From the NCBI GenBank assembly GCA_945897955.1, contig CAMDGQ010000002.1, forward strand, positions 1-64,000: a stretch of 64,000 bases of DNA, given 5' to 3'. The notes below the pieces were generated by a model that searched no databases, was not told the origin of the DNA, and saw only the letters and a program-made list of their open reading frames with translations. This DNA comes from Tepidiphilus sp. J10. GTDB lineage: Bacteria > Pseudomonadota > Gammaproteobacteria > Burkholderiales > Thiobacillaceae. Each line of letters starts with the position of its first letter. Positions within the stretch are counted from its first letter, which is position 1. This document shows positions 1 to 64,000 of this stretch, piece after piece. The position numbers were made by a program, and so were the translations under genes.

Positions 1-32
1 TCCAGTTGTTCTGGCGGGTAGTTGAAGCTCAT
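1..32 (-). CDS. Start of a gene cut by the window edge, second gene of an MNT module
   Basis: Only about ten codons are visible; they read MSFNYPPEQL and run off the left edge. The ATG at 32 overlaps the TGA of the preceding nucleotidyltransferase by four bases (ATGA), the same coupling seen at 875-878 in the neighbouring module. By analogy with that module the gene probably encodes the HEPN-type toxin partner. That identity is inference from position only; the visible residues carry no diagnostic motif. Confidence 0.5.
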   Translation of the reverse strand, partial: MSFNYPPEQL

Positions 33-328
33 AGCGGCACCCCCATTCGTCTTGCGATTTGATGGATGGGTTGGTTGGTCGTCGCTTGATCTTTGAGCAC
101 GACATCGACCGGCAATCCATGGAACCGATATTCCAATCGTGCAGCCAGTCGGGCGGCGAGGAGGACGCGGTCGTTCAGCACGCGGTTTACTTCTACCAAT
201 AGATCGATGTCGCCCCCTTTGCGTTGGTCATCCGTGCGGGAGCCAAACAACCATACATGAGCATCCGGGCCGATGAGGTCGGCGGTCTGATCAAGAATGA
301 TGTGCTTCTGTTCTTCAGTCAGGCGCAT
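29..328 (-). CDS. MntA-like minimal nucleotidyltransferase antitoxin (second module)
   Basis: A 99-aa protein of the minimal nucleotidyltransferase (MNT) family. The catalytic signature GSRTDDQRKGGDIDL is visible (GS followed by the DxD metal-binding aspartates), and the length is usual for the family. Characterised MntA proteins neutralise a HEPN RNase by adding AMP to a tyrosine of the toxin. The start at 328 (MRLTEEQ) was chosen over a longer frame because the other MNT protein here starts in the same way (MRITPEQ). It lies 85 bp downstream of the first module and is translationally coupled to the next gene at the window edge. The two MNT proteins are clearly related but divergent outside the catalytic loop, so the modules are probably paralogous with separate partners. 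Confidence 0.8.
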   Translation of the reverse strand: MRLTEEQKHIILDQTADLIGPDAHVWLFGSRTDDQRKGGDIDLLVEVNRVLNDRVLLAARLAARLEYRFHGLPVDVVLKDQATTNQPIHQIARRMGVPL

Positions 329-413
329 GGGTTTCAGGTTTCGGGGGTGAAGGTAGCGTTCGACTTGCTGGCAACTGACCAAGCCTATTGGGGGGGAACC
401 TAGGCATGTGTAT

Positions 414-878
414 TCAGCCTTGGTATCCGTATGCTTTTCGGCAATACACCAGTATTTGATTCATGTAGCCGAGAAGTGCGGGCGTTTCTTCGATGATCTG
501 GCTGAAGAATTGGGTGAGGCGTTCTGAATTCTCTTCATATTCATGGTTCACTGCATTACGAAGTTCACGAATCAGTTTCCAGTGCTCGGTGGAGTCGAGT
601 ATGCACAGTTTTTCCATGAGGGCGAGAACTGCGCCGAAGGGCTCTGGGTGCTCCTCTTCTTCTATGGCTATTGCTCGCATTGTCTTGCCCATGTGCTCCT
701 GGAACTCGCTGAATCGAACCCGAAAAGCGGCCAGAGATTCGTGCTGTTCGGGAGTAAGTGCCGCCCAATCCTGGATCGGTGAGAAGCCTTTGACTTGCTG
801 GAGCGACCAGGCGAGGTAATCGGCCATACGCTTGAGATGATCAAGCCTTGCCCAGATCAGGCGCAGGTGCTCGGTCAC
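414..878 (-). CDS. HepT-like HEPN-domain toxin (putative RNase)
   Basis: A 154-aa, probably all-helical protein starting with GTG that overlaps the stop of the upstream MNT gene by four bases. Near residues 105-115 it has RNAVNHEY, matching the RX4HXY motif of HepT toxins. In that motif Arg and His are the RNase active site and Tyr is the residue AMPylated by MntA. It is longer than a typical HepT and the N-terminal half is not recognised, so the exact HEPN subfamily is uncertain. The pairing with the MNT gene strongly supports a toxin/antitoxin role, but RNase activity is inferred only from the motif. Confidence 0.72.
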   Translation of the reverse strand: MTEHLRLIWARLDHLKRMADYLAWSLQQVKGFSPIQDWAALTPEQHESLAAFRVRFSEFQEHMGKTMRAIAIEEEEHPEPFGAVLALMEKLCILDSTEHWKLIRELRNAVNHEYEENSERLTQFFSQIIEETPALLGYMNQILVYCRKAYGYQG

Positions 879-1159
879 AGCGGGATTCCTTCCTTTCTTG
901 CAATGTTGTGGATGGGATGGTTTTGCCCCGGTCTTGCGGTGATCAAGTCCACGTGCAGGTCGAGCGCTTCTTCAAGCTTGATATTGCAGCGGATTTTGCG
1001 CATGAGATCGGGATATGCCGTTTCGATATAAAGATCAATGTCACCTCCACGCCTTTGGTCATCAACCCGGGAACCGAACAACCAAATCCGTGCGTCCGGA
1101 TCAATTTCCCTGGCAATGGTGGTTTTAATCAGTTGGGCCTGTTCTGGTGTGATGCGCAT
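875..1159 (-). CDS. MntA-like minimal nucleotidyltransferase antitoxin (first module)
   Basis: A 94-aa MNT-family protein with the catalytic segment GSRVDDQRRGGDIDL around residues 29-43. The ATG at 1159 (MRITPEQ) is preferred to an upstream in-frame TTG at 1165. The gene is first in a two-gene unit with the HEPN protein, joined by a GTGA overlap. The expected role is to AMPylate the Tyr of the partner RX4HXY motif and silence it. An enzymatic role outside toxin/antitoxin pairs cannot be excluded, because stand-alone MNT proteins also exist. Confidence 0.82.
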   Translation of the reverse strand: MRITPEQAQLIKTTIAREIDPDARIWLFGSRVDDQRRGGDIDLYIETAYPDLMRKIRCNIKLEEALDLHVDLITARPGQNHPIHNIARKEGIPL

Positions 1160-1250
1160 GATCAATGGGACGTGTGTAGCCGGTTATGACGACAAATTGC
1201 ATGCATGATGTGCCGGTTCATTCGGGATGAGGCCCGCGTTAGCCTGGGCG

Positions 1251-1409
1251 TCAAACGCTTGTCCCATCGTATCGGGCGCGATGGGAAATTTCTCGGCTTG
1301 CGATCAAGTGGGTGGCTATGTCGACGGAGAGTTGCACGGCACGGGTGAGATTCAGCGATACGATGCCGGGCTGAGTAGCGAGGCGTTTAATGATGGTGAC
1401 GTGGTGCAT
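1251..1409 (-). CDS. Small hypothetical protein, 52 aa
   Basis: A short open frame reading from MHHVTIIKRLATQPG to RYDGTSV. Its ATG at 1409 is preceded at a good distance (8 nt) by a strong AAGGAG ribosome-binding site. It lies 80 bp downstream of the beta-CASP gene on the same strand, so it could be the last gene of that operon. It is rich in His, Ile and Arg and has no signal peptide or recognised motif. The family is not recognised. Reality of the gene rests on the ribosome-binding site and context only. Confidence 0.45.
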   Translation of the reverse strand: MHHVTIIKRLATQPGIVSLNLTRAVQLSVDIATHLIASREISHRARYDGTSV

Positions 1410-1489
1410 TTGCGTTCTCCTTCAATCTGTGCGGCATCTTGCCACACCTCACGCCGTCACTGCGGGCGGCTTGGCCATACGGCCATCTT

Positions 1490-2902
1490 TCATGGCACAA
1501 CCACTTCGATGTCGGGGTGCTTTGCCCGCAATGCCTTGGCCAGAGTTTGCTTTGCACTTTCTTCGCCATGCACGAGGCGGATTTGCCGGGGTTTGTTGCG
1601 CATGCGGCCGATGAAGTTGAGCAGGTCTTTTTGATCTGCGTGGGCGGAGTAGCCGCCCAGAGTGTGGATGCCGGCGCGGATGTCGATGCGGATGCCGTCG
1701 AGTTGAACATAGCCGCCTTGGGGGCCGTATTTCTGGATGTCGCGACCGGGTGTGCCGGCGGCCTGGTAGCCGACGAAGAGGACGTCGTGGCGGGGGTCGC
1801 CCAGCATGGCTTTGAGGTAGTTGACGATGCGGCCGCCACTGCACATGCCGCTGGCGGCGATGACGATGGCCGGCCGGGCGGTTCGCGCCAGGTAACTGAC
1901 CGCATTCAGATGGGTGGCGTGGTCGTCTATGGTGGTGAGTTGTTCGAACGCCAGGGGGTGCCGTCCCGCCGCGAGCTTGTTGCGCGCTTCTGCATCCCAG
2001 TGCTGGCGCAGTTGCGCGTATCCGGCGGTGAAGTCGGCTGCCAGCGGGGAGTCGATGATGATGTCCAGATCATTCCAGTTGACGCCTGGCGCGGCCGGAC
2101 GTTGCCGGTTGCGATGGATGATTTCTTCCAGCTCGTAGAGCAGTTCCTGGGTTCGCCCGATGCTGAACGCGGGGATGAGGATGGTGCCCTTGTTCTTGAA
2201 CGCACGTTGGCATACGGCTTGCAGACGCAGGCGTCGATCCTTGCGGCTTTCATGCAGGCTGTCGCCGTAGGTGCTTTCCATCACCACGACATCGGCGCCA
2301 TACGGCGATTGCGGCGCGGGCAGCAGGGGGGTGTAGGGCGCGCCAAGATCGCCGGAGAAGACGATGCGCGCTTTGCTTCCGGCTTGGTTGTGGTGCGTGA
2401 CTTCGAGTTCGACCCAGGCGGAACCCAGGATGTGGCCGGCGGGCGCCAGCTTTACGCGCAGCCCGGCGGAATTTTCGATGATGCTGTGCCATTGCTTGTA
2501 GGCCAGGGGGACGATTTGTTGCCGAATCTGGCCGAGGAAGCGGTTGATCAAGGCCGGGTCGCGGGTCAGGCCGATCTTCAGCGCGTCTTCCAGCACCAGC
2601 GGCAACAGTGCGGCGGAGGCTTCGCTGCACACGATCGGCCCGCGAAAACCGGCCGCGAGCAGGTGCGGAATACGTCCGACATGGTCGATGTGGACATGGG
2701 TGACGATCAGGGCACGGACTTTGTCGACGGGAAAACCGATTTCCGGCCGGTTGGCGCCGGCGCCGTCACTGGAGGTTTCCGCGCCTTGAAACAGGCCGCA
2801 GTCGATCAGCACGGATTGTCCGTCGCTCAGCGTCAGTTGGTGGCATGAGCCGGTGACGCCGTCGATCGCGCCATGATGGGTAATGCCGAAGGGGGTGTTC
2901 AT
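1490..2902 (-). CDS. MBL-fold/beta-CASP exonuclease-like protein (CPSF/RNase J-like)
   Basis: A 470-aa metallo-beta-lactamase protein of the RNA-processing beta-CASP group. Visible motifs are HVHIDHVGR (metal-binding HxHxDH, around residue 60), FSGDLG, MESTYGD, the beta-CASP segment ASGMCSGGR and the late histidine in YSAHADQ. The length is normal for bacterial CPSF-like proteins. The start at 2902 follows GGGAGA and overlaps the stop of the RfaH-like gene by four bases, so the two are translationally coupled. The expected activity is metal-dependent RNA cleavage in the cytoplasm. The substrate is unknown, and some relatives act on other phosphodiesters. Confidence 0.85.
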   Translation of the reverse strand: MNTPFGITHHGAIDGVTGSCHQLTLSDGQSVLIDCGLFQGAETSSDGAGANRPEIGFPVDKVRALIVTHVHIDHVGRIPHLLAAGFRGPIVCSEASAALLPLVLEDALKIGLTRDPALINRFLGQIRQQIVPLAYKQWHSIIENSAGLRVKLAPAGHILGSAWVELEVTHHNQAGSKARIVFSGDLGAPYTPLLPAPQSPYGADVVVMESTYGDSLHESRKDRRLRLQAVCQRAFKNKGTILIPAFSIGRTQELLYELEEIIHRNRQRPAAPGVNWNDLDIIIDSPLAADFTAGYAQLRQHWDAEARNKLAAGRHPLAFEQLTTIDDHATHLNAVSYLARTARPAIVIAASGMCSGGRIVNYLKAMLGDPRHDVLFVGYQAAGTPGRDIQKYGPQGGYVQLDGIRIDIRAGIHTLGGYSAHADQKDLLNFIGRMRNKPRQIRLVHGEESAKQTLAKALRAKHPDIEVVVP

Positions 2903-3519
2903 GATGCGCCGTTCTCCCTGTTGATTTGTTGGAATGGAAACGCGATCGGTTTTTCTCTGCCGAGCAGGGTCAGCATGACCACGACGCGTTCTTTTGCAAT
3001 GTTCGAGACGATGCCGGACAGCCCTTTCAGCGGGCCATCGGTCACAGCGACGCTGTCGCCAATCTGAAAGGGAGAGACCTGCTGGTGGGCGGGATGAGCG
3101 TTTTTTTCGGCAAGTTGGCGTATCGCCTCGACCAGTGTGTCGTCGATGCTGGCGGGGACGTTGCCGAAGCTGACCAGTCCGGTTACCCCGGGGGTGCTGC
3201 GGATTGGGGCGATGCTCTGGCCGGGACGTGCACAACGTACGAAGGCATAACGCGGAAACATGACCTGATCGTTCTTCCGCCAGCCATCCTTGTGCTGCTT
3301 CCAGACCGCAAGCAGTGGCAGGTAAACCTGATAGCCCTGCTCCTCCAGCTTGCGCAGCGCCAGGTTTTCCTGCCTGGGTTTGGTTTGGCAGACATACCAG
3401 GCATGACCCGCGACCGCTTGCAGATTGCTTTCAGCCAATCCCGGCGCGGCGCTCTCCTGTTCTTGCGTTGACGGAAGAGTTGCTTGATCGGCGTTGGACA
3501 TGGTCATTGCGCTAGACAT
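2899..3519 (-). CDS. RfaH/NusG-family transcription antiterminator paralogue
   Basis: A 206-aa protein. After a 38-residue, low-complexity N-terminal extension it has a NusG N-terminal domain (HAWYVCQTKPRQE, then FPRYAFV and STPGVTGLVSFG) and a C-terminal KOW domain (GDSVAVTDGPLKGLSGIV). The spacing and TPGV..LVSFG segment resemble RfaH more than housekeeping NusG, which normally sits beside secE and rplK. Such paralogues bind RNA polymerase paused at a specific site and suppress Rho or pausing in selected operons. No polysaccharide operon or obvious ops element was seen nearby. Three possible ATG starts lie within 3501-3519. Confidence 0.78.
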   Translation of the reverse strand: MSSAMTMSNADQATLPSTQEQESAAPGLAESNLQAVAGHAWYVCQTKPRQENLALRKLEEQGYQVYLPLLAVWKQHKDGWRKNDQVMFPRYAFVRCARPGQSIAPIRSTPGVTGLVSFGNVPASIDDTLVEAIRQLAEKNAHPAHQQVSPFQIGDSVAVTDGPLKGLSGIVSNIAKERVVVMLTLLGREKPIAFPFQQINRENGAS

Positions 3520-3796
3520 GGACGCCGGATTTTACGAGTCGCAGCTTGCTTATGGAGGGCTCGATTACGGCTGGCTCGATAACTTGCGGCTTCAGCGCGC
3601 GAGAAAATCCGCGTATGCCGTGGTCAGTCCTTCTTCGAGCTCCACGCCTGCCATACCGGTTCTGGCCGGGGTGGAACTGAAGCAGTCGCAGCAAGGTGAG
3701 GGATGAGGCGCGGGTGACAGCGGCGAGGTGAAGTAGCACCCGGGCTTCGGCCCTGGTTATAACTACATGCCGACGCTAGCCCGGTGCCGGTCCAAC
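3520..3796. other. Intergenic stretch without a supported gene
   Basis: This 277-bp stretch lies upstream of the RfaH-like gene and downstream of the tRNA-Met terminator. It presumably holds the promoter and leader of the RfaH/beta-CASP operon. Short open frames exist on both strands but none has a ribosome-binding site or recognisable protein sequence. The segment CGAGCC occurs twice in close succession near 3559-3582 (read on the minus strand). No other structure is evident. Confidence 0.4.
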
Positions 3797-3823
3797 AAAA
3801 AGGCCAACCGAAACGGTTGGCCT
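3796..3823 (-). terminator. Intrinsic terminator of tRNA-Met
   Basis: Read on the minus strand, a perfect 10-bp stem (AGGCCAACCG / CGGTTGGCCT) with a three-base loop is followed by TTTTTG. It begins 16 bases after the CCA end of tRNA-Met. Confidence 0.9.
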
Positions 3824-3838
3824 AAGTGTTTGTTTATA

Positions 3839-3915
3839 TGGTGGTGATGGGCGGAATCGAACCGCCGACCTGTGGGTTATGAATCCACCGCTCTAACCGT
3901 CTGAGCTACATCACC
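3839..3915 (-). tRNA. tRNA-Met (anticodon CAT)
   Basis: On the minus strand the gene has an acceptor stem GGTGATG/CATCACC, a D arm beginning TAGCTCAG, an anticodon loop TTCATAA, a T arm GGCGG-TTCGATT-CCGCC and an encoded ACCA 3' end. The cloverleaf is complete, 77 nt including CCA. The first base pair is G-C, which excludes initiator tRNA. A CAT anticodon could also belong to lysidine-modified tRNA-Ile, but the overall sequence resembles betaproteobacterial elongator tRNA-Met. Confidence 0.93.
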
Positions 3916-4116
3916 ACGGCAAAATGAGGCGCGGATTATGGTGAGCGAGGGGGCGTATGTCAATTGACATGCGACTGTTCAGCGTAAGGGATCAAGCAAC
4001 AATAACCTGGGCATGCTGGCTGAGTCGGGATCAGCGCCGCTGCGTTGCCTGCCGCTTGCATGGAATGACCGTGCCGCGCGCCAGGCGCCTTGCAGCGCAT
4101 CCCGCCAGCGCACCCC

Positions 4117-4911
4117 TCATTTTCCAGGCTGGTTTTGCTCAATCCCCATGCGGATGCTGGCTTGTTGCCCGACCATGAGGCCGGCTTGGCGAGGCAACAC
4201 GATTTCAAGGCGATATTGGTGATCTGCGTCGGCTGCGAGGGCCTGTATCTTCCCTTTCAGGACGAGTTCGGCGAGGCTCACTTCGACTTCTTCGCCGAGT
4301 TTCACTTCTGCGGCCTGGGCGGGGCTGATCTGCCCACGGGCAATGAATTCGCCGGCGCGCGCGAGGGTGACGACAGCGGCAGGCTGACATTGGCTGGTGA
4401 TGACCAGGCCGGGCTCGGCGTGGCGTGCAAGGACCACTGCATCGAAGGGTGCGCGCAATTCGGATTCCGCCAGCAATCTGCGCGCCCGTTCGACGCGCGC
4501 CTGTGCCGCCGCCAGGCCTGAGCCGGCACGGGCGAAGCGAAGTCTGGCTGCGTCCAGTTCGGTGGTGGATGCAACAGTGCGTGCATAGAGTTCACGCACC
4601 CTTTCGAGATCACGATTGGCGTCGGCATGCTCTTCGCCAAGCCGGTCCAGATCGGCGCGTGCTTCGGCCACGCCAGCCTTGAACAGGGTGGGTTCGAGAC
4701 TGGCCAGGAGGTCGCCCTTCCTGACCATCTGTCCGGGCTGGGCGACGACGTTTTCAAGTACGCCGGATACAGGCAGCGTAAGCGCAACCTTGCCGGACCA
4801 TTCGATTACAGCGGGATATTCACTGGCCTGGGCCATCATGGCGCCGGCAGCCATCGCGGCGGCGAGCACGATTCGGTGCAACGGATTCGGGTTGAGTTGG
4901 GTTGTGATCAC
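4117..4911 (-). CDS. HlyD/RND-type periplasmic adaptor protein
   Basis: A 264-aa membrane-fusion protein. A signal peptide is visible (LAAAMAAGAMMAQA). It is followed by a biotinyl-lipoyl-like half (SGVLENVVAQPGQMVRKGD), a helical hairpin with a long coiled coil (about residues 80-150), a second lipoyl half (ELRAPFDAVVLARHAEPG) and a beta-barrel. The start is GTG at 4911, overlapping the TolC stop (GTGA), rather than a longer frame that would run far into tolC. It is short for the family and lacks a long C-terminal domain. It should link an inner-membrane transporter to the TolC-like protein, but no pump gene is present in the operon. Confidence 0.85.
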   Translation of the reverse strand: MITTQLNPNPLHRIVLAAAMAAGAMMAQASEYPAVIEWSGKVALTLPVSGVLENVVAQPGQMVRKGDLLASLEPTLFKAGVAEARADLDRLGEEHADANRDLERVRELYARTVASTTELDAARLRFARAGSGLAAAQARVERARRLLAESELRAPFDAVVLARHAEPGLVITSQCQPAAVVTLARAGEFIARGQISPAQAAEVKLGEEVEVSLAELVLKGKIQALAADADHQYRLEIVLPRQAGLMVGQQASIRMGIEQNQPGK

Positions 4912-6227
4912 TTGTGTTCCTCTTGCTTGCTTGCCATCGCTTTTCCGGTCAGGTGTTCGCGCCCGCCAAGCAAGGCTTCGAGGCGCGCCCATGCCAGTGC
5001 GAGGCGGTATTCGATGGCGCGGCGCTTCAGTTGTGCGTACTGGGTTTCCGCCATGCTGCTGCCAAGGTTGGTCTTCAATTCCATTTCGTATTCGGCTCGC
5101 GCCTTGTCCAGCGCCTGGTCGCGATAGCGCGCGTTCATCTCGGCATTGCGCCGGGCGGTGCCGCGCAGGAACTGGATTTCTTCGCGGAGTTCGATCAGGG
5201 CGAGGCGCAAGTCGATACGCAATTTGTCGTGCTGCGCCTGCAATTCATGGAAGCGCGCCTGCTCCCTGGCCAGCCGGGCATCTGTCCGCCCGCCCTGCCA
5301 GAGGGGCCAGACCAGGTTGAATCCGGCGCGCAGATCGTCGCGCGTCAGTGCGTCGCGCGACCAGGCTGCGGCCTCGGCTTCGAATTCGACGCTCGGCCGA
5401 TTGTCGGCACGCACGCTGTCGAGCCGCTGGCTGGCGGCAACAAGCAAGCGCTTTTGCGCTGCCAGCCGAGGATTGCCGGCTTCCATCCTGGTCAGAAGAT
5501 CTTCGAACTCGGGCAGTTCACGCTCGTTATCGGTCAGCCTGGGATCGACCAGATCGTCCAGCACCATGCCCGGCAGGTTCATTGCGGCGCCCAGCGCCAT
5601 GCGCTTTTCACGCAACCCACGCCGTACTTCGTTGCGCCGGGTCAGGGTTTCCAGGTAACGCGCCTCAAGTTCGCTCAGTTCCCATTGCGCCATTTGCCCC
5701 AGAGTCTGGCGATCCTTGGCGTTGTCCCAACCGACATAGGCGGTAGCAAGCGATTCGGTATCGGCGGCATCCTGCATATCGACCAGCAATACGTCGAAAT
5801 AACGCGCCATCAGGGCGATTCGGCGTTGCGCCCGGACATCCAGCAGTTGCAGACCGCGCGCTTCCCGCTCCTGATCGGCCGCTTGTGTGCTGGCTTGTTG
5901 CCGGCCGAAGTCGTAAAGGGTCTTGCGGGCGTTCAGCCTGATCAGATGATCGGGCTGAAAACGGTCGTCGAACAGCGGGTTGCGCCCCGTGCGCAAGGTG
6001 GCATCAAGGGTCAGGCGAAAGTCGTTCAGACTTTGCGCCAGCAGGTTCTCGGCTTCCGCCAGTTCATGCTGGGCGCGCGCCAGTTGCAGGTCGGGATGCG
6101 GGGTATCGGCATGCGCCAGCGCCGCTTCCAGCGTCAATGGCGCGGCGATGCCAGGCCGGGATTGGGTGGCGGCGACAAAAATGACCGAAGCCAGCAGCGA
6201 TGCGGCAAGCAGGCGCCTGCGGTTCAT
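4908..6227 (-). CDS. TolC-family outer-membrane efflux/secretion channel
   Basis: A 439-aa outer-membrane factor protein with a signal peptide (MNRRRLLAASLLASVIFVAA, cleavage near GIAA) and long heptad-rich helices in two structural repeats, including LTLEAALAHA near the N-terminus. TolC trimers form a channel through the outer membrane and periplasm. The start overlaps the preceding thioredoxin-like gene by four bases, and the stop overlaps the adaptor start by three. The four genes 7195-4117 therefore form one tightly coupled transcription unit. The substrate cannot be deduced. Confidence 0.88.
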   Translation of the reverse strand: MNRRRLLAASLLASVIFVAATQSRPGIAAPLTLEAALAHADTPHPDLQLARAQHELAEAENLLAQSLNDFRLTLDATLRTGRNPLFDDRFQPDHLIRLNARKTLYDFGRQQASTQAADQEREARGLQLLDVRAQRRIALMARYFDVLLVDMQDAADTESLATAYVGWDNAKDRQTLGQMAQWELSELEARYLETLTRRNEVRRGLREKRMALGAAMNLPGMVLDDLVDPRLTDNERELPEFEDLLTRMEAGNPRLAAQKRLLVAASQRLDSVRADNRPSVEFEAEAAAWSRDALTRDDLRAGFNLVWPLWQGGRTDARLAREQARFHELQAQHDKLRIDLRLALIELREEIQFLRGTARRNAEMNARYRDQALDKARAEYEMELKTNLGSSMAETQYAQLKRRAIEYRLALAWARLEALLGGREHLTGKAMASKQEEHK

Positions 6228-6736
6228 GGCGCTTTGACTTGGCGCTTGTAGACATTGAACGATGTGGTCTTGTATGCACCTTCGACGACATATCGCCCCA
6301 GCAGGTTGAATTCTTCGGCTGTCTGGGTGGTGCCGGTATAGCGGGTCACGCTGTTGCCTTCGAGGTCATAGAAGATGAATACCGGGGTGGCGCGGGCGCG
6401 CTGTTCCAGCGCAAACGCTTTTTCCGTGGTTTCCCTGCCCTTGAAATCAACCATCGGTGTGTCGCCCTTCACATCCACCGGGTAGATCAGAAAGTGCTGC
6501 CGGTAGTAATCCTGCACGCCGCTCTGGTTCAGGATATTGGCCTTCATGCGGGCGCAGAACGGGCAGTCGTCCATTTCGAACATGATCAGAACGCCCTGCT
6601 TGCCTTCGGATTTGGCGACGGCAAGCTCTTCCTTGAAATCGCCCATTTTGGACATGAAGAAATGCGTGTGGGGATCACGCACCTCGGCAATCGCGGGCAA
6701 GGTCATGAAAGCCAGAGCAAGCAGCAGCCAGCGCAT
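6224..6736 (-). CDS. Secreted thioredoxin-fold protein (SoxW/DsbD-gamma-like)
   Basis: A 170-aa protein with a cleavable signal peptide (MRWLLLALAFMTLPAIA) and a thioredoxin fold. The redox motif CPFC follows MFEMDD, and a cis-proline segment RATPVFIFYD lies near residue 120. It probably acts in the periplasm as a thiol reductase or in thiol relay. The ATG at 6736 has a GGAGAG ribosome-binding site. It lies 12 bp after the TlpA-like gene and overlaps tolC. Two redox proteins beside an export channel suggest protection or maturation of an exported thiol-containing substrate or cofactor, but this is inference. Confidence 0.82.
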   Translation of the reverse strand: MRWLLLALAFMTLPAIAEVRDPHTHFFMSKMGDFKEELAVAKSEGKQGVLIMFEMDDCPFCARMKANILNQSGVQDYYRQHFLIYPVDVKGDTPMVDFKGRETTEKAFALEQRARATPVFIFYDLEGNSVTRYTGTTQTAEEFNLLGRYVVEGAYKTTSFNVYKRQVKAP

Positions 6737-6748
6737 CGTGTTCTCTCC

Positions 6749-7195
6749 TTACTTTTTCGCGTGAATGTAGCGCTCGACCGCTTCTCGCGTCAGCGCACCG
6801 ACGTTGTAGGCGACAACCTTGCCCTGCGGGTTGTAGAGGTAGGTAGTCGGCAGTCCGGGAATTGTTCCAACCTGGGCGGCCGACTTCTGGTCACCCAGAA
6901 TGATTGGATAGGACACCATCATCTGATCGGAGAATTGCAGAACGGCTTTCGGGTCGCGGTAGTCCATGGCCACGCCCAGCACGATCAGGTTGTTCTTCTT
7001 GTTTTCATGCAGCGCAACCAGGTCCGGTATTTCCTCCAGACAGGGCGGACACCAGGTCGCCCAGAAGTTCACCAGCACCCACTTGCCCTTGTATTGTGCG
7101 AGTGAATGCTTTTTTCCCTTGCTGTCCACCAGGGTGAAGGCCTGCGCGGATAAACTGGCCAGGACAAGGCAGATCAGTAACAAAGCGCGTTTCAT
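6749..7195 (-). CDS. TlpA/ResA-like periplasmic thiol:disulfide oxidoreductase
   Basis: A 148-aa protein with an N-terminal signal or anchor (RALLLICLVLASLSAQA), an AhpC/TSA-type thioredoxin fold, the active site WCPPC at about residues 49-53 in VNFWATWCPPCLEEIP, and the cis-Pro segment GLPTTYLYNPQGK. This is the standard layout of TlpA/ResA proteins that keep periplasmic thiols reduced, often for cytochrome c or copper-centre assembly. It is the first gene of the operon that continues through the second thioredoxin-like protein to tolC and the adaptor. Confidence 0.87.
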   Translation of the reverse strand: MKRALLLICLVLASLSAQAFTLVDSKGKKHSLAQYKGKWVLVNFWATWCPPCLEEIPDLVALHENKKNNLIVLGVAMDYRDPKAVLQFSDQMMVSYPIILGDQKSAAQVGTIPGLPTTYLYNPQGKVVAYNVGALTREAVERYIHAKK

Positions 7196-7399
7196 AGTGT
7201 CGAGTCTCGCAAAAGTGGGGGTATGAGTTGTAACGTGAGCCAGAGTTCAGCATTGGCGGTTTTTTCGGCTGGCATCGGAAAATTTCCCACATGGTTATTG
7301 ACCAGATGACGGCTGGGCAAGGGATGATTACTTTGGAAAAGCCTTTTGCGGCCAATTTCGCGAAAGGTAGAATGCCGCACGGAGGCGTAAAACAAACCA

Positions 7400-8971
7400 A
7401 TGCTACCTAGATACGTTCTGCCAGTCCGCGAGTCGGGCCGCAATATAAACTTGGAAACGAAGCCCAAGCAAGTTGATGCCTGGCTGACGCGTTTACCCCT
7501 GTCCAATCCGGCCGAGGCTGCGGAAGCCATGGCCGACTACCTGTCTACGCTCAACCAGATCGAACTGGCGCAGGATTCGCGCGCCAAGATCATCGAGCGC
7601 ATGACCCCGGTGGTCGAGGATATCGTCGCTTCGCTCTATGAGCATTACGGTTCGGTGCCGCTGCCTTTGCTGCCCAGACAACAGCGCAACGCCGATCTGG
7701 CGCGACGCCTGCTGCATGAACTGGCCGACAGCTACAAGACGCTGTTGCTCGATTGGCTGAAGCGGCGCTTCCATCTCTTCGGCGGCAATCCGGTATCCCT
7801 CTATTTGCAGCGCACGTTGCTGGCCTTGCAGGCAATTCTGGAAATCTGTTTCGAAACGCATGATCCGGTGCCGGAGAACGTCTGGGTTGATCTGCACCAG
7901 ACCTACAACTACGCGCTGCGCAACGGTCTCAAGGAAGCCATCCCGGAGGGGGGCAGCAAGATGCTCTCCATCGAGCAGATCTACAAATCCACCCTGCTGC
8001 TGGTCCTGGCCGATCCTTACCGCATTCCGCAAGCCGAGTTGCCCTGGGCGAAAGACATCATTGCGCGCTTCGCCAACCTGGCGACGATTTTTCCTGCGGA
8101 AGATACCGTCAAGGGTCAGGCCGGATTGTTTGTTGTTGAAGTGAATACCGACGGCCCGCCGAAACCTATCGCCCGTGACTCGCACCCGATGAATCCGCGC
8201 TGGGATCTGCTGCTCAACACAACCGAACTGGCAAAGCATCTGGCGCTGATTTCGACCCATCTGAAAGGCCAGGATACGCCGGACAAGATCGGCCTGCCGG
8301 ACGTTGCGCGCGACCCCGCCTACCCCACCATGCTGCGTCGCCTCAAGTTGAACTGGGGCGCATCCATGCAACGGAAATCGCAGCGCCGACGCCAGCCGAA
8401 CAGCCGCGATTTCGAGGTCAGCTTCGGCCTCAAGGCATTGCACCAGCTCATCACGCCCAGCGTACCCAGCGACACGATCCATTACGGCATGGGCGGCAAC
8501 GAAGCACCGCCTGCCATCCTGCGTTGCAAGACAATGAATGACAGCATGGGCGGCCTGGCCCTGATCAAACAGGGCAACACGCCGGTCCAGATACGGGTCG
8601 GCGATGTCGTCGGCATGCGCCAGGATCAATCCGAGTGGGGTGTCGGCCTCGTGCGCTGGTTCCGCATTCCGCGCCAGGGCGAGATGATTTTCGGCATCCA
8701 GCTACTCGCGCCGCATGCGTTGTCGGTCCAGGTACGGCGCAAGGATACCGGTCGACAGTGGTCGACCCTGTTGTTGCATCCGAGCCCGAATACCAAGCAG
8801 GCTCCAATGCTGCTGGCTCAACCCGGCTGTTTCTCGCCGGACATCCCGGCCGAGATTTACACCCCGAAGGGTAATCAGCTGGTGCAGATCGAAAAACGCA
8901 TCGAGGCGACTCCGAGCATCGATCTGTTCCGCTACCAGATGCACTCCCCGGTAAAACCCAGCGAGTTCTAA
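7400..8971 (+). CDS. Large protein with C-terminal PilZ-like region, function unknown
   Basis: A 523-aa soluble protein. The N-terminal 300 residues are mainly helical and not recognised. The C-terminal part contains a PilZ-like beta-barrel segment (IRVGDVVGMRQ, then GVGLVRWFRIPRQGEMIFGIQLL). A classic RxxxR plus DxSxxG cyclic-di-GMP signature is not clearly present. The ATG at 7400 has only a distant GGAGG (14 nt). It points toward the flagellar block and is convergent with motD. A link to cyclic-di-GMP or motility is possible from context but not shown by key residues. Confidence 0.55.
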   Translation: MLPRYVLPVRESGRNINLETKPKQVDAWLTRLPLSNPAEAAEAMADYLSTLNQIELAQDSRAKIIERMTPVVEDIVASLYEHYGSVPLPLLPRQQRNADLARRLLHELADSYKTLLLDWLKRRFHLFGGNPVSLYLQRTLLALQAILEICFETHDPVPENVWVDLHQTYNYALRNGLKEAIPEGGSKMLSIEQIYKSTLLLVLADPYRIPQAELPWAKDIIARFANLATIFPAEDTVKGQAGLFVVEVNTDGPPKPIARDSHPMNPRWDLLLNTTELAKHLALISTHLKGQDTPDKIGLPDVARDPAYPTMLRRLKLNWGASMQRKSQRRRQPNSRDFEVSFGLKALHQLITPSVPSDTIHYGMGGNEAPPAILRCKTMNDSMGGLALIKQGNTPVQIRVGDVVGMRQDQSEWGVGLVRWFRIPRQGEMIFGIQLLAPHALSVQVRRKDTGRQWSTLLLHPSPNTKQAPMLLAQPGCFSPDIPAEIYTPKGNQLVQIEKRIEATPSIDLFRYQMHSPVKPSEF

Positions 8972-9008
8972 GGCGTCCTGCTCAATCCGGATTCAAGCCC
9001 GATAGTCA

Positions 9009-9839
9009 TCACCGGGCCGGAGCGGTGGCCGGGCTGCCGGCTGGCGCCGATCTCACCTCTTCCTGCAGGGTGATTTCGCTGGCCACGCCGCCAACCTCGT
9101 TCATGATCAACACATTCACCCGCCGATTTCGACTGCGCCCGTCAAGCGTGGCATTGGTATCCACCGGGCGGTTATCCGCATAGCCAATCGCCACCATGCG
9201 CGCGGCGGGAACACCGCGTTCGTTGAACAGCCGCACCACGCTGCCCGCGCGCGAGGATGACAGTTCCCAGTTGGAGGGAAAATTCGGGCTGCTGATCGGG
9301 ATGTTGTCGGTGTGACCCTCAACCTGAATCGGATTCTCGACCTGCGACAGCACCTGCGCCACCGCAGCCAGCGCTTCAGTCGATTGCGGTTGCAGGATCG
9401 CCTCGCCGCTCTTGAACAGCACGCTGGCATTGATTTCGACAGTGACACCGCGCGGTGACTGGGTTACGCGAACCTGGCCGTTCTGGATCAGCGGCTGCAT
9501 GGCTTGCAGAACGTTCTTGGCCACTTTCTTCATGCTGTCTGCGGCTTTCTGGGCCTCCGGCGTCTGGGGCCGCTGCGTCACGGTCTTGCCGATCGGTTTG
9601 CCGGTCCCGGCCATGATCTCGGGATTGCGGGTTTGCATTTCGATCAGCTTGTCGGTGGTTTGCGGTTCCTTGAAGGCGCTGATCAGGGAATCGGACATCA
9701 CCCGATATTTGCCCTCGTTGACCGACGAGATGGCATACATGACCACGAAAAAAGCGAACAGCAGCGTGATGAAGTCGGCATAGGAAACCAGCCAGCGTTC
9801 CAGATTTTCGTGTTCCTCAGGTTTCTTCTTGCGCGCCAT
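9009..9839 (-). CDS. motD: Flagellar motor stator protein MotD (MotB-type)
   Basis: A 276-aa MotB-family stator subunit. It has the N-terminal MARKKK basic start, one membrane helix containing the proton-path aspartate (SYADFITLLFAFFVVMYA, Asp near residue 22) and a C-terminal OmpA-like peptidoglycan-binding domain (VEGHTDNIPI, NWELSSSRA, GYADNRPVD). It ends with a short Pro/Ala-rich tail. It follows motC by 18 bp. The MotC/MotD naming rather than MotA/MotB follows the location downstream of fliA, as in Pseudomonas and many betaproteobacteria. Confidence 0.9.
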   Translation of the reverse strand: MARKKKPEEHENLERWLVSYADFITLLFAFFVVMYAISSVNEGKYRVMSDSLISAFKEPQTTDKLIEMQTRNPEIMAGTGKPIGKTVTQRPQTPEAQKAADSMKKVAKNVLQAMQPLIQNGQVRVTQSPRGVTVEINASVLFKSGEAILQPQSTEALAAVAQVLSQVENPIQVEGHTDNIPISSPNFPSNWELSSSRAGSVVRLFNERGVPAARMVAIGYADNRPVDTNATLDGRSRNRRVNVLIMNEVGGVASEITLQEEVRSAPAGSPATAPAR

Positions 9840-9857
9840 GTCAGCCGTCGTCCGCGC

Positions 9858-10598
9858 TCAGGACAGATAGCCCTGGAGCTTCGCCTCGATCACGCGCGGA
9901 TTCTCGCCGTTGGCGATGGAAACAATGCCCTGGATGAACAGTTCCTTGTTTGCCACCTGGCGGCCTACCCAGTAACGCAATTTGCCGGCGACCGGGAGGA
10001 AGAACAGGTTGGCGCCGCCAACGCCATAAATGGTGGCGACGAACGCGACCGCGATGCCGGACCCCAGCTTGGAAGGATCGGACAGGTTTTCCATGACATG
10101 GATCAGGCCCATGACCGCACCAAGTATGCCAATGGTTGGCGAATATCCGCCGGCGGCCAGCCAGACCTTGGCGGCGTCGAGATGATGCTGTTCATAGCTT
10201 TGCAGATCGAGTTCCAGCGTCTCGCGTAGTACCTCGGGTTCGGCGCCGTCCACCAGCATTTGCAAACCGCGACGGTGGAACAGATCCTGTTGCTGATCAA
10301 TGAACGGTTCAAGTGCCAGCAATCCGCCGCGCCGCGCTTTCTGGCTCCAGTCGATCAGCATGGCGAGGGTGTCCTGGCTGGCGATGCGGGGCGGCTGGAT
10401 GACCCACTTGAGCATGGCGAGGCCATCGAGAAACACCTTCAGGCTGGTTTGCAGCATGACCGCGCCGAGCGTCCCGCCGATGACGATCATGAAGGCGGTG
10501 AACTGAAGCAGCGAGCTGATATGCCCGCCTTCGAGAAACTGCCCGAGCAGTATCGCGGTAATGCTCAGGACAATGCCGATGATGCTGATGATGTCCAT
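9858..10598 (-). CDS. motC: Flagellar motor stator protein MotC (MotA-type)
   Basis: A 246-aa MotA/ExbB-like protein with four predicted membrane helices (first MDIISIIGIVLSITAILLG; last pair around residues 145-200 with SPTIGILGAVMGLIHV). It forms the ion channel of the flagellar stator with MotD. The ATG at 10598 is preferred over an upstream TTG at 10613 that overlaps the fliA stop, because MDIIS is the usual family start. Co-directional and closely spaced with fliA and motD. Confidence 0.9.
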   Translation of the reverse strand: MDIISIIGIVLSITAILLGQFLEGGHISSLLQFTAFMIVIGGTLGAVMLQTSLKVFLDGLAMLKWVIQPPRIASQDTLAMLIDWSQKARRGGLLALEPFIDQQQDLFHRRGLQMLVDGAEPEVLRETLELDLQSYEQHHLDAAKVWLAAGGYSPTIGILGAVMGLIHVMENLSDPSKLGSGIAVAFVATIYGVGGANLFFLPVAGKLRYWVGRQVANKELFIQGIVSIANGENPRVIEAKLQGYLS

Positions 10599-10609
10599 GT
10601 TCGGTCGAC

Positions 10610-11347
10610 TCAATCAGCAGCGCTGGACCAGTCGCGCAGTCGACCGCGCAGGCGGGAGATGGCCTGCCCGTGCAACTGGCAGACACGCGATTCGGACACC
10701 CCCAGCACCGCGCCGATTTCCTTGAAATTCATGTCCTGCTCGTAATACATGCCCATGAGCTGCTTTTCGCGGTCCGGCAGCACCCCGACCGCCTTCGCCA
10801 GCGCGCCCTTGAAATGGCGCGAAGCCAGGATATCGAACGGCGCCTGATCGCGGCCATCGGCGAAGCGCTCCAGAAAATCGTCGCCATCGCCGCTGTGCAG
10901 GTCTTCGTAATAAACCAGTTGAGCGCCGCGCGCATCGTTCAGCAGTTCGAAATAGGCCTGGATATCGAGGCCCATTTCAGCCGCGATTTCCTGTTCCGAA
11001 GGCGGCCTGTGGTGGCGCTGCTGCAGGATGTTGATGGTGGTTTCGATTTGCCGACCGGCACGCCGCACATTGCGCGTCGCCCAGTCGGCATCGCGCAGTT
11101 CGTCGAGCATCGCACCGCGCACGCGCTGTGTCGCATAGGTCTCGAAATGTGCGCCCTGCTCGCTGTCGAAGCGATCAACCGCGTCAAGCAGGCCGATCAG
11201 CCCGGCCTGCACGAGGTCATCCACTTCAACGCAGGCCGGCAGGCGCGTCATCATGTGGTAAGCAATCCGCTTGACCATGGGAAGGTGCGCCCGGACCAGG
11301 GCGTCCTTGTCGTTAACCTGTATTCCGCCGACCATGCTGTACCCCAT
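10610..11347 (-). CDS. fliA: Flagellar sigma factor FliA (sigma-28)
   Basis: A 245-aa sigma-70-family factor. Region 2 is visible (HLPMVKRIAYHM, DLVQAGLIGLLDAVDRFD, FETYATQRVRGAMLDELR), followed by region 3 and a region 4 helix-turn-helix (NFKEIGAVLGVSESRVCQLH). It directs transcription of late flagellar and chemotaxis genes and is held inactive by FlgM, encoded at 30288. The gene overlaps the end of flhG. An internal ATG at 11335 is an alternative start. Confidence 0.95.
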   Translation of the reverse strand: MGYSMVGGIQVNDKDALVRAHLPMVKRIAYHMMTRLPACVEVDDLVQAGLIGLLDAVDRFDSEQGAHFETYATQRVRGAMLDELRDADWATRNVRRAGRQIETTINILQQRHHRPPSEQEIAAEMGLDIQAYFELLNDARGAQLVYYEDLHSGDGDDFLERFADGRDQAPFDILASRHFKGALAKAVGVLPDREKQLMGMYYEQDMNFKEIGAVLGVSESRVCQLHGQAISRLRGRLRDWSSAAD

Positions 11348-12218
11348 GCGGTTCCTTTTTTGTTGCCGCTTCGACGGCCATGCGACTGTAAAGCCACATG
11401 CGCTGCCAATACTGTTCGAAATTGATTCGTTCGGTTTCCACCTGACTGCTGCTTTCTTTGCTTAATTGATCAATCAGGGCTGCATCCACCGCGCCGGGTT
11501 GCACGCCCGGCTCGTCTCTGCTCACCCGGCCGAGAAACACCGGCGATACACCGAGAAAACGCCGCGCGGTCTCGCTCAAGGCGGTGAACAGGCCCATTGC
11601 CTGCTCCGCCTCGCCACCGGCGATCAGCACCAGCCAGTTCTTCCCCGACCATGCCGCATGCGCCGCTTTCATGACGGCATAGCCGTCAGCCAGCGAGGCG
11701 CGGTTGCCGGGCAGCACGAGAACACGCAGATTCGCCGTGGTTGCCAGACTGCTGTTGCGCAGAACGCCATCGCCGCCATTGAGCAGAAGCCACTCCGGCG
11801 CATCGGCGCGGGCTCGCCAGTCTTCGGAGATATCGAGCAAATCAAGTTCGGTCATTCCCGCCAATGTACTCACGCCATCCTGCGCGGCCAACAATACCAG
11901 CCCGTCGCTCGCCTGCCGAACCACCGACACCAGACCGCGAGCGGGCGCGTCAATCAGGCCATAGCGCGGCATTACGCCAAGCAAGGCGGCAACATTGTTG
12001 GGCGGACGGGTTTCATCCATCACCAGCACGCGATGCCCCCGCCGCCCCAGCCCGAGCGCCAGCGCGGTGCTGGCACAAGCGGTGCGGCGAGTATCCGGCC
12101 CCAGAACGCCGAGCGTCTGGAATGATTGTTCGGGCGCGAACAGACGCCGCAGCCCGGTGGCCTGGTCAAACGGTTCAGCCAGCCGCACTGCGTCCTCCCA
12201 TTGCGCCCGCTGCTCCAT
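11313..12218 (-). CDS. flhG: FlhG-like MinD/ParA-family protein with degenerate P-loop
   Basis: A 301-aa protein in the position normally held by flhG/fleN, between flhF and fliA. The N-terminal segment LGVLGPDTRRTACASTALAL aligns with the deviant Walker A of FlhG, but the KGGxGKT lysines are absent. The switch-like VMDETRPPNN also differs from the usual LLDADLG. FlhG controls flagellar number through ATP-dependent dimerisation and FlhF GTPase stimulation. This protein may act without ATP, or be a structural partner only. It overlaps flhF by 44 bp and fliA by 35 bp. Confidence 0.72.
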   Translation of the reverse strand: MEQRAQWEDAVRLAEPFDQATGLRRLFAPEQSFQTLGVLGPDTRRTACASTALALGLGRRGHRVLVMDETRPPNNVAALLGVMPRYGLIDAPARGLVSVVRQASDGLVLLAAQDGVSTLAGMTELDLLDISEDWRARADAPEWLLLNGGDGVLRNSSLATTANLRVLVLPGNRASLADGYAVMKAAHAAWSGKNWLVLIAGGEAEQAMGLFTALSETARRFLGVSPVFLGRVSRDEPGVQPGAVDAALIDQLSKESSSQVETERINFEQYWQRMWLYSRMAVEAATKKEPHGVQHGRRNTG

Positions 12219-13614
12219 TCAGATCGGAGATCGTGGCGTTCTCAAGTGCTGCCGCCATAAGCAGGGGATAGTCGTTTTCATCCTGGGTGAACGGCGATTC
12301 CGGCTGGTTGATGCGGAACGCGCGATCAGCCAGATAGACCGCGTTGGCCAGATGCAGATCTTCCGGCACGCGCTGGCCATTGGTGACGTAATGCACCGGC
12401 AACTCATGGCGTATCGCGACATCGAGCACCGGTCCGTAGGTCAGCGCCTCGTCGATCTTGGTCAGGATGCAGCCGATCAGTCCCGGCCCGCTGTAGGCGC
12501 GCGCCACCTCCTCCAGCGTCACGCCCTGGCTCGGCGCACCCAGCAACAGCAGACGTTTCACATCGCGCTGTTCACCGCAAAGAAGGGCGACCTGTTCCGC
12601 CAGCCGCTTGTCGCGCTGGCTCATGCCGACCGTGTCGACGAAGACCAGGTGCCGTCCGGCAAGATCGGACAGAGTCATTTCGAGATCATTTTCATCGCGC
12701 ACCGCAAACACCGGCGTACCCAGAATGCGACCGTAGATGCGCAACTGATCCTGCGCGCCGATACGATAGGTGTCAGTGGTGACCAGTGCCACCTTTGCCG
12801 CGCCATGACGCAGCACGGCGCGCGCCGCAAGCTTGGCGACGGTTGTGGTCTTGCCCACTCCGGTCGGCCCGACCAGTGCATAGACGCCGCCGTGCTCGAT
12901 GATGTCATCGGCGCTGGCGGCCAGTTTGAGGTTGTGCGCGATGGTGGATTTGATCCACTTCAGCGCCTGCGCAAGATCGACTTCGTCTTCCGGCAACCGC
13001 TCCAGCAACATGCGCGCAAAAGCGGCCGAGAATCCCGCAGCCAGCAAGCGCTTCATGGCTTCCACGCGGACCGGATCGCGCCGCGTCAGATCATGCCAAG
13101 CGAAGCCGGCCAACTGCCCTTCCATCATGCCGCGCAGCAAACGCATTTCGCGCGCCAGTTCATCGACCGCGTCGTGCCTGACCGCTTCCGCGTGGCCGGT
13201 TTCAACCGGCGCGGCCCTGATCTCGCTGGCTCTGGCGGCGACCGGCTCCGGCACGGGCGCAGACTTTGCCGCGCGCGCCGCCTGCCGATCCGGCGAGGGG
13301 CGAATCAGCGTACTGACATCGCGCTCGGCGAGGTAATCGGCCAGGGATGCAAGGTGGGGCCTGGCTTCATCCAGCGTCAGACCCTGCCGGGGCGGCGGCG
13401 CCACTGGCTGCGGCGCGCGTGCGGCCGGCGGCGAGCGCCATAGCGCGGGTTCGGCCTGGGCGGCGAGCGCGGCCATGTCCATATCCGCCACGGCGATGAT
13501 TTCGACACCGCCGGCAACCTGCCGGTTGGACAGGATCAACGCGCTGGCGCCAAGTGCATCTCGCACCTGGCGAAGGGCGTCGCGCGTGGTCTGGGCATGA
13601 AATTTCTTGATCAT
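12175..13614 (-). CDS. flhF: SRP-type GTPase FlhF, flagellar placement factor
   Basis: A 479-aa protein. The N-terminal B domain begins MIKKFHAQTTRDALRQVRD. A long Ala/Pro/Arg-rich linker follows, then an N domain and an SRP-type G domain with the P-loop GPTGVGKTTTVAKLA near residue 248, DTYRIGAQDQL, the G3-type FVDTVGMSQRD and TKIDEA. FlhF places the polar flagellum. The start at ATG 13614 is preferred over a GTG at 13632 that overlaps the flhA stop, since MIKKF matches the family N-terminus. Confidence 0.93.
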   Translation of the reverse strand: MIKKFHAQTTRDALRQVRDALGASALILSNRQVAGGVEIIAVADMDMAALAAQAEPALWRSPPAARAPQPVAPPPRQGLTLDEARPHLASLADYLAERDVSTLIRPSPDRQAARAAKSAPVPEPVAARASEIRAAPVETGHAEAVRHDAVDELAREMRLLRGMMEGQLAGFAWHDLTRRDPVRVEAMKRLLAAGFSAAFARMLLERLPEDEVDLAQALKWIKSTIAHNLKLAASADDIIEHGGVYALVGPTGVGKTTTVAKLAARAVLRHGAAKVALVTTDTYRIGAQDQLRIYGRILGTPVFAVRDENDLEMTLSDLAGRHLVFVDTVGMSQRDKRLAEQVALLCGEQRDVKRLLLLGAPSQGVTLEEVARAYSGPGLIGCILTKIDEALTYGPVLDVAIRHELPVHYVTNGQRVPEDLHLANAVYLADRAFRINQPESPFTQDENDYPLLMAAALENATISDLNGAAGAMGGRSAAG

Positions 13615-13621
13615 GGCCGGT

Positions 13622-15700
13622 TCATGCTCCACCGCCGATCAGGGCCACGATGCGGATGGATTTGCCATCCGGAACTTCGGCGTGTGACAACACTTTCAGG
13701 CCGGGCGCGGAACGCCGCAGAAAACGCGCCAGAATCGGGCGGATGGCCGGCGGCGCGAGCAGAACCGCCGGTTGTCCGGTGCTTTCCTGCCGCTCGACCG
13801 CCTGAACGGTTTCCCGCACGAGTTTTTCCGCCAACCCGGGTTCGAGTCCGACGCCTGAATCGCCTCGCGAGGCGAGCGCCTGCGTCAGGATTTGTTCGAG
13901 CTTGGGTTCCAGGGCCATCACCAGCAATTCATGCGCTCCGCCAAAGGTTTCGTGGATGATAGCGCGGCCCAGCGCAATTCGGACCGTGGCAGTCAGTTCA
14001 TCCGCATCCTGGGTGCGGGTCGCATGTTCCGCCAGTGTCTCGATGATGGTTCGCATATCCCGAATATGCACCTGCTCTTCCAGCAGGTTCTGCAACACTT
14101 TCTGCACCGTGGCAACCGGCAATTGCTTGGGCGTCAGATCTTCCACCAGTTTGGGGTGCAATTTGGCGATGTGATCGAGCAGTTGCTGGGTTTCTTCGCG
14201 ACCGAGGAGTTCCGGTGCGTGCTCGTTGATGACCTTGGTCAGATGCGTCGCCACTACGGTACCGGCATCGACCACCGTATAGCCGTAGGTCTGGGCCTGA
14301 TCGCGCAGCGCTGCTTCGATCCAGACCGCCGGCAGGCCGTAGGCCGGATCGGTCGCCGACTGGCCGTGCACGGTACCGAGCACGCGACCGGGGTTGATGG
14401 CAAGAAACTTGCCGGCGATGGCTTCGCCCTCGGCGACGCTGACGCCCTTCAAGGTCACCCGGTAGGCATTGGGTTTCAGTTGCAGGTTGTCGCGGATATG
14501 CACGGCGGGCACCAGAAAGCCGAGATCCTGGGCGATCTTCTTGCGGATGCCGCGTATCCGCCGCAGCAGTTCGCCGTCCTGATGTTTATCGACCAGCGGC
14601 ACCAGGCGATAGCCGACTTCCAGTCCGAGTCGATCGACGGCGGCGACATCATGCCAGCCGACATCCAGCGGTTCTTCGGCCTTGGCCGGCGGTTGTTCAA
14701 CGATCGCCGCCACCGCTTCGGCCTGGCGGCGCTGGATCAGCCAGTACCCCACACCGGCGAGAATGCCGCCGATCAGGAAAAAGGACAGGTGCGGCATGCC
14801 GGGGATGATGCCCATCAGCGCGAGGATGCCTGCGGTCAGGAACAGGGTCTGCGGGCGACCGAACAACTGGCCGGTCAATTGCTCGCTCAAATCCTGATCG
14901 CTGGAAACGCGCGAAACCACGATGCCGGCAGCGGTGGAGATGACCAGCGCCGGGATCTGCGCAACGAGGCCGTCACCGATGGTGAGCAGCGTGTAATTGC
15001 TGGCGGCGGCGGCAAAACTCATGTCGTGCTGCGCCACGCCAACGATCAGGCCGCCGATGACGTTGATCAGCATGATGATGATGCCGGCGACGGCATCGCC
15101 GCGCACGAACTTGGACGCGCCGTCCATGGAACCGTAGAAATCGGCCTCCTGCGCGATTTCCGCCCGCCGCCGCCGGGCATCGTCCTCGCCGATCAATCCG
15201 GCATTGAGGTCGGCATCGATGGCCATCTGCTTGCCGGGCATGGCATCCAGCGTGAAGCGCGCCGACACTTCGGCAATCCGCCCGGCGCCCTTGGTGATCA
15301 CCATGAAGTTGATCAGGACCAGGATGATGAACACCACCAGGCCAACCGCGTAATTGCCGCCGACCAGGAAGTGGCCGAACGCCTCGATCACCTTGCCGGC
15401 GGCATCGGTGCCGGTATGACCTTCCAGCAAAACCACCCGCGTCGAAGCGACGTTGAGCGACAAACGCAACAAGGTGGTCAGCAGCAGCACCGTCGGGAAT
15501 ACCGAAAATTCCAGCGGCTTGGTGGTGTACAGGCTGATCAGCAGCACGATCATCGCCAGCGCGATGTTGAAGGTGAACAGCAGATCGAGCAGAAGAGGCG
15601 GCAGCGGCAGCACCATCATGGCCAGCACCATGATCACCAGAATCGGTGCAGCCAGCCTCTGCCATTGCGTGCCGCGCGGCAACAATATTGCCTCGGCCAT
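13622..15700 (-). CDS. flhA: Flagellar type III export gate protein FlhA
   Basis: A 692-aa protein with about eight membrane helices in the first 330 residues, including the conserved FHIPEP-type loop (RFTLDAMPGKQMAIDADLNA). A large cytoplasmic domain binds export substrates. The length equals the family norm. It starts with TGATG coupling to the flhB stop, and continues into flhF. Part of the inner-membrane export gate with FlhB and FliPQR; fliPQR are not in this window. Confidence 0.96.
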   Translation of the reverse strand: MAEAILLPRGTQWQRLAAPILVIMVLAMMVLPLPPLLLDLLFTFNIALAMIVLLISLYTTKPLEFSVFPTVLLLTTLLRLSLNVASTRVVLLEGHTGTDAAGKVIEAFGHFLVGGNYAVGLVVFIILVLINFMVITKGAGRIAEVSARFTLDAMPGKQMAIDADLNAGLIGEDDARRRRAEIAQEADFYGSMDGASKFVRGDAVAGIIIMLINVIGGLIVGVAQHDMSFAAAASNYTLLTIGDGLVAQIPALVISTAAGIVVSRVSSDQDLSEQLTGQLFGRPQTLFLTAGILALMGIIPGMPHLSFFLIGGILAGVGYWLIQRRQAEAVAAIVEQPPAKAEEPLDVGWHDVAAVDRLGLEVGYRLVPLVDKHQDGELLRRIRGIRKKIAQDLGFLVPAVHIRDNLQLKPNAYRVTLKGVSVAEGEAIAGKFLAINPGRVLGTVHGQSATDPAYGLPAVWIEAALRDQAQTYGYTVVDAGTVVATHLTKVINEHAPELLGREETQQLLDHIAKLHPKLVEDLTPKQLPVATVQKVLQNLLEEQVHIRDMRTIIETLAEHATRTQDADELTATVRIALGRAIIHETFGGAHELLVMALEPKLEQILTQALASRGDSGVGLEPGLAEKLVRETVQAVERQESTGQPAVLLAPPAIRPILARFLRRSAPGLKVLSHAEVPDGKSIRIVALIGGGA

Positions 15701-16833
15701 CAGTTCGCTCCGATTCCGGTGGCCGGATCAAGCTTGGGCGGCACCTGCCAGTCGCTCGGCGGAACCGGGTCGAGGGATTGATTGAGTTGATAGACGTAGG
15801 CCAGAACCTGCGCGACGGCAGTGAACAGGGCGCCCGGAATGACCTCGCCGACTTCGACATGGCGATGCAATGCACGCGCCAGCGGCGGCGCCTCGACAAT
15901 CGGAACGCGATGCTCGCGCGCCAGTTCCTTGATCCGTTCCGCAACCAGTTGCGCGCCCTTGGCCAGGACGACAGGCGCGGCCATGCCCTTCTCTTCGTAC
16001 TTCAACGCCACGGCAAAGTGCATCGGGTTGGTCACCACCACATCGGCCTGAGGAATCGCCTGCATCATCCGTCGCCGCGCCACCTCGCGCTGCAGCGAAC
16101 GTATCCGCGCCTTGATCTGCGGGTCGCCTTCGATTTCCTTGCCTTCCTGACGCAATTCCTCCTTGGTCATGCGCAGGCCGTGGTGATAGTCCCAGAGCTG
16201 GAACGGCACATCAAGCGCGACGATAAACACAAAGGCGGCGACAGAGGCCAGGAAGGTGAACAACGCGATCTGTCCGAAATGCGCCACGGCGGCTTCCAGC
16301 GGTTCGTTCGCCAGAGCCAGGATGCCGTCGTGCTGATGCCAGATCATCCAGCCCGCAACACCGGCGATCAGACCGCCCTTGAGCAGCGCCTTGACCAATT
16401 CGGCGAGTGCATTCAGCGAAAACATCCGGGCAATGCCGGAAACGGGATTGAGCTTGCTGAAGTTGAATTCAAGCGCCTGCGATGAGAACACCCAGCCGGA
16501 AAGCATCAGATTGGCGCCAACCGCCGCAACCACCACTGCAATGGCCAGCGGCAGATAAAGCAGAATGCCATCCAGGCCGGCCTCCATCAGATTACGTCCC
16601 ATCATTTCCGGGCTCGCCATATCGGCCAGATCGAAGCTCAACGCATTTTGCATGACGCGATCAAGCCCCTGAAACATGTAAACACCGAGCAGGGCCATGA
16701 TCGCCGTACTTGCCAGCAAGACTGCCAGCGTCGCCAGTTCACGCGAACGCGGCACGTTGCCACGCTCACGCGCCTGTTCCAGCTTGCGTGCCGATGCTGG
16801 TTCCGTGCGTTCGAGATCGCTGTCTTCCGCCAT
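15700..16833 (-). CDS. flhB: Flagellar export switch protein FlhB, with NPMH in place of NPTH
   Basis: A 377-aa protein with a short hydrophilic N-terminus (MAEDSDLERTEPASARKLEQ), four membrane helices and a C-terminal cytoplasmic domain. The autocleavage motif, NPTH in almost all homologues, reads N269-P270-M271-H272. The flanking VVTN..HFAVALKY is normal. Cleavage between Asn and Pro switches export from rod/hook to filament proteins. Asn and Pro are kept, so cleavage may still occur. First gene of the minus-strand flagellar operon, with a 185-bp upstream gap for the promoter. Confidence 0.95.
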   Translation of the reverse strand: MAEDSDLERTEPASARKLEQARERGNVPRSRELATLAVLLASTAIMALLGVYMFQGLDRVMQNALSFDLADMASPEMMGRNLMEAGLDGILLYLPLAIAVVVAAVGANLMLSGWVFSSQALEFNFSKLNPVSGIARMFSLNALAELVKALLKGGLIAGVAGWMIWHQHDGILALANEPLEAAVAHFGQIALFTFLASVAAFVFIVALDVPFQLWDYHHGLRMTKEELRQEGKEIEGDPQIKARIRSLQREVARRRMMQAIPQADVVVTNPMHFAVALKYEEKGMAAPVVLAKGAQLVAERIKELAREHRVPIVEAPPLARALHRHVEVGEVIPGALFTAVAQVLAYVYQLNQSLDPVPPSDWQVPPKLDPATGIGAN

Positions 16834-17018
16834 CCTCGGGTCCGGTTGAACACCGGCTCGGGGTTATTTAAGTGGCCGCGAGTTTAGCATGCGCAATCTC
16901 GCCAAATGCCGCGCCGGACAAAGAATGGCAGCGGTTTGCGCGGGCTCGGCGACAACGATGAAAAGCGCCGGGCGGGCCTTGCCGCATGGCCCGCTTCCTT
17001 CGCTTGGCAAACGGAAAT

Positions 17019-17381
17019 TCAGTACGCGATCTGCGGAATCACATCGAGAATGGCGTGGCTGTCTCGATTGACCAGCAGCACATCGGCGCCAAGAATCAGA
17101 CGCGTATAGGGATTCGGCAGATCGGGCAGACGTTTGGCCAACTCTATCGGCAATTTGCTGGGACGCTGGCCGGAATCAAGCAGATCGCCTGCCTTGGCAC
17201 GCTGCGCCGGAACCGCCCCTGTCGACACTCGCCCGCCAGCTTGCGAGTAAAAACTGGTGATCGTTTTGCGCTCCGCTTCGGAAAAACGCATCCCTTGTGC
17301 ATCGGGCGGCGCGGATGGCTTGGTAGTCGCACATCCCGCGATCAGCAAACCCGCAAAGACCAGGAAATCTCGACGTTGCAT
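17019..17381 (-). CDS. Small lipoprotein with RcnB/CigR-like C-terminus
   Basis: A 120-aa protein with a lipoprotein signal (MQRRDFLVFAGLLIAGC; lipobox LIAGC, Cys 17). The C-terminal part (LPDLPNPYTRLILGADVLLVNRDSHAILDVI) resembles the end of CigR/RcnB-type periplasmic proteins. ATG 17381 has a GGGGG-type ribosome-binding site; a longer frame reaching 17510 lacks one and would put the signal peptide internally. It lies upstream of flhB but separated by 185 bp. Function unknown; the family assignment is tentative. Confidence 0.65.
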   Translation of the reverse strand: MQRRDFLVFAGLLIAGCATTKPSAPPDAQGMRFSEAERKTITSFYSQAGGRVSTGAVPAQRAKAGDLLDSGQRPSKLPIELAKRLPDLPNPYTRLILGADVLLVNRDSHAILDVIPQIAY

Positions 17382-17818
17382 GACTACCCCCTCTGGAGAC
17401 ATGGACAAGAGGATGTTATGTACCAAATCGATCACCGAGAAACTTTGAGGTGTATCAATAAGATCGAGAAAAGATGCCGATGCGGACCCGTAGCCTGGTT
17501 CAGTCGCCAACGGAAAGTTGGTGCGGCCGGTTGAAAGTCGGCAGGCTGAACGGCAGGTTTCTTGCTACCCGGCGCGTGGCCATGGTTCAAGTCATAGATT
17601 TGCCTGAGATTCTGCAACCAGGAGAAATTGCACTCGACGCCGGGCTGCGTTAAACCTTGAAACAGCAGCAAGGCAGGAAAACCGCCAAACGGGGCAGCCT
17701 GCGGAATCCCCAGTTCAGAGCCAAGTTCACGCGCCAGCGTGGCATGCTTTTCAGTGGCTGCCTGGCTGCATTTCCCGGATTTCGCCACATGGTCGCTGCG
17801 CGTTAACCCAGAAATAAA
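17382..17818. other. Gap of about 440 bp without a convincing gene
   Basis: This stretch lies between the lipoprotein gene and the tRNA-Thr terminator. One minus-strand open frame (17432-17788, GTG start, 118 codons) spans most of it. Its product has uneven composition, ends in a basic tail and matches no recognised family, and it has no ribosome-binding site. It could be a remnant of a lost gene. The right part should hold the promoter of the lipoprotein gene. No inverted repeats or mobile-element ends were seen. Confidence 0.35.
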
Positions 17819-17842
17819 AAGGCCACCCCGAAGAGGTGGCCT
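17815..17842 (-). terminator. Intrinsic terminator downstream of tRNA-Thr
   Basis: On the minus strand an 8-bp stem AGGCCACC / GGTGGCCT with a seven-base loop is followed by TTTTTA. It starts 13 bases after the CCA end of tRNA-Thr and may also end the petABC-sspAB transcript. Confidence 0.85.
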
Positions 17843-17855
17843 GAATTGATGTATC

Positions 17856-17931
17856 TGGTGCCGACACCCGGATTCGAACTGGGGACCTACCGCTTACAAG
17901 GCGGTTGCTCTACCAACTGAGCTATGTCGGC
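17856..17931 (-). tRNA. tRNA-Thr (anticodon TGT)
   Basis: On the minus strand: acceptor stem GCCGACA/TGTCGGC, D arm TAGCTCAGTTGGTAGAGC, anticodon stem ACCGC/GCGGT with loop CTTGTAA (anticodon TGT), T arm CCCAG-TTCGAAT-CCGGG with one weaker pair, and an encoded ACCA. It is 76 nt long. It lies 31 bp downstream of sspB on the same strand. Confidence 0.94.
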
Positions 17932-17962
17932 AAGGCGGTTGCTGCTTGCAACCGTTTTTCAT

Positions 17963-18394
17963 TCATTTCACTACTTTCAGCTGCGGCCTTCCTCTGGGAG
18001 GTTGCGGAGTATCGCCTTGATCGGTTTGCTGACCCGAACCATCCGACGCTTCTGACATACCCGCTTCGTGCTCGATGGATGGACCAAGGTTATCGAACGC
18101 CATGCCCTCGCCTGTTTCACGCGCGTAGATTGCGATGACATTGCCGACGGGTATTTCAATCGAATGCGACATTCCGCCAAACCGGGCTGAAAAGGTAACC
18201 CAATCGCCATCCATATGAATATTGCGCACAGCGCTTGGACCTACATTGAGCACGATCTGCCCCTCCTTGACATAGGCTTGAGGCACTCGTGTCTGTTTGT
18301 CCACGCGAACTGTCAGATACGGAGTATGGCCGCTGTCGACGCACCACTCGTAAAGCGCGCGGAGAAAGTAGGGTTGCTGCGAAAGCGCGCTCAT
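17963..18394 (-). CDS. sspB: ClpXP protease specificity-enhancing factor SspB
   Basis: A 143-aa protein with the SspB core (PYFLRALYEWCVDSGHTPYL, VPQAYVKEGQIVLNVGPSAV, FSARFGG, IPVGNVIAIYARE). A disordered acidic linker leads to a short C-terminal ClpX-binding tail (GRPQLKVVK). SspB delivers ssrA-tagged proteins to ClpXP. It lies 10 bp after sspA; the pair is usually co-transcribed, here behind the bc1 genes. Confidence 0.95.
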   Translation of the reverse strand: MSALSQQPYFLRALYEWCVDSGHTPYLTVRVDKQTRVPQAYVKEGQIVLNVGPSAVRNIHMDGDWVTFSARFGGMSHSIEIPVGNVIAIYARETGEGMAFDNLGPSIEHEAGMSEASDGSGQQTDQGDTPQPPRGRPQLKVVK

Positions 18395-18404
18395 GGGCGG
18401 TCAC

Positions 18405-19004
18405 TCACTTGCGCATGGCCTTTTCGATTGGCGTAAGCGCCTCGATGAAGGCCGGGCGAGTGAACAGGCGCTCGGCATACTTCAGCAATGGCGTGGCCTG
18501 TTTGGGCAACTGAATGCCGTAGTGATTGAGCCGCCACAACAGCGGCGCAATAGCCACATCCAGCATCGAATAATCGTCACCCAGCATGTATTTCTGCTTG
18601 TTGAAGATCGGGGCGATCTGGGTCAGATTGTCGCGCACAATCATGCGCGCCTTTTCCGCCGCCTTCGGCGTGCCGTTGACGATGTCGTAGAGGTGCGAAA
18701 AAAGATCACGCTCGAAGTTGTGCAGGAACAGTCGAGCGCGTGCCCGCATGACCGGGTCGGCGGGCATGAGTTGCGGGTGCGGAAAGCGTTCGTCGATGTA
18801 CTCGTTGATGATGTTGGACTCATACAGGGTCAACTCGCGCTCGACCAGAATCGGGAGCTGGCTGTAGGGGTTCATCGCGGCGATTTCATCCGCTTTTTCG
18901 GCGGGATCGATATCCTTGATCTCGAAGTCCATGCCCTTTTCGAAAAGGACAATGCGGCAGCGCTGACTGAACGGACAGGCGGTGCCTGAATAGAGAATCA
19001 TCAT
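18405..19004 (-). CDS. sspA: Stringent starvation protein A
   Basis: A 199-aa GST-fold protein. The N-terminal thioredoxin-like domain (SGTACPFSQRCRIVLFEKG, YSQLPILVERELTLYESNII) and C-terminal helical domain are complete. SspA binds RNA polymerase and acts in stationary phase. Located 17 bp downstream of petC, a gene order common in betaproteobacteria. Confidence 0.95.
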   Translation of the reverse strand: MMILYSGTACPFSQRCRIVLFEKGMDFEIKDIDPAEKADEIAAMNPYSQLPILVERELTLYESNIINEYIDERFPHPQLMPADPVMRARARLFLHNFERDLFSHLYDIVNGTPKAAEKARMIVRDNLTQIAPIFNKQKYMLGDDYSMLDVAIAPLLWRLNHYGIQLPKQATPLLKYAERLFTRPAFIEALTPIEKAMRK

Positions 19005-19021
19005 GATGGGTTACCGCGTGC

Positions 19022-19753
19022 TTAATGCACGTCCTTCCAGAATTCCTTCTTGAGATAGAAGGCGACTACATAAAAGATGCCGAGAAACAGCAGCACGGCG
19101 AGACCGATCTGCATGCGATCGCCCTTGGCGGGCTCTCCCATCCAGTTCAGGTAATTAGTCAGGTCACCCACCAATGCGTCGTATTCGGACTGGGTGAGTT
19201 TTCCCGGCTTGACCAGTTGCAGGTGGTCGACGACATGATGTTCCTTGCCGTCTTCGCTCTTTTCGGTGCGATAGACCGGTGCAAGCTGTCCTTGCAGTTC
19301 ATGCAGCACATGCGGCATGCCGACCTTGTCGAAGACGGTATTGTTCCAGCCGGTCGGGCGCGTATCGTCGCGATAGAAACTGCGCAGATAGGTGTAAACC
19401 CAGTCGGCGCCGCGCGAGCGGGTAATCACCGACAAATCCGGCGGTGGCGCACCGAACCAGGCCTTGGCATCGGCGGTACGCATGGCAATGGACATGGTTT
19501 CGCCAGGCTTGTCGGCGGCGTAGAGCAAATGCTCCTTGATTTGCGCCTCGGTCAGACCGACATCCTGCATGCGGTTGTATCGCATGTAGCCGGCGCTGTG
19601 GCAATTGAGGCAGTAATTGACGAACACGCGCGCACCGCGTTGAAGTGACTCCTGATCATTCAGATTGACCGGGGCATGATCCAGATGGATGGCGGCGCCG
19701 GAGGCCATGGCCAGCGTGGGCAGGGCCAGGAGCATGAAGAACAGCTTTTTCAT
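19022..19753 (-). CDS. petC: Ubiquinol-cytochrome c reductase, cytochrome c1 subunit
   Basis: A 243-aa protein with a signal peptide (LFFMLLALPTLAMA), the haem c site C48-L-N-C51-H52, the axial-Met region near SIAMRTADAK and a single C-terminal membrane anchor (IGLAVLLFLGIFYVVAFYL). Transfers electrons from the Rieske centre to soluble cytochrome c. Start overlaps the petB stop by four bases. Confidence 0.96.
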   Translation of the reverse strand: MKKLFFMLLALPTLAMASGAAIHLDHAPVNLNDQESLQRGARVFVNYCLNCHSAGYMRYNRMQDVGLTEAQIKEHLLYAADKPGETMSIAMRTADAKAWFGAPPPDLSVITRSRGADWVYTYLRSFYRDDTRPTGWNNTVFDKVGMPHVLHELQGQLAPVYRTEKSEDGKEHHVVDHLQLVKPGKLTQSEYDALVGDLTNYLNWMGEPAKGDRMQIGLAVLLFLGIFYVVAFYLKKEFWKDVH

Positions 19754-20973
19754 TGGGTCACCCTTTCCGGAACCGGCTTGGTCGAATCATTCCTGGTGTA
19801 CCAGGGCATCAGCAGGAAGAATGCGAAATAAACCACCGACAGTATTTGCGAGATCAAGGTGTAAAGCGGGGTGGCGGGCAGAACGCCAAGAATGCCGAGA
19901 CCGATGAAGGCAATCACGAACAGCGTCAGCGCGATCTTGAATTTCGGGCCGCGATAGCGGATCGACTTGACCGGCGACTTGTCCAGCCAGGGCAAGGCAA
20001 AGAAGATCATTACCGCGATGCCCATCGCCGCGACACCCGGGAACTGGGAACCGAAGATCGGCGGGATCGCGCGCAGAATCGCGTAATACGGCGTGAAGTA
20101 CCAAACCGGCGCAATATGCTCAGGCGTCTTCAGCGAGTCGGCCGGAATAAAGTTGTTGGCTTCCAGGAAGTAGCCGCCCATTTCCGGCGCGAAGAACACC
20201 ACAGCGGCAAATACCATCAGGAAAACCACGGTTCCTAGAATGTCCTTGACCGTGTAATACGGGTGAAACGGGATGCCATCGAGCGGGTGACCATCCGCGC
20301 CCTTCAGTTTCTTGATTTCAACGCCATCAGGATTGTTGGAACCCACTTCATGCAGCGCCACCAGGTGAGCGACAACGAGGCCGAGCAGGGCCAGCGGCAG
20401 TGCGATGACATGGAAGGCAAAGAAGCGGTTCAACGTGGCGTCACCGATGACATAGTCGCCGCGTATCCACTCCGACAGCGCGCCACCGATGAAAGGTACG
20501 GCAGAGAACAGATTGATGATGACCTGGGCACCCCAGTAGGACATCTGGCCCCACGGCAGCAGATAACCCATGAAGGCTTCGCCCATCAGAACCAGATAGA
20601 TGATCACGCCGAACACCCAGATCAGTTCGCGCGGCTGGCGATAGGAGCCGTAGATCAGCCCACGGAACATGTGCAGGTAAACCACGACGAAGAACATCGA
20701 GGCGCCGGTGGAGTGGATATAGCGGATCAGCCAGCCGTAATCGACGTCGCGCATGATGTACTCGACGGAAGCGAAGGCCAGGGCTGCGTCCGGCTTGTAA
20801 TGCATGGTCAGGAAGATGCCGGAAACGATCTGGATGACCAGCACCAGCAGCGCCAGCGATCCGAAGAAGTACCAGAAATTGAAATTTTTTGGCGCGAAGT
20901 ACTCTGACAGATGCGCCTTGTAGGTGGACGTGAGCGGGAATCGCTCATCGACCCAGTTGAGTAACTTTTGCAT
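19750..20973 (-). CDS. petB: Ubiquinol-cytochrome c reductase, cytochrome b subunit
   Basis: A 407-aa polytopic protein with about eight membrane helices. The haem b histidines lie in the second and fourth helices (YIHSTGAS, FAFHVIALPLALL). The Qo-site PEWY-type motif is read here as PVWY within PEHIAPVWYFTPYY, and the mid-loop has GAPFxG-like MPFIGGALSEW-type residues (VPFIGGALSEWIRG). Core quinol-oxidising subunit. Lies between petA and petC. Confidence 0.96.
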   Translation of the reverse strand: MQKLLNWVDERFPLTSTYKAHLSEYFAPKNFNFWYFFGSLALLVLVIQIVSGIFLTMHYKPDAALAFASVEYIMRDVDYGWLIRYIHSTGASMFFVVVYLHMFRGLIYGSYRQPRELIWVFGVIIYLVLMGEAFMGYLLPWGQMSYWGAQVIINLFSAVPFIGGALSEWIRGDYVIGDATLNRFFAFHVIALPLALLGLVVAHLVALHEVGSNNPDGVEIKKLKGADGHPLDGIPFHPYYTVKDILGTVVFLMVFAAVVFFAPEMGGYFLEANNFIPADSLKTPEHIAPVWYFTPYYAILRAIPPIFGSQFPGVAAMGIAVMIFFALPWLDKSPVKSIRYRGPKFKIALTLFVIAFIGLGILGVLPATPLYTLISQILSVVYFAFFLLMPWYTRNDSTKPVPERVTQ

Positions 20974-20994
20974 GCTCTAAATCTCCCGTCGCTA

Positions 20995-21594
20995 TCAGGC
21001 GGCCGCGCCCTGGTCGTCGCCAATAAGCACCCGGGTATCGGACAGGTACTTGTGGGGCGGGATAACCAGATTGGTCGGGGCCGGAGAACCGTTGAAAACA
21101 CGCGCCGCCAGATCGAACCTGGAGCCATGGCAAGGACAGAACCAGCCACCTACCCAGTCCGGCCCGAGGTCGGCGGGAGCGACTTCACTCCGATAGGAGG
21201 GCGAACAGCCGAGGTGGGTGCAGATGCCGACCACGATCAGGTATTGCGGTTTGATCGAGCGCGTCGGGTTTTTGCAATATTCGGGCTGCTGGCTGGTGTT
21301 CTCTGATGCAGAGTCGGTCAGTTTGGGGTCGTTCTTGGAAAGTGAATCCAGCATTTCCTTGGTGCGATTGACAACCCAGACCGGCTTGCCACGCCACTCG
21401 ACGGCCAACTGCATGCCGGGTTCAACCTTGCTCAGATCGACTTCGATCGGAGCACCGGCAGCCTTGGCGCGCGCGCTGGGCAACATGCTCATGACAAACG
21501 GGGTTACCACCCCGAGAGCCGCAACACCCCCGACTGCGGAGGTCATCGTCACCAAAAATCGGCGTTTGGAAGGGTCAACGCTCAAGTTGCTCAT
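20995..21594 (-). CDS. petA: Ubiquinol-cytochrome c reductase, Rieske iron-sulfur subunit
   Basis: A 199-aa protein. A Tat-like N-terminus (SKRRFLVTMTSAVGGVAALG) acts as membrane anchor. The [2Fe-2S] ligands are in CTHLGC and CPCHGS. The start at 21594 (MSNLSVDPSKRRF) has an AGGACAG ribosome-binding site. First gene of petABC-sspAB; a divergent HtrA gene lies 204 bp away, so both promoters share that space. Confidence 0.96.
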   Translation of the reverse strand: MSNLSVDPSKRRFLVTMTSAVGGVAALGVVTPFVMSMLPSARAKAAGAPIEVDLSKVEPGMQLAVEWRGKPVWVVNRTKEMLDSLSKNDPKLTDSASENTSQQPEYCKNPTRSIKPQYLIVVGICTHLGCSPSYRSEVAPADLGPDWVGGWFCPCHGSRFDLAARVFNGSPAPTNLVIPPHKYLSDTRVLIGDDQGAAA

Positions 21595-21798
21595 AACATC
21601 TGTCCTGCCTGTGGGAATAAATTCATGTACTTGCCTATTCGGCATACGCCGGTAAATCAGACATTCCGGTCGAATACACAACTTAGCCAGATAAACAAAA
21701 GCCGGCATTTTACAGACAAAAGTCATCAGACTTAAAGCCTGACAGGCGGATTAAACGCCTGAGCTAGAATTCTCGTATCCCGATTACGCCCTTTTCCG

Positions 21799-22968
21799 AT
21801 GTCCATGTACAAGATCTGGCTCCTCTTTGCCCAAACTGTAGCTGCCCTCGCAGTGGTTGCGGCTGCGCTGTTTGCGCTGGATCGCGTGGCACCGGGATTG
21901 CTGCCGTTCGATGGAGATGCGGTCACCATTCGGGAAGTGGCGAATGGCGGATCGGCGCGTCCCATCTCGACCTACGCCGACGCGGCAAAAAAATCGCAGC
22001 CCTCTGTTGTCAATGTTTCCACCAGCAAACAGGTTCGCGCCCAGCGCAATCCCTTGATGGACGATCCCGTATTCCGCCGTTTCTTTGGCGATCGTTTCTC
22101 GACCGACAATCGACCGCAGCGCGTGTCCAACCTGGGCTCCGGGGTCATCGTCAGCGAAGATGGCTTCATCCTGACCAACCATCATGTAGTCGAAGCCGCT
22201 GACGAGATTCAGGTTGCGCTTTCCGATGGCATAACGCTGGATGCGGAAGTTGTCGGCACCGATCCGGAAACCGATTTAGCCGTGCTGAAGGTCAAACGCA
22301 AGGCGTTGCCGGCAATCACCTTCGCCAAACCGGAGAACCAACGGGTGGGAGATGTGGTTCTGGCAATAGGAAATCCGTTCGGCGTCGGCCAGACGGTCAC
22401 GATGGGCATCATTTCAGCGCTTGGGCGCAGTCATCTGGGCATCAACACGATCGAGAACTACATCCAGACCGATGCCGCAATCAACCCCGGAAATTCCGGT
22501 GGCGCGCTGGTCGATGGCGCCGGCAACCTGGTCGGAGTCAACACCGCCATCTTCTCCCGCTCCGGCGGCAATCTCGGCATAGGCTTCGCCATCCCGATTT
22601 CCATCGTGCGACAGGTCATGCACGAAATCATTTCGCACGGTGCGGTCACGCGCGGCTGGGTTGGCATCGAAGTTCAGGAAATCACGCCGGAAATCGCCGA
22701 GTCCTTCGCGCTGAAATCGACGATCGGCGCACTCATTGCCGGCGTCCTGCGCAACGGCCCGGCCGATCGAGCCGGTATTCGTCCGGGAGACATACTGATC
22801 GCCGTCGGTGGGAAACCCGTAACCGATTCGTCCTCCTTGCTCAATCTGATTGCAGCATTGCCGCCGGGCAAGGTTGTCCAGCTTCGCATGCAGCGCGAGC
22901 AGACCGAGATGCAACTGATGGTGACGGTGGAAAAGCGCCCGCCGATGCGGCAAAGCGCGCAGGAATAG
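21799..22968 (+). CDS. DegS/AlgW-like HtrA serine protease
   Basis: A 389-aa protein with one N-terminal membrane helix (LLFAQTVAALAVVAAALFAL), a trypsin-like domain with His129 (TNHHVV), Asp159 (ETDLAVLKV) and Ser233 (NPGNSGGAL), and a single PDZ domain (LIAGVLRNGPADRAGIRPGD). One PDZ and a non-cleaved anchor indicate DegS/AlgW type rather than DegP. It works in the periplasm in envelope stress sensing or protein quality control. Monocistronic or weakly linked to the signalling operon that begins 104 bp downstream. Confidence 0.92.
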   Translation: MSMYKIWLLFAQTVAALAVVAAALFALDRVAPGLLPFDGDAVTIREVANGGSARPISTYADAAKKSQPSVVNVSTSKQVRAQRNPLMDDPVFRRFFGDRFSTDNRPQRVSNLGSGVIVSEDGFILTNHHVVEAADEIQVALSDGITLDAEVVGTDPETDLAVLKVKRKALPAITFAKPENQRVGDVVLAIGNPFGVGQTVTMGIISALGRSHLGINTIENYIQTDAAINPGNSGGALVDGAGNLVGVNTAIFSRSGGNLGIGFAIPISIVRQVMHEIISHGAVTRGWVGIEVQEITPEIAESFALKSTIGALIAGVLRNGPADRAGIRPGDILIAVGGKPVTDSSSLLNLIAALPPGKVVQLRMQREQTEMQLMVTVEKRPPMRQSAQE

Positions 22969-23072
22969 GCACGACGCAGGGTTGTCCGGCGAAGCTACCG
23001 GCCGGTCAAGACCGGGCATCTCAAGTTTTTCGGCATGTGTCCGATAAGCATGTCTGTCGCAGGGAGGCCCTT

Positions 23073-24137
23073 ATGCAGATCGTGATCGTCGATGACAACC
23101 CGGTAAATCTGAAGCTCATGGAGAGCCTGGTGAAGCGGGCAAACGTCGACTACCAGCCGCTGACATTCCAGGATTCGGCCAAGGGGCTGGAATGGTGCCT
23201 GAGCAACGTCATAGATTTGCTTATTGTCGATTACATGATGCCGTCGCCGGATGGGCTGGAGTTCATCCGCAGATACCGCGAACACCCCGAGAACGCGGAC
23301 ATTCCGGTTCTGATGATTACAGCCGACCATGAGAAGGAAACCCGCTACGCTGCACTGGAAACCGGCGCCAACGACTTCCTGACCAAGCCGATAGACAACG
23401 CGGAATTCCGAGCCCGCCTGCGCAACATGATCTCGTTGCGGCGGAGCCAGAAAGCGCTCGCCGACAGAGCCGCATGGCTGGCCGAGAAAGTGGCCGAGGC
23501 GACCAGCGAGATTCTCGACCGGGAGCACGAAATGATTACGCGGTTGTCACGCGCGGCTGAATTTCGTGACCCTGAAACCGGCGCGCATATCCAGCGCATG
23601 TCCAATTATTCCCAGGTCATTGCGGATCAACTGGGCCTGCCGCGCGAGGAGCAGGAACTCATTCTGCGCGCGGCGCCGATGCACGATGTCGGCAAGATCG
23701 CCATTCCCGACAATATCCTGCTCAAGCCGGGCAAGCTTGATGAGACCGAATTCGCGATCATGAAAACGCATGCTGAAAAAGGCTACGAAATCCTCCGTGG
23801 CAGTCGATCCAGTCTGCTCGACATCGCCGCCATGATCGCCCGCAGCCATCATGAAAAATTCGACGGCAGCGGCTACCCGCTGGGACTCGCTGGCGAGGCA
23901 ATTCCTCTGTACGGACGTATCGTCGCCGTGGCCGACGTATTCGATGCGCTGACTACCGAGCGGCCGTACAAAAAACCCTGGGCGATCGAAGACGCCATGG
24001 ATTTTCTTTTTACCAATGCCGGCACACATTTCGACCCACTCTGTGTTGCCGCCTTCATCGCCCGCATCAAGGACGTACTGGCCATCCGCGCCAGCTATCA
24101 GGATCACGCCCCGCACATGTCCCACCTGGACGACTGA
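23073..24137 (+). CDS. Response regulator with HD-GYP cyclic-di-GMP phosphodiesterase domain
   Basis: A 354-aa RpfG-type protein. The receiver domain (residues 1-120; IVDDNPVNLKLM, acidic Asp in LLIVDYMMPSPDGLEF, Lys in TKPIDNAEF) is joined by a helical linker to an HD-GYP domain. Catalytic signatures are intact: HDVGKIAIPD, HHEKFDGSGYP, VADVFDALTTERPYKKPW. It should hydrolyse cyclic-di-GMP on phosphorylation. The ATG at 23073 has a strong AGGGAGG site. First gene of a five-gene operon; the next gene starts 2 bp downstream. Confidence 0.95.
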   Translation: MQIVIVDDNPVNLKLMESLVKRANVDYQPLTFQDSAKGLEWCLSNVIDLLIVDYMMPSPDGLEFIRRYREHPENADIPVLMITADHEKETRYAALETGANDFLTKPIDNAEFRARLRNMISLRRSQKALADRAAWLAEKVAEATSEILDREHEMITRLSRAAEFRDPETGAHIQRMSNYSQVIADQLGLPREEQELILRAAPMHDVGKIAIPDNILLKPGKLDETEFAIMKTHAEKGYEILRGSRSSLLDIAAMIARSHHEKFDGSGYPLGLAGEAIPLYGRIVAVADVFDALTTERPYKKPWAIEDAMDFLFTNAGTHFDPLCVAAFIARIKDVLAIRASYQDHAPHMSHLDD

Positions 24138-24139
24138 CC

Positions 24140-24982
24140 GTGCATGCCATGTGGTCATTACAACCGCGCAACCTGGTCTGGCTGCTATTGTCTGCCCTGC
24201 TTTCCGTCCAGGCCCTGGCAGCCAGCCAGACGTTCACGCTATCCGTGGTACCGCAATTCACCCCGGTCGATATCGGGCTGCGCTGGAAGCCATTGCTGGA
24301 GCGGCTGGAAGCGGAAACCGGCTATGGTTTCCAGTTGCGCCTGTTCGACAGGATTCCCAAGTTCGAATCCGATTTCGAATCCGGCGCGCCCGACCTGGTT
24401 TACCTCAATCCGTATCACATGGTCATGGCCGCGAAGTCACGCGGTTACATTCCACTGGTGCGAGGCGCTGATCAACTCACTGGCATTCTGGTCGTCCAGA
24501 GCAACAGCCCGTTCAAACATCTGAGCGATCTGAACGGCAAGAAAATAGCATTTCCGGCACCCAACGCATTCGGCGCATCGTTGTATATGCGTGCGCTGTT
24601 GAAAGAAAAGGCCGGAATTGATTTTTCGGCCGACTATGTCGGTACGCACCAGAATGTTTATCGCCATGTGGTGATTGGCGATGCCGCCGCTGGTGGCGGC
24701 ATCCAATCCTCGCTCGAAAAGGAACCTTCCGCACTACGAACCCGCCTGCGGGTGATCTACACCGCTCCGGGCACGGCGTCTCACCCGATCGCCGCGCACC
24801 CGAGACTGCCGCAATCGGCACGCGAAAGAATCACTGCGGCATTCCTCAGGATCGACGCCGAGCCCGGCGGACGCAAACTGCTTGCCGAAGTGGAACTCGA
24901 CAGGATCGTCACCGCCGACTACGCGCGCGACTACCAGCCGCTGGAAAACCTGAGGTTAGACGCTCACGCAGCCAGCAAATAG
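24140..24982 (+). CDS. PhnD-type periplasmic substrate-binding protein, probable sensor partner
   Basis: A 280-aa protein with a signal peptide (LVWLLLSALLSVQALAAS). The PhnD-like binding fold has VVPQFTPVDIGLRWKPLLER, DLVYLNPYHMVMAAKSRGY and LNGKKIAFPAPNAFGASLYM. There is no ABC permease or ATPase nearby. It lies directly before a membrane histidine kinase (3-bp gap), so it likely senses a small oxyanion or phosphonate-type ligand for that kinase. Start is GTG at 24140 or ATG at 24149. Confidence 0.85.
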   Translation: MHAMWSLQPRNLVWLLLSALLSVQALAASQTFTLSVVPQFTPVDIGLRWKPLLERLEAETGYGFQLRLFDRIPKFESDFESGAPDLVYLNPYHMVMAAKSRGYIPLVRGADQLTGILVVQSNSPFKHLSDLNGKKIAFPAPNAFGASLYMRALLKEKAGIDFSADYVGTHQNVYRHVVIGDAAAGGGIQSSLEKEPSALRTRLRVIYTAPGTASHPIAAHPRLPQSARERITAAFLRIDAEPGGRKLLAEVELDRIVTADYARDYQPLENLRLDAHAASK

Positions 24983-24985
24983 ACG

Positions 24986-27343
<2,358 letters not shown>

Positions 27344-27358
27344 TCAGAGGCAAATCGG

Positions 27359-27901
27359 ATGAAGGGCCTGTTGTTTACCGAATTCATGGAGATGGTCGAA
27401 ACGACCTGGTCGTTCGACATGGCCGACGCCATTCTCGCCCGCTCGAAGGTCGCATCGGGCGGCGCATACACCTCGATAGGCACCTATCCGCATTCGGAAA
27501 TGACCGCGCTGATCGAAGCCCTGTCGATAGAATCGCAAACTCCGGCATCCGATCTGGTTCGCGCCTTCGGCAGGCATCTGTTCGGCCGATTCACGGTTGC
27601 CTACCCACGCATCCTGACCGGCATGGATGACAGCTTTCAGTTCCTCGGCGGCATTGAAACCCTCATTCATGCCGAAGTTCGCAAGCTTTATCCGGACGCC
27701 GAACTGCCCACCTTTGAAACCGAGTTCTCTCCCGGGCGCCTGACTCTCACCTATTTTTCCGATCATCCGTTTGCCGAACTTGCGCAGGGATTGATCGAAG
27801 GCTGCCTGTCGCATTTCGGCGATAGCGTCGAGTTGCAACGAGCGCCCACGCCACACCTGCCTGGTGCTCAGGCCCGATTCATTCTCACCCGAACGGCTTG
27901 A
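27359..27901 (+). CDS. H-NOX haem nitric oxide/oxygen-binding sensor protein
   Basis: A 180-aa stand-alone H-NOX protein. Diagnostic features are MKGLLFTEFMEMV, GAYTSIGTYPHSEM, AFGRHLFGRF, the proximal haem ligand His104 in IHAEVRKLYPDAELP, and GLIEGCLSHFGD. The haem-propionate motif YxSxR reads Y132-F-S134-D-H136, so the usual Arg is His. H-NOX proteins bind NO and switch a partner histidine kinase. It sits between two hybrid kinases, with an AGAGG site before its ATG and a 3-bp gap to the soluble kinase, its likely partner. Confidence 0.93.
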   Translation: MKGLLFTEFMEMVETTWSFDMADAILARSKVASGGAYTSIGTYPHSEMTALIEALSIESQTPASDLVRAFGRHLFGRFTVAYPRILTGMDDSFQFLGGIETLIHAEVRKLYPDAELPTFETEFSPGRLTLTYFSDHPFAELAQGLIEGCLSHFGDSVELQRAPTPHLPGAQARFILTRTA

Positions 27902-27904
27902 ACC

Positions 27905-30139
27905 ATGTCGGAAGAGGTCTGGCAGAAACGATTCGAGCGCGAGCGACTGGCGCGCAAGGAAGCCGAGCGCATCCTGGAAGAAAAGTCACGCGACCTGCAT
28001 CAAAGCAATCAAAGTCTGCGCCGACTCGCTTCAGAACTTGATCTGATGATCAAGAGTCGCACCAATGAACTGACCCACGCGCTGAAAGCTTCGGAGCAGC
28101 AAAAGGAACAGTTATCCAGTCTTAATCAGGAATTGCGCGCTGCGCGCCTGTTCGCGGAAGCAGCCAACCGGCTCAAGGGTGAATTCCTTGCCAACATGAG
28201 CCACGAAATCCGCACCCCGATGAACGGCGTCATCGGCATGGTTGACCTTGCTCTGGAAACAGAACTTACCCGTGAACAGCGCGAGTATCTGAATCTGGTC
28301 AAGACATCCGCCGACCATCTGCTCACGGTAATCAACGACATCCTCGACTTTTCCAAAATCGAGGCCGGCAAGCTCGATATTCAGGAAATCGGGTTCGATC
28401 TGATCGAACTGATTGGGGAAACGCTGAAGTCGCTCGCCCCCCGCATTGCGCTGAAAGATCTGGAACTGACCTACGATCTCGGGCAGGACACACCGCGCTT
28501 TGTTACCGGCGACCCCGCGCGGCTGCGACAGATCTTCATCAACCTGCTCGGCAACGCAGTCAAATTCACCGAGCGCGGTGAAATCGGTCTTGCCGTAACC
28601 GGTTGCGACAGGTCGCTGCAAAAACGGGATGAAGGCGGCAACATCTGCCTGGAATTCGCGATTCACGACACCGGCATCGGCATACCCGTAGAACAGCAAC
28701 GCAATATCTTCGCCGCGTTCTCGCAAGCCGATGGCCAGGTCACGCGCAAGTATGGCGGCACCGGACTCGGACTCACCATCACCAAGCAACTGGTCGAGAT
28801 GATGGGCGGTGACATCCAGGTGGAAAGCGAAGTCGGTCACGGCTCGCGATTCAAATTTCGGGTCTGGCTCAAGGAAGCTGCGGAGCCGGAGGAAGTCCTG
28901 CGCCTGGAAGCCGGTCTGAAAGGTCTGCGCGTTCTTGCAGCAGATGACAACCCAGCCCATCTTCGTGTGCTCACCCTGATGCTGGAGCGTTTGCACATGC
29001 GTCAGGAGACCGTTGCGGATGGCGCAGCCGCACTGGACAAGGCTAACCAGGCGCAAGCGGAGGGAGATCCGTATCGCTTCATCCTGCTTGATGCCCGGAT
29101 GCCCGGCATCGACGGTTTCAAGGTGGCGGAAACACTGCGCCGTGACGACCGGCACTCGGCCATCCCGATCATGATGCTTGCTTCCGCAGGGATGCGTGGC
29201 GATGCCGCGCGTTGCAAGGAACTTGGCCTGAGCGCCTACCTCACAAAACCGGTAGCGCTGACCGAACTTCGCACAGTTCTGGAGACCGCCATGGGAAGCG
29301 ATCGCGAAAGCCCGCTGCTCAAACAACACAACCCGCAAGGCGCCCACACCGGCTACGAAGTGCTGCTGGTTGAAGACAATCTGGTCAATCAGAAGCTCGC
29401 CATCAAGTTACTCGAGAAACAGGGACATCGCGTCACGGTCGCCGATAACGGCAGGCTTGCCTTGGATGCATGGCGCAAGGGTCGCTTCGACCTGATTCTG
29501 ATGGACATGATGATGCCGGAGATGGATGGCCTCGAAGCCACTCGCCGGATCAGAGAAATCGAGCGCAATGAGCCGGAACACAGTCCAGAGGGGCACATCC
29601 CGATCATCGCAATGACTGCAAATGCCATGACGGGGGATCGTGAACGCTGCATCGATGCCGGCATGGACAGCTATATTTCCAAACCGGTCAAGCCTGAGGT
29701 GCTGTATCAGGAAATCAACCAGATCCTGCGCGGTGCAACAAGGCGATCGGCGCCTGAGCCCATCGCCCCGAAACAGCCGGCATCGACGTTCTCCCGGCAT
29801 GAAGAATTGCCGATCTTCGATCGCGCCGATGCGCTGTCGCGCATCGCAGACGATGAGGAGTTGCTGGTCACCCTGCTCGACATGTTTGCTGCCGATGCGC
29901 CCAGTTACCTGGATGAAATCGACAACTCGCTGGCCAGCCAGGACTGGCCGCTTCTGTTGCGCGCAGGGCATACGCTGAAGGGGGTATTTGCCACATTCTC
30001 GGCGCGGCGAGGCGAACAACTTGCCAAAGAACTCGAGAACGCGGCGAAAGCCAATGATTCGGTCGCATGCGCCAGCCTGGCTGCAATCCTGCATGAGGAA
30101 GTCGGCATATTCCTCAAAGCGGTGGAAGCCGCGCGTTGA
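27905..30139 (+). CDS. Soluble hybrid histidine kinase (HisKA-HATPase-REC-REC-HPt), probable H-NOX partner
   Basis: A 744-aa protein with no membrane helix. An N-terminal coiled coil (residues 1-85) precedes HisKA with His100 ([15 protein letters not shown]), HATPase ([24 protein letters not shown] up to about 320), REC1 ([23 protein letters not shown]), REC2 ([22 protein letters not shown]) and an HPt domain with His689 (AGHTLKG). Cytosolic kinases next to H-NOX genes are normally inhibited by NO-bound H-NOX. This layout supports a complete phosphorelay ending on the HD-GYP regulator. End of the operon. Confidence 0.94.
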
Positions 30140-30150
30140 TCATCCGCCTT

Positions 30151-30177
30151 TAAAGCATATTGCATGCAATCCGACCT
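30151..30177 (+). promoter_or_regulatory. Candidate sigma-28 promoter for flgMN with internal palindrome
   Basis: TAAA at 30151 and TCCGACCT at 30170 are separated by 15 bases, close to the FliA consensus TAAA-N15-GCCGATAA (CCGA core kept). The spacer holds a perfect 12-bp palindrome ATTGCATGCAAT (30159-30170). It lies 111 bp upstream of flgM, a gene often FliA-dependent. Seen by eye only. Confidence 0.4.
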
Positions 30178-30287
30178 TCTCGCCGCTCTCGACACAGGCC
30201 ACAATTGACGGCAACCAGAAAATGGATCCAAGCTTGAACAATCCGCCCGCCGGGGATGTTGGACCCGGCTCAACCCAGGAGACGGTT

Positions 30288-30614
30288 GTGAAAATCGACA
30301 TCGCCCCAAGGACAACCACTGCCGTGCGCGGCAAGGATGTCAAGTCCGTACTCGGTCAACCAGGCCGCCTGTCGCAACCCGCCGAACCAGCCGCTGTCAG
30401 TGATGATGTCCAGCTGACCGACACCGCCGAAAGATTGCGGCAACTGGAAAGCAGTATGGGCAGCGTCGAAATCAGCGACAGCGCCAAAATCGAGTCGATC
30501 AGACAAGCGATTGCCGATGGCAATTTCAAGGTCGATGAAGAAGTGGTTGCCGAAAACCTGGTGCAGGAATCCATCGCCAATATCAGCCAACGTGCGTCCC
30601 TGATCAATCCGTGA
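30288..30614 (+). CDS. flgM: Anti-sigma-28 factor FlgM
   Basis: A 108-aa protein. Start is GTG 30288 giving (M)KIDIAPRT, with a strong AGGAG site six bases upstream; ATG 30222 has no such site and gives an unusual N-terminal extension. The C-terminal sigma-binding part is visible (VQLTDTAERLRQLE, AKIESIRQAIADGNFKVDEEVVAENL). FlgM holds FliA inactive until the hook is built, then is exported. The flgN gene overlaps it by four bases. Confidence 0.92.
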   Translation: MKIDIAPRTTTAVRGKDVKSVLGQPGRLSQPAEPAAVSDDVQLTDTAERLRQLESSMGSVEISDSAKIESIRQAIADGNFKVDEEVVAENLVQESIANISQRASLINP

Positions 30615-31084
30615 AAATGAATTCCACGCCAATGGACCCGCTCGATGCCGGCCTGCCTGCGCTCAACCAGCACCTTGAGGACTTTCTTGTGCTGCTTGAC
30701 GAAGAAGCCCGGGCTCTGGCCAGCGGCGATTCCGAATGTCTTGGCGAACTCAATCTGAAGCGACATGGGGCGAGCCAGGAAATTGCCGAACGCTGGGGCC
30801 ATCTCGCCGAACAGCTTGGCCTCCCGGCCAATGCCAGCCTGCCGGCGCTTCGCACGCGAGCATTCGTTGACAAGTCCCCAAGCACCAACTGGCTGCGACT
30901 TGAAACGCTTACGCAGGAAGCAGCCCGTCGCAACCGCGTCAACGGCCGTCTGATCGAAGAACAAATGCATCGCACCCAGGCCGCGCTGCAAGTCCTGCAA
31001 AGCGCATCGAGTCGAAATCTTTACGGGGCAGATGGTCGCCTCAGCGATATTCTCAACATTAACCGGAGCATAGACACCGCATGA
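30611..31084 (+). CDS. flgN: Flagellar export chaperone FlgN
   Basis: A 157-aa helical protein of the FlgN family (LNQHLEDFLVLLDEEARAL; ending DGRLSDILNINRSIDTA). FlgN escorts hook-filament junction proteins FlgK/FlgL. It starts with GTG overlapping the flgM stop (GTGA), or at ATG 30617, and its stop overlaps the next gene. Confidence 0.88.
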   Translation: MKMNSTPMDPLDAGLPALNQHLEDFLVLLDEEARALASGDSECLGELNLKRHGASQEIAERWGHLAEQLGLPANASLPALRTRAFVDKSPSTNWLRLETLTQEAARRNRVNGRLIEEQMHRTQAALQVLQSASSRNLYGADGRLSDILNINRSIDTA

Positions 31085-31290
31085 ACACCTTGACCCTGAC
31101 CGTTACCGGCATGAGCTGCATGGGCTGTGTAAACAGCGTAAAAAACCTGGTTTCCGCCCTGCCAGGCATCAATGCCATCGAAATCGACCTTGCCAGCGGT
31201 CGTGTTGAAGTCAAACACGATCCTGCCCAGAGCGACGCAGCAGCGATCCGCGCCAGCATCGAAGACGGCGGCTACGGTATCGCCGGCTGA
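31081..31290 (+). CDS. Small heavy-metal-associated (CopZ-like) protein
   Basis: A 69-aa HMA-fold protein with the metal site GMSCMGCVNSV (CxxC at Cys13 and Cys16) and a full beta-alpha-beta-beta-alpha-beta length. Such proteins carry copper(I) or similar ions in the cytoplasm. Its ATG overlaps the flgN stop (ATGA), an unusual partner for flagellar genes, and no copper ATPase is nearby. Metal identity is inferred. Confidence 0.88.
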   Translation: MNTLTLTVTGMSCMGCVNSVKNLVSALPGINAIEIDLASGRVEVKHDPAQSDAAAIRASIEDGGYGIAG

Positions 31291-31297
31291 GCGGCAC

Positions 31298-32500
31298 TCA
31301 GCTCGCTCTATCCAGTGCCCGCGCCAGATCGGCGCGGATATCCGCAGTATCTTCCAGCCCTACCGAAATCCGAACCAGGCCTGGACTGATTCCGTGCGCA
31401 GCCTGTTCTTCCGGCGTGTAGGTCGAATGGGTCATGGATGCGGGATGTTGTACCAATGTTTCCGTATCGCCCAGACTGACGGCGCGGGTACACAGCATTA
31501 ACGCATCCATGAAGCGACGGCCGGCCTCGAAACCGCCTTTCAGTTCGAGCGCAATCATGCCGCCCGGCAAGCTCATCTGACGCTGTGCCAGCGCATATTG
31601 CGGAAAATCGGGCAGACCAGGATATGCCACTTGCGCTATAGCCGGATGCCCGGCCAGAAACTCGGCCAACTCCTGCGCACTGGCGCTGTGCGCGCGCATG
31701 CGCAACGCCAGTGTTTTCAAGCCGCGCAGCACCAGAAAAGCATCGAAAGCCGACATCACCGCACCGGTCATTTCCTTGACCCCGAAGAACCGCATGCGCT
31801 GAATGGCTTCCAGCGGACCAATCACCGCTCCGGCAAGCAGGTCGCCATGACCGCCAAGATACTTGGTCGCGGAATGCACGACATAGGTTGCGCCGTGCTC
31901 CAGCGGACGTTGCAGGTAGGGGGTGCAATAGGTGTTGTCGACCATCAGATCGACGCCATGCGCCTTGCCGATTTCGGCGATTGCGCGCAGGTCGATCAAA
32001 CGCATGTTCGGATTTGCCGGTGATTCGCAATACAAAAGCCGAGTGCGCGAAGACATCGCGGCAGCGACCTCATCCGGTCGTGTCATATCGACATGCCGAA
32101 CAGTCACACCCAATCCTGCCAGGCCATGCCGAAAAAAGCCGAAGGTGCAACCGTACAGGGTCTGGTCGGCAACGATCTCGTCGCCGGCCTTGACCAGACT
32201 GTAGATCGCGGAAGTGATTGCTCCCATGCCGGAGGATGTGCATAACGCCGCCTCGCCGCCTTCCAGGCTGGCAAGACGCGCTTCCAGCAAAGCGACAGTC
32301 GGATTGCCTACCCGGGAATAGATGTAACCGGGAGACTCGCCGGCAAAGCGCTGCATGCCGACCTCGGTGCTCTCGAAAGCGAACGTCGAAGTCAGATACA
32401 CCGGCGGTACCAGCGCGCCTTCTGATTTCGCGGGATCGTAGCCAAGGTGGATCGCCCGGGTGGAAAAACCATGGGCTGGAATTGGATGTTCAATTGTCAT
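31298..32500 (-). CDS. megL: Methionine gamma-lyase (Cys/Met PLP enzyme family)
   Basis: A 400-aa PLP enzyme. Schiff-base Lys213 is in SATKYLGGHGD, with the tetramer segment YSRVGNPT, Tyr116 and Cys118 in LYGCTF. The Cys, counterpart of Cys116 in Pseudomonas methionine gamma-lyase, separates this enzyme from most cystathionine lyases and synthases. The product would split methionine into methanethiol, 2-oxobutyrate and ammonia. Its start overlaps the response-regulator stop by four bases. O-acetylhomoserine sulfhydrylase activity is a less likely alternative. Confidence 0.85.
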   Translation of the reverse strand: MTIEHPIPAHGFSTRAIHLGYDPAKSEGALVPPVYLTSTFAFESTEVGMQRFAGESPGYIYSRVGNPTVALLEARLASLEGGEAALCTSSGMGAITSAIYSLVKAGDEIVADQTLYGCTFGFFRHGLAGLGVTVRHVDMTRPDEVAAAMSSRTRLLYCESPANPNMRLIDLRAIAEIGKAHGVDLMVDNTYCTPYLQRPLEHGATYVVHSATKYLGGHGDLLAGAVIGPLEAIQRMRFFGVKEMTGAVMSAFDAFLVLRGLKTLALRMRAHSASAQELAEFLAGHPAIAQVAYPGLPDFPQYALAQRQMSLPGGMIALELKGGFEAGRRFMDALMLCTRAVSLGDTETLVQHPASMTHSTYTPEEQAAHGISPGLVRISVGLEDTADIRADLARALDRAS

Positions 32501-32919
32501 GAATGTGAGGGGTCGTAGATAAACAATTCGATTTCGCCCTCTTCCTGACGGGCTTTCAAAAGACAGGTTTTCACTGCATCCGCCACCTTGGCGGGTGAAA
32601 CCGGCTTGACCAGAAACCCGGCCGCCCCGCTTTCCTTTGCGTCTTTCACATATTGCGCTGTCGGCGTCGCAGTCACCATCACCACCTGGGTAACGACGCC
32701 GTATGCCTTGATCGCCTTCAATGTCTCGATCCCGTTCAGATCGGGCATTTCGATATCCAGAAAAACGATCTCCGGGCGAAATTGCAACAGCAACTCCAGC
32801 GCCTGCTTGCCATTGGTTGCGCGCTCGACATGATGAAAGCCTTCATGCCGCAACACACCTGCCAACAGGGTCAACATCAGGCGATCATCGTCAACAATGA
32901 GGATACGCGATTGGTCCAT
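32497..32919 (-). CDS. CheY-like single-domain response regulator
   Basis: A 140-aa receiver protein starting MDQSRILIVDDDRL. The phospho-acceptor Asp is in EIVFLDIEMPDLNG and the conserved Lys in FLVKPVSPAKV. There is no output domain; the C-terminal tail is short and acidic. Start at 32919 is the usual N-terminus; a longer frame would add 18 odd residues. Coupled to the methionine gamma-lyase gene by a 4-bp overlap. Its kinase is unknown. Confidence 0.87.
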   Translation of the reverse strand: MDQSRILIVDDDRLMLTLLAGVLRHEGFHHVERATNGKQALELLLQFRPEIVFLDIEMPDLNGIETLKAIKAYGVVTQVVMVTATPTAQYVKDAKESGAAGFLVKPVSPAKVADAVKTCLLKARQEEGEIELFIYDPSHS

Positions 32920-33046
32920 GATTGAATTTTGGGTTCGGGGATTGCCTTGCTCGGCCAGCACATTGATGACCATCCAAGCAGGGTTTGATCTTACTTGGCT
33001 TCACACCCTCGGGCGCGGCTAGAATGGGATAAAACATACCCTTCAG

Positions 33047-33072
33047 GACTGCTCGCCATGTTGCGAGCAGTC
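33047..33072 (+). promoter_or_regulatory. Stem-loop in the leader of the lysine-rich small gene
   Basis: A perfect 9-bp inverted repeat GACTGCTCG / CGAGCAGTC with an eight-base loop lies 38 bp before the start codon. There is no T-run, so it is not an obvious terminator. It could be an mRNA-stabilising or regulatory leader element. Confidence 0.5.
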
Positions 33073-33109
33073 TCGACCAACGGCCGCACGACCAACTTAG
33101 GAGATGATG

Positions 33110-33217
33110 ATGAAAGGCCAGGAAAGCAAGAAAACCGCCAAGAAGGAACCCGCCAAGACCATGAAGGAAAAAAAGGAAGCAAAAAAGCTCAAGAAGGAAG
33201 AAAAGAGTCGGCAATGA
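33110..33217 (+). CDS. Lysine-rich small protein, 35 aa
   Basis: The open frame begins with three in-frame ATGs (33104, 33107, 33110). AGGAG at 33099-33103 best fits the third. The product (MKGQESKKTAKKEP..., ending EEKSRQ) is over one third lysine with Glu and Ala, highly charged and probably disordered or a charged helix. It has no Cys or Trp. Function unknown; nucleic-acid or ribosome association is possible from charge. A structured leader lies upstream and a coiled-coil membrane protein follows 26 bp downstream. Confidence 0.62.
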   Translation: MKGQESKKTAKKEPAKTMKEKKEAKKLKKEEKSRQ

Positions 33218-33243
33218 AACCATCCAGTTCGCGCTGATCTGCC

Positions 33244-33699
33244 ATGGCTGTCTGGATTCCCGTTCTGAAAGCCGCGTTGCCCTACGTCAGCAATCTAGTG
33301 GCGACGGCCCTGCCGGTATTCACCAGCAAAAAGGAGCAGGAAGCTTCAGCCGAACTGGTCGCGCGGCAGATCGCCGAATTACAGACTGCGGTTACCGGCA
33401 ATGCCGAGGCAGTGAAAGGTCTGGCGGCGCAGCTTGAAAAAACGATCACCGCGCTGGAGGCAGGTGAATCCGACCTGTCGCGACGCTTCGCCGGGCTGCA
33501 GGAAGGACTTGGACGTTGCGAAAGCGCCGCCAGCCTGCTCCAGGCGCAAACCAGCCGGCAGGAAAGCGGCGCGGCAGCCATGCAGATCAGGATTGATGCG
33601 CTCGATCAACAACTCGCGAGCGAGCGACGCCGGGGAATTGCGATCGCTCTGGTCGCAGCGCTCGCCTTGATCGTCGCCGTCTTCGCCCTGCTGCGCTAA
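33244..33699 (+). CDS. Coiled-coil protein with C-terminal membrane anchor
   Basis: A 151-aa protein. A hydrophobic N-terminal segment (VLKAALPYVSNLVATALPVF) is followed by a long Gln/Ala/Glu-rich coiled coil (about 35-125) and a C-terminal membrane helix (GIAIALVAALALIVAVFALL). It resembles small tail-anchored structural proteins but no family is recognised. It is convergent with the end of the rnf operon, 10 bp away. Weak ribosome-binding site. Confidence 0.65.
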   Translation: MAVWIPVLKAALPYVSNLVATALPVFTSKKEQEASAELVARQIAELQTAVTGNAEAVKGLAAQLEKTITALEAGESDLSRRFAGLQEGLGRCESAASLLQAQTSRQESGAAAMQIRIDALDQQLASERRRGIAIALVAALALIVAVFALLR

Positions 33700-33709
33700 A
33701 TAAGGAATT

Positions 33710-33898
33710 TCAGGACTTGTCGCAGGCGCCCTCGGCGCACGATCCTTTTGCCGAGCAACAGCCGCAACCGTTATCGCTGTCGCGGAATGGACCAAGTTGC
33801 GGGTTCTTGCTGGCGAAGCCGCGATACAGGCGGTCGACCCCGATACCGATCAGGCCGATGCCCATGATCAGGCCGATAGTGGTCAGATAAGTGCTCAT
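33710..33898 (-). CDS. Small Cys-rich membrane protein at the end of the rnf operon
   Basis: A 62-aa protein: one membrane helix (YLTTIGLIMGIGLIGIGVDRL) and a cytoplasmic or periplasmic tail with five Cys (NGCGCCSAKGSCAEGACDKS). Its ATG overlaps the rnfA stop by four bases and has a GGGGGA site. The layout recalls NqrM-type iron-delivery proteins needed for NQR maturation, although the sequence is not clearly that family. It may help assemble an Fe centre of the Rnf complex. Unnamed; identity inferred from position and Cys pattern. Confidence 0.7.
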   Translation of the reverse strand: MSTYLTTIGLIMGIGLIGIGVDRLYRGFASKNPQLGPFRDSDNGCGCCSAKGSCAEGACDKS

Positions 33899-34479
33899 TC
33901 CCCCGCTCCCAAACCGGCGAAGCCCATGAAGGCGAGCGAGAGCAGGCCGGCGAGCATCAGCGACAGCGCCGTGCCTTGCACCACGTTGGGCACGGTCGCG
34001 AGACGCAGGCGTTCGCGCAGCCCGGCCATCAGCAGCAAGGCCAGAGTGAAACCAAGACCGCCGGCGGTGGCGAAGGTGAGCGCCTGCGTGAAGCTGTATT
34101 CGCGAGCGGTCTGGAACAGCGCGACGCCGAGCACCGCGCAGTTGGTGGTGATCAGCGGCAGATAGATGCCGAGCGCTCGGAAAAGTACCGGGCTGTACTT
34201 CTTCAGCACCATTTCCACCAGTTGCACCGCCGACGCGATGATCACGATGTAGGAAATCAGACGCAGGAATTCGAGATTGAACGCGGACACCAGCCAGTTC
34301 AGGCCGAAGGCGCACAGGCTGGCGACGACCATGACAAAGGTGGTGGCGGCCCCCATCGGCAGCGCGGTATTCAGACGTGCTGAGACGCCCAGGAAAGGAC
34401 ACAGCCCGAGAAACATGGCCAGCACGAAGTTGTTGGCCAGCAGCGTGCCGATGAAGATTTGCGAGAGCGATTCGGTCAT
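33895..34479 (-). CDS. rnfA: Rnf complex subunit RnfA
   Basis: A 194-aa polytopic protein with six predicted helices. Family segments are NNFVLAMFLGLCPFLGVS, ITTNCAVLGVAL and SLAFMGFAGL. RnfA and RnfE form the membrane core that holds an intramembrane Fe centre and a conduction path. Start overlaps the rnfE stop by four bases. Confidence 0.95.
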   Translation of the reverse strand: MTESLSQIFIGTLLANNFVLAMFLGLCPFLGVSARLNTALPMGAATTFVMVVASLCAFGLNWLVSAFNLEFLRLISYIVIIASAVQLVEMVLKKYSPVLFRALGIYLPLITTNCAVLGVALFQTAREYSFTQALTFATAGGLGFTLALLLMAGLRERLRLATVPNVVQGTALSLMLAGLLSLAFMGFAGLGAGE

Positions 34480-35135
34480 GCTCTTGCCTCCGCCGACTGG
34501 ATGGCAGCTGGCTTGGCCTTGCGGATATTCAGCCAGTTGAACAGCAACAGCCAGGCGCCCAGCACGAAGAAGCCGCCCGGCGGCAGCACCATCACCACCC
34601 AGGGCTGGAACTCGGGCCCGAACAGCGCGATACCGAACAACTTGCCGGCGCCGAGGATTTCCCGCACGGAGCCCAAGGCCAACAGACCGATGGTGAAACC
34701 GGCGCCCATACCGAGCGCGTTGATTACCGACTTCAGCGGCGGATTCTTCGACGCGTGCGCTTCGGCGCGGCCGAGGATGATGCAATTCACCACGATAAGC
34801 TGAATGAACGCGCCCAGCGCGTCGTACACCGCCAGACTGATGGCCTGGATCAGGTAATCCACCACGGTAACGAAGGTGGCGATGATCAGGATATAGGTGG
34901 CGATGCGGACTTCCTTCGGAATGACGTTGCGCAACGCGGAAACCAGCAGCGTGGACGCGACCAGCACGAAGGTGGTAGCGAGCCCCATGCTGAGCGCGTT
35001 GACCGCCGAAACCGAGACCGCCAGCACCGGGCACATGCCCAGCACCATGACGAACACCGGGTTCTGCTTCCAGATGCCTTCCAGCAGCTCTTCCACATTG
35101 GAGCGTTGTTTCTGTCCCGGGATGGCCATGTTCAC
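34476..35135 (-). CDS. rnfE: Rnf complex subunit RnfE
   Basis: A 219-aa polytopic protein homologous to RnfA with inverted topology (NPVFVMVLGMCPVLAVSVSA, IVVNCIILGRAEAHASKN, PPGGFFVLGAWLLL). The frame opens with GTG 35135 overlapping the rnfG stop; ATG 35129 is an alternative. Lies between rnfG and rnfA. Confidence 0.95.
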   Translation of the reverse strand: MNMAIPGQKQRSNVEELLEGIWKQNPVFVMVLGMCPVLAVSVSAVNALSMGLATTFVLVASTLLVSALRNVIPKEVRIATYILIIATFVTVVDYLIQAISLAVYDALGAFIQLIVVNCIILGRAEAHASKNPPLKSVINALGMGAGFTIGLLALGSVREILGAGKLFGIALFGPEFQPWVVMVLPPGGFFVLGAWLLLFNWLNIRKAKPAAIQSAEARA

Positions 35136-35812
35136 TTGCCTCCTTGCAGCTTGTCGAGATGCGGAACCAACAGCGGCAGCAGCTTTTGCGCGCTCTCGTT
35201 GATGCCCTTGCCCACCGCCTTCGACGTCACCGTGGCGCCGGCGATGGCGTCGATTTCCCAGGCATTCTGTTTACTGCCGTGCTTCACCGTCTTTATCGCA
35301 TGCGCCAGCGATTTCATGTCGGCGGCCAGGGTCGCGTCCAGCGCCACGAAGTTTTTCAGGAAGGCGGCGTCGGTGATGATCTTGTCGCCGATGCCCGGCG
35401 TTTCCCGCATCGACACCACGCCGAGGCCGGTGATGGCCTGCTTCGCGGTGTCGTAGGCATAGAGCACGCGCACTGTGTCGGCGTAGCCCTTGGCTGCGCC
35501 CTCGGCGGCCACGCCCTTGAGCGCGCCGACTGCGTCGTAGGCGGCGTAGAACTTGACAGCGCCTTGCGGCACGACGGCGCCGGCCGGCTCGATGCCGCCA
35601 CTGCCGGCGACGAACTCCCTGACGCTGGAAGCGCCCGGAATCACCTTGAACACTGCGCGTTCCAGCGCCAGTTTCTTGTTCGCGGCGACCGGTTCGAGCG
35701 TGCCCTGATAGGCGGTCACGATCAGGATGCCGCACACCGTGGCGACGATGCCCAGCGTGCGGATCATCGCGGCGCTGGGGGTAGCGGGTTGCAGGGAGGC
35801 GGCTTCGCTCAT
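35132..35812 (-). CDS. rnfG: Rnf complex subunit RnfG (covalent FMN)
   Basis: A 226-aa protein with one N-terminal membrane helix (IRTLGIVATVCGILIVTAY) and a periplasmic FMN-binding domain. The flavinylation site reads DAIAGATVTSKAV (GAT at 192-194), with the usual Ser/Thr before GAT replaced by Ala. GVVSMRETPGIGDKI is the other conserved stretch. Overlaps rnfD and rnfE by four bases each. FMN attachment needs ApbE, which is not in this window. Confidence 0.94.
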   Translation of the reverse strand: MSEAASLQPATPSAAMIRTLGIVATVCGILIVTAYQGTLEPVAANKKLALERAVFKVIPGASSVREFVAGSGGIEPAGAVVPQGAVKFYAAYDAVGALKGVAAEGAAKGYADTVRVLYAYDTAKQAITGLGVVSMRETPGIGDKIITDAAFLKNFVALDATLAADMKSLAHAIKTVKHGSKQNAWEIDAIAGATVTSKAVGKGINESAQKLLPLLVPHLDKLQGGK

Positions 35813-36849
35813 GCTTTCTTCCCCTTCACCTGCCCGAACACCTTGGGTTGTGTCACCTGGTCGATCAGAGGCGCCAGCGCGTTGCCGATCAGGATGGCGT
35901 ACATGACGCCTTCGGTGAGGCCGCCGAAGTAGCGAATCATCACGGTCAGCACGCCGATCAATGCGCCGTAGATCCACACGCCTTTCGGCGTCACCGGCGA
36001 AGTCGCCATGTCGCTCGCCATGAACACCGCGCCCAGCATGATGCCCCCGGAAAGCAGCACGAACAGCGGGTCGGGATAGCGTGCCGGATCGATCATCTGG
36101 AACACCTGCGCGGTCAGCGCGGCGCTGCCCAGGATGGCAACCGGAATGCGCCAGTCCATGAACTTGCGTACCGCCAGATAAGCGCCGCAAAGCAGGATCA
36201 GGATGGCCGATGTCTCGCCCGCCGAGGCGGTGACGCTACCGCTGATGAAGTCCATCGGCGTCGCCAGCACATTCTCGAATTTCCAGCGCGCCAGCGGCGT
36301 CGCGCCGGTGAAGCCGTCCAGCGCCTGCTTGGCCCAGACCGAAATGTCGGGCGGCTGCATCAGCGGCGTGGTGAACGTGGTCGGCGCGAATTCGCTGAAA
36401 CGTTGCGGCGAGAAGGCGGGTATCCAGGTCGTGATGGCAACCGGAAACGCCGCCTGCACGAAGGCGCGGCCGACCAGCGCCGGGTTCATCACGTTGAAAC
36501 CGATGCCGCCGAACAACGCCTTGCCCAGCGCGATGGCGGCAAAACCGGCGACCACGCCCATCCAGAGCGGGAAGGCGGGCGGCAGACTCAGCGCCAGCAG
36601 CAGACCGGTGATGGTCGCGGACCAGTCCGACAGCGTGTTGTGCTGGCCGGAGAGCTTGTTGAACAGGCGTTCGCTGCCGATACAGGCCAGCACCACCGTG
36701 ATCAACGACGCGAGCGCGGAAAGGCCGTACTGCCAGACCGAAAAGGCGGCAATCGGCAACAGCGCCAGCACCACGTTGAACATGATGGTCTCGACGCTGG
36801 CGCCTTTCACCACATGCGGCGAGGTGCGCAGTTCGATACGCGGAGTCAT
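35809..36849 (-). CDS. rnfD: Rnf complex subunit RnfD (covalent FMN)
   Basis: A 346-aa polytopic protein. The FMN-attachment motif is TGATPLA (Thr184), with GFNVMNPALVGRAF and ASDMATSPVTPKG conserved. RnfD carries covalent FMN on the periplasmic side of the membrane. Overlaps rnfC and rnfG by four bases. Confidence 0.95.
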   Translation of the reverse strand: MTPRIELRTSPHVVKGASVETIMFNVVLALLPIAAFSVWQYGLSALASLITVVLACIGSERLFNKLSGQHNTLSDWSATITGLLLALSLPPAFPLWMGVVAGFAAIALGKALFGGIGFNVMNPALVGRAFVQAAFPVAITTWIPAFSPQRFSEFAPTTFTTPLMQPPDISVWAKQALDGFTGATPLARWKFENVLATPMDFISGSVTASAGETSAILILLCGAYLAVRKFMDWRIPVAILGSAALTAQVFQMIDPARYPDPLFVLLSGGIMLGAVFMASDMATSPVTPKGVWIYGALIGVLTVMIRYFGGLTEGVMYAILIGNALAPLIDQVTQPKVFGQVKGKKA

Positions 36850-38183
36850 GTCGATTTACCTCGCAGAATGCCCTTCGCCACGCGGAACTGCTGCACCAGC
36901 GGAATATGCGAAGGACAGACATAAGTGCAGCAACCGCATTCGAAACAGTCGCCAAGATGAAAGCTGGAGCCCATTTCCTCATATTCGCGTTGCGCGGCAA
37001 GCATGCCGAGCATGGAGGGATTGAGTCCCATCGGGCAGACCTTTACGCACTCGCCGCACTTGATGCACGGCCAGACACGGCGCGGGCCTTCCAGTTGCAG
37101 CTTGTCGAACACCAGGATGCCGGACACGCCCTTGGTTACCGGCACGTCGAGCGAGGCAACGGCCTGGCCCATCATCGGGCCGCCGAGCACGATTTCGCGC
37201 TCGTCGCTGTTGGCTGCGCCGGCCCATTCCAGCACCGTGCGCATCGGTGTGCCGATCGGCACCCAGTAATCGCCCGGCTTCCTGATGCCGGGCCCGGTCA
37301 CGGTAACCACGCGTTCGGTCAGCCCCTCGCCGGCCGGCAGCAACTGGCCCAGTTGCGCCAGCGTACCGACGTTGTTGACCACCACGCCGACATGCATCGG
37401 CAACTTTCCAGGCGGCACTTCCACGTTCAGCAGCGACTTGATCAGCATCTTCTCGGCGCCCTGCGGGTACTTGGTCGGTACCGCCCGCACCGTGATGCTG
37501 CCGTCGGCAGGCAAACATTTGCGTATCGCCTCGACCGCGTCCAGCTTGTTGTCCTCGACACCGATGATCGCGCGCTCGGCGCCGATCGCCCGCATCGCCA
37601 GCCGCGTGCCGACCATCAGATCGTCCGGATACTCCAGCATCAGGCGGTGATCGCAGGTCAGGTAGGGCTCGCACTCGCAGCCATTGACGATCAGTGTGTG
37701 GATCTTGTGCTCGGCCGGCACGGTCAGCTTGGCGTGGCTGGGAAAAGTCGCGCCGCCGAGGCCGACCATGCCGCTGTCCTGGATGGCCTGGATGATGTCG
37801 TGCGATGTGGCGGTGGCGAGGTCAATCGGATTGGCCCAGCCGACTTGCTGGATGGAGGCCTCGTACACGCGCAGCACGATGGATTCGACCCAGGGGCCGC
37901 GCGCGCTGGCTTTCAACTCGATGGCCTCAATGACGCCGTCGGCCGGGGCATGAATGGGAACCGACAGGAATCCGTCGGCCTTCGCGATGGGTTGGCCGCG
38001 TACGACCTCCTCGCCGGCCCGAACAAGGGGCACTGCCGGCTTACCAATGTGCTGCGCGAGGGGGAGGATCATGCGCGACGCAAACGGCATCCGACGAATC
38101 GGACTGCCGGCAGTGCTCTTGTGCGCGTCGGGATGAACCCCGCGCGCGAATGTGTTGCGATGGAAGATGGACAGGAAGCTCAT
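36846..38183 (-). CDS. rnfC: Rnf complex subunit RnfC (FMN, iron-sulfur)
   Basis: A 445-aa soluble subunit. An FMN/NADH-binding Nqo1-like region (VGLGGATFPSHAKL, NGCECEPYLTCDHRLM) precedes two 4Fe-4S motifs, CIKCGECVKVCP and CFECGCCTYVCP. RnfC exchanges electrons with NAD. It is of compact size, without the long Ala-rich tail of enteric RnfC. Follows the oxidoreductase gene after an 86-bp gap that contains repeats. Confidence 0.95.
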   Translation of the reverse strand: MSFLSIFHRNTFARGVHPDAHKSTAGSPIRRMPFASRMILPLAQHIGKPAVPLVRAGEEVVRGQPIAKADGFLSVPIHAPADGVIEAIELKASARGPWVESIVLRVYEASIQQVGWANPIDLATATSHDIIQAIQDSGMVGLGGATFPSHAKLTVPAEHKIHTLIVNGCECEPYLTCDHRLMLEYPDDLMVGTRLAMRAIGAERAIIGVEDNKLDAVEAIRKCLPADGSITVRAVPTKYPQGAEKMLIKSLLNVEVPPGKLPMHVGVVVNNVGTLAQLGQLLPAGEGLTERVVTVTGPGIRKPGDYWVPIGTPMRTVLEWAGAANSDEREIVLGGPMMGQAVASLDVPVTKGVSGILVFDKLQLEGPRRVWPCIKCGECVKVCPMGLNPSMLGMLAAQREYEEMGSSFHLGDCFECGCCTYVCPSHIPLVQQFRVAKGILRGKST

Positions 38184-38202
38184 GGGGGCGAGTCGCTAGT
38201 GG

Positions 38203-38251
38203 CAAGTCGCAAGTAGCAAGTGGCGACACGCCACTCGCGACTTGCGATTCG
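38203..38251. repeat. Imperfect long palindrome built from 7-base units
   Basis: The gap between the oxidoreductase and rnfC contains repeated units such as AAGTCGC, AAGTAGC and AAGTGGC. They are followed by their complements, centred on the perfect stem AGTGGCG-ACA-CGCCACT (38219-38235). Arms extend to about 20 bp with a few mismatches. It could form a hairpin in the nifJ-rnfC transcript. Confidence 0.7.
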
Positions 38252-38269
38252 CCATTCGCCGTCTTTTCA

Positions 38270-43264
<4,995 letters not shown>

Positions 43265-43364
43265 GTGAATTGCCTTTTATTAAGAAAAACGCCGGGCTGA
43301 CCCAGGTTTCACCTGGCCCCTTGCGGGGAGCGGTGCACGCTTGAGGGGCGAGCCGGAGCTGTTT

Positions 43365-44249
43365 TCATACAACGTTGGCGCTGACTGGGAGCGACTCGAT
43401 GCGGATAATCTTCCTGGCCTCACGCCCTTTCATCATGCGGCTGTCATCCAGCCAGACGATGGCCCCGGTGGGGCAGCGCTCGATTGCTGTTGGCGACGCC
43501 AGGCTGTTCCTGGTGTAGTCGATCACCGCCAGGTTGTTTTCCAGGCGGATCAGTCCGGGGGCGGCATCCATCGCGCATTTGCCGCAGGCGGTACAGGCCA
43601 CCTGGCATTGCGCTTCGGCGACATCGCCTTCCGCCCGGCTCTTGCAGGCCACCCAGAGCTTGTGACTCACGGGCTGCAAGGAAAAAAGGTCTTTCGGACA
43701 GACATCGACGCAGTCGCCACAGGCGGTGCAGCGATCGACATCCACTTCCGGCAGACCCTGTTTGTTCATGCCGATGGCGTCGAAATCGCATTCGACTTCG
43801 CAGTCGCCCAATCCGAGACATCCCCAGGCGCAGGCTTTGCCGCCGCCGGACACCGTCGCCGCCGCACGGCAAGTGCCGAGGCCTTCATATTTTGCGCGCT
43901 GCCAGGCGACATGGCTGCCACCCGCGCAAGCCAGACGCGCGACCTGCTTTTCCACCTCGCCCATCGCCACACCAAGAAAGCCGGCGATATAGGCGTTCAT
44001 TTCCGGTGAATTGACACTGCACTTGGCCGGGATGATCTCGCCGGCAACGACCTGCTCGGCGAAATTGCGACACCCGGCCGTGCCACAGGCGCCACAGTTG
44101 GACTTGGGCAACATTTCCTCGACCTCGCCGATGCGCGGGTCTTCGTAGACATAGAGACGCTTGTTGGCAAAAGCCAGCATCCAGGCCAATGCGCTGCCCA
44201 GGACCGCCATGAAGGCCCCTGCCATCGCCACGCCTGAAAGCATCTCCAT
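43365..44249 (-). CDS. rnfB: Rnf complex subunit RnfB (iron-sulfur)
   Basis: A 294-aa protein. A membrane anchor (VAMAGAFMAVLGSALAWMLAF) precedes the Fe-S motif NCGACGTAGCRNFA, with a following Cys at AKC. Further Cys-rich stretches and ferredoxin motifs (CTACGDCVDVCPKDLF, CQVACTACGKC) then follow. RnfB is the ferredoxin-docking subunit. It leads the operon and is separated from the other rnf genes by nifJ. The 100-bp gap to nifJ has two small hairpins (43302-43316 and 43317-43328). Confidence 0.93.
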   Translation of the reverse strand: MEMLSGVAMAGAFMAVLGSALAWMLAFANKRLYVYEDPRIGEVEEMLPKSNCGACGTAGCRNFAEQVVAGEIIPAKCSVNSPEMNAYIAGFLGVAMGEVEKQVARLACAGGSHVAWQRAKYEGLGTCRAAATVSGGGKACAWGCLGLGDCEVECDFDAIGMNKQGLPEVDVDRCTACGDCVDVCPKDLFSLQPVSHKLWVACKSRAEGDVAEAQCQVACTACGKCAMDAAPGLIRLENNLAVIDYTRNSLASPTAIERCPTGAIVWLDDSRMMKGREARKIIRIESLPVSANVV

Positions 44250-44370
44250 CTACACTCCTTTACCTGACAAAATCAGTCAGCAATCTATAGACCATTAAAT
44301 CCATGAATGTTGCGGTGCACAGTTTATTGACATGCCGACTATGCAATCGGCCAATAATTTCAATCTTGAA

Positions 44371-44395
44371 CATTGCCCCCATTAATGATGCAATG
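44371..44395. promoter_or_regulatory. Dyad in the rnfB/LysR intergenic region, candidate operator
   Basis: CATTGC and GCAATG are separated by 13 bases that include the palindrome CATTAATG. The dyad lies 26 bp before the LysR-family start and in the 172-bp divergent region with rnfB. LysR proteins often bind such dyads (T-N11-A). Visual match only. Confidence 0.4.
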
Positions 44396-44421
44396 CAACA
44401 AACCCGAAACATCCACTAATC

Positions 44422-45348
44422 ATGCCATCAGACTCTCAGCTCTACTACAAGAACAACCGCCTGAAGCAGTTGCGTGCCTTCTATCAGGTCGTTCGCTGCG
44501 GCAGCATTTCCAGGGCAGCGGAAAAACTGTTCCTCTCGCAGCCTTCGGTTTCTCTGCAAATCCAGGCGCTTGAACGCGAGATGGAAGTTGTGCTGTTCGA
44601 GCGCAGAGGGCCGCAACTAAAGCTTACACCGGAAGGTGAAGTACTGTTCAAGCTGGCTGAACCGCTGGTCGACGGCATCGACAAATTGCAGGAAACCTTC
44701 TCGGCGCACTTCGGCAAGCTGGAATCCGGGGAGCTGAAAATCGGCGCCGGCGAATCCACCATCTTGTACATCATGCCGGAGCCGGTTCGCCGTTTCGTCG
44801 CAGCCTATCCCAAGGTGCAACTCAAGATACTCAACGTCACCGGGCGTGACGGTCTCAAGATGCTGCGCTCGGACGAGATCGACTTCGCCGTTGGCTCGCT
44901 GCTGGAAGTGCCGGAAGACATCGAATACAAACCGGTGGTGAATTACGACCCGATGCTGATCACGCCGCTTGGCCACCCGCTGGCCGAGAAAGCGGCGTCC
45001 GGGGAAGAAGTCACGCTGGAGGACGTCAGTCATTACGGCCTGATCCTGCCGCCTTCGCATCTGTCGACCTGGCGCATCGTCAAGTATGTGTTCCAGCAGA
45101 ACAACCTGACCTTCACCGTGACGCTGGAAGCCGGCGGCTGGGAAGTAATCAAGAAGTATGTCGAGCTGGGCATGGGCATTTCCATCGTCACCGATATCTG
45201 CATGACCGGCAGCGAAAAACTGGCCAGCATCCCGCTGACCAAATACTTTCCTCAACGCAGTTACGGCCTGGTGCTTCGCCGTGGTCGCTTCATGTCACCG
45301 CAGGCACAACGCTTCGTGGACATCATGGAAAGCGTTCACGCAGGCTGA
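44422..45348 (+). CDS. LysR-family transcriptional regulator (CysB-like)
   Basis: A 308-aa LTTR. The winged helix-turn-helix is near residues 18-65 (RCGSISRAAEKLFLSQPSVSLQIQALE), followed by a two-lobed effector domain (GELKIGAGESTILYIMPEPV, GWEVIKKYVELGMGISIV). The N-terminal 12 residues are an extension. Divergent from rnfB, so it is the likely regulator of the rnfB-nifJ-rnfCDGEA unit. Effector unknown. Confidence 0.88.
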   Translation: MPSDSQLYYKNNRLKQLRAFYQVVRCGSISRAAEKLFLSQPSVSLQIQALEREMEVVLFERRGPQLKLTPEGEVLFKLAEPLVDGIDKLQETFSAHFGKLESGELKIGAGESTILYIMPEPVRRFVAAYPKVQLKILNVTGRDGLKMLRSDEIDFAVGSLLEVPEDIEYKPVVNYDPMLITPLGHPLAEKAASGEEVTLEDVSHYGLILPPSHLSTWRIVKYVFQQNNLTFTVTLEAGGWEVIKKYVELGMGISIVTDICMTGSEKLASIPLTKYFPQRSYGLVLRRGRFMSPQAQRFVDIMESVHAG

Positions 45349-45353
45349 TGCCA

Positions 45354-46229
45354 TCAAAGGATGACGGGCGAGCGCGGATTGATGATTTCCAGCAGTTCGA
45401 AAGACTGAATCAGCGAATTCTGCATGACCTCGGCCAGCACATTGCGCTCCAGATCAAGCGACTCCCAGGCGCTTTCGAGAAAAGTGAGGTTGTATTCGCC
45501 CAACTGGAAGCGAGCCTTGATATCGGGTGCCATGTGATAGGAAATATCACCGGCGACATGCACGATCGCAGCCTCCTTGCGCTGGTTTGGCGCCTGCAAC
45601 GGGGTCAATTGATATTCGACCACCTCATCGAGCGCTGCCGGCACGCGCCAGGAGCGCAGCAGGGCCGCGCCGAGCTGCGCGAAGTTGAACCCGAAAACAG
45701 ACTCTTCTGCGGCGATGATCGCCGCTTCGCCATTACCCTGCTGTTGCAGCACCTGGCGATACTGGACGGGACGGCTGGCATAAAACGCCAAGCGCCCTAC
45801 CTTGTGCAGCAAGCCGGCCAGAAACATGCGCTCGGCTTCACGAATACCGGATTTCTGCGCCAGATTGCGCGTCACCACGCCGCAAGTGACGCTGTTGTCC
45901 CAGAAGTCGCGCATATCCACAAACTCGGAGGAGATGCCCTTGAAGGTGGTGATGACCGAGGTGGACAGGACCAGGTCGCGCAAGGCCTTCTGCCCGATCA
46001 GGGTGATAGCGCGGGAGATGGTATCCACCCGCGTGGGCAACCCGTACCAGGCGCTGTTCGCAAGTCGAAGCACGGTGGCGGCAATGCCGGCGTCGAGTTG
46101 CACGACTTCGACCAATGCCTGGATCGAGGTATCCGGCTGGTCGATCAGGTCATTCAACCGAATGGCCACATCCGGCAAACTGAAAAGCGTCTCGACTTCC
46201 TGTGCTAGCTGCTGTGGGGACATCGTCAT
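45354..46229 (-). CDS. HDOD-domain signalling protein
   Basis: A 291-aa HDOD protein (FSLPDVAIRLNDLI, VVQLDAGIAATVLRLANSAWYGL, FLAGLLHKVGRLAFY). The HD-type metal site is degenerate (LLHKVG in place of HDIG), as is normal for HDOD. Such proteins act in non-enzymatic signalling, often with cyclic-di-GMP or chemotaxis pathways. Convergent with the LysR gene, 5 bp apart. Confidence 0.9.
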   Translation of the reverse strand: MTMSPQQLAQEVETLFSLPDVAIRLNDLIDQPDTSIQALVEVVQLDAGIAATVLRLANSAWYGLPTRVDTISRAITLIGQKALRDLVLSTSVITTFKGISSEFVDMRDFWDNSVTCGVVTRNLAQKSGIREAERMFLAGLLHKVGRLAFYASRPVQYRQVLQQQGNGEAAIIAAEESVFGFNFAQLGAALLRSWRVPAALDEVVEYQLTPLQAPNQRKEAAIVHVAGDISYHMAPDIKARFQLGEYNLTFLESAWESLDLERNVLAEVMQNSLIQSFELLEIINPRSPVIL

Positions 46230-46453
46230 CGCTTGCGCTCTTTCGCGTGAAATCCATGAAACACCGGACGATCGTGCTGCTTCTCGACGCGGCCATGAAA
46301 AGTGGTTTCAGGATAACGCTGGAACGCGGCATGTCAAAGTGGCTTCACGTCGGACCGGCTGGCGCAGGCTTGCCGCCTGGAGCATGCGAGGCGCCGGCAC
46401 GATTTTTTCGCTTGGGCATTGCCTCGGCAATTGGCCAGCCGGCAAACTGTTTG

Positions 46454-46495
46454 CACACGGAAAGACGCCATCCACACATGACGTCTTTCCGTGTG
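46454..46495. promoter_or_regulatory. Perfect 14-bp inverted repeat upstream of prpC-like gene
   Basis: CACACGGAAAGACG and its exact complement CGTCTTTCCGTGTG are separated by 14 bases and lie 33 bp before the prpC ATG. The downstream bases ATTTATT are only weakly T-rich. It could be an operator, an attenuator or the terminator of a preceding transcript; the adjacent 46230-46453 holds no supported gene. Confidence 0.6.
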
Positions 46496-46528
46496 ATTTA
46501 TTAGATCGCATCCACGAGAGGAGACACC

Positions 46529-47695
46529 ATGAGTGACAACACCGAAACCGCCGCCGTCGCCCCCCCCAAGGCGAAGAAATCCGTAGCGCTGTCCGGCGTC
46601 GTCGCCGGCAATTCAGCGCTCTGCACGGTTGGCCGTACCGGCAACGATCTGCACTATCGCGGCTATGACATTCTCGATATCGCCGATGTCTGCGAATTCG
46701 AGGAAGTCGCCCATCTTCTGATCCACGGCCACTTTCCCAACCGGGAAGAACTGAACGCCTACAAAACGAAACTGAAAACCCTGCGCGGACTGCCGACCGT
46801 GCTGAAGAACGTGCTGGAGCAACTGCCTGCGTCGGCGCATGCGATGGATGTGATGCGCACCGCCGTCTCGGTCCTCGGCTGTGTGCTGCCCGAGGAAGAA
46901 AGGCAGCCCGTCCTCGGCGCGCGCAATATCGCCGACCGCCTGATCGCCGGTCTCGGTTCCGCGCTGCTGTACTGGTATCACTTCAGCCATAACGGTCGCC
47001 GCATCGAATGCGAAACGGACGACACCACCATCGGCGGCCATTTCCTGCATCTGCTGCACGGCCAACCGGCGCCGGAGATCTGGGTGCGCGCCATGCACAC
47101 CTCGCTGATTCTCTACGCCGAGCATGAATTCAACGCCTCGACGTTCACCGGCCGGGTCATTGCCGGCACCGGCTCCGACATGTATTCGGCGATCACCGGC
47201 GCCATCGGTGCACTGCGCGGCCCCAAACATGGCGGCGCCAACGAGGCGGCATTCGGCATCCAGAGCCGCTACGACTCGCCGGATGAGGCGGAAGCGGACA
47301 TCCGCGCGCGGGTCGCCAACAAGGAAGTCATCATCGGCTTCGGCCACCCGGTCTATACCCTGTCCGATCCGCGCAACGTAGTGATCAAATCGGTCGCCAG
47401 GCGGCTGGCGGACGCCAACGGCAATCACAAGCTGTACAACGTGGCGGATCGACTCGAAGCGGTGATGAAGGAGATCAAGAACATGTTCCCCAACCTGGAC
47501 TGGTTCTCTTCGGTTTCCTACGCGATGATGGGCGTGCCAACCGCGATGTTCACGCCGCTGTTCATCATCTCGCGCACTACCGGCTGGGCCGCGCATGTCA
47601 TCGAACAGCGCATCGACGGCAAGATCATCCGTCCGTCGGCCAACTACACCGGGCCGGAAGACCTGAAATTCGTGCCGCTCGACCAGCGGCCCTGA
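46529..47695 (+). CDS. prpC: Citrate synthase family protein, probably 2-methylcitrate synthase
   Basis: A 388-aa protein of the citrate synthase family ([62 protein letters not shown]). PrpC-type length and sequence. It condenses propionyl-CoA or acetyl-CoA with oxaloacetate. AGGAGAC ribosome-binding site. prpB, prpD or acnD are not nearby, so citrate synthase activity in the main cycle is possible. Confidence 0.82.
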
Positions 47696-47702
47696 CCTTC
47701 AG

Positions 47703-47728
47703 CCGGCTGGCGTGAACACGTCAGCCGG
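47703..47728. terminator. Hairpin between convergent prpC and sucB
   Basis: CCGGCTGGCG and CGTCAGCCGG form a 10-bp stem with one G-U pair and a six-base loop, 8 bp after the prpC stop. No clear T-run follows on either strand, so it is a possible bidirectional or Rho-assisted terminator. Confidence 0.4.
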
Positions 47729-47744
47729 ACCGGTTGCAGCCGGG

Positions 47745-48893
47745 TTACAACTCAAGCAGCAAACGCGCCGGATCTTCCAGCGCGTCCTTCACCGCCTTAA
47801 GGAAGCTCACCGCCTCGCGACCGTCGATGATGCGGTGGTCATAGCTCAGCGCGACATACATCATCGGGCGGATCACGACCTGCCCATTCTCGGCGATGGG
47901 ACGCTCCTGAATCTTGTGCAGGCCAAGTACGCCGGATTGCGGCGGGTTGAGGATCGGCGTTGAAAGCAGCGAACCGAAGATGCCGCCGTTGGAAATTGTG
48001 AAGGTGCCGCCTTCCATTTCCTCCAGCGTCAACTCCAGGCTGTTGGCGCGGCGGCCGAAGTCAGCGATCCTTTTCTCGATCTCGGCGAACGACATCTTGT
48101 CGGCATTGCGCATGATCGGCACGACCAGACCGCGTTCGGAACTGACCGCCATGCCGATGTCGTAATAGTCGTGATACACCACATCGCGCCCGTCGATGCT
48201 GGCGTTGACCAGGGTGTACACCTTGAGCGCCTGGCACACCGCCTTGGTGAAAAAAGACATGAACCCCAGCTTGACGCCGTGTTCCTTCTGGAAACGCTCC
48301 TGATAGCGCGCGCGCAGATCCATCACCGGCTGCATGTTGATTTCGTTGAACGTGGTCAGCATCGCAGCGGTGTTCTGCGCCTCCTTCAGGCGCTCCGCGA
48401 TGCGTTGCCGTAAACGCGTCATCTGTACCCGGCGCTCGCCGCGCTCGGGCGCGCACGGCGCACACGGCGCGGGAGTCTTTGCCGGCTGGACAGGCGCAAG
48501 CGCAGGCGCGGGCGGCGTGAACAAAGCGGTTTCAGGCACTGTCGGGGCCGGCGCAGGCGCCCTGGCCGGCTGGACCGGGGCGCTGGCGGCAGGCGCTTGC
48601 ACGGCGGAGGCGACCGGCGCGGCGGATACTTCCGGCGCCGACAGCGGCATCGACTCCGACGCCTCGATCCGCGCCAGCACGTCGCCGGCCTTCACCTCGC
48701 TGCCGGCTGGCAGGCAGATTTCGGCGAGCACACCGGAAACCGGCGCAGCGACTTCCAGAATGACCTTGTCCGTCTCCAGATCGGTGAGCGGCTCATCGCG
48801 GCGCACAAAATCGCCCGGCTGCTTGCGCCACTCAAGCAGGGAGCCGCTCTGGACCGACTCGGACAGCTCGGGAGCCTTGACATCGATAAGCAT
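47745..48893 (-). CDS. sucB: Dihydrolipoyllysine succinyltransferase (2-oxoglutarate dehydrogenase E2)
   Basis: A 382-aa E2. One lipoyl domain (lipoyl Lys43 in [11 protein letters not shown]), an Ala/Pro linker, a peripheral-subunit-binding region that is weak or shortened, and a catalytic domain with [15 protein letters not shown]. Start at 48893 ([14 protein letters not shown]) is typical. E1 (sucA) and E3 (lpd) are normally adjacent but are not here. Divergent from mfd by 111 bp. Confidence 0.87.
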
Positions 48894-49004
48894 GAATGAC
48901 CTCGATTTGTGCATTGCAATAGGGCGGATTATAGGAAGGAAGGACCGCTCGCGCGCAGCGCAAATTCGCGGAAAATGCCGCCTCTCGCCCGAACCGAAGC
49001 AGAC

Positions 49005-52000
49005 ATGAACGATTTACCGATTTTCCCGCCAGCCGGCCAGCGCCGACGCATCGCGTTGCCGCCCGGCTCGGCGGATAGCCAGGTCATTTCCAGCCTCGCA
49101 AGCCAATCGCGGCGTCTGCTGGTCCTGACCCAGACCGCACAGGATGCGGCGAGGCTGGTCGAGGAAATGGCCTGGTTCGCCCCCGGTCTGAGCACGCACC
49201 TTTTACCGGACTGGGAAACGCTGCCTTACGACCCGCTGTCGCCGCACCCCGATCTGGTCTCGGAGCGCCTCTCCGCGCTCTGGCTGGCGGCCGCCGGCAA
49301 GGTGGATGTACTGGTCACACCGGCCGCCACGGCCATGCAGCGCCTGTGTCCGCCCGGTTACCTCAACGCACACGCCTTTCTGCTCAAGGAAAAGGACACG
49401 CTGAATGCCGACAAGCTGCGTTCTCGCCTGGCGCAAGCCGGCTACAGCGCGGTCAACCAGGTGCTGTCGCCAGGCGAGTTCGCCATGCGCGGCGGCATCT
49501 TCGACCTGTTTCCGATGGGCGGCGATCAGAAATCGGCCCTGCCCTACCGCATCGACCTGTTCGACGACGAGATCGAGTCGATCCGCACCTTCGACCCGGA
49601 CACCCAGCGCACGCTTTACAAAGTGGCCGAGATTCACCTGCTGCCGGCGCGCGAAGTACCGCTCGACGAAGCCGGCGTGACCCGCTTCAGGCAGAACTTT
49701 CGCGATCGCTTCGAAGGCGACCCGGGCAAGAGCCAGGTTTACAAGGATGTCTCCAACAAGCTCGCTCCGGGCGGCATCGAGTATTACCTGCCGCTCTTTT
49801 TCGATGAAACCGCCACGCTGTTCGATTACCTCGGCGACGACACCGTCCTGGTGCTGCACGGCGACACCCAGGCTGCGGTCGAGGGTTTCTGGAACGACAC
49901 CCAGAGCCGCCATCGCCTGATGCGGGGCGACAAGCAGCGCCCGTTGCTGGCGCCGGACGCGCTGTTCCTGCCGCCGGACCAGTTCTTTGGTTTGCTTAAA
50001 CCCTACGCCCGCATCGATTTCGGCGGCCGGGCCGAAGCCGAGCAGGTATTGGCGTTCCAGGCCGCGCCGGCCGTGGAAGTCGAGCGCAAGGCGGAAAACC
50101 CCTATTACCGGTTGCAAGTCCACCTCGACAGCTTCCCCGGCCGCACCTTGCTGATCGCGGAAAGCCTGGGCCGGCGCGAAACCCTGGCCAACGCGCTGGC
50201 AGAATACGGCCTGAAACCGGCGCTGCTGGAGGGCTGGCCTTTAGGGGTCAAGGGGGAAGGTTCAGGAGACAAGGTTCAAACAACCGCCGCCCCCACCCTT
50301 CACCCCTTCGCGCTCACCACCGGCCCGCTGGCCACCGGCTTCATCGATCAATCCACCGATCTGGCGGTCATCACCGAAACCGAGCTGTACGCGCGCAGCC
50401 CGGTCACGCGCCGCGCCCGCGAAGGCAAGCGCGCGACGACGGCCGAAGGGCTGCTGAAAGACCTCTCCGAGTTGAAGATCGGCGACCCCGTGGTGCATGC
50501 ACAGCATGGCATCGGCCGCTATCAGGGCCTCAGCGGTATGGACATGGGCAATGGCGAAGAAGAATTCCTCAACCTGGAATTCGCCGGCGGCGACAAGCTG
50601 TATGTGCCTGTCGCACACCTGCATCTGATCTCGCGCTATCTCGGCGGCGACCCGGATACCGCGCCGCTGCATCGCCTGGGCAGCGGCCAGTGGGAAAAGG
50701 CCAAGCGGCGCGCCATGGAAAAGGCGCGCGACACGGCGGCGGAACTGCTCAATCTGTATGCCCAGCGCGCCGCGCGCCAGGGCCATGCGTTCGAGACCAG
50801 CCAGCACGACATGGCAGCCTTTGCCGAAGGCTTCGGTTTCGAGGAAACGCCGGACCAGATGGCCGCCATCGAAGCCGTGGTCGGCGACATGACTTCCGGC
50901 AAACCGATGGACCGCCTGGTCTGCGGCGATGTCGGCTTCGGCAAGACCGAAGTCGCCTTGCGCGCCGCCTTTGTCGCTGCGGCAGGCGGCCGCCAGGTCG
51001 CGGTGCTGTGTCCCACCACGCTGCTGGCCGAACAGCATTTCCAGACCTTCTCCGACCGCTTCGCCGACACGCCGGTGCGGCTGGCCGAGCTGTCGCGTTT
51101 CCGCTCGCCCAAGGAAGTCGCGGTTGCGCTGGAAGGCATCAAGAGCGGCAGGATCGACATCGTCATCGGCACCCACAAACTGCTGTCGAAAGACATCCAG
51201 TTCAAGAATCTCGGCCTGACCATCATCGATGAAGAACACCGTTTTGGCGTTCGCCAGAAAGAACGCATGAAAGAGTTGCGCGCCGAAGTCGACGTGCTGA
51301 CGCTGACCGCGACGCCGATCCCGCGCACGCTGGCGATGTCGCTCGAAGGCATCCGCGATTTCTCGGTCATCGCCACCGCGCCGCAGAAACGCCTGTCGAT
51401 CAAGACCTTTGTGCAGCCGTTCTCCGATGGCCTGATCCGCGAGGCCTGCCTGCGCGAACTCAAGCGCGGCGGCCAGATCTATTTCCTGCACAACGAGGTG
51501 GACACCATCCGCACGATGTACGAGAAGCTGATCAAACTGCTGCCGGAGGCGCGCATCGAGATCGCCCACGGCCAGATGCCGGAACGCGAGCTGGAACATG
51601 TCATGCGCGACTTCACGCACCAGCGCTTCAACCTGCTGTTGTGCACGACGATCATCGAAACCGGCATCGACGTACCGACCGCCAACACCATCATCATGAA
51701 CCGCGCCGACAAGTTCGGCCTGGCGCAACTACACCAGCTTCGCGGCCGCGTCGGCCGTTCGCACCACCAGGCTTATGCCTATCTGCTGACGCCGCCGGGC
51801 GAAGTGAAGGTAACCGCCGGCGCGACCAAACGGCTGGAAGCGATTCAAAGCATGGAAGACCTCGGTTCCGGCTTTTATCTGGCCATGCACGATCTGGAGA
51901 TACGCGGCGCCGGCGAAGTGCTGGGCGACAACCAGAGCGGCGAGATGCAGGAAGTCGGCTTCAACCTGTTCAACGACATGCTGGCCGGTGCAGTGAAATC

Positions 52001-52475
52001 ATTGAAGGCCGGCAAGGAGCCGGATATCGATGCGCCGATGGCGGTGACCACCGAAATCAATCTGCATCTGCCCGCGCTGCTGCCGGCGGATTACTGCGCC
52101 GATATTCACGAGCGCCTGGTGCTGTACAAGCGCCTGGCGAATTGCGACTCGACCGCACAACTGGACGATCTGAAGGAGGAACTGATCGACCGCTTCGGCC
52201 TGCTGCCGGAGCCGGCGCATACCCTGCTGGCTCTGCATCGTCTGCGACTGGAGACCAAACCGTTCGGCATCGCCCGCCTCAGCGTCGGCCCGGATGGCGC
52301 CAACATCCAGTTCGAACCGAATCCGCCGATCGACCCGTTGAAGCTGATCAAGCTGATTCAGACCAGGCGCGAATACAAGCTCGCCGGACAGGATCGGCTG
52401 AAGATCGCGAAGGATTGCCCGACGCTGGAAAAACGGGTGCAACTGATCAAGGACCTGCTGCGCGAAATTGCCTGA
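49005..52475 (+). CDS. mfd: Transcription-repair coupling factor Mfd
   Basis: An 1156-aa protein. UvrB-like N-terminal domains ([18 protein letters not shown]), RNA polymerase-interacting domain ([18 protein letters not shown]), helicase motifs [14 protein letters not shown] (near 645) and [10 protein letters not shown] (near 740), a TRG-type translocase part and a C-terminal D7. It removes stalled RNA polymerase and recruits UvrA. A region near residues 414-435 matches an inserted inverted repeat. ATG 49005 chosen; an upstream in-frame start would overlap sucB. Confidence 0.96.
50243..50307. repeat. In-frame inverted-repeat insertion inside mfd
   Basis: AGGGGTCAAGGG at 50243-50254 and CCCTTCACCCCT at 50296-50307 are complementary at 11 of 12 positions and enclose 41 bp. 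The encoded stretch ([21 protein letters not shown]) interrupts the usual LEGWP...LTTGPL sequence of Mfd without shifting the frame. Confidence 0.65.
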
Positions 52476-52516
52476 GCGTCTCAGCGCCGCTGGCGTACCC
52501 GCTCGAACAGAAATCG

Positions 52517-52547
52517 TAGGGTGGATAAGCGCAGCGCATCCACCCTG
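52517..52547. repeat. REP-like repeat, copy 1
   Basis: The core TAGGGTGGATAAGCGC is followed by GCATCCACCCTG; AGGGTGGAT / ATCCACCCT form a 9-bp stem. Lies between the mfd stop and the 1169-aa kinase stop (convergent). The same core recurs at 61116-61187. Confidence 0.8.
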
Positions 52548-52579
52548 CACATGATCAAGGCAGAGGATTTCCTTTTGGT

Positions 52580-55500
52580 TCACGTTTTGCCGTGGGCACG
52601 GGCCGCATTCAGGGTGACCAGCGCTTCCGGGTAATCGAAGGCTGCTACCTGGCGCTCGAAGGTTGCCGCATCGCTGCCGAGAACCGATGCCAGTCCGGCG
52701 GATCGTTCCAGTACCAGCTCGCCAACCAGTGTGTTGCCCTCCGCAAGCAGCATGGCAATGCGATCCAGCTCGGATTCGATGTCTCGCAGATTGTTCTGCC
52801 GGGGAGGCTGCGATTCCAGTTCCAGGACCGCCGCCGCGATGACTGACAGATCTTCGTCAATGGTCGCCGCCAGGCTTGCCACTACGTCATCCTGACCAGC
52901 CTGCATGGTCGTTTCCAGATCGATGACCAGCCTGCGCAAATGCTCCAGTCCCAGCATCGCCGCCGTTCCCTTGAGGGTATGCGCGATCCGCCGCGCAGTG
53001 TTCGTGTCACCCGCACTCCGTGCATGCCGGAACTCCGCCATGTCGTTGGCATGAGTCGAGACAAAGGCTTGCAGCAGCCTGAGCAGAAGTTCTGTTTTAC
53101 CCCGCACCGAACGCAACCCGGCCCCGACGTCCATACCGGGAATGCTCTCCAGGTAGCTGACCGGCATCCGGCTTTCGGTCATGGTCCTCATCGCTGGAGA
53201 AAACGTTTTCACCGTTCGTCCGGCTGAAACTGGCAGCCATTTCAGCAAGGCGGCATACAGCGACTGCGGGTCCACCGGTTTGGCGACAAAATCGTTCATC
53301 CCGGCGCTCAGGCAGGCGTTGCGGTCCTCTTCAAAAGCGTTTGCGGTCATCGCCAGAATCGGTCGCTCCGCCCAGTCAGGCAGCACGCGGATAGCCCGCG
53401 TGGCTGCCAGGCCGTCCATTACCGGCATCTGCATATCCATCAGGATCAGGTCGTAAGCGCCAGCCGCAGCCTTCTCCAGTGCCACCCTGCCGTTTTCGGC
53501 TGTATCCACCGCCAGGCCGGCGCCCTGCAGCAATTCCAGCGCCACCTCACGGTTGATGATGTTGTCCTCGACCAGCAGCAACCGGGTGCCGGAATGATCG
53601 CGGCGCAACACCTCATCGGCATGTTCGGGTGTTTTTTCCAACCCGGCGACCAGGACACCATGCCCGCGCATCAAACGCACCGTGAACCAGAACACGCTGC
53701 CCCTGCCGGGCTGGCTTTCGGCACCGGATTCACCCCCCATCAGACCGGCAAGCCGACGGGTGATGGTCAAACCCAAACCGGTGCCGCCGAATTTCCGGGT
53801 CGTTGAAACGTCGGCCTGGGTGAAAGCCTCGAACAGACCGGCCAGCTTCTCCGGCTCGATACCGATGCCGCTATCTTCGACCTCGAAACGAGCCAGCAGA
53901 TATTCGCCCTCTTCCTCCAGCAGTCGAGCGCGCAGGGTGATGCCGCCGGTTTCGGTGAACTTGATCGCGTTGCCGGCGTAATTGAGCAGCGCCTGGCGCA
54001 GACGGGTAATGTCACCGCGAAGCCAGCGCGGCACATGGTCAACATCCACTGTCACGCTCAGGCCCTTGCTGCGCGCCGCTTCGCCGATCATCGAGGCAAC
54101 ATGATCCAGTAGCGACTCCAGCGAAAAGTCGGTCTGCTCCAGTTCCATCCGCCCCGCCTCGATCTTCGACAGATCCAGGATGTCGTTGATGATGGAAAGC
54201 AGGTGCCGGGCGGCGCCGTCGATCTTGCTCAGGCGCTCGGCCTGGTGCGGGCTGACATCGTCGCGGCGCAGCAGATGGGTCAGGCCAAGGATGGCGTTCA
54301 TCGGGGTGCGAATCTCGTGGCTCATGTTGGCCAGGAAGGCGCTCTTGGCCTGGTTGGCTGCTATCGCAGCGGCACGCGCCTCTTCCAGCTGCCGCGTGCG
54401 CTGTTCAACCAGTTCTTCCAGATGGTGGCGATGCAGATCCAGCTCCTGCCCCATCAACTTCTTCTCGGTGACGTCTTCCTTCACCGCCACGAAATGACTG
54501 ATCCGGCCATCGGGCTGGCGGATCGGCGAAATGGTGGAAATCTCGTAATAAATCTCGCCGTTCTTGCGCCGGTTGATCAGTTCGCCATGCCAGGAATGTC
54601 CCTGCTTGAGAGCGGCCCACAATTCGGTAAAGGTTTCCTGCGGTGTCAGGCCGGATTGCAGGATGCGCGGATTTGTACCAAGCACCTCGGCGCGGGGATA
54701 GCCGCTGTTATGCACAAAGGCATCGTTGACATACTCGATGCGGGCGTCGGTATCGGTGATGACGATGCTCTCCGGGCTCTGGTCCACCGCCAGGGAAAGC
54801 TTGCGCAACTGCTCGGCCTGGCGCAACTCGTCGGTGATATCGATGGAGAGGCCGATCAATGCCTCGGGTTCGCCCAACGCGTCGCGCTTTACCGCCTTGA
54901 TCACGCGCAGGTCGTGAATCTGCCCGTCAACAAAGGGAAGCTGTTGCAGGCTGACCGTCACCCCGGGATTGTCCAGGGCCCTGGCATCCGAGGCCAGGCA
55001 CTGGGGGCGGAAGGCTTCCGGCATCAGTGCCGAGTAATGCGGCGCTTCCAGAAAGCGCGTCTCGGAAATACCCATCGCCTCACAGAAGGCGCGGTTGACG
55101 AACTCCAGCTTGCCGGCGCCGTTTTGCAGCCAGATGCCGATGGGGGCGTTATCGAGGATGAGTTGCAGCCGCTCGCGTCCGCGCACCAGCGCCTGCTCAT
55201 CGCGCTTGCGTTCGGTAATGTCGCGATTGCTGCCGGTACGGCCGATGAACTTCCCGGTCTCGTCGTACAGGGGGCGGCAGCGGTGGGCGATCCAGCGCAA
55301 GGTTCCGTCCCGGTGGAGGATGCGGAAATCCAGCGTGGCGTCATCCTGGCCATCATGTGTCAGATGGGCGAGATAGCACTCCAGGTCATCGGGATGCAGG
55401 ATGCGCGCCATCAGCCTGGAATCGGACAGAAATTCCTCGGCCCGATAGCCCGATATCTCGAAACAGGTCGCGGAAACATAGTTGAAGTGTTGATTCGCGT

Positions 55501-56089
55501 CGTGCCAGAAGATCCAGTCGCTGGCGTTGTCCGCCAACAGCCGGTACTTGGTTTCCGATTCCAGCAGCGCCGCGTGCGCAGCCTCGACACGGGCGCGAGC
55601 CGCCTGGGCGTCCTCCATTAAATTGAGCGCAGCGATGCGCGCCTGGCGCTGTTCCTCCAGAGCTGCGGCCTGATTTTCCTTGAGCGCAACCTCTGCGGCG
55701 AGCCGGGCGCGGCGCTCCGCAGCCCTGTCCACGGCGCTGCGAATGGCCGTACCCAGCCGGGCCAGCTTGTCCTTGAGAATGAAGTCGGCAAGCCCCAGGT
55801 GCAGCAACTCCACCGCGCCCTCGTCGCCGATGCTGCCGGACAGCAAAATCACCGGCAGTTCGGGTTTGCGTTCATGGATCAGCCGCAGGGAGTCGGTGAA
55901 GACCATGCCGGGCACCTTGTAATCGGACAGCACCAGATCCCAGTCCTGCTCCAGGGCAGCTTCCAGAACGGCCAGGCTGTCCACGCGGCGGCATTCCACG
56001 CCGAGTCCCTGCTGCTGCAGGGCCCGCCTGGTCAACAGATAATCGGCCTCGACGTCCTCGATGGCCAGAATACGCAGGGAAACATTCAT
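52580..56089 (-). CDS. Hybrid histidine kinase REC-PAS3-HisKA-HATPase-REC-HPt
   Basis: An 1169-aa soluble protein. N-terminal REC (Asp56 in LSDYKVP), coiled coil (120-185), PAS1 (178-300, [14 protein letters not shown]), PAS2 (305-425), PAS3 (430-550, [13 protein letters not shown]), HisKA with His591 ([15 protein letters not shown]), HATPase ([24 protein letters not shown]), REC ([22 protein letters not shown]) and HPt with His1037 ([11 protein letters not shown]). It has receiver input and output and could integrate the small regulator encoded 13 bp upstream. Confidence 0.93.
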
Positions 56090-56102
56090 TTCAGCTTCAC
56101 CT

Positions 56103-56540
56103 TTACCGGGGAGCTTCGTTGGTGGCCAGCCAGTACACGCCCAGGCGGGCCACCACTGCGGCGAACTCGCTGAAATTCACCGGTTTTCTGACGAAGCTGT
56201 TGGCTCCGTTCGCGTAGCTGAGCAGGCGATCCCGCTCTTCATCCGAGGAGGTCAGGATCACCACCGGCAACAACCGGGTACGCGGGTCAGCGCGCAATCG
56301 CGCCAGCACTTCCAGGCCCGACAGGCGCGGCAGGTTGATGTCCAGCAGCAGCACCGTCGGCAGGTCGGGGCCATCCCTGTCGGCAAACTCGCCTTGCCGA
56401 AACAGGTAGTCCAGGGTCTGCTGGCCGTCGCGGACCACGTCGATGCGATTCGAGATATTGGCCTTCTTCAGGGCACGCAAGGTAAGCATCTCGTCCTGGG
56501 GGCTGTCCTCTACAAGCAGCAGTGTCTTGACGTCGCTCAT
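56103..56540 (-). CDS. Single-domain response regulator (Rcp1-like)
   Basis: A 145-aa receiver ([20 protein letters not shown]; Asp67 in [12 protein letters not shown]; Lys in SFVRKPVNF). The extended loop ([15 protein letters not shown]) is typical of the Rcp1 type that accepts phosphate from phytochrome-like kinases. Two bases downstream of the 974-aa kinase, its likely donor. Confidence 0.9.
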
Positions 56541-56542
56541 GT

Positions 56543-59467
56543 TCACTCTCCGGAAATGCTGCCCGCATCCAGGCGGAAGCAGAAGGTCGCGCCTTTGCCC
56601 ACCTCGCCGTGAGCCTCGATCTTGCCGCCGTGGCGGTGGACGATGCGTGCCACGGTGGCAAGCCCGATGCCGATGCCGGGGAATTCGTCCTCCCGGTGCA
56701 GGCGCTGAAAGGGTTTGAACAGCCTGCCGGCGTGGGCCGGGTCGAAGCCGGCGCCGTTGTCGGCGACACAGAACCAGGGCTCGCCGGCGCGCGTTTCGGC
56801 GTACACGCGGATTTCCGGCGCGGCGCTCCGGCCGGTGTACTTCCAGGCGTTGTCGATCAGGTTGGTGAGGGCCGCATCGATCATGCGGGCGTCGCCCTGC
56901 ACCACCAACCCATCCGCGACCGTGGCGGTCAACTTGCATACCGGATCGGCGGCGGCAAGTTCGCCCAGGCGGCGGCGCGCCAGAGCGGTGAGGTCCACGG
57001 CATCGCGGCGCAGTTCGCCCCGGGTACTGCGCGACAGGGTCAGGATGCCCTCGATCAGCTCGCTCATCTTGCGGCTGGCGATACCAATCTGGTCGAGATA
57101 GACCCCGGCCTCATCTGCCAACGAATCGCCGTAGTCCTCAGCCAGGGCCAGGGCGAAGCCGCTCAGCGCCCGCAGGGGTGCGCGCAGGTCGTGGGAGACC
57201 GCGTAGGCGAACGCATCCAGTTCGGCATTGGCAGCGGAAAGTTCGGCGGTACGTTCGATCACCCGGCGTTCCAGACTGGTGTTGAGTTCGAGGATTTCCT
57301 GACGGGCGGCCATCAGCCGCGTAATGTCCTCGGAAAAGATGACGATGCCGCCGATTCCGCCATCGCCGGCATGCCAGGGCCGCATTTCCCAGCGCAGCCA
57401 TTGCTGCGTGCCATCGGCCCGCTCGAAACGGTCCTCGTCAGCGCCGATCACCTCACCTGCCATGCCGCGCTGATGCACTGCCTTCCAGGCTTCCGGAAGC
57501 TCGGGAAAGATTTCGTAGTGGCTATGGCCAAGGATTTCCCGCTCGCCGAGGTGATAGTCATCGCGCCAGCGCCGGCTCACCGCCAGGTAGCGCATGGCGC
57601 GGTCAAACATGGCCAGCGCCGCCGGTGCATGGTCGATCAGGAGTTGCAGACGTTCCTGGCTCTCGCGCAGGGCGGCGCTGATTGCTTCCGCCTCACGCCG
57701 GGCGGCCTGGGCATCTTCCATCTGGTTGAGAGCGGCGAGCCTGGCCTGTTCCCGGGTTGCCAGGGCAGCGGTCTGCACCGAAGCCAGTTCCGCCTCGGCG
57801 CGCTTGCGCTGCGAAATATCCAGGGCATAGGCGATGCGGTTGACGACCTGACCATCAGCATCGCGGATGACGGTGATGTCCAGTTGCACGGGGAAGCGGT
57901 GGCCGTCCCTGGCCTGGTGCTCGCTTTCGAAGACACCGTGGCCGCTGGCGTCCGCATCGGCGATGTGTGGCCGGGCCTGTTCGAACGCTCCGGCCGTAAA
58001 CACGACCGCGAGCGGCTGCCCGACCAGTGCTTCCGGCAGGTAGCCGCGCTCCTGGGCAAAGGCCGGGTTGACAGTGATGAACACGTTGCGGCGTGCGTCG
58101 GATATGGCCACCCCCACCTGGGCGTGAGCGAAAGCCTCGCCCCACAGGCGCAGCCGGGCTTCGTCGCGGCGCTGCCCGGTCACGTCGTTGAAGATCGCCA
58201 GCGTCCCTTCCGGCAGCAGCACGGTGGAAATCAGCATGTCGCGCTCGTCGCCATCCCGTGTGGTCACCCGGTATTCGCGCGGGCCGATGTCCCCGCCGCT
58301 GGATGCCGCCGCCCAGGTGGCCTGGGCACGGACGCGCACAGCCGGATCGGGATAGGCCTGCCGGAACCAGGCGGCGGAGTCCGGCAGGTCGGCCGGCATG
58401 TAGCCGAGAACTTGCTGAAAGCGCGAATTCAGCGCCAGGACGCGACCGTCCGGGCCGACCAGGACCAGCGGCAGAGGCGTCTGGTCGAACAGTTGGCGGA
58501 AGCGCGCTTCGCTGCCGTGCCAGGCGATCCGGGTCTGATCCAGCCGCTGCCAGGCGGCGGCGACCTCGCTGAACTCGGCGCCCGCCAGATCCTCCTCGCC
58601 CGCAGCCAACGCCTGCACCGCCCGGCTGACGCGACGGCCGGCCAGGGTGCCAGCCAGAGTTCCCAGCAATGTGGCAACGAGGATTGCCGCCGCCAGGTAA
58701 GCACCGGTCCGCAGCCACCAGGCCTGGTGGATGTCGCGCGGAATTTCCAGCACCACTGTCCAGGCCGACAGCGTGGATGGCACACGAAAACGGTGGTCCG
58801 CCGCCACATCGCGGCCGGAATCGAAACCGGGCGGCGCCCGCCGGGCGATCACCGCGCCGCTGCCGTCCAGCAATTGCAGGGCCCAGCCCTGGGGCAACGC
58901 CACCTGTTCCAGGCGTTGCTGGAGTAGCGCGGTTTCCACCGTGGTGAGCATCAGATGCGCCACCCGGCCGTCGCGCAGCCCCGGTACAACCACGGCCACC
59001 AGAGGTTTGCCCGCCACCGGGCCGATGACGATGTCGCCCACCTGGGGCTGGCCCGTCGCCAGGGCCAGGGGTGCAGCGCTGCGCCCCTTGGAGAGCGGCA
59101 ACAGAGGCAGGGGCTGGCCAAAGGGAACACGAGTGTTGAACAGCATTTGTCTGCCGGTGTCGGCAAAGATGACCTGGCTGCCGAAGCCGGCCCGGAAGCC
59201 CACCGCCTCGGCATAGAGCTCGGGCCAGCGGCGCCGGTCGTCGGCCAGTGGCGAGGCGGCCAGCATGTGCAGGGCGTTGCGGCGTTCCCCCAGGAACTGA
59301 TCCACCGCAGTCGCAACATTGCGCGCCAGGTTGGCCCCCTCGCGCTGATGCTGTTGTTCGCTGCCTTGCCGGTCGTTCCAGGCCAGCCACCCCGCCAGCA
59401 GCAACAGCGGCGCCATACACAGCCAGATCAGGCGGGTGAGGTAGGAAGACAGCGGCCGTGGGGTCAT
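56543..59467 (-). CDS. Membrane sensor histidine kinase with three PAS domains
   Basis: A 974-aa protein. Membrane helix (10-27), a Cache-like periplasmic domain to about 245 (SQVIFADTGRQMLFN), second helix (TGAYLAAAILVATLLG), HAMP, PAS at about 320-440, 445-565 and 600-720, HisKA with His759 (FAYAVSHDLRAPLRA) and HATPase (NLIDNAWKYTGR, GIGIGLATVARIV). The phytochrome-type HisKA fits with the Rcp1-like regulator next to it. Start overlaps the previous gene stop by four bases. Confidence 0.92.
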   Translation of the reverse strand: MTPRPLSSYLTRLIWLCMAPLLLLAGWLAWNDRQGSEQQHQREGANLARNVATAVDQFLGERRNALHMLAASPLADDRRRWPELYAEAVGFRAGFGSQVIFADTGRQMLFNTRVPFGQPLPLLPLSKGRSAAPLALATGQPQVGDIVIGPVAGKPLVAVVVPGLRDGRVAHLMLTTVETALLQQRLEQVALPQGWALQLLDGSGAVIARRAPPGFDSGRDVAADHRFRVPSTLSAWTVVLEIPRDIHQAWWLRTGAYLAAAILVATLLGTLAGTLAGRRVSRAVQALAAGEEDLAGAEFSEVAAAWQRLDQTRIAWHGSEARFRQLFDQTPLPLVLVGPDGRVLALNSRFQQVLGYMPADLPDSAAWFRQAYPDPAVRVRAQATWAAASSGGDIGPREYRVTTRDGDERDMLISTVLLPEGTLAIFNDVTGQRRDEARLRLWGEAFAHAQVGVAISDARRNVFITVNPAFAQERGYLPEALVGQPLAVVFTAGAFEQARPHIADADASGHGVFESEHQARDGHRFPVQLDITVIRDADGQVVNRIAYALDISQRKRAEAELASVQTAALATREQARLAALNQMEDAQAARREAEAISAALRESQERLQLLIDHAPAALAMFDRAMRYLAVSRRWRDDYHLGEREILGHSHYEIFPELPEAWKAVHQRGMAGEVIGADEDRFERADGTQQWLRWEMRPWHAGDGGIGGIVIFSEDITRLMAARQEILELNTSLERRVIERTAELSAANAELDAFAYAVSHDLRAPLRALSGFALALAEDYGDSLADEAGVYLDQIGIASRKMSELIEGILTLSRSTRGELRRDAVDLTALARRRLGELAAADPVCKLTATVADGLVVQGDARMIDAALTNLIDNAWKYTGRSAAPEIRVYAETRAGEPWFCVADNGAGFDPAHAGRLFKPFQRLHREDEFPGIGIGLATVARIVHRHGGKIEAHGEVGKGATFCFRLDAGSISGE

Positions 59468-61086
59468 GGCATCGGCGCGTCGAGGAAGGACAGATCGAAA
59501 GGCTCGGCGCGGCCGAGTTCCCGCGCCAGTTCGTTCACCTGACGTTTGAGCCGGATCATCTCCATCTCTCGACCCACCGCAGCGCGGTCGAAACGCTCCA
59601 GCTCCTGGTAGCGGCTCTTCAATTCCTCCTCGGCCTGCTTCAAGGCGCTGATGTCGTTGCCTACGGCCAGAAGGCCGGTGACCCGTCCCTGGTCGTCACG
59701 CAATGCCCGGTTGGTCCAGTTCATCCAGAGCCGGCGGCCGTCGCGGCAGACGTTTTCGTTGACATTGCTGAGATAGCGATCCGGATTGGCGGCGATGTCC
59801 TTGATCAGGTTGCTGAGGTCGAGACCGTCCGTGGACTGGTCGGGCACCAGGATGCTGACGTGGCGGCCGATGATCTCGTCGGCCTGCCAGCCGAACAGCC
59901 GCTGGGCATACTCGTTGCAGAAAGTGATGGCGCCGTCGCTGGACCAGTGCAGGATGGCGCTGTTGGCGTTCTCCACCACCTCGCGGTAGCGGCGCTCGCT
60001 CTCCTGCAAGGCGGCCTCGGCTTCTTTGCGGGCGCTGATGTCCTGTACCGTGCCATGCAGCGCGACGACCTTGCCCTTGGCGTCGCGCACCGCCTGGCCG
60101 CGAGTGGTGACCCAGGCGTGGCTGCCGTCCGGGCGCACTACTTCCGCATCGCATTCGTAAGGCCTGGCCTCGGCCATGCCCTGTTCCACAGCGGCGGTCA
60201 GCACGGCCCAGGACGCGGGCGTGAAGTACTGCTGCACTTCGGGATACCCGGCCGGGGGGAGTTCGGGGGCGCGGCCATACATCCGGTAGATTTCCTCGGA
60301 CCAGGTGTGTACGCCGGTTGCGAGATCCCAGTGCCAGTGCCCCAGACCCGCCAAACGCTTGGCCTCGCTCAGCCGCGCCTCGTTGGCTCGCGCATCCGCC
60401 TCTGCCGCCTTGCGCGCCGAGATGTCCTCGACCACCGAGATGAAGTAGTCCGGTGTTCCGTCCGGCTTCCAGACCAGGGCGACGGTGAGGTTGATCCAGA
60501 CGATGTGCCCATCCTTGTGGAAATAACGCTTCTCCATCGAGTAGGTGTCGAGTTCCCTCACAAACATGCGGCGCACGAATTCGAGATCGGCATCGAGATC
60601 GTCCGGGTGGGTGATGTCCTGGAAGGTTTTCGCCATCAGTTCGTCATGCGTGTAGCCGACAATGGCGCACAGCTTTCTGTTCACCCGCAGCCAATGGCCG
60701 CCGGGTGCCACCAGGGCGATGCCTACCGCCGCTTGTTCAAAGGTGGCCTCGAAACGGCTGTCGGCCGCAAGTCGGGCGCGGCGCAAACGCTCGAACAGCC
60801 AGGTGAACAGACCGCCCATGGCGATGAACACCAGGATGGAAAAATCGGCCGAGGGCGACTCCATGGTGAAGGAAAACTGTGGCGGAATGAACACGAACCA
60901 GACCAGCCCGGCGCTGATCAGCGTGGCGCCGACGCCACCGACCACGCCGCCCAGCCAGGCGGCGAAGAAGGCCACCGGAAAGAACAGGAACCAGACATAG
61001 GGCTTGACCCAGGGATCCCACAACAACCATTGCAGGCCGCAGGCGAGGAAGGGCAACAGGAGGGCGAGGAAAAGGCGGGGCTTCAC
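59464..61086 (-). CDS. Membrane multi-PAS protein without kinase or cyclase domain
   Basis: A 540-aa protein. Three or four N-terminal membrane helices (residues 5-95, KdpD/DUF4118-like) and PAS domains at about 110-230, 240-355 and 360-485. A C-terminal amphipathic segment (ELERFDRAAVGREMEMIRLK, then ELGRAEPFDLSFL) is shared with the 836-aa neighbour. No HisKA, GGDEF or EAL domain. GTG start at 61086. It overlaps the 974-aa kinase gene by four bases and may modulate it. Confidence 0.87.
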   Translation of the reverse strand: MKPRLFLALLLPFLACGLQWLLWDPWVKPYVWFLFFPVAFFAAWLGGVVGGVGATLISAGLVWFVFIPPQFSFTMESPSADFSILVFIAMGGLFTWLFERLRRARLAADSRFEATFEQAAVGIALVAPGGHWLRVNRKLCAIVGYTHDELMAKTFQDITHPDDLDADLEFVRRMFVRELDTYSMEKRYFHKDGHIVWINLTVALVWKPDGTPDYFISVVEDISARKAAEADARANEARLSEAKRLAGLGHWHWDLATGVHTWSEEIYRMYGRAPELPPAGYPEVQQYFTPASWAVLTAAVEQGMAEARPYECDAEVVRPDGSHAWVTTRGQAVRDAKGKVVALHGTVQDISARKEAEAALQESERRYREVVENANSAILHWSSDGAITFCNEYAQRLFGWQADEIIGRHVSILVPDQSTDGLDLSNLIKDIAANPDRYLSNVNENVCRDGRRLWMNWTNRALRDDQGRVTGLLAVGNDISALKQAEEELKSRYQELERFDRAAVGREMEMIRLKRQVNELARELGRAEPFDLSFLDAPMP

Positions 61087-61115
61087 GTGGTCAGGTTCCT
61101 CGGGTGGTTACGCTG

Positions 61116-61187
61116 CACTTATCCACCCTACCCCGGCAACCCATCGTGCCGCTGTAGGGTGGATAAGGCCGCAGGCCGCATCCACCG
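61116..61187. repeat. REP-like repeat, two diverging copies
   Basis: A half copy (CACTTATCCACCCTAC, 61116-61131) and a fuller copy (GTAGGGTGGATAAGGCC then GGCCGCATCCACC, 61154-61187) lie in the 120-bp gap between two PAS genes. Both contain the core GTAGGGTGGATAAG seen at 52516. Confidence 0.8.
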
Positions 61188-61206
61188 TGATGTCGGTCGC
61201 AAGGAT

Positions 61207-63717
61207 TCATGGCCTGGCGACGCCTTCCGCGTCCTTCAGAAACGCCAGGGAATACGGCGCCTCGCGACCGAGTTCCAGAGACAGGGCGTTGATGGTCTTC
61301 TTCATTTCCAGCATGTCCAATTCGCGGCCCACCGTGGCGCGATTGAAACGTTGCAGTTCCTCGTTGCTGCGGCATAGCTCGTCTTCGGCCCTTTTCCGCT
61401 CGCTGATGTCACGGGCGATGCCGAGCACGCCGATGACCTTGCCCGCGTTGTCGCGAATCGGGGTCTTGATGGTGTGCAGCCATTCCCGGTGCCCGTCGCT
61501 GGCGAAGGTGACTTCCTCCTCGTTGCTGCATGGGCCGTTCGCCTGAATGGCGGCCTGGTCATGGGCGCGGAAGAAATCGGCCAGTTCCGCCGGCACGAAA
61601 TCATGGTCGGTCTTGCCGATGATGTTCGCCTCCTGCGCGCCGAAAAACGCTTCAAAACGCGGGTTGCAGGCCTGATAGACGCCATGGATGTCCTTCAGCC
61701 AGACCAGATCGGGCAGGGTGTTGACCAGTGTGCGCAGACGATTGCCGGTTTCTTCCAGCGCCAGTTGGGCCAGCCGCTTTTCCGTGATGTCCCGGTCCAG
61801 TCCCCGGTAGCCGACCAGCACGCCATCTGCGTCGAGGATGGGCATGCCGTTGGTGGAGATATGCAGCCGCCGGCCGTCCTTGTGCAGGTTGATGTTGTCC
61901 AGGTCGCGGAAGGGTTCGCGCCGCGCCGTCACTGCGGCGAACTCGACGGCCACACGTGCAGCTTCGTCGGGCGGCATGAAATCGAAGGGCGTTTTGCCGA
62001 GTACCTCCTCAGGGGCGTAGCCGAGCAGTTCGCGCACCCCCTCGGAGGCATAGGTGAAACGGCCTTCGGCATCCACTTCCCAGACCCAGTCCGCGGTCGC
62101 CTCGACGATGTCGTGGAAGCGCTGTTCGCTGGCGCGCAGGGCGTCTTCCGCCTGTTTGCGCTCGGTAATGTCCCGAGCAATGCCGAGCAGACCGATGATC
62201 CTGCCTTCCGTATCGTACAGCGGCCGTTTGCTGATCCAAACAGTGCGCAAGCCACCGACCAGGGGCAGGGTTTCCTCCAGTTCCAGGCTGATGCCGTCGT
62301 CCAGCACCCGGCGATTGTCTGCGGTCATGCGCTGAATCGAATCGGGTGGAAAGACGCTGTCGACCCCGCGGCCAAGGACGTCCTCGGCAGCCATGCCGGC
62401 CTGGCGTTCGCCGGACCGGTTGAACAGGACGAAGCGCTGTTCGGTATCCAGCACAAAGACAACATCCGGGGAAGCGTCGGCGATGGCGGCCAGGAAGTTG
62501 AGCGCGCGCAGGCGCTCGGCCTGCGCCTGCCGGGCGACCTCGGCATGATCCAGTAGCTGGCGCTGTCGCCAAAGTCGTCCGGCCGCCAGCAGGATGAGCA
62601 GGATCAGAAGACCGCCCAGCGCGTTGACGCTCGCCACCGGGAGAAATGCAGCCAAAAGCGCGGATTGGTCCAGTTTGGTCAGCAGAAACCAGTCGCTGCC
62701 CGGCACGGGACGCATCACGGCGATCACCGCCACGCCCCGGTGATCGAGGCCGCGCACGAAACCATCCGCTGCGGATTCGCCGCGCAGCGCGCTGGCAGCG
62801 GCCAGTTCAGGGTCTTTCATGCTTTCGGCGCGCCATGGGGTCTGTCCGCTGCCTGGCAGGGCGTCTTCCAGGCTGAGTATCTGGTCGCCCTGACGCCGCA
62901 GCAGCAGGACTTCGGCCCCGGCGGCCTCGGTCGGTCTTGCTCGCCGAATGCCGGCCAGCCAGCCGTGAAAATCCGTATGCAGGACGACGATGGGGGCGGG
63001 CGTCACATGCCGCAATGGCGCCGCGTAATCAAGGCGGGCATGCCCCGCCTGGTCCTGGTAGGGATCGACGCGAGCGATGCGGCCGTCCCCCACGGCTGCT
63101 GCTGCCGCCCGCAGTTGGTCGGATGCGCCGGGCGCACCGGGCGAGCTCCACAGGTGCCGGCCCTGTTCGTCCAGCAGGCTGACTGCCAGGTAACCGCGCT
63201 GTTCGGCCAGGAGTTGCAGACGTTTGTGCAATTCGTCCCAGGCTTTGCTGTCCGAGCGGTCGCGCCAGGCGCGATACAGGTCTGCGTAATGGGCGCTGCT
63301 GGCGATGAACTCGGCATCCAGCCGGCCTGTTCTCAGCCAGTCGGCAGTGCGCTGGGCCTTGAGGTCGGCGAGGTTGTTCAGGCGTTCGGCCGCCAGATCC
63401 CGCTCATGCTGATAAGCATGCAACAGGGCCAGGGTCGTGAGACCGGCCACCAGGACGACCAGGGTCGGCTCCAGCCAATAGCGGCGCCGCTCGGCGATGT
63501 CCGGCGCGCTGCCGCGCCGGCGCAGCAGGACATGCAGCAAGAGGCTGGTGGTCGCCACGAAGGCCAGGCCCTTGAGCGTGCCGGCCAGAGCGCGCGCATT
63601 CGCCTCCGGCAACAGCCAGAGGACGACCTGATCGGAAAGCAGTATCCACAGGGTGCCGAAAGTGGCATAGATCAGTACCACCGCGAGGCCGTCGGGCAGG
63701 GAGCGGGAGGGTTTCAT
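61207..63717 (-). CDS. Large membrane multi-PAS sensor without kinase or cyclase domain
   Basis: An 836-aa protein. Two or three membrane helices at the N-terminus (VVLIYATFGTLWILLSDQVV), a periplasmic domain to about 375 (Cache-like), another helix (SVNALGGLLILLILLAAG), and PAS domains at about 420-545, 545-670 and 675-795. A C-terminal segment follows (ELQRFNRATVGRELDMLEMK, then ELGREAPYSLAFL). ATG 63717 was chosen because an upstream frame adds 26 poor residues. It is 19 bp downstream of the partial HD-GYP gene. Confidence 0.87.
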   Translation of the reverse strand: MKPSRSLPDGLAVVLIYATFGTLWILLSDQVVLWLLPEANARALAGTLKGLAFVATTSLLLHVLLRRRGSAPDIAERRRYWLEPTLVVLVAGLTTLALLHAYQHERDLAAERLNNLADLKAQRTADWLRTGRLDAEFIASSAHYADLYRAWRDRSDSKAWDELHKRLQLLAEQRGYLAVSLLDEQGRHLWSSPGAPGASDQLRAAAAAVGDGRIARVDPYQDQAGHARLDYAAPLRHVTPAPIVVLHTDFHGWLAGIRRARPTEAAGAEVLLLRRQGDQILSLEDALPGSGQTPWRAESMKDPELAAASALRGESAADGFVRGLDHRGVAVIAVMRPVPGSDWFLLTKLDQSALLAAFLPVASVNALGGLLILLILLAAGRLWRQRQLLDHAEVARQAQAERLRALNFLAAIADASPDVVFVLDTEQRFVLFNRSGERQAGMAAEDVLGRGVDSVFPPDSIQRMTADNRRVLDDGISLELEETLPLVGGLRTVWISKRPLYDTEGRIIGLLGIARDITERKQAEDALRASEQRFHDIVEATADWVWEVDAEGRFTYASEGVRELLGYAPEEVLGKTPFDFMPPDEAARVAVEFAAVTARREPFRDLDNINLHKDGRRLHISTNGMPILDADGVLVGYRGLDRDITEKRLAQLALEETGNRLRTLVNTLPDLVWLKDIHGVYQACNPRFEAFFGAQEANIIGKTDHDFVPAELADFFRAHDQAAIQANGPCSNEEEVTFASDGHREWLHTIKTPIRDNAGKVIGVLGIARDISERKRAEDELCRSNEELQRFNRATVGRELDMLEMKKTINALSLELGREAPYSLAFLKDAEGVARP

Positions 63718-63736
63718 GCCGGGGCGGAAAAATCGG

Positions 63737-64000
63737 TTATGGCGCTTCGTCCTTGCAGCTCCGGGCGATGGCGACGAAATCTTCGTAATGGGCAAGAAAG
63801 GCCGCTGCCATGTCGGGATCGAAATGTCCGCCGGAGCCCGCTTCGATGATGGCGCGGGCCGACGCGGAAGACAGGGCTGGTTTGTAGACGCGTGGCGAGA
63901 TCAGCGCGTCGAACACATCCGCCAGGGCCATCAGCCGGGCGGAAACCGGGATGGCATCGCCGGCAAGGCCGTCCGGGTAGCCGGTGCCGTCCCATTTTTC
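63737..64000 (-). CDS. HD-GYP domain protein, C-terminal part only
   Basis: The last 87 codons of a gene that runs off the right edge. [18 protein letters not shown] and [16 protein letters not shown] are the HD-GYP signature, with a normal C-terminal helix. The missing front probably holds the HD motif and perhaps a receiver domain. A cyclic-di-GMP phosphodiesterase of this kind heading the PAS operon gives a likely output for the sensors. Confidence 0.88.

What the first reader, a model, noticed from the sequence alone, without database searches (positions are those of the whole stretch)
33710..44249. rnf operon split by a giant pyruvate:ferredoxin oxidoreductase gene
Order is rnfB-nifJ-rnfC-D-G-E-A plus a small Cys-rich protein, all on one strand with a divergent LysR gene. 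Having the ferredoxin-reducing enzyme inside the operon of the ferredoxin:NAD ion pump suggests direct energetic coupling (pyruvate oxidation driving ion export, or ion-driven ferredoxin reduction for carbon fixation or pyruvate synthesis).
Basis: partly seen in the sequence, partly recalled or inferred. Interest (0 to 1): 0.65.

Follow-up and report, generated by a model that had tools for sequence, protein, structure and literature searches.

The report
Giant pyruvate enzyme wired to Rnf
A very large pyruvate-handling enzyme carrying its own built-in ferredoxin sits inside the gene set of a membrane ion pump, and the same arrangement recurs in related bacteria and in members of two other phyla, which suggests that the two work as one unit that uses a membrane ion gradient to make (or burn) pyruvate.

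Summary
It is not an accident of this genome: in the best 80 related loci rnfB directly precedes nifJ in 77 of 78 with enough sequence, and rnfC follows in 70 of 70. In 399 genomes of the order, this Rnf subtype and this giant NifJ occur in the same 17. Its RnfC is a clade apart from the ordinary RnfC of those genomes. Persicobacter (Bacteroidota) and Gemmatirosa (Gemmatimonadota) carry the unit too.

NifJ is a divergent pyruvate:ferredoxin oxidoreductase with an extra C-terminal [4Fe-4S] domain on a flexible linker. The predicted fold of that domain matches Desulfovibrio africanus ferredoxin I. I infer that this tethered ferredoxin passes electrons between NifJ and RnfB.

Direction is undetermined. 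I favour ion-driven pyruvate synthesis: PEP synthase follows rnfA in 22 of 60 eligible loci, and pyruvate dehydrogenase is present anyway in 8 of 8 genomes checked. The window itself lacks the linked PEP synthase. I found no description of the unit in ten searches of an open-licence library.

The parts
44422..45348 (+). LysR-type regulator gene, divergent from the operon
   Evidence: PF00126 and PF03466; divergent copy over 60% identical within 500 nt of rnfB in 27 of 71 loci
43365..44249 (-). rnfB, long type (294 aa): 20 Cys, enough for five [4Fe-4S] clusters
   Evidence: PF04060 and Fer4 matches; all 20 Cys invariant in 78-79 of 78-79 linked RnfB rows; TIGR01944 65.8 bits, cut-off 68.7
43265..43364 (-). 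rnfB-nifJ gap of 100 nt with a weak hairpin and T-run; 13-15 nt in six close relatives checked
   Evidence: terminator-like stem 43305-43292; fold z -0.98
38270..43264 (-). giant nifJ (1664 aa), divergent pyruvate:ferredoxin oxidoreductase
   Evidence: POR_N, PFOR_II, POR, TPP_enzyme_C, Fer4_13; TIGR02176 415.5 bits, cut-off 911.35; residues 65, 98, 148, 1255, 1288 invariant in 27 of 27 orthologs
38531..38590 (-). low-confidence, Ala/Gly/Pro-rich linker of variable length, NifJ residues 1559-1578
   Evidence: pLDDT under 50; length varies between orthologs
38333..38518 (-). C-terminal ferredoxin-like domain, NifJ residues 1583-1644, cluster Cys 1593/1596/1599/1635
   Evidence: Cys invariant in 27 of 27 orthologs; best match D. 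africanus ferredoxin I, Z 10.4, rmsd 1.6, 62 aligned; PF13370
38184..38269 (-). nifJ-rnfC gap holding a strong stem-loop without T-run
   Evidence: -45.9 kcal/mol, z -6.33
36846..38183 (-). rnfC, NADH/FMN subunit with two [4Fe-4S] motifs
   Evidence: PF01512, PF13375; TIGR01945 505.3 bits, cut-off 245.95; clade separate from canonical RnfC
35809..36849 (-). rnfD, membrane flavin subunit
   Evidence: TIGR01946 298.8 bits, cut-off 207.05
35132..35812 (-). rnfG, FMN-binding subunit
   Evidence: PF04205 over its cut-off; TIGR01947 84.3 bits, cut-off 102; T194 of GATVT in 64 of 64 rows
34476..35135 (-). rnfE, membrane subunit
   Evidence: TIGR01948 230.2 bits, cut-off 213.4; C35 and C118 in 63 of 63 rows
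33895..34479 (-). rnfA, membrane subunit
   Evidence: TIGR01943 237.4 bits, cut-off 229.3; C27 and C114 in 62 of 62 rows
33710..33898 (-). 62-aa protein, one hydrophobic stretch then NPQLGPFR and a Cys-rich tail
   Evidence: no Pfam or NCBIfam match; tblastn finds homologues in 31 related loci, always after rnfA

Best explanation
The operon encodes one functional unit: a dedicated subtype of the Rnf ion pump plus a giant pyruvate:ferredoxin oxidoreductase that carries its own ferredoxin. In the catalytic core, three [4Fe-4S] clusters link the thiamine site to a C-terminal ferredoxin domain that swings on a flexible linker and exchanges electrons with the poly-ferredoxin subunit RnfB, with less or no need for a free ferredoxin. 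I think the main physiological direction is reductive: NADH delivers electrons to RnfC, the ion-motive force pushes them uphill through RnfG/D/E/A to RnfB, the tethered ferredoxin takes them to NifJ, and NifJ carboxylates acetyl-CoA to pyruvate, which PEP synthase (linked in some relatives) sends to gluconeogenesis. The reaction is reversible and the unit may run forward under anoxia. Shown here: gene content and order, co-occurrence, separate Rnf clade, conserved cofactor residues, the predicted ferredoxin fold. Inferred: contact between the tethered domain and RnfB, substrate, coupling ion, direction.
For: Order conserved: rnfB upstream 77 of 78, rnfC downstream 70 of 70, DGEA 58 of 58. Same 17 of 399 genomes hold this RnfC subtype (55-100% identity; next hits 39-42%) and giant NifJ; nifJ is followed by rnfC in 17 of 17. 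RnfC tree: 78 nifJ-linked rows on one side, 21 canonical RnfC from 14 genomes on the other, SH-aLRT 100, quick method; each of the 8 giant-NifJ genomes has a further canonical rnfC. Module in Persicobacter and Gemmatirosa. 16 Cys invariant in the 27 orthologs aligned, four being the C-terminal domain that the standard PFOR of the same genome lacks. Predicted domain matches D. africanus ferredoxin I, Z 10.4, Foldseek E 2.6e-4; sequence match to ferredoxin I chains, E 6e-6. Pairwise tree distances of nifJ correlate with rnfB/C/D at r 0.85-0.89, like Rnf pairs with each other at 0.84-0.88. Direction: PEP synthase on the same strand 210-474 nt after rnfA in 22 of 60 eligible loci, over the TIGR01418 cut-off in 5 of 5 tested; the genome's only TIGR01418 match in G024 and G071. 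PDH E1 (aceE) present in 8 of 8 giant-NifJ genomes, so NifJ is not needed merely to oxidise pyruvate; isocitrate lyase missing in 5 of 8.
Against: No activity, complex or expression data. Window and closest relatives lack the linked PEP synthase (38 of 60 eligible loci lack it), and 5 of 17 giant-NifJ genomes lack TIGR01418 altogether. The PDH/ICL pattern also fits an enzyme used only under anoxia, and lack of isocitrate lyase is common in the draw (70 of 150). Tree correlations have no unlinked control gene, and Rhodoblastus has different nearest neighbours in the rnfC tree than in the nifJ tree. Related giant PFORs with the same C-terminal domain in four genomes of one genus are not linked to rnf in the 17-19 kb read, so the tethered ferredoxin is not specific to Rnf.
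Confidence: 0.5

Rival explanations
1. Same unit, opposite direction: during anoxic use of glycogen or other carbon stores NifJ oxidises pyruvate, its tethered ferredoxin reduces RnfB, and Rnf exports ions while reducing NAD+, saving energy that pyruvate dehydrogenase would waste.
For: The arrangement equally suits this direction; PDH is present for oxic life in 8 of 8 giant-NifJ genomes. This is the usual role given to PFOR plus Rnf in fermenters, as in the butyrivibrio paper PMC4478896 (passages seen), and Gallionellaceae authors read their PFOR as fermentative (PMC10734482, passages).
Against: PEP synthase, which recalled biochemistry runs towards PEP, is linked in 22 of 60 eligible loci; 7 of 8 giant-NifJ genomes hold RuBisCO, so they are probably lithoautotrophs rather than fermenters (inference).
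Confidence: 0.3
2. The genes are co-transcribed for common regulation only: NifJ and this Rnf meet through the cell's ordinary soluble ferredoxin pool, and the C-terminal domain serves electron storage or stability.
For: No interaction data. A related giant PFOR with the same C-terminal domain lies next to an Nfn-like fusion gene instead of rnf in 4 of 4 stretches of one unnamed genus (family match tested for one), so the domain has uses outside Rnf.
Against: Identical co-occurrence in 17 of 399 genomes, conservation of the order in three phyla and a separate Rnf clade exceed what shared regulation usually gives. In both settings the partner is a ferredoxin:NAD(P) enzyme.
Confidence: 0.15
3. 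The unit mainly supplies low-potential electrons to nitrogenase, as canonical NifJ and Rnf1 do in some diazotrophs.
For: nifH over its cut-off in 5 of 8 giant-NifJ genomes against 16 of the other 142.
Against: 3 of 8 lack nifH over the cut-off. In G024, G071 and G067 a different, canonical rnfC lies within about 25 kb of nifH, while the nifJ-linked set is on another contig.
Confidence: 0.05

Closest known systems
Pyruvate:ferredoxin (flavodoxin) oxidoreductase, NifJ/PFOR (TIGR02176; PDB 7plm, 1b0p, 6cin)
   Same: Core domains and their order, three [4Fe-4S] clusters, thiamine and pyruvate residues conserved.
   Different: TIGR02176 415.5 bits against a cut-off of 911.35; about 440 aa longer than the standard PFOR of the same genome; insertions at about 850-928 and 1047-1153; no EKR domain match; an added linker and ferredoxin domain.
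Rnf ferredoxin:NAD+ oxidoreductase
   Same: All six subunits, RnfA/E cluster cysteines and RnfG/D flavin threonines. Rnf is reversible and RnfB is the ferredoxin site in the Rnf structure paper PMC11889175 (passages seen).
   Different: RnfC clade separate from the canonical RnfC of the same genomes; long RnfB with 20 invariant Cys; nifJ inside the operon.
rTCA gene clusters with Rnf, transhydrogenase and Flx-Hdr in sulfur-oxidising symbionts (PMC6315080, passages seen)
   Same: Rnf genes integrated among genes for ferredoxin-dependent carboxylation; those authors also infer direct electron delivery, from the interspersing of kor/tfr with flx-hdr genes.
   Different: There the carboxylase is 2-oxoglutarate:ferredoxin oxidoreductase and its proposed direct partner is Flx-Hdr; the passages seen name no giant PFOR between rnfB and rnfC.
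Pyruvate:NADP+ oxidoreductase of Euglena/Cryptosporidium (recalled, no call)
   Same: A PFOR fused to its redox partner.
   Different: Partner is an NADPH-dependent flavoprotein reductase, not a ferredoxin, and no ion pump is involved.

Membership tests
PFOR / NifJ | Domains POR_N, PFOR_II, POR and TPP_enzyme_C in this order | tested here: met
   all over Pfam cut-offs
PFOR / NifJ | Pyruvate/thiamine residues (T31, E64, R114, N996 of D. africanus PFOR; roles recalled) | tested here: met
   T65, E98, R148, N1288 invariant in 27 of 27 orthologs, 4 of 4 related giants and the own standard PFOR; the first three mapped on the alignment, the last by offset
PFOR / NifJ | Three [4Fe-4S] clusters in the core | tested here: met
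   12 core Cys invariant in 27 of 27
PFOR / NifJ | Curated cut-off of TIGR02176 (equivalog) | tested here: not met
   415.5 against 911.35 bits; therefore filed as a divergent POR-superfamily enzyme, not as the equivalog
PFOR / NifJ | EKR domain PF10371 | tested here: not met
   no match at E 0.001; present in the own standard PFOR
PFOR / NifJ | Pyruvate:ferredoxin activity | not testable with these tools
   needs enzyme assay
Rnf complex | Six subunits A, B, C, D, E, G | tested here: met
   C, D, E and A over their NCBIfam subfamily cut-offs
Rnf complex | RnfB and RnfG subfamily cut-offs (TIGR01944, TIGR01947) | tested here: not met
   65.8 against 68.7 and 84.3 against 102 bits; divergent subtype
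Rnf complex | Intramembrane RnfA/E [2Fe-2S] cysteines | tested here: met
   RnfA C27, C114 in 62 of 62 rows; RnfE C35, C118 in 63 of 63
Rnf complex | Covalent-FMN threonines of RnfG and RnfD | tested here: met
   RnfG T194 64 of 64; RnfD T184 63 of 65, the other two Ser; motif assignment recalled
Rnf complex | Ion translocation | not testable with these tools
   needs vesicle assay
Ferredoxin I ([4Fe-4S]), as the C-terminal domain of NifJ | Cys pattern and fold | tested here: met
   four Cys invariant in 27 of 27; Z 10.4, rmsd 1.6, 62 residues to 1fxr; PF13370 33.6 bits, cut-off 24.5
NqrM-like maturation factor, as the 62-aa protein | Pfam/NCBIfam match | tested here: not met
   no family; resemblance (one hydrophobic helix, Cys tail) is recalled

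The most novel reading that the evidence does not exclude
NifJ is in effect a seventh subunit of a membrane machine: an ion-motive-force-driven pyruvate synthase in which a tethered ferredoxin channels electrons from NADH via RnfC/G/D/E/A/B straight onto acetyl-CoA + CO2 without a diffusible ferredoxin, spread as a cassette across at least three phyla.
Probability: 0.3. Interest if true: 0.85.

Novelty: new variant of a known kind. Interest (0 to 1): 0.66.

Why it matters
If true, reductive pyruvate synthesis in microaerophilic and anaerobic lithotrophs is powered directly by the ion-motive force through a wired enzyme-pump unit. That would explain how they could use a reaction that NADH alone cannot drive (recalled potentials) and why authors finding 'PFOR' in sulfur and iron oxidisers could not tell its direction. 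It also offers a natural construct for testing direct electron channelling into Rnf, and a marker (giant NifJ plus long RnfB) for genome annotation.

Tried and rejected
Separate promoters for nifJ: the consensus scan gave nothing above shuffles, and in the six close relatives checked the rnfB-nifJ gap is only 13-15 nt with an AGG-type ribosome-site-like sequence; the 100-nt gap is particular to the window among these seven. Not excluded experimentally.

Nitrogenase supply as main role: lowered, see rivals. Autotrophic rTCA in this genome: no third POR-domain enzyme seen. Selection bias: the 80 loci are the best of 550, so unlinked copies at lower identity could be missed. Against this, in the phylum draw (398 genomes) only 3 genomes (G000, G020, G024) had a full-length match over 60% identity; the next relatives (35-51%) lie away from rnf in the nine stretches read (L134-L142). 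So linkage holds for the clade down to about 50% identity (Gemmatirosa), not for the whole superfamily.

The structure of NifJ 735-1245 came out at mean pLDDT 67.5 and was not searched. Foldseek rows below the ferredoxins (from rank 13, prob 0.11 or lower for most) were ignored as noise. The phage collection gave only partial matches of 24-26% in the rows listed and was not pursued.

Papers: ten searches of an open-licence PMC library found no description of this unit; subscription papers and supplements were not seen. Nine papers were read as passages only.
Full report
What is there. The window carries, on the minus strand, rnfB (44249-43365), a 1664-aa nifJ (43264-38270), rnfC, rnfD, rnfG, rnfE, rnfA and a 62-aa protein ending at 33710, with a divergent LysR gene at 44422-45348(+). 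Genes from rnfC onward overlap by 4 nt at five successive junctions (coordinates); nifJ is flanked by gaps of 100 and 86 nt. The consensus scan shows no promoter-like or terminator-like sites above shuffles, and in six close relatives checked the rnfB-nifJ gap is 13-15 nt, which leaves no room for a promoter there.

Conservation. A scan of species genomes gave 550 confirmed relatives, of which the best 80 were kept. Among these, rnfB is directly upstream in 77 of 78 loci with room, rnfC directly downstream in 70 of 70, and D-G-E-A complete in 58 of 58; lysR is divergent in 27 of 71. Rhodoblastus (L079) has rnfB after rnfA instead. In a draw of 399 genomes of the window's order, RnfC of this subtype (55-100% identity; the next hits are 39-42%) was found in 17 genomes and giant NifJ in the same 17. 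nifJ is followed by rnfC on the same contig in 16 of them at 3-304 nt; in G637 the contig ends inside rnfC just after nifJ. One search scored at most four candidates per genome, so a missed copy cannot be fully excluded.

Beyond the phylum. Two plasmid records of 38 with a match cover at least 80% of the protein: Persicobacter psychrovividus (Bacteroidota, 60%) and Gemmatirosa kalamazoonensis (Gemmatimonadota, 50%). Both carry nifJ-rnfC-D-G-E-A on one strand, with rnfB just before nifJ in Gemmatirosa and after rnfA in Persicobacter. Both proteins keep the C-terminal ferredoxin domain.

A dedicated Rnf. Each of the eight giant-NifJ genomes has at least one further, canonical rnfC. In a tree of 99 RnfC rows (95 different), 78 nifJ-linked rows and 21 canonical rows from 14 genomes fall on opposite sides of one branch with SH-aLRT 100 (quick method, with a long-branch warning for one row, L169). 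Pairwise tree distances over 66 loci plus the window correlate between nifJ and rnfB, rnfC, rnfD (r 0.89, 0.85, 0.88) as strongly as among the rnf genes (0.84-0.88). No unlinked control gene was run, so shared ancestry explains part of this. The alphaproteobacterial Rhodoblastus genes are closest to betaproteobacterial ones in all four trees, but to different ones (Rhodoferax for nifJ and rnfB; L030, L031 and L054 for rnfC).

The giant enzyme. Catalytic domains and residues are those of PFOR, but the score is far below the NCBI equivalog cut-off (415.5 against 911.35) and the EKR domain is not found. In the 27 orthologs that I aligned (26 of the 80 plus G134), 16 Cys that match four [4Fe-4S] sites are invariant: three in the core, and a fourth at 1593/1596/1599/1635 in a C-terminal domain that the standard PFOR of the same genome lacks. 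C1246 is also invariant in these 27 but not in the related giants. AlphaFold of residues 1365-1664 (28 sequences) gave mean pLDDT 82.1, with a stretch below 50 at 1559-1578, rich in Ala/Gly/Pro and variable in length, before a domain at about 88. The closest solved structure to that domain is ferredoxin I of Desulfovibrio africanus (Z 10.4, rmsd 1.6, 62 residues, 32% identity; Foldseek E 2.6e-4); a plain sequence search also finds ferredoxin I chains (E 6e-6). I recall that this ferredoxin is a partner of the D. africanus PFOR; no call shows it. So the enzyme seems to carry its own electron carrier on a flexible arm.

The pump is complete. RnfA C27/C114 (62 of 62 rows), RnfE C35/C118 (63 of 63), RnfG T194 (64 of 64), RnfD T184 (63 of 65) and 20 Cys of RnfB (78 of 78 or 79 of 79) are conserved. 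In the Rnf structure paper RnfB is the ferredoxin docking subunit and the complex can run in reverse with NADH and the ion gradient (PMC11889175, passages).

A parallel elsewhere. In four genomes of one unnamed genus in the same phylum, a more distant giant PFOR (about 1678 aa, with the same 16 Cys) is not near rnf in the 17-19 kb read but lies directly beside a gene of about 956 aa (4 of 4). The copy tested matches PRK12779, a GltD plus DHODB-type fusion (1644 bits, cut-off 1519), which resembles a fused Nfn ferredoxin:NAD(P) enzyme (inference). In both settings the giant PFOR sits next to a ferredoxin:NAD(P) converter.

Direction. PEP synthase lies on the same strand 210-474 nt after rnfA in 22 of 60 eligible loci, including Gallionellaceae, Thiodiazotropha, Thiohalomonas and Venteria; 5 of 5 tested exceed the TIGR01418 cut-off. 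In G024 and G071 it is the genome's only TIGR01418 match; G731 has one linked and one unlinked. Against that, 38 of 60 lack it, the window's own copy is on another contig, and 5 of 17 giant-NifJ genomes have none. In the 150-genome draw the eight giant-NifJ genomes all have pyruvate dehydrogenase E1 (127 of 150 overall), seven have RuBisCO (68 of 150), three have isocitrate lyase (80 of 150) and five have nifH over its cut-off (21 of 150). I read this as favouring acetyl-CoA carboxylation to pyruvate for gluconeogenesis, for example from stored polyhydroxyalkanoate as proposed for Kentron symbionts without reference to this operon (PMC6593406, passages), but the oxidative direction remains well possible.

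Known or new. Nine papers were seen as passages. The nearest idea in print that I saw is the integration of Rnf and other electron carriers with rTCA genes in symbionts (PMC6315080; PMC11636981). None of the ten paper searches turned up this nifJ-rnf unit, but that library holds open-licence papers only. I rate it as a new variant of known kinds.

Noticed in passing
L007 16504-17187(+), also L004, L005, L006, L010, L027, L055: A 217-227 aa ORF without Pfam or NCBIfam match lies between rnfC and rnfD in seven close relatives, with a partial match in L012; in the window rnfC and rnfD overlap by 4 nt instead.
   Followed up: partly
window 38184-38269; L005 9065-9174; L007 15008-15092: Strong stem-loops of unrelated sequence fill the nifJ-rnfC gap (z -6.3, -11.1, -9.5; four other gaps gave -3.5, -2.6, -2.2 and 0.1), possibly setting the NifJ:Rnf ratio by mRNA stability.
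   Followed up: partly
window 43265-43364: The rnfB-nifJ gap is 100 nt here but 13-15 nt in six close relatives; it has a terminator-like stem and T-run that does not fold better than shuffles.
   Followed up: partly
   Followed up: partly
L144 7842-10091(+), L145 8363-10495(-): Proteins of 749 and 710 aa related to NifJ 1170-1663, the first without Pfam match, keep a ferredoxin-like C-terminal tail; L144 also holds an Nfn-like gene nearby. They look like PFOR remnants turned to another use.
   Followed up: no
L138 4265-7975(+), L142 8479-12210(+): Relatives of the NifJ core split into two genes of about 680 and 555 aa without rnf hits nearby.
   Followed up: no
window 33710-33898: The small membrane/Cys protein recurs in 31 related loci; it resembles NqrM in outline only (recalled) and could help to build the RnfA/E cluster.
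   Followed up: partly
L048-L051, L079, L215: An ApbE-type gene (flavin transfer) lies next to rnfB in four Rhodoferax loci, between rnfA and rnfB in Rhodoblastus and inside the cluster in Gemmatirosa.
   Followed up: no
own genome C24, C19, C41: The genome also has a standard-size PFOR (about 1226 aa) without rnf hits in 18 kb and two canonical rnfABCDGE sets.
   Followed up: partly
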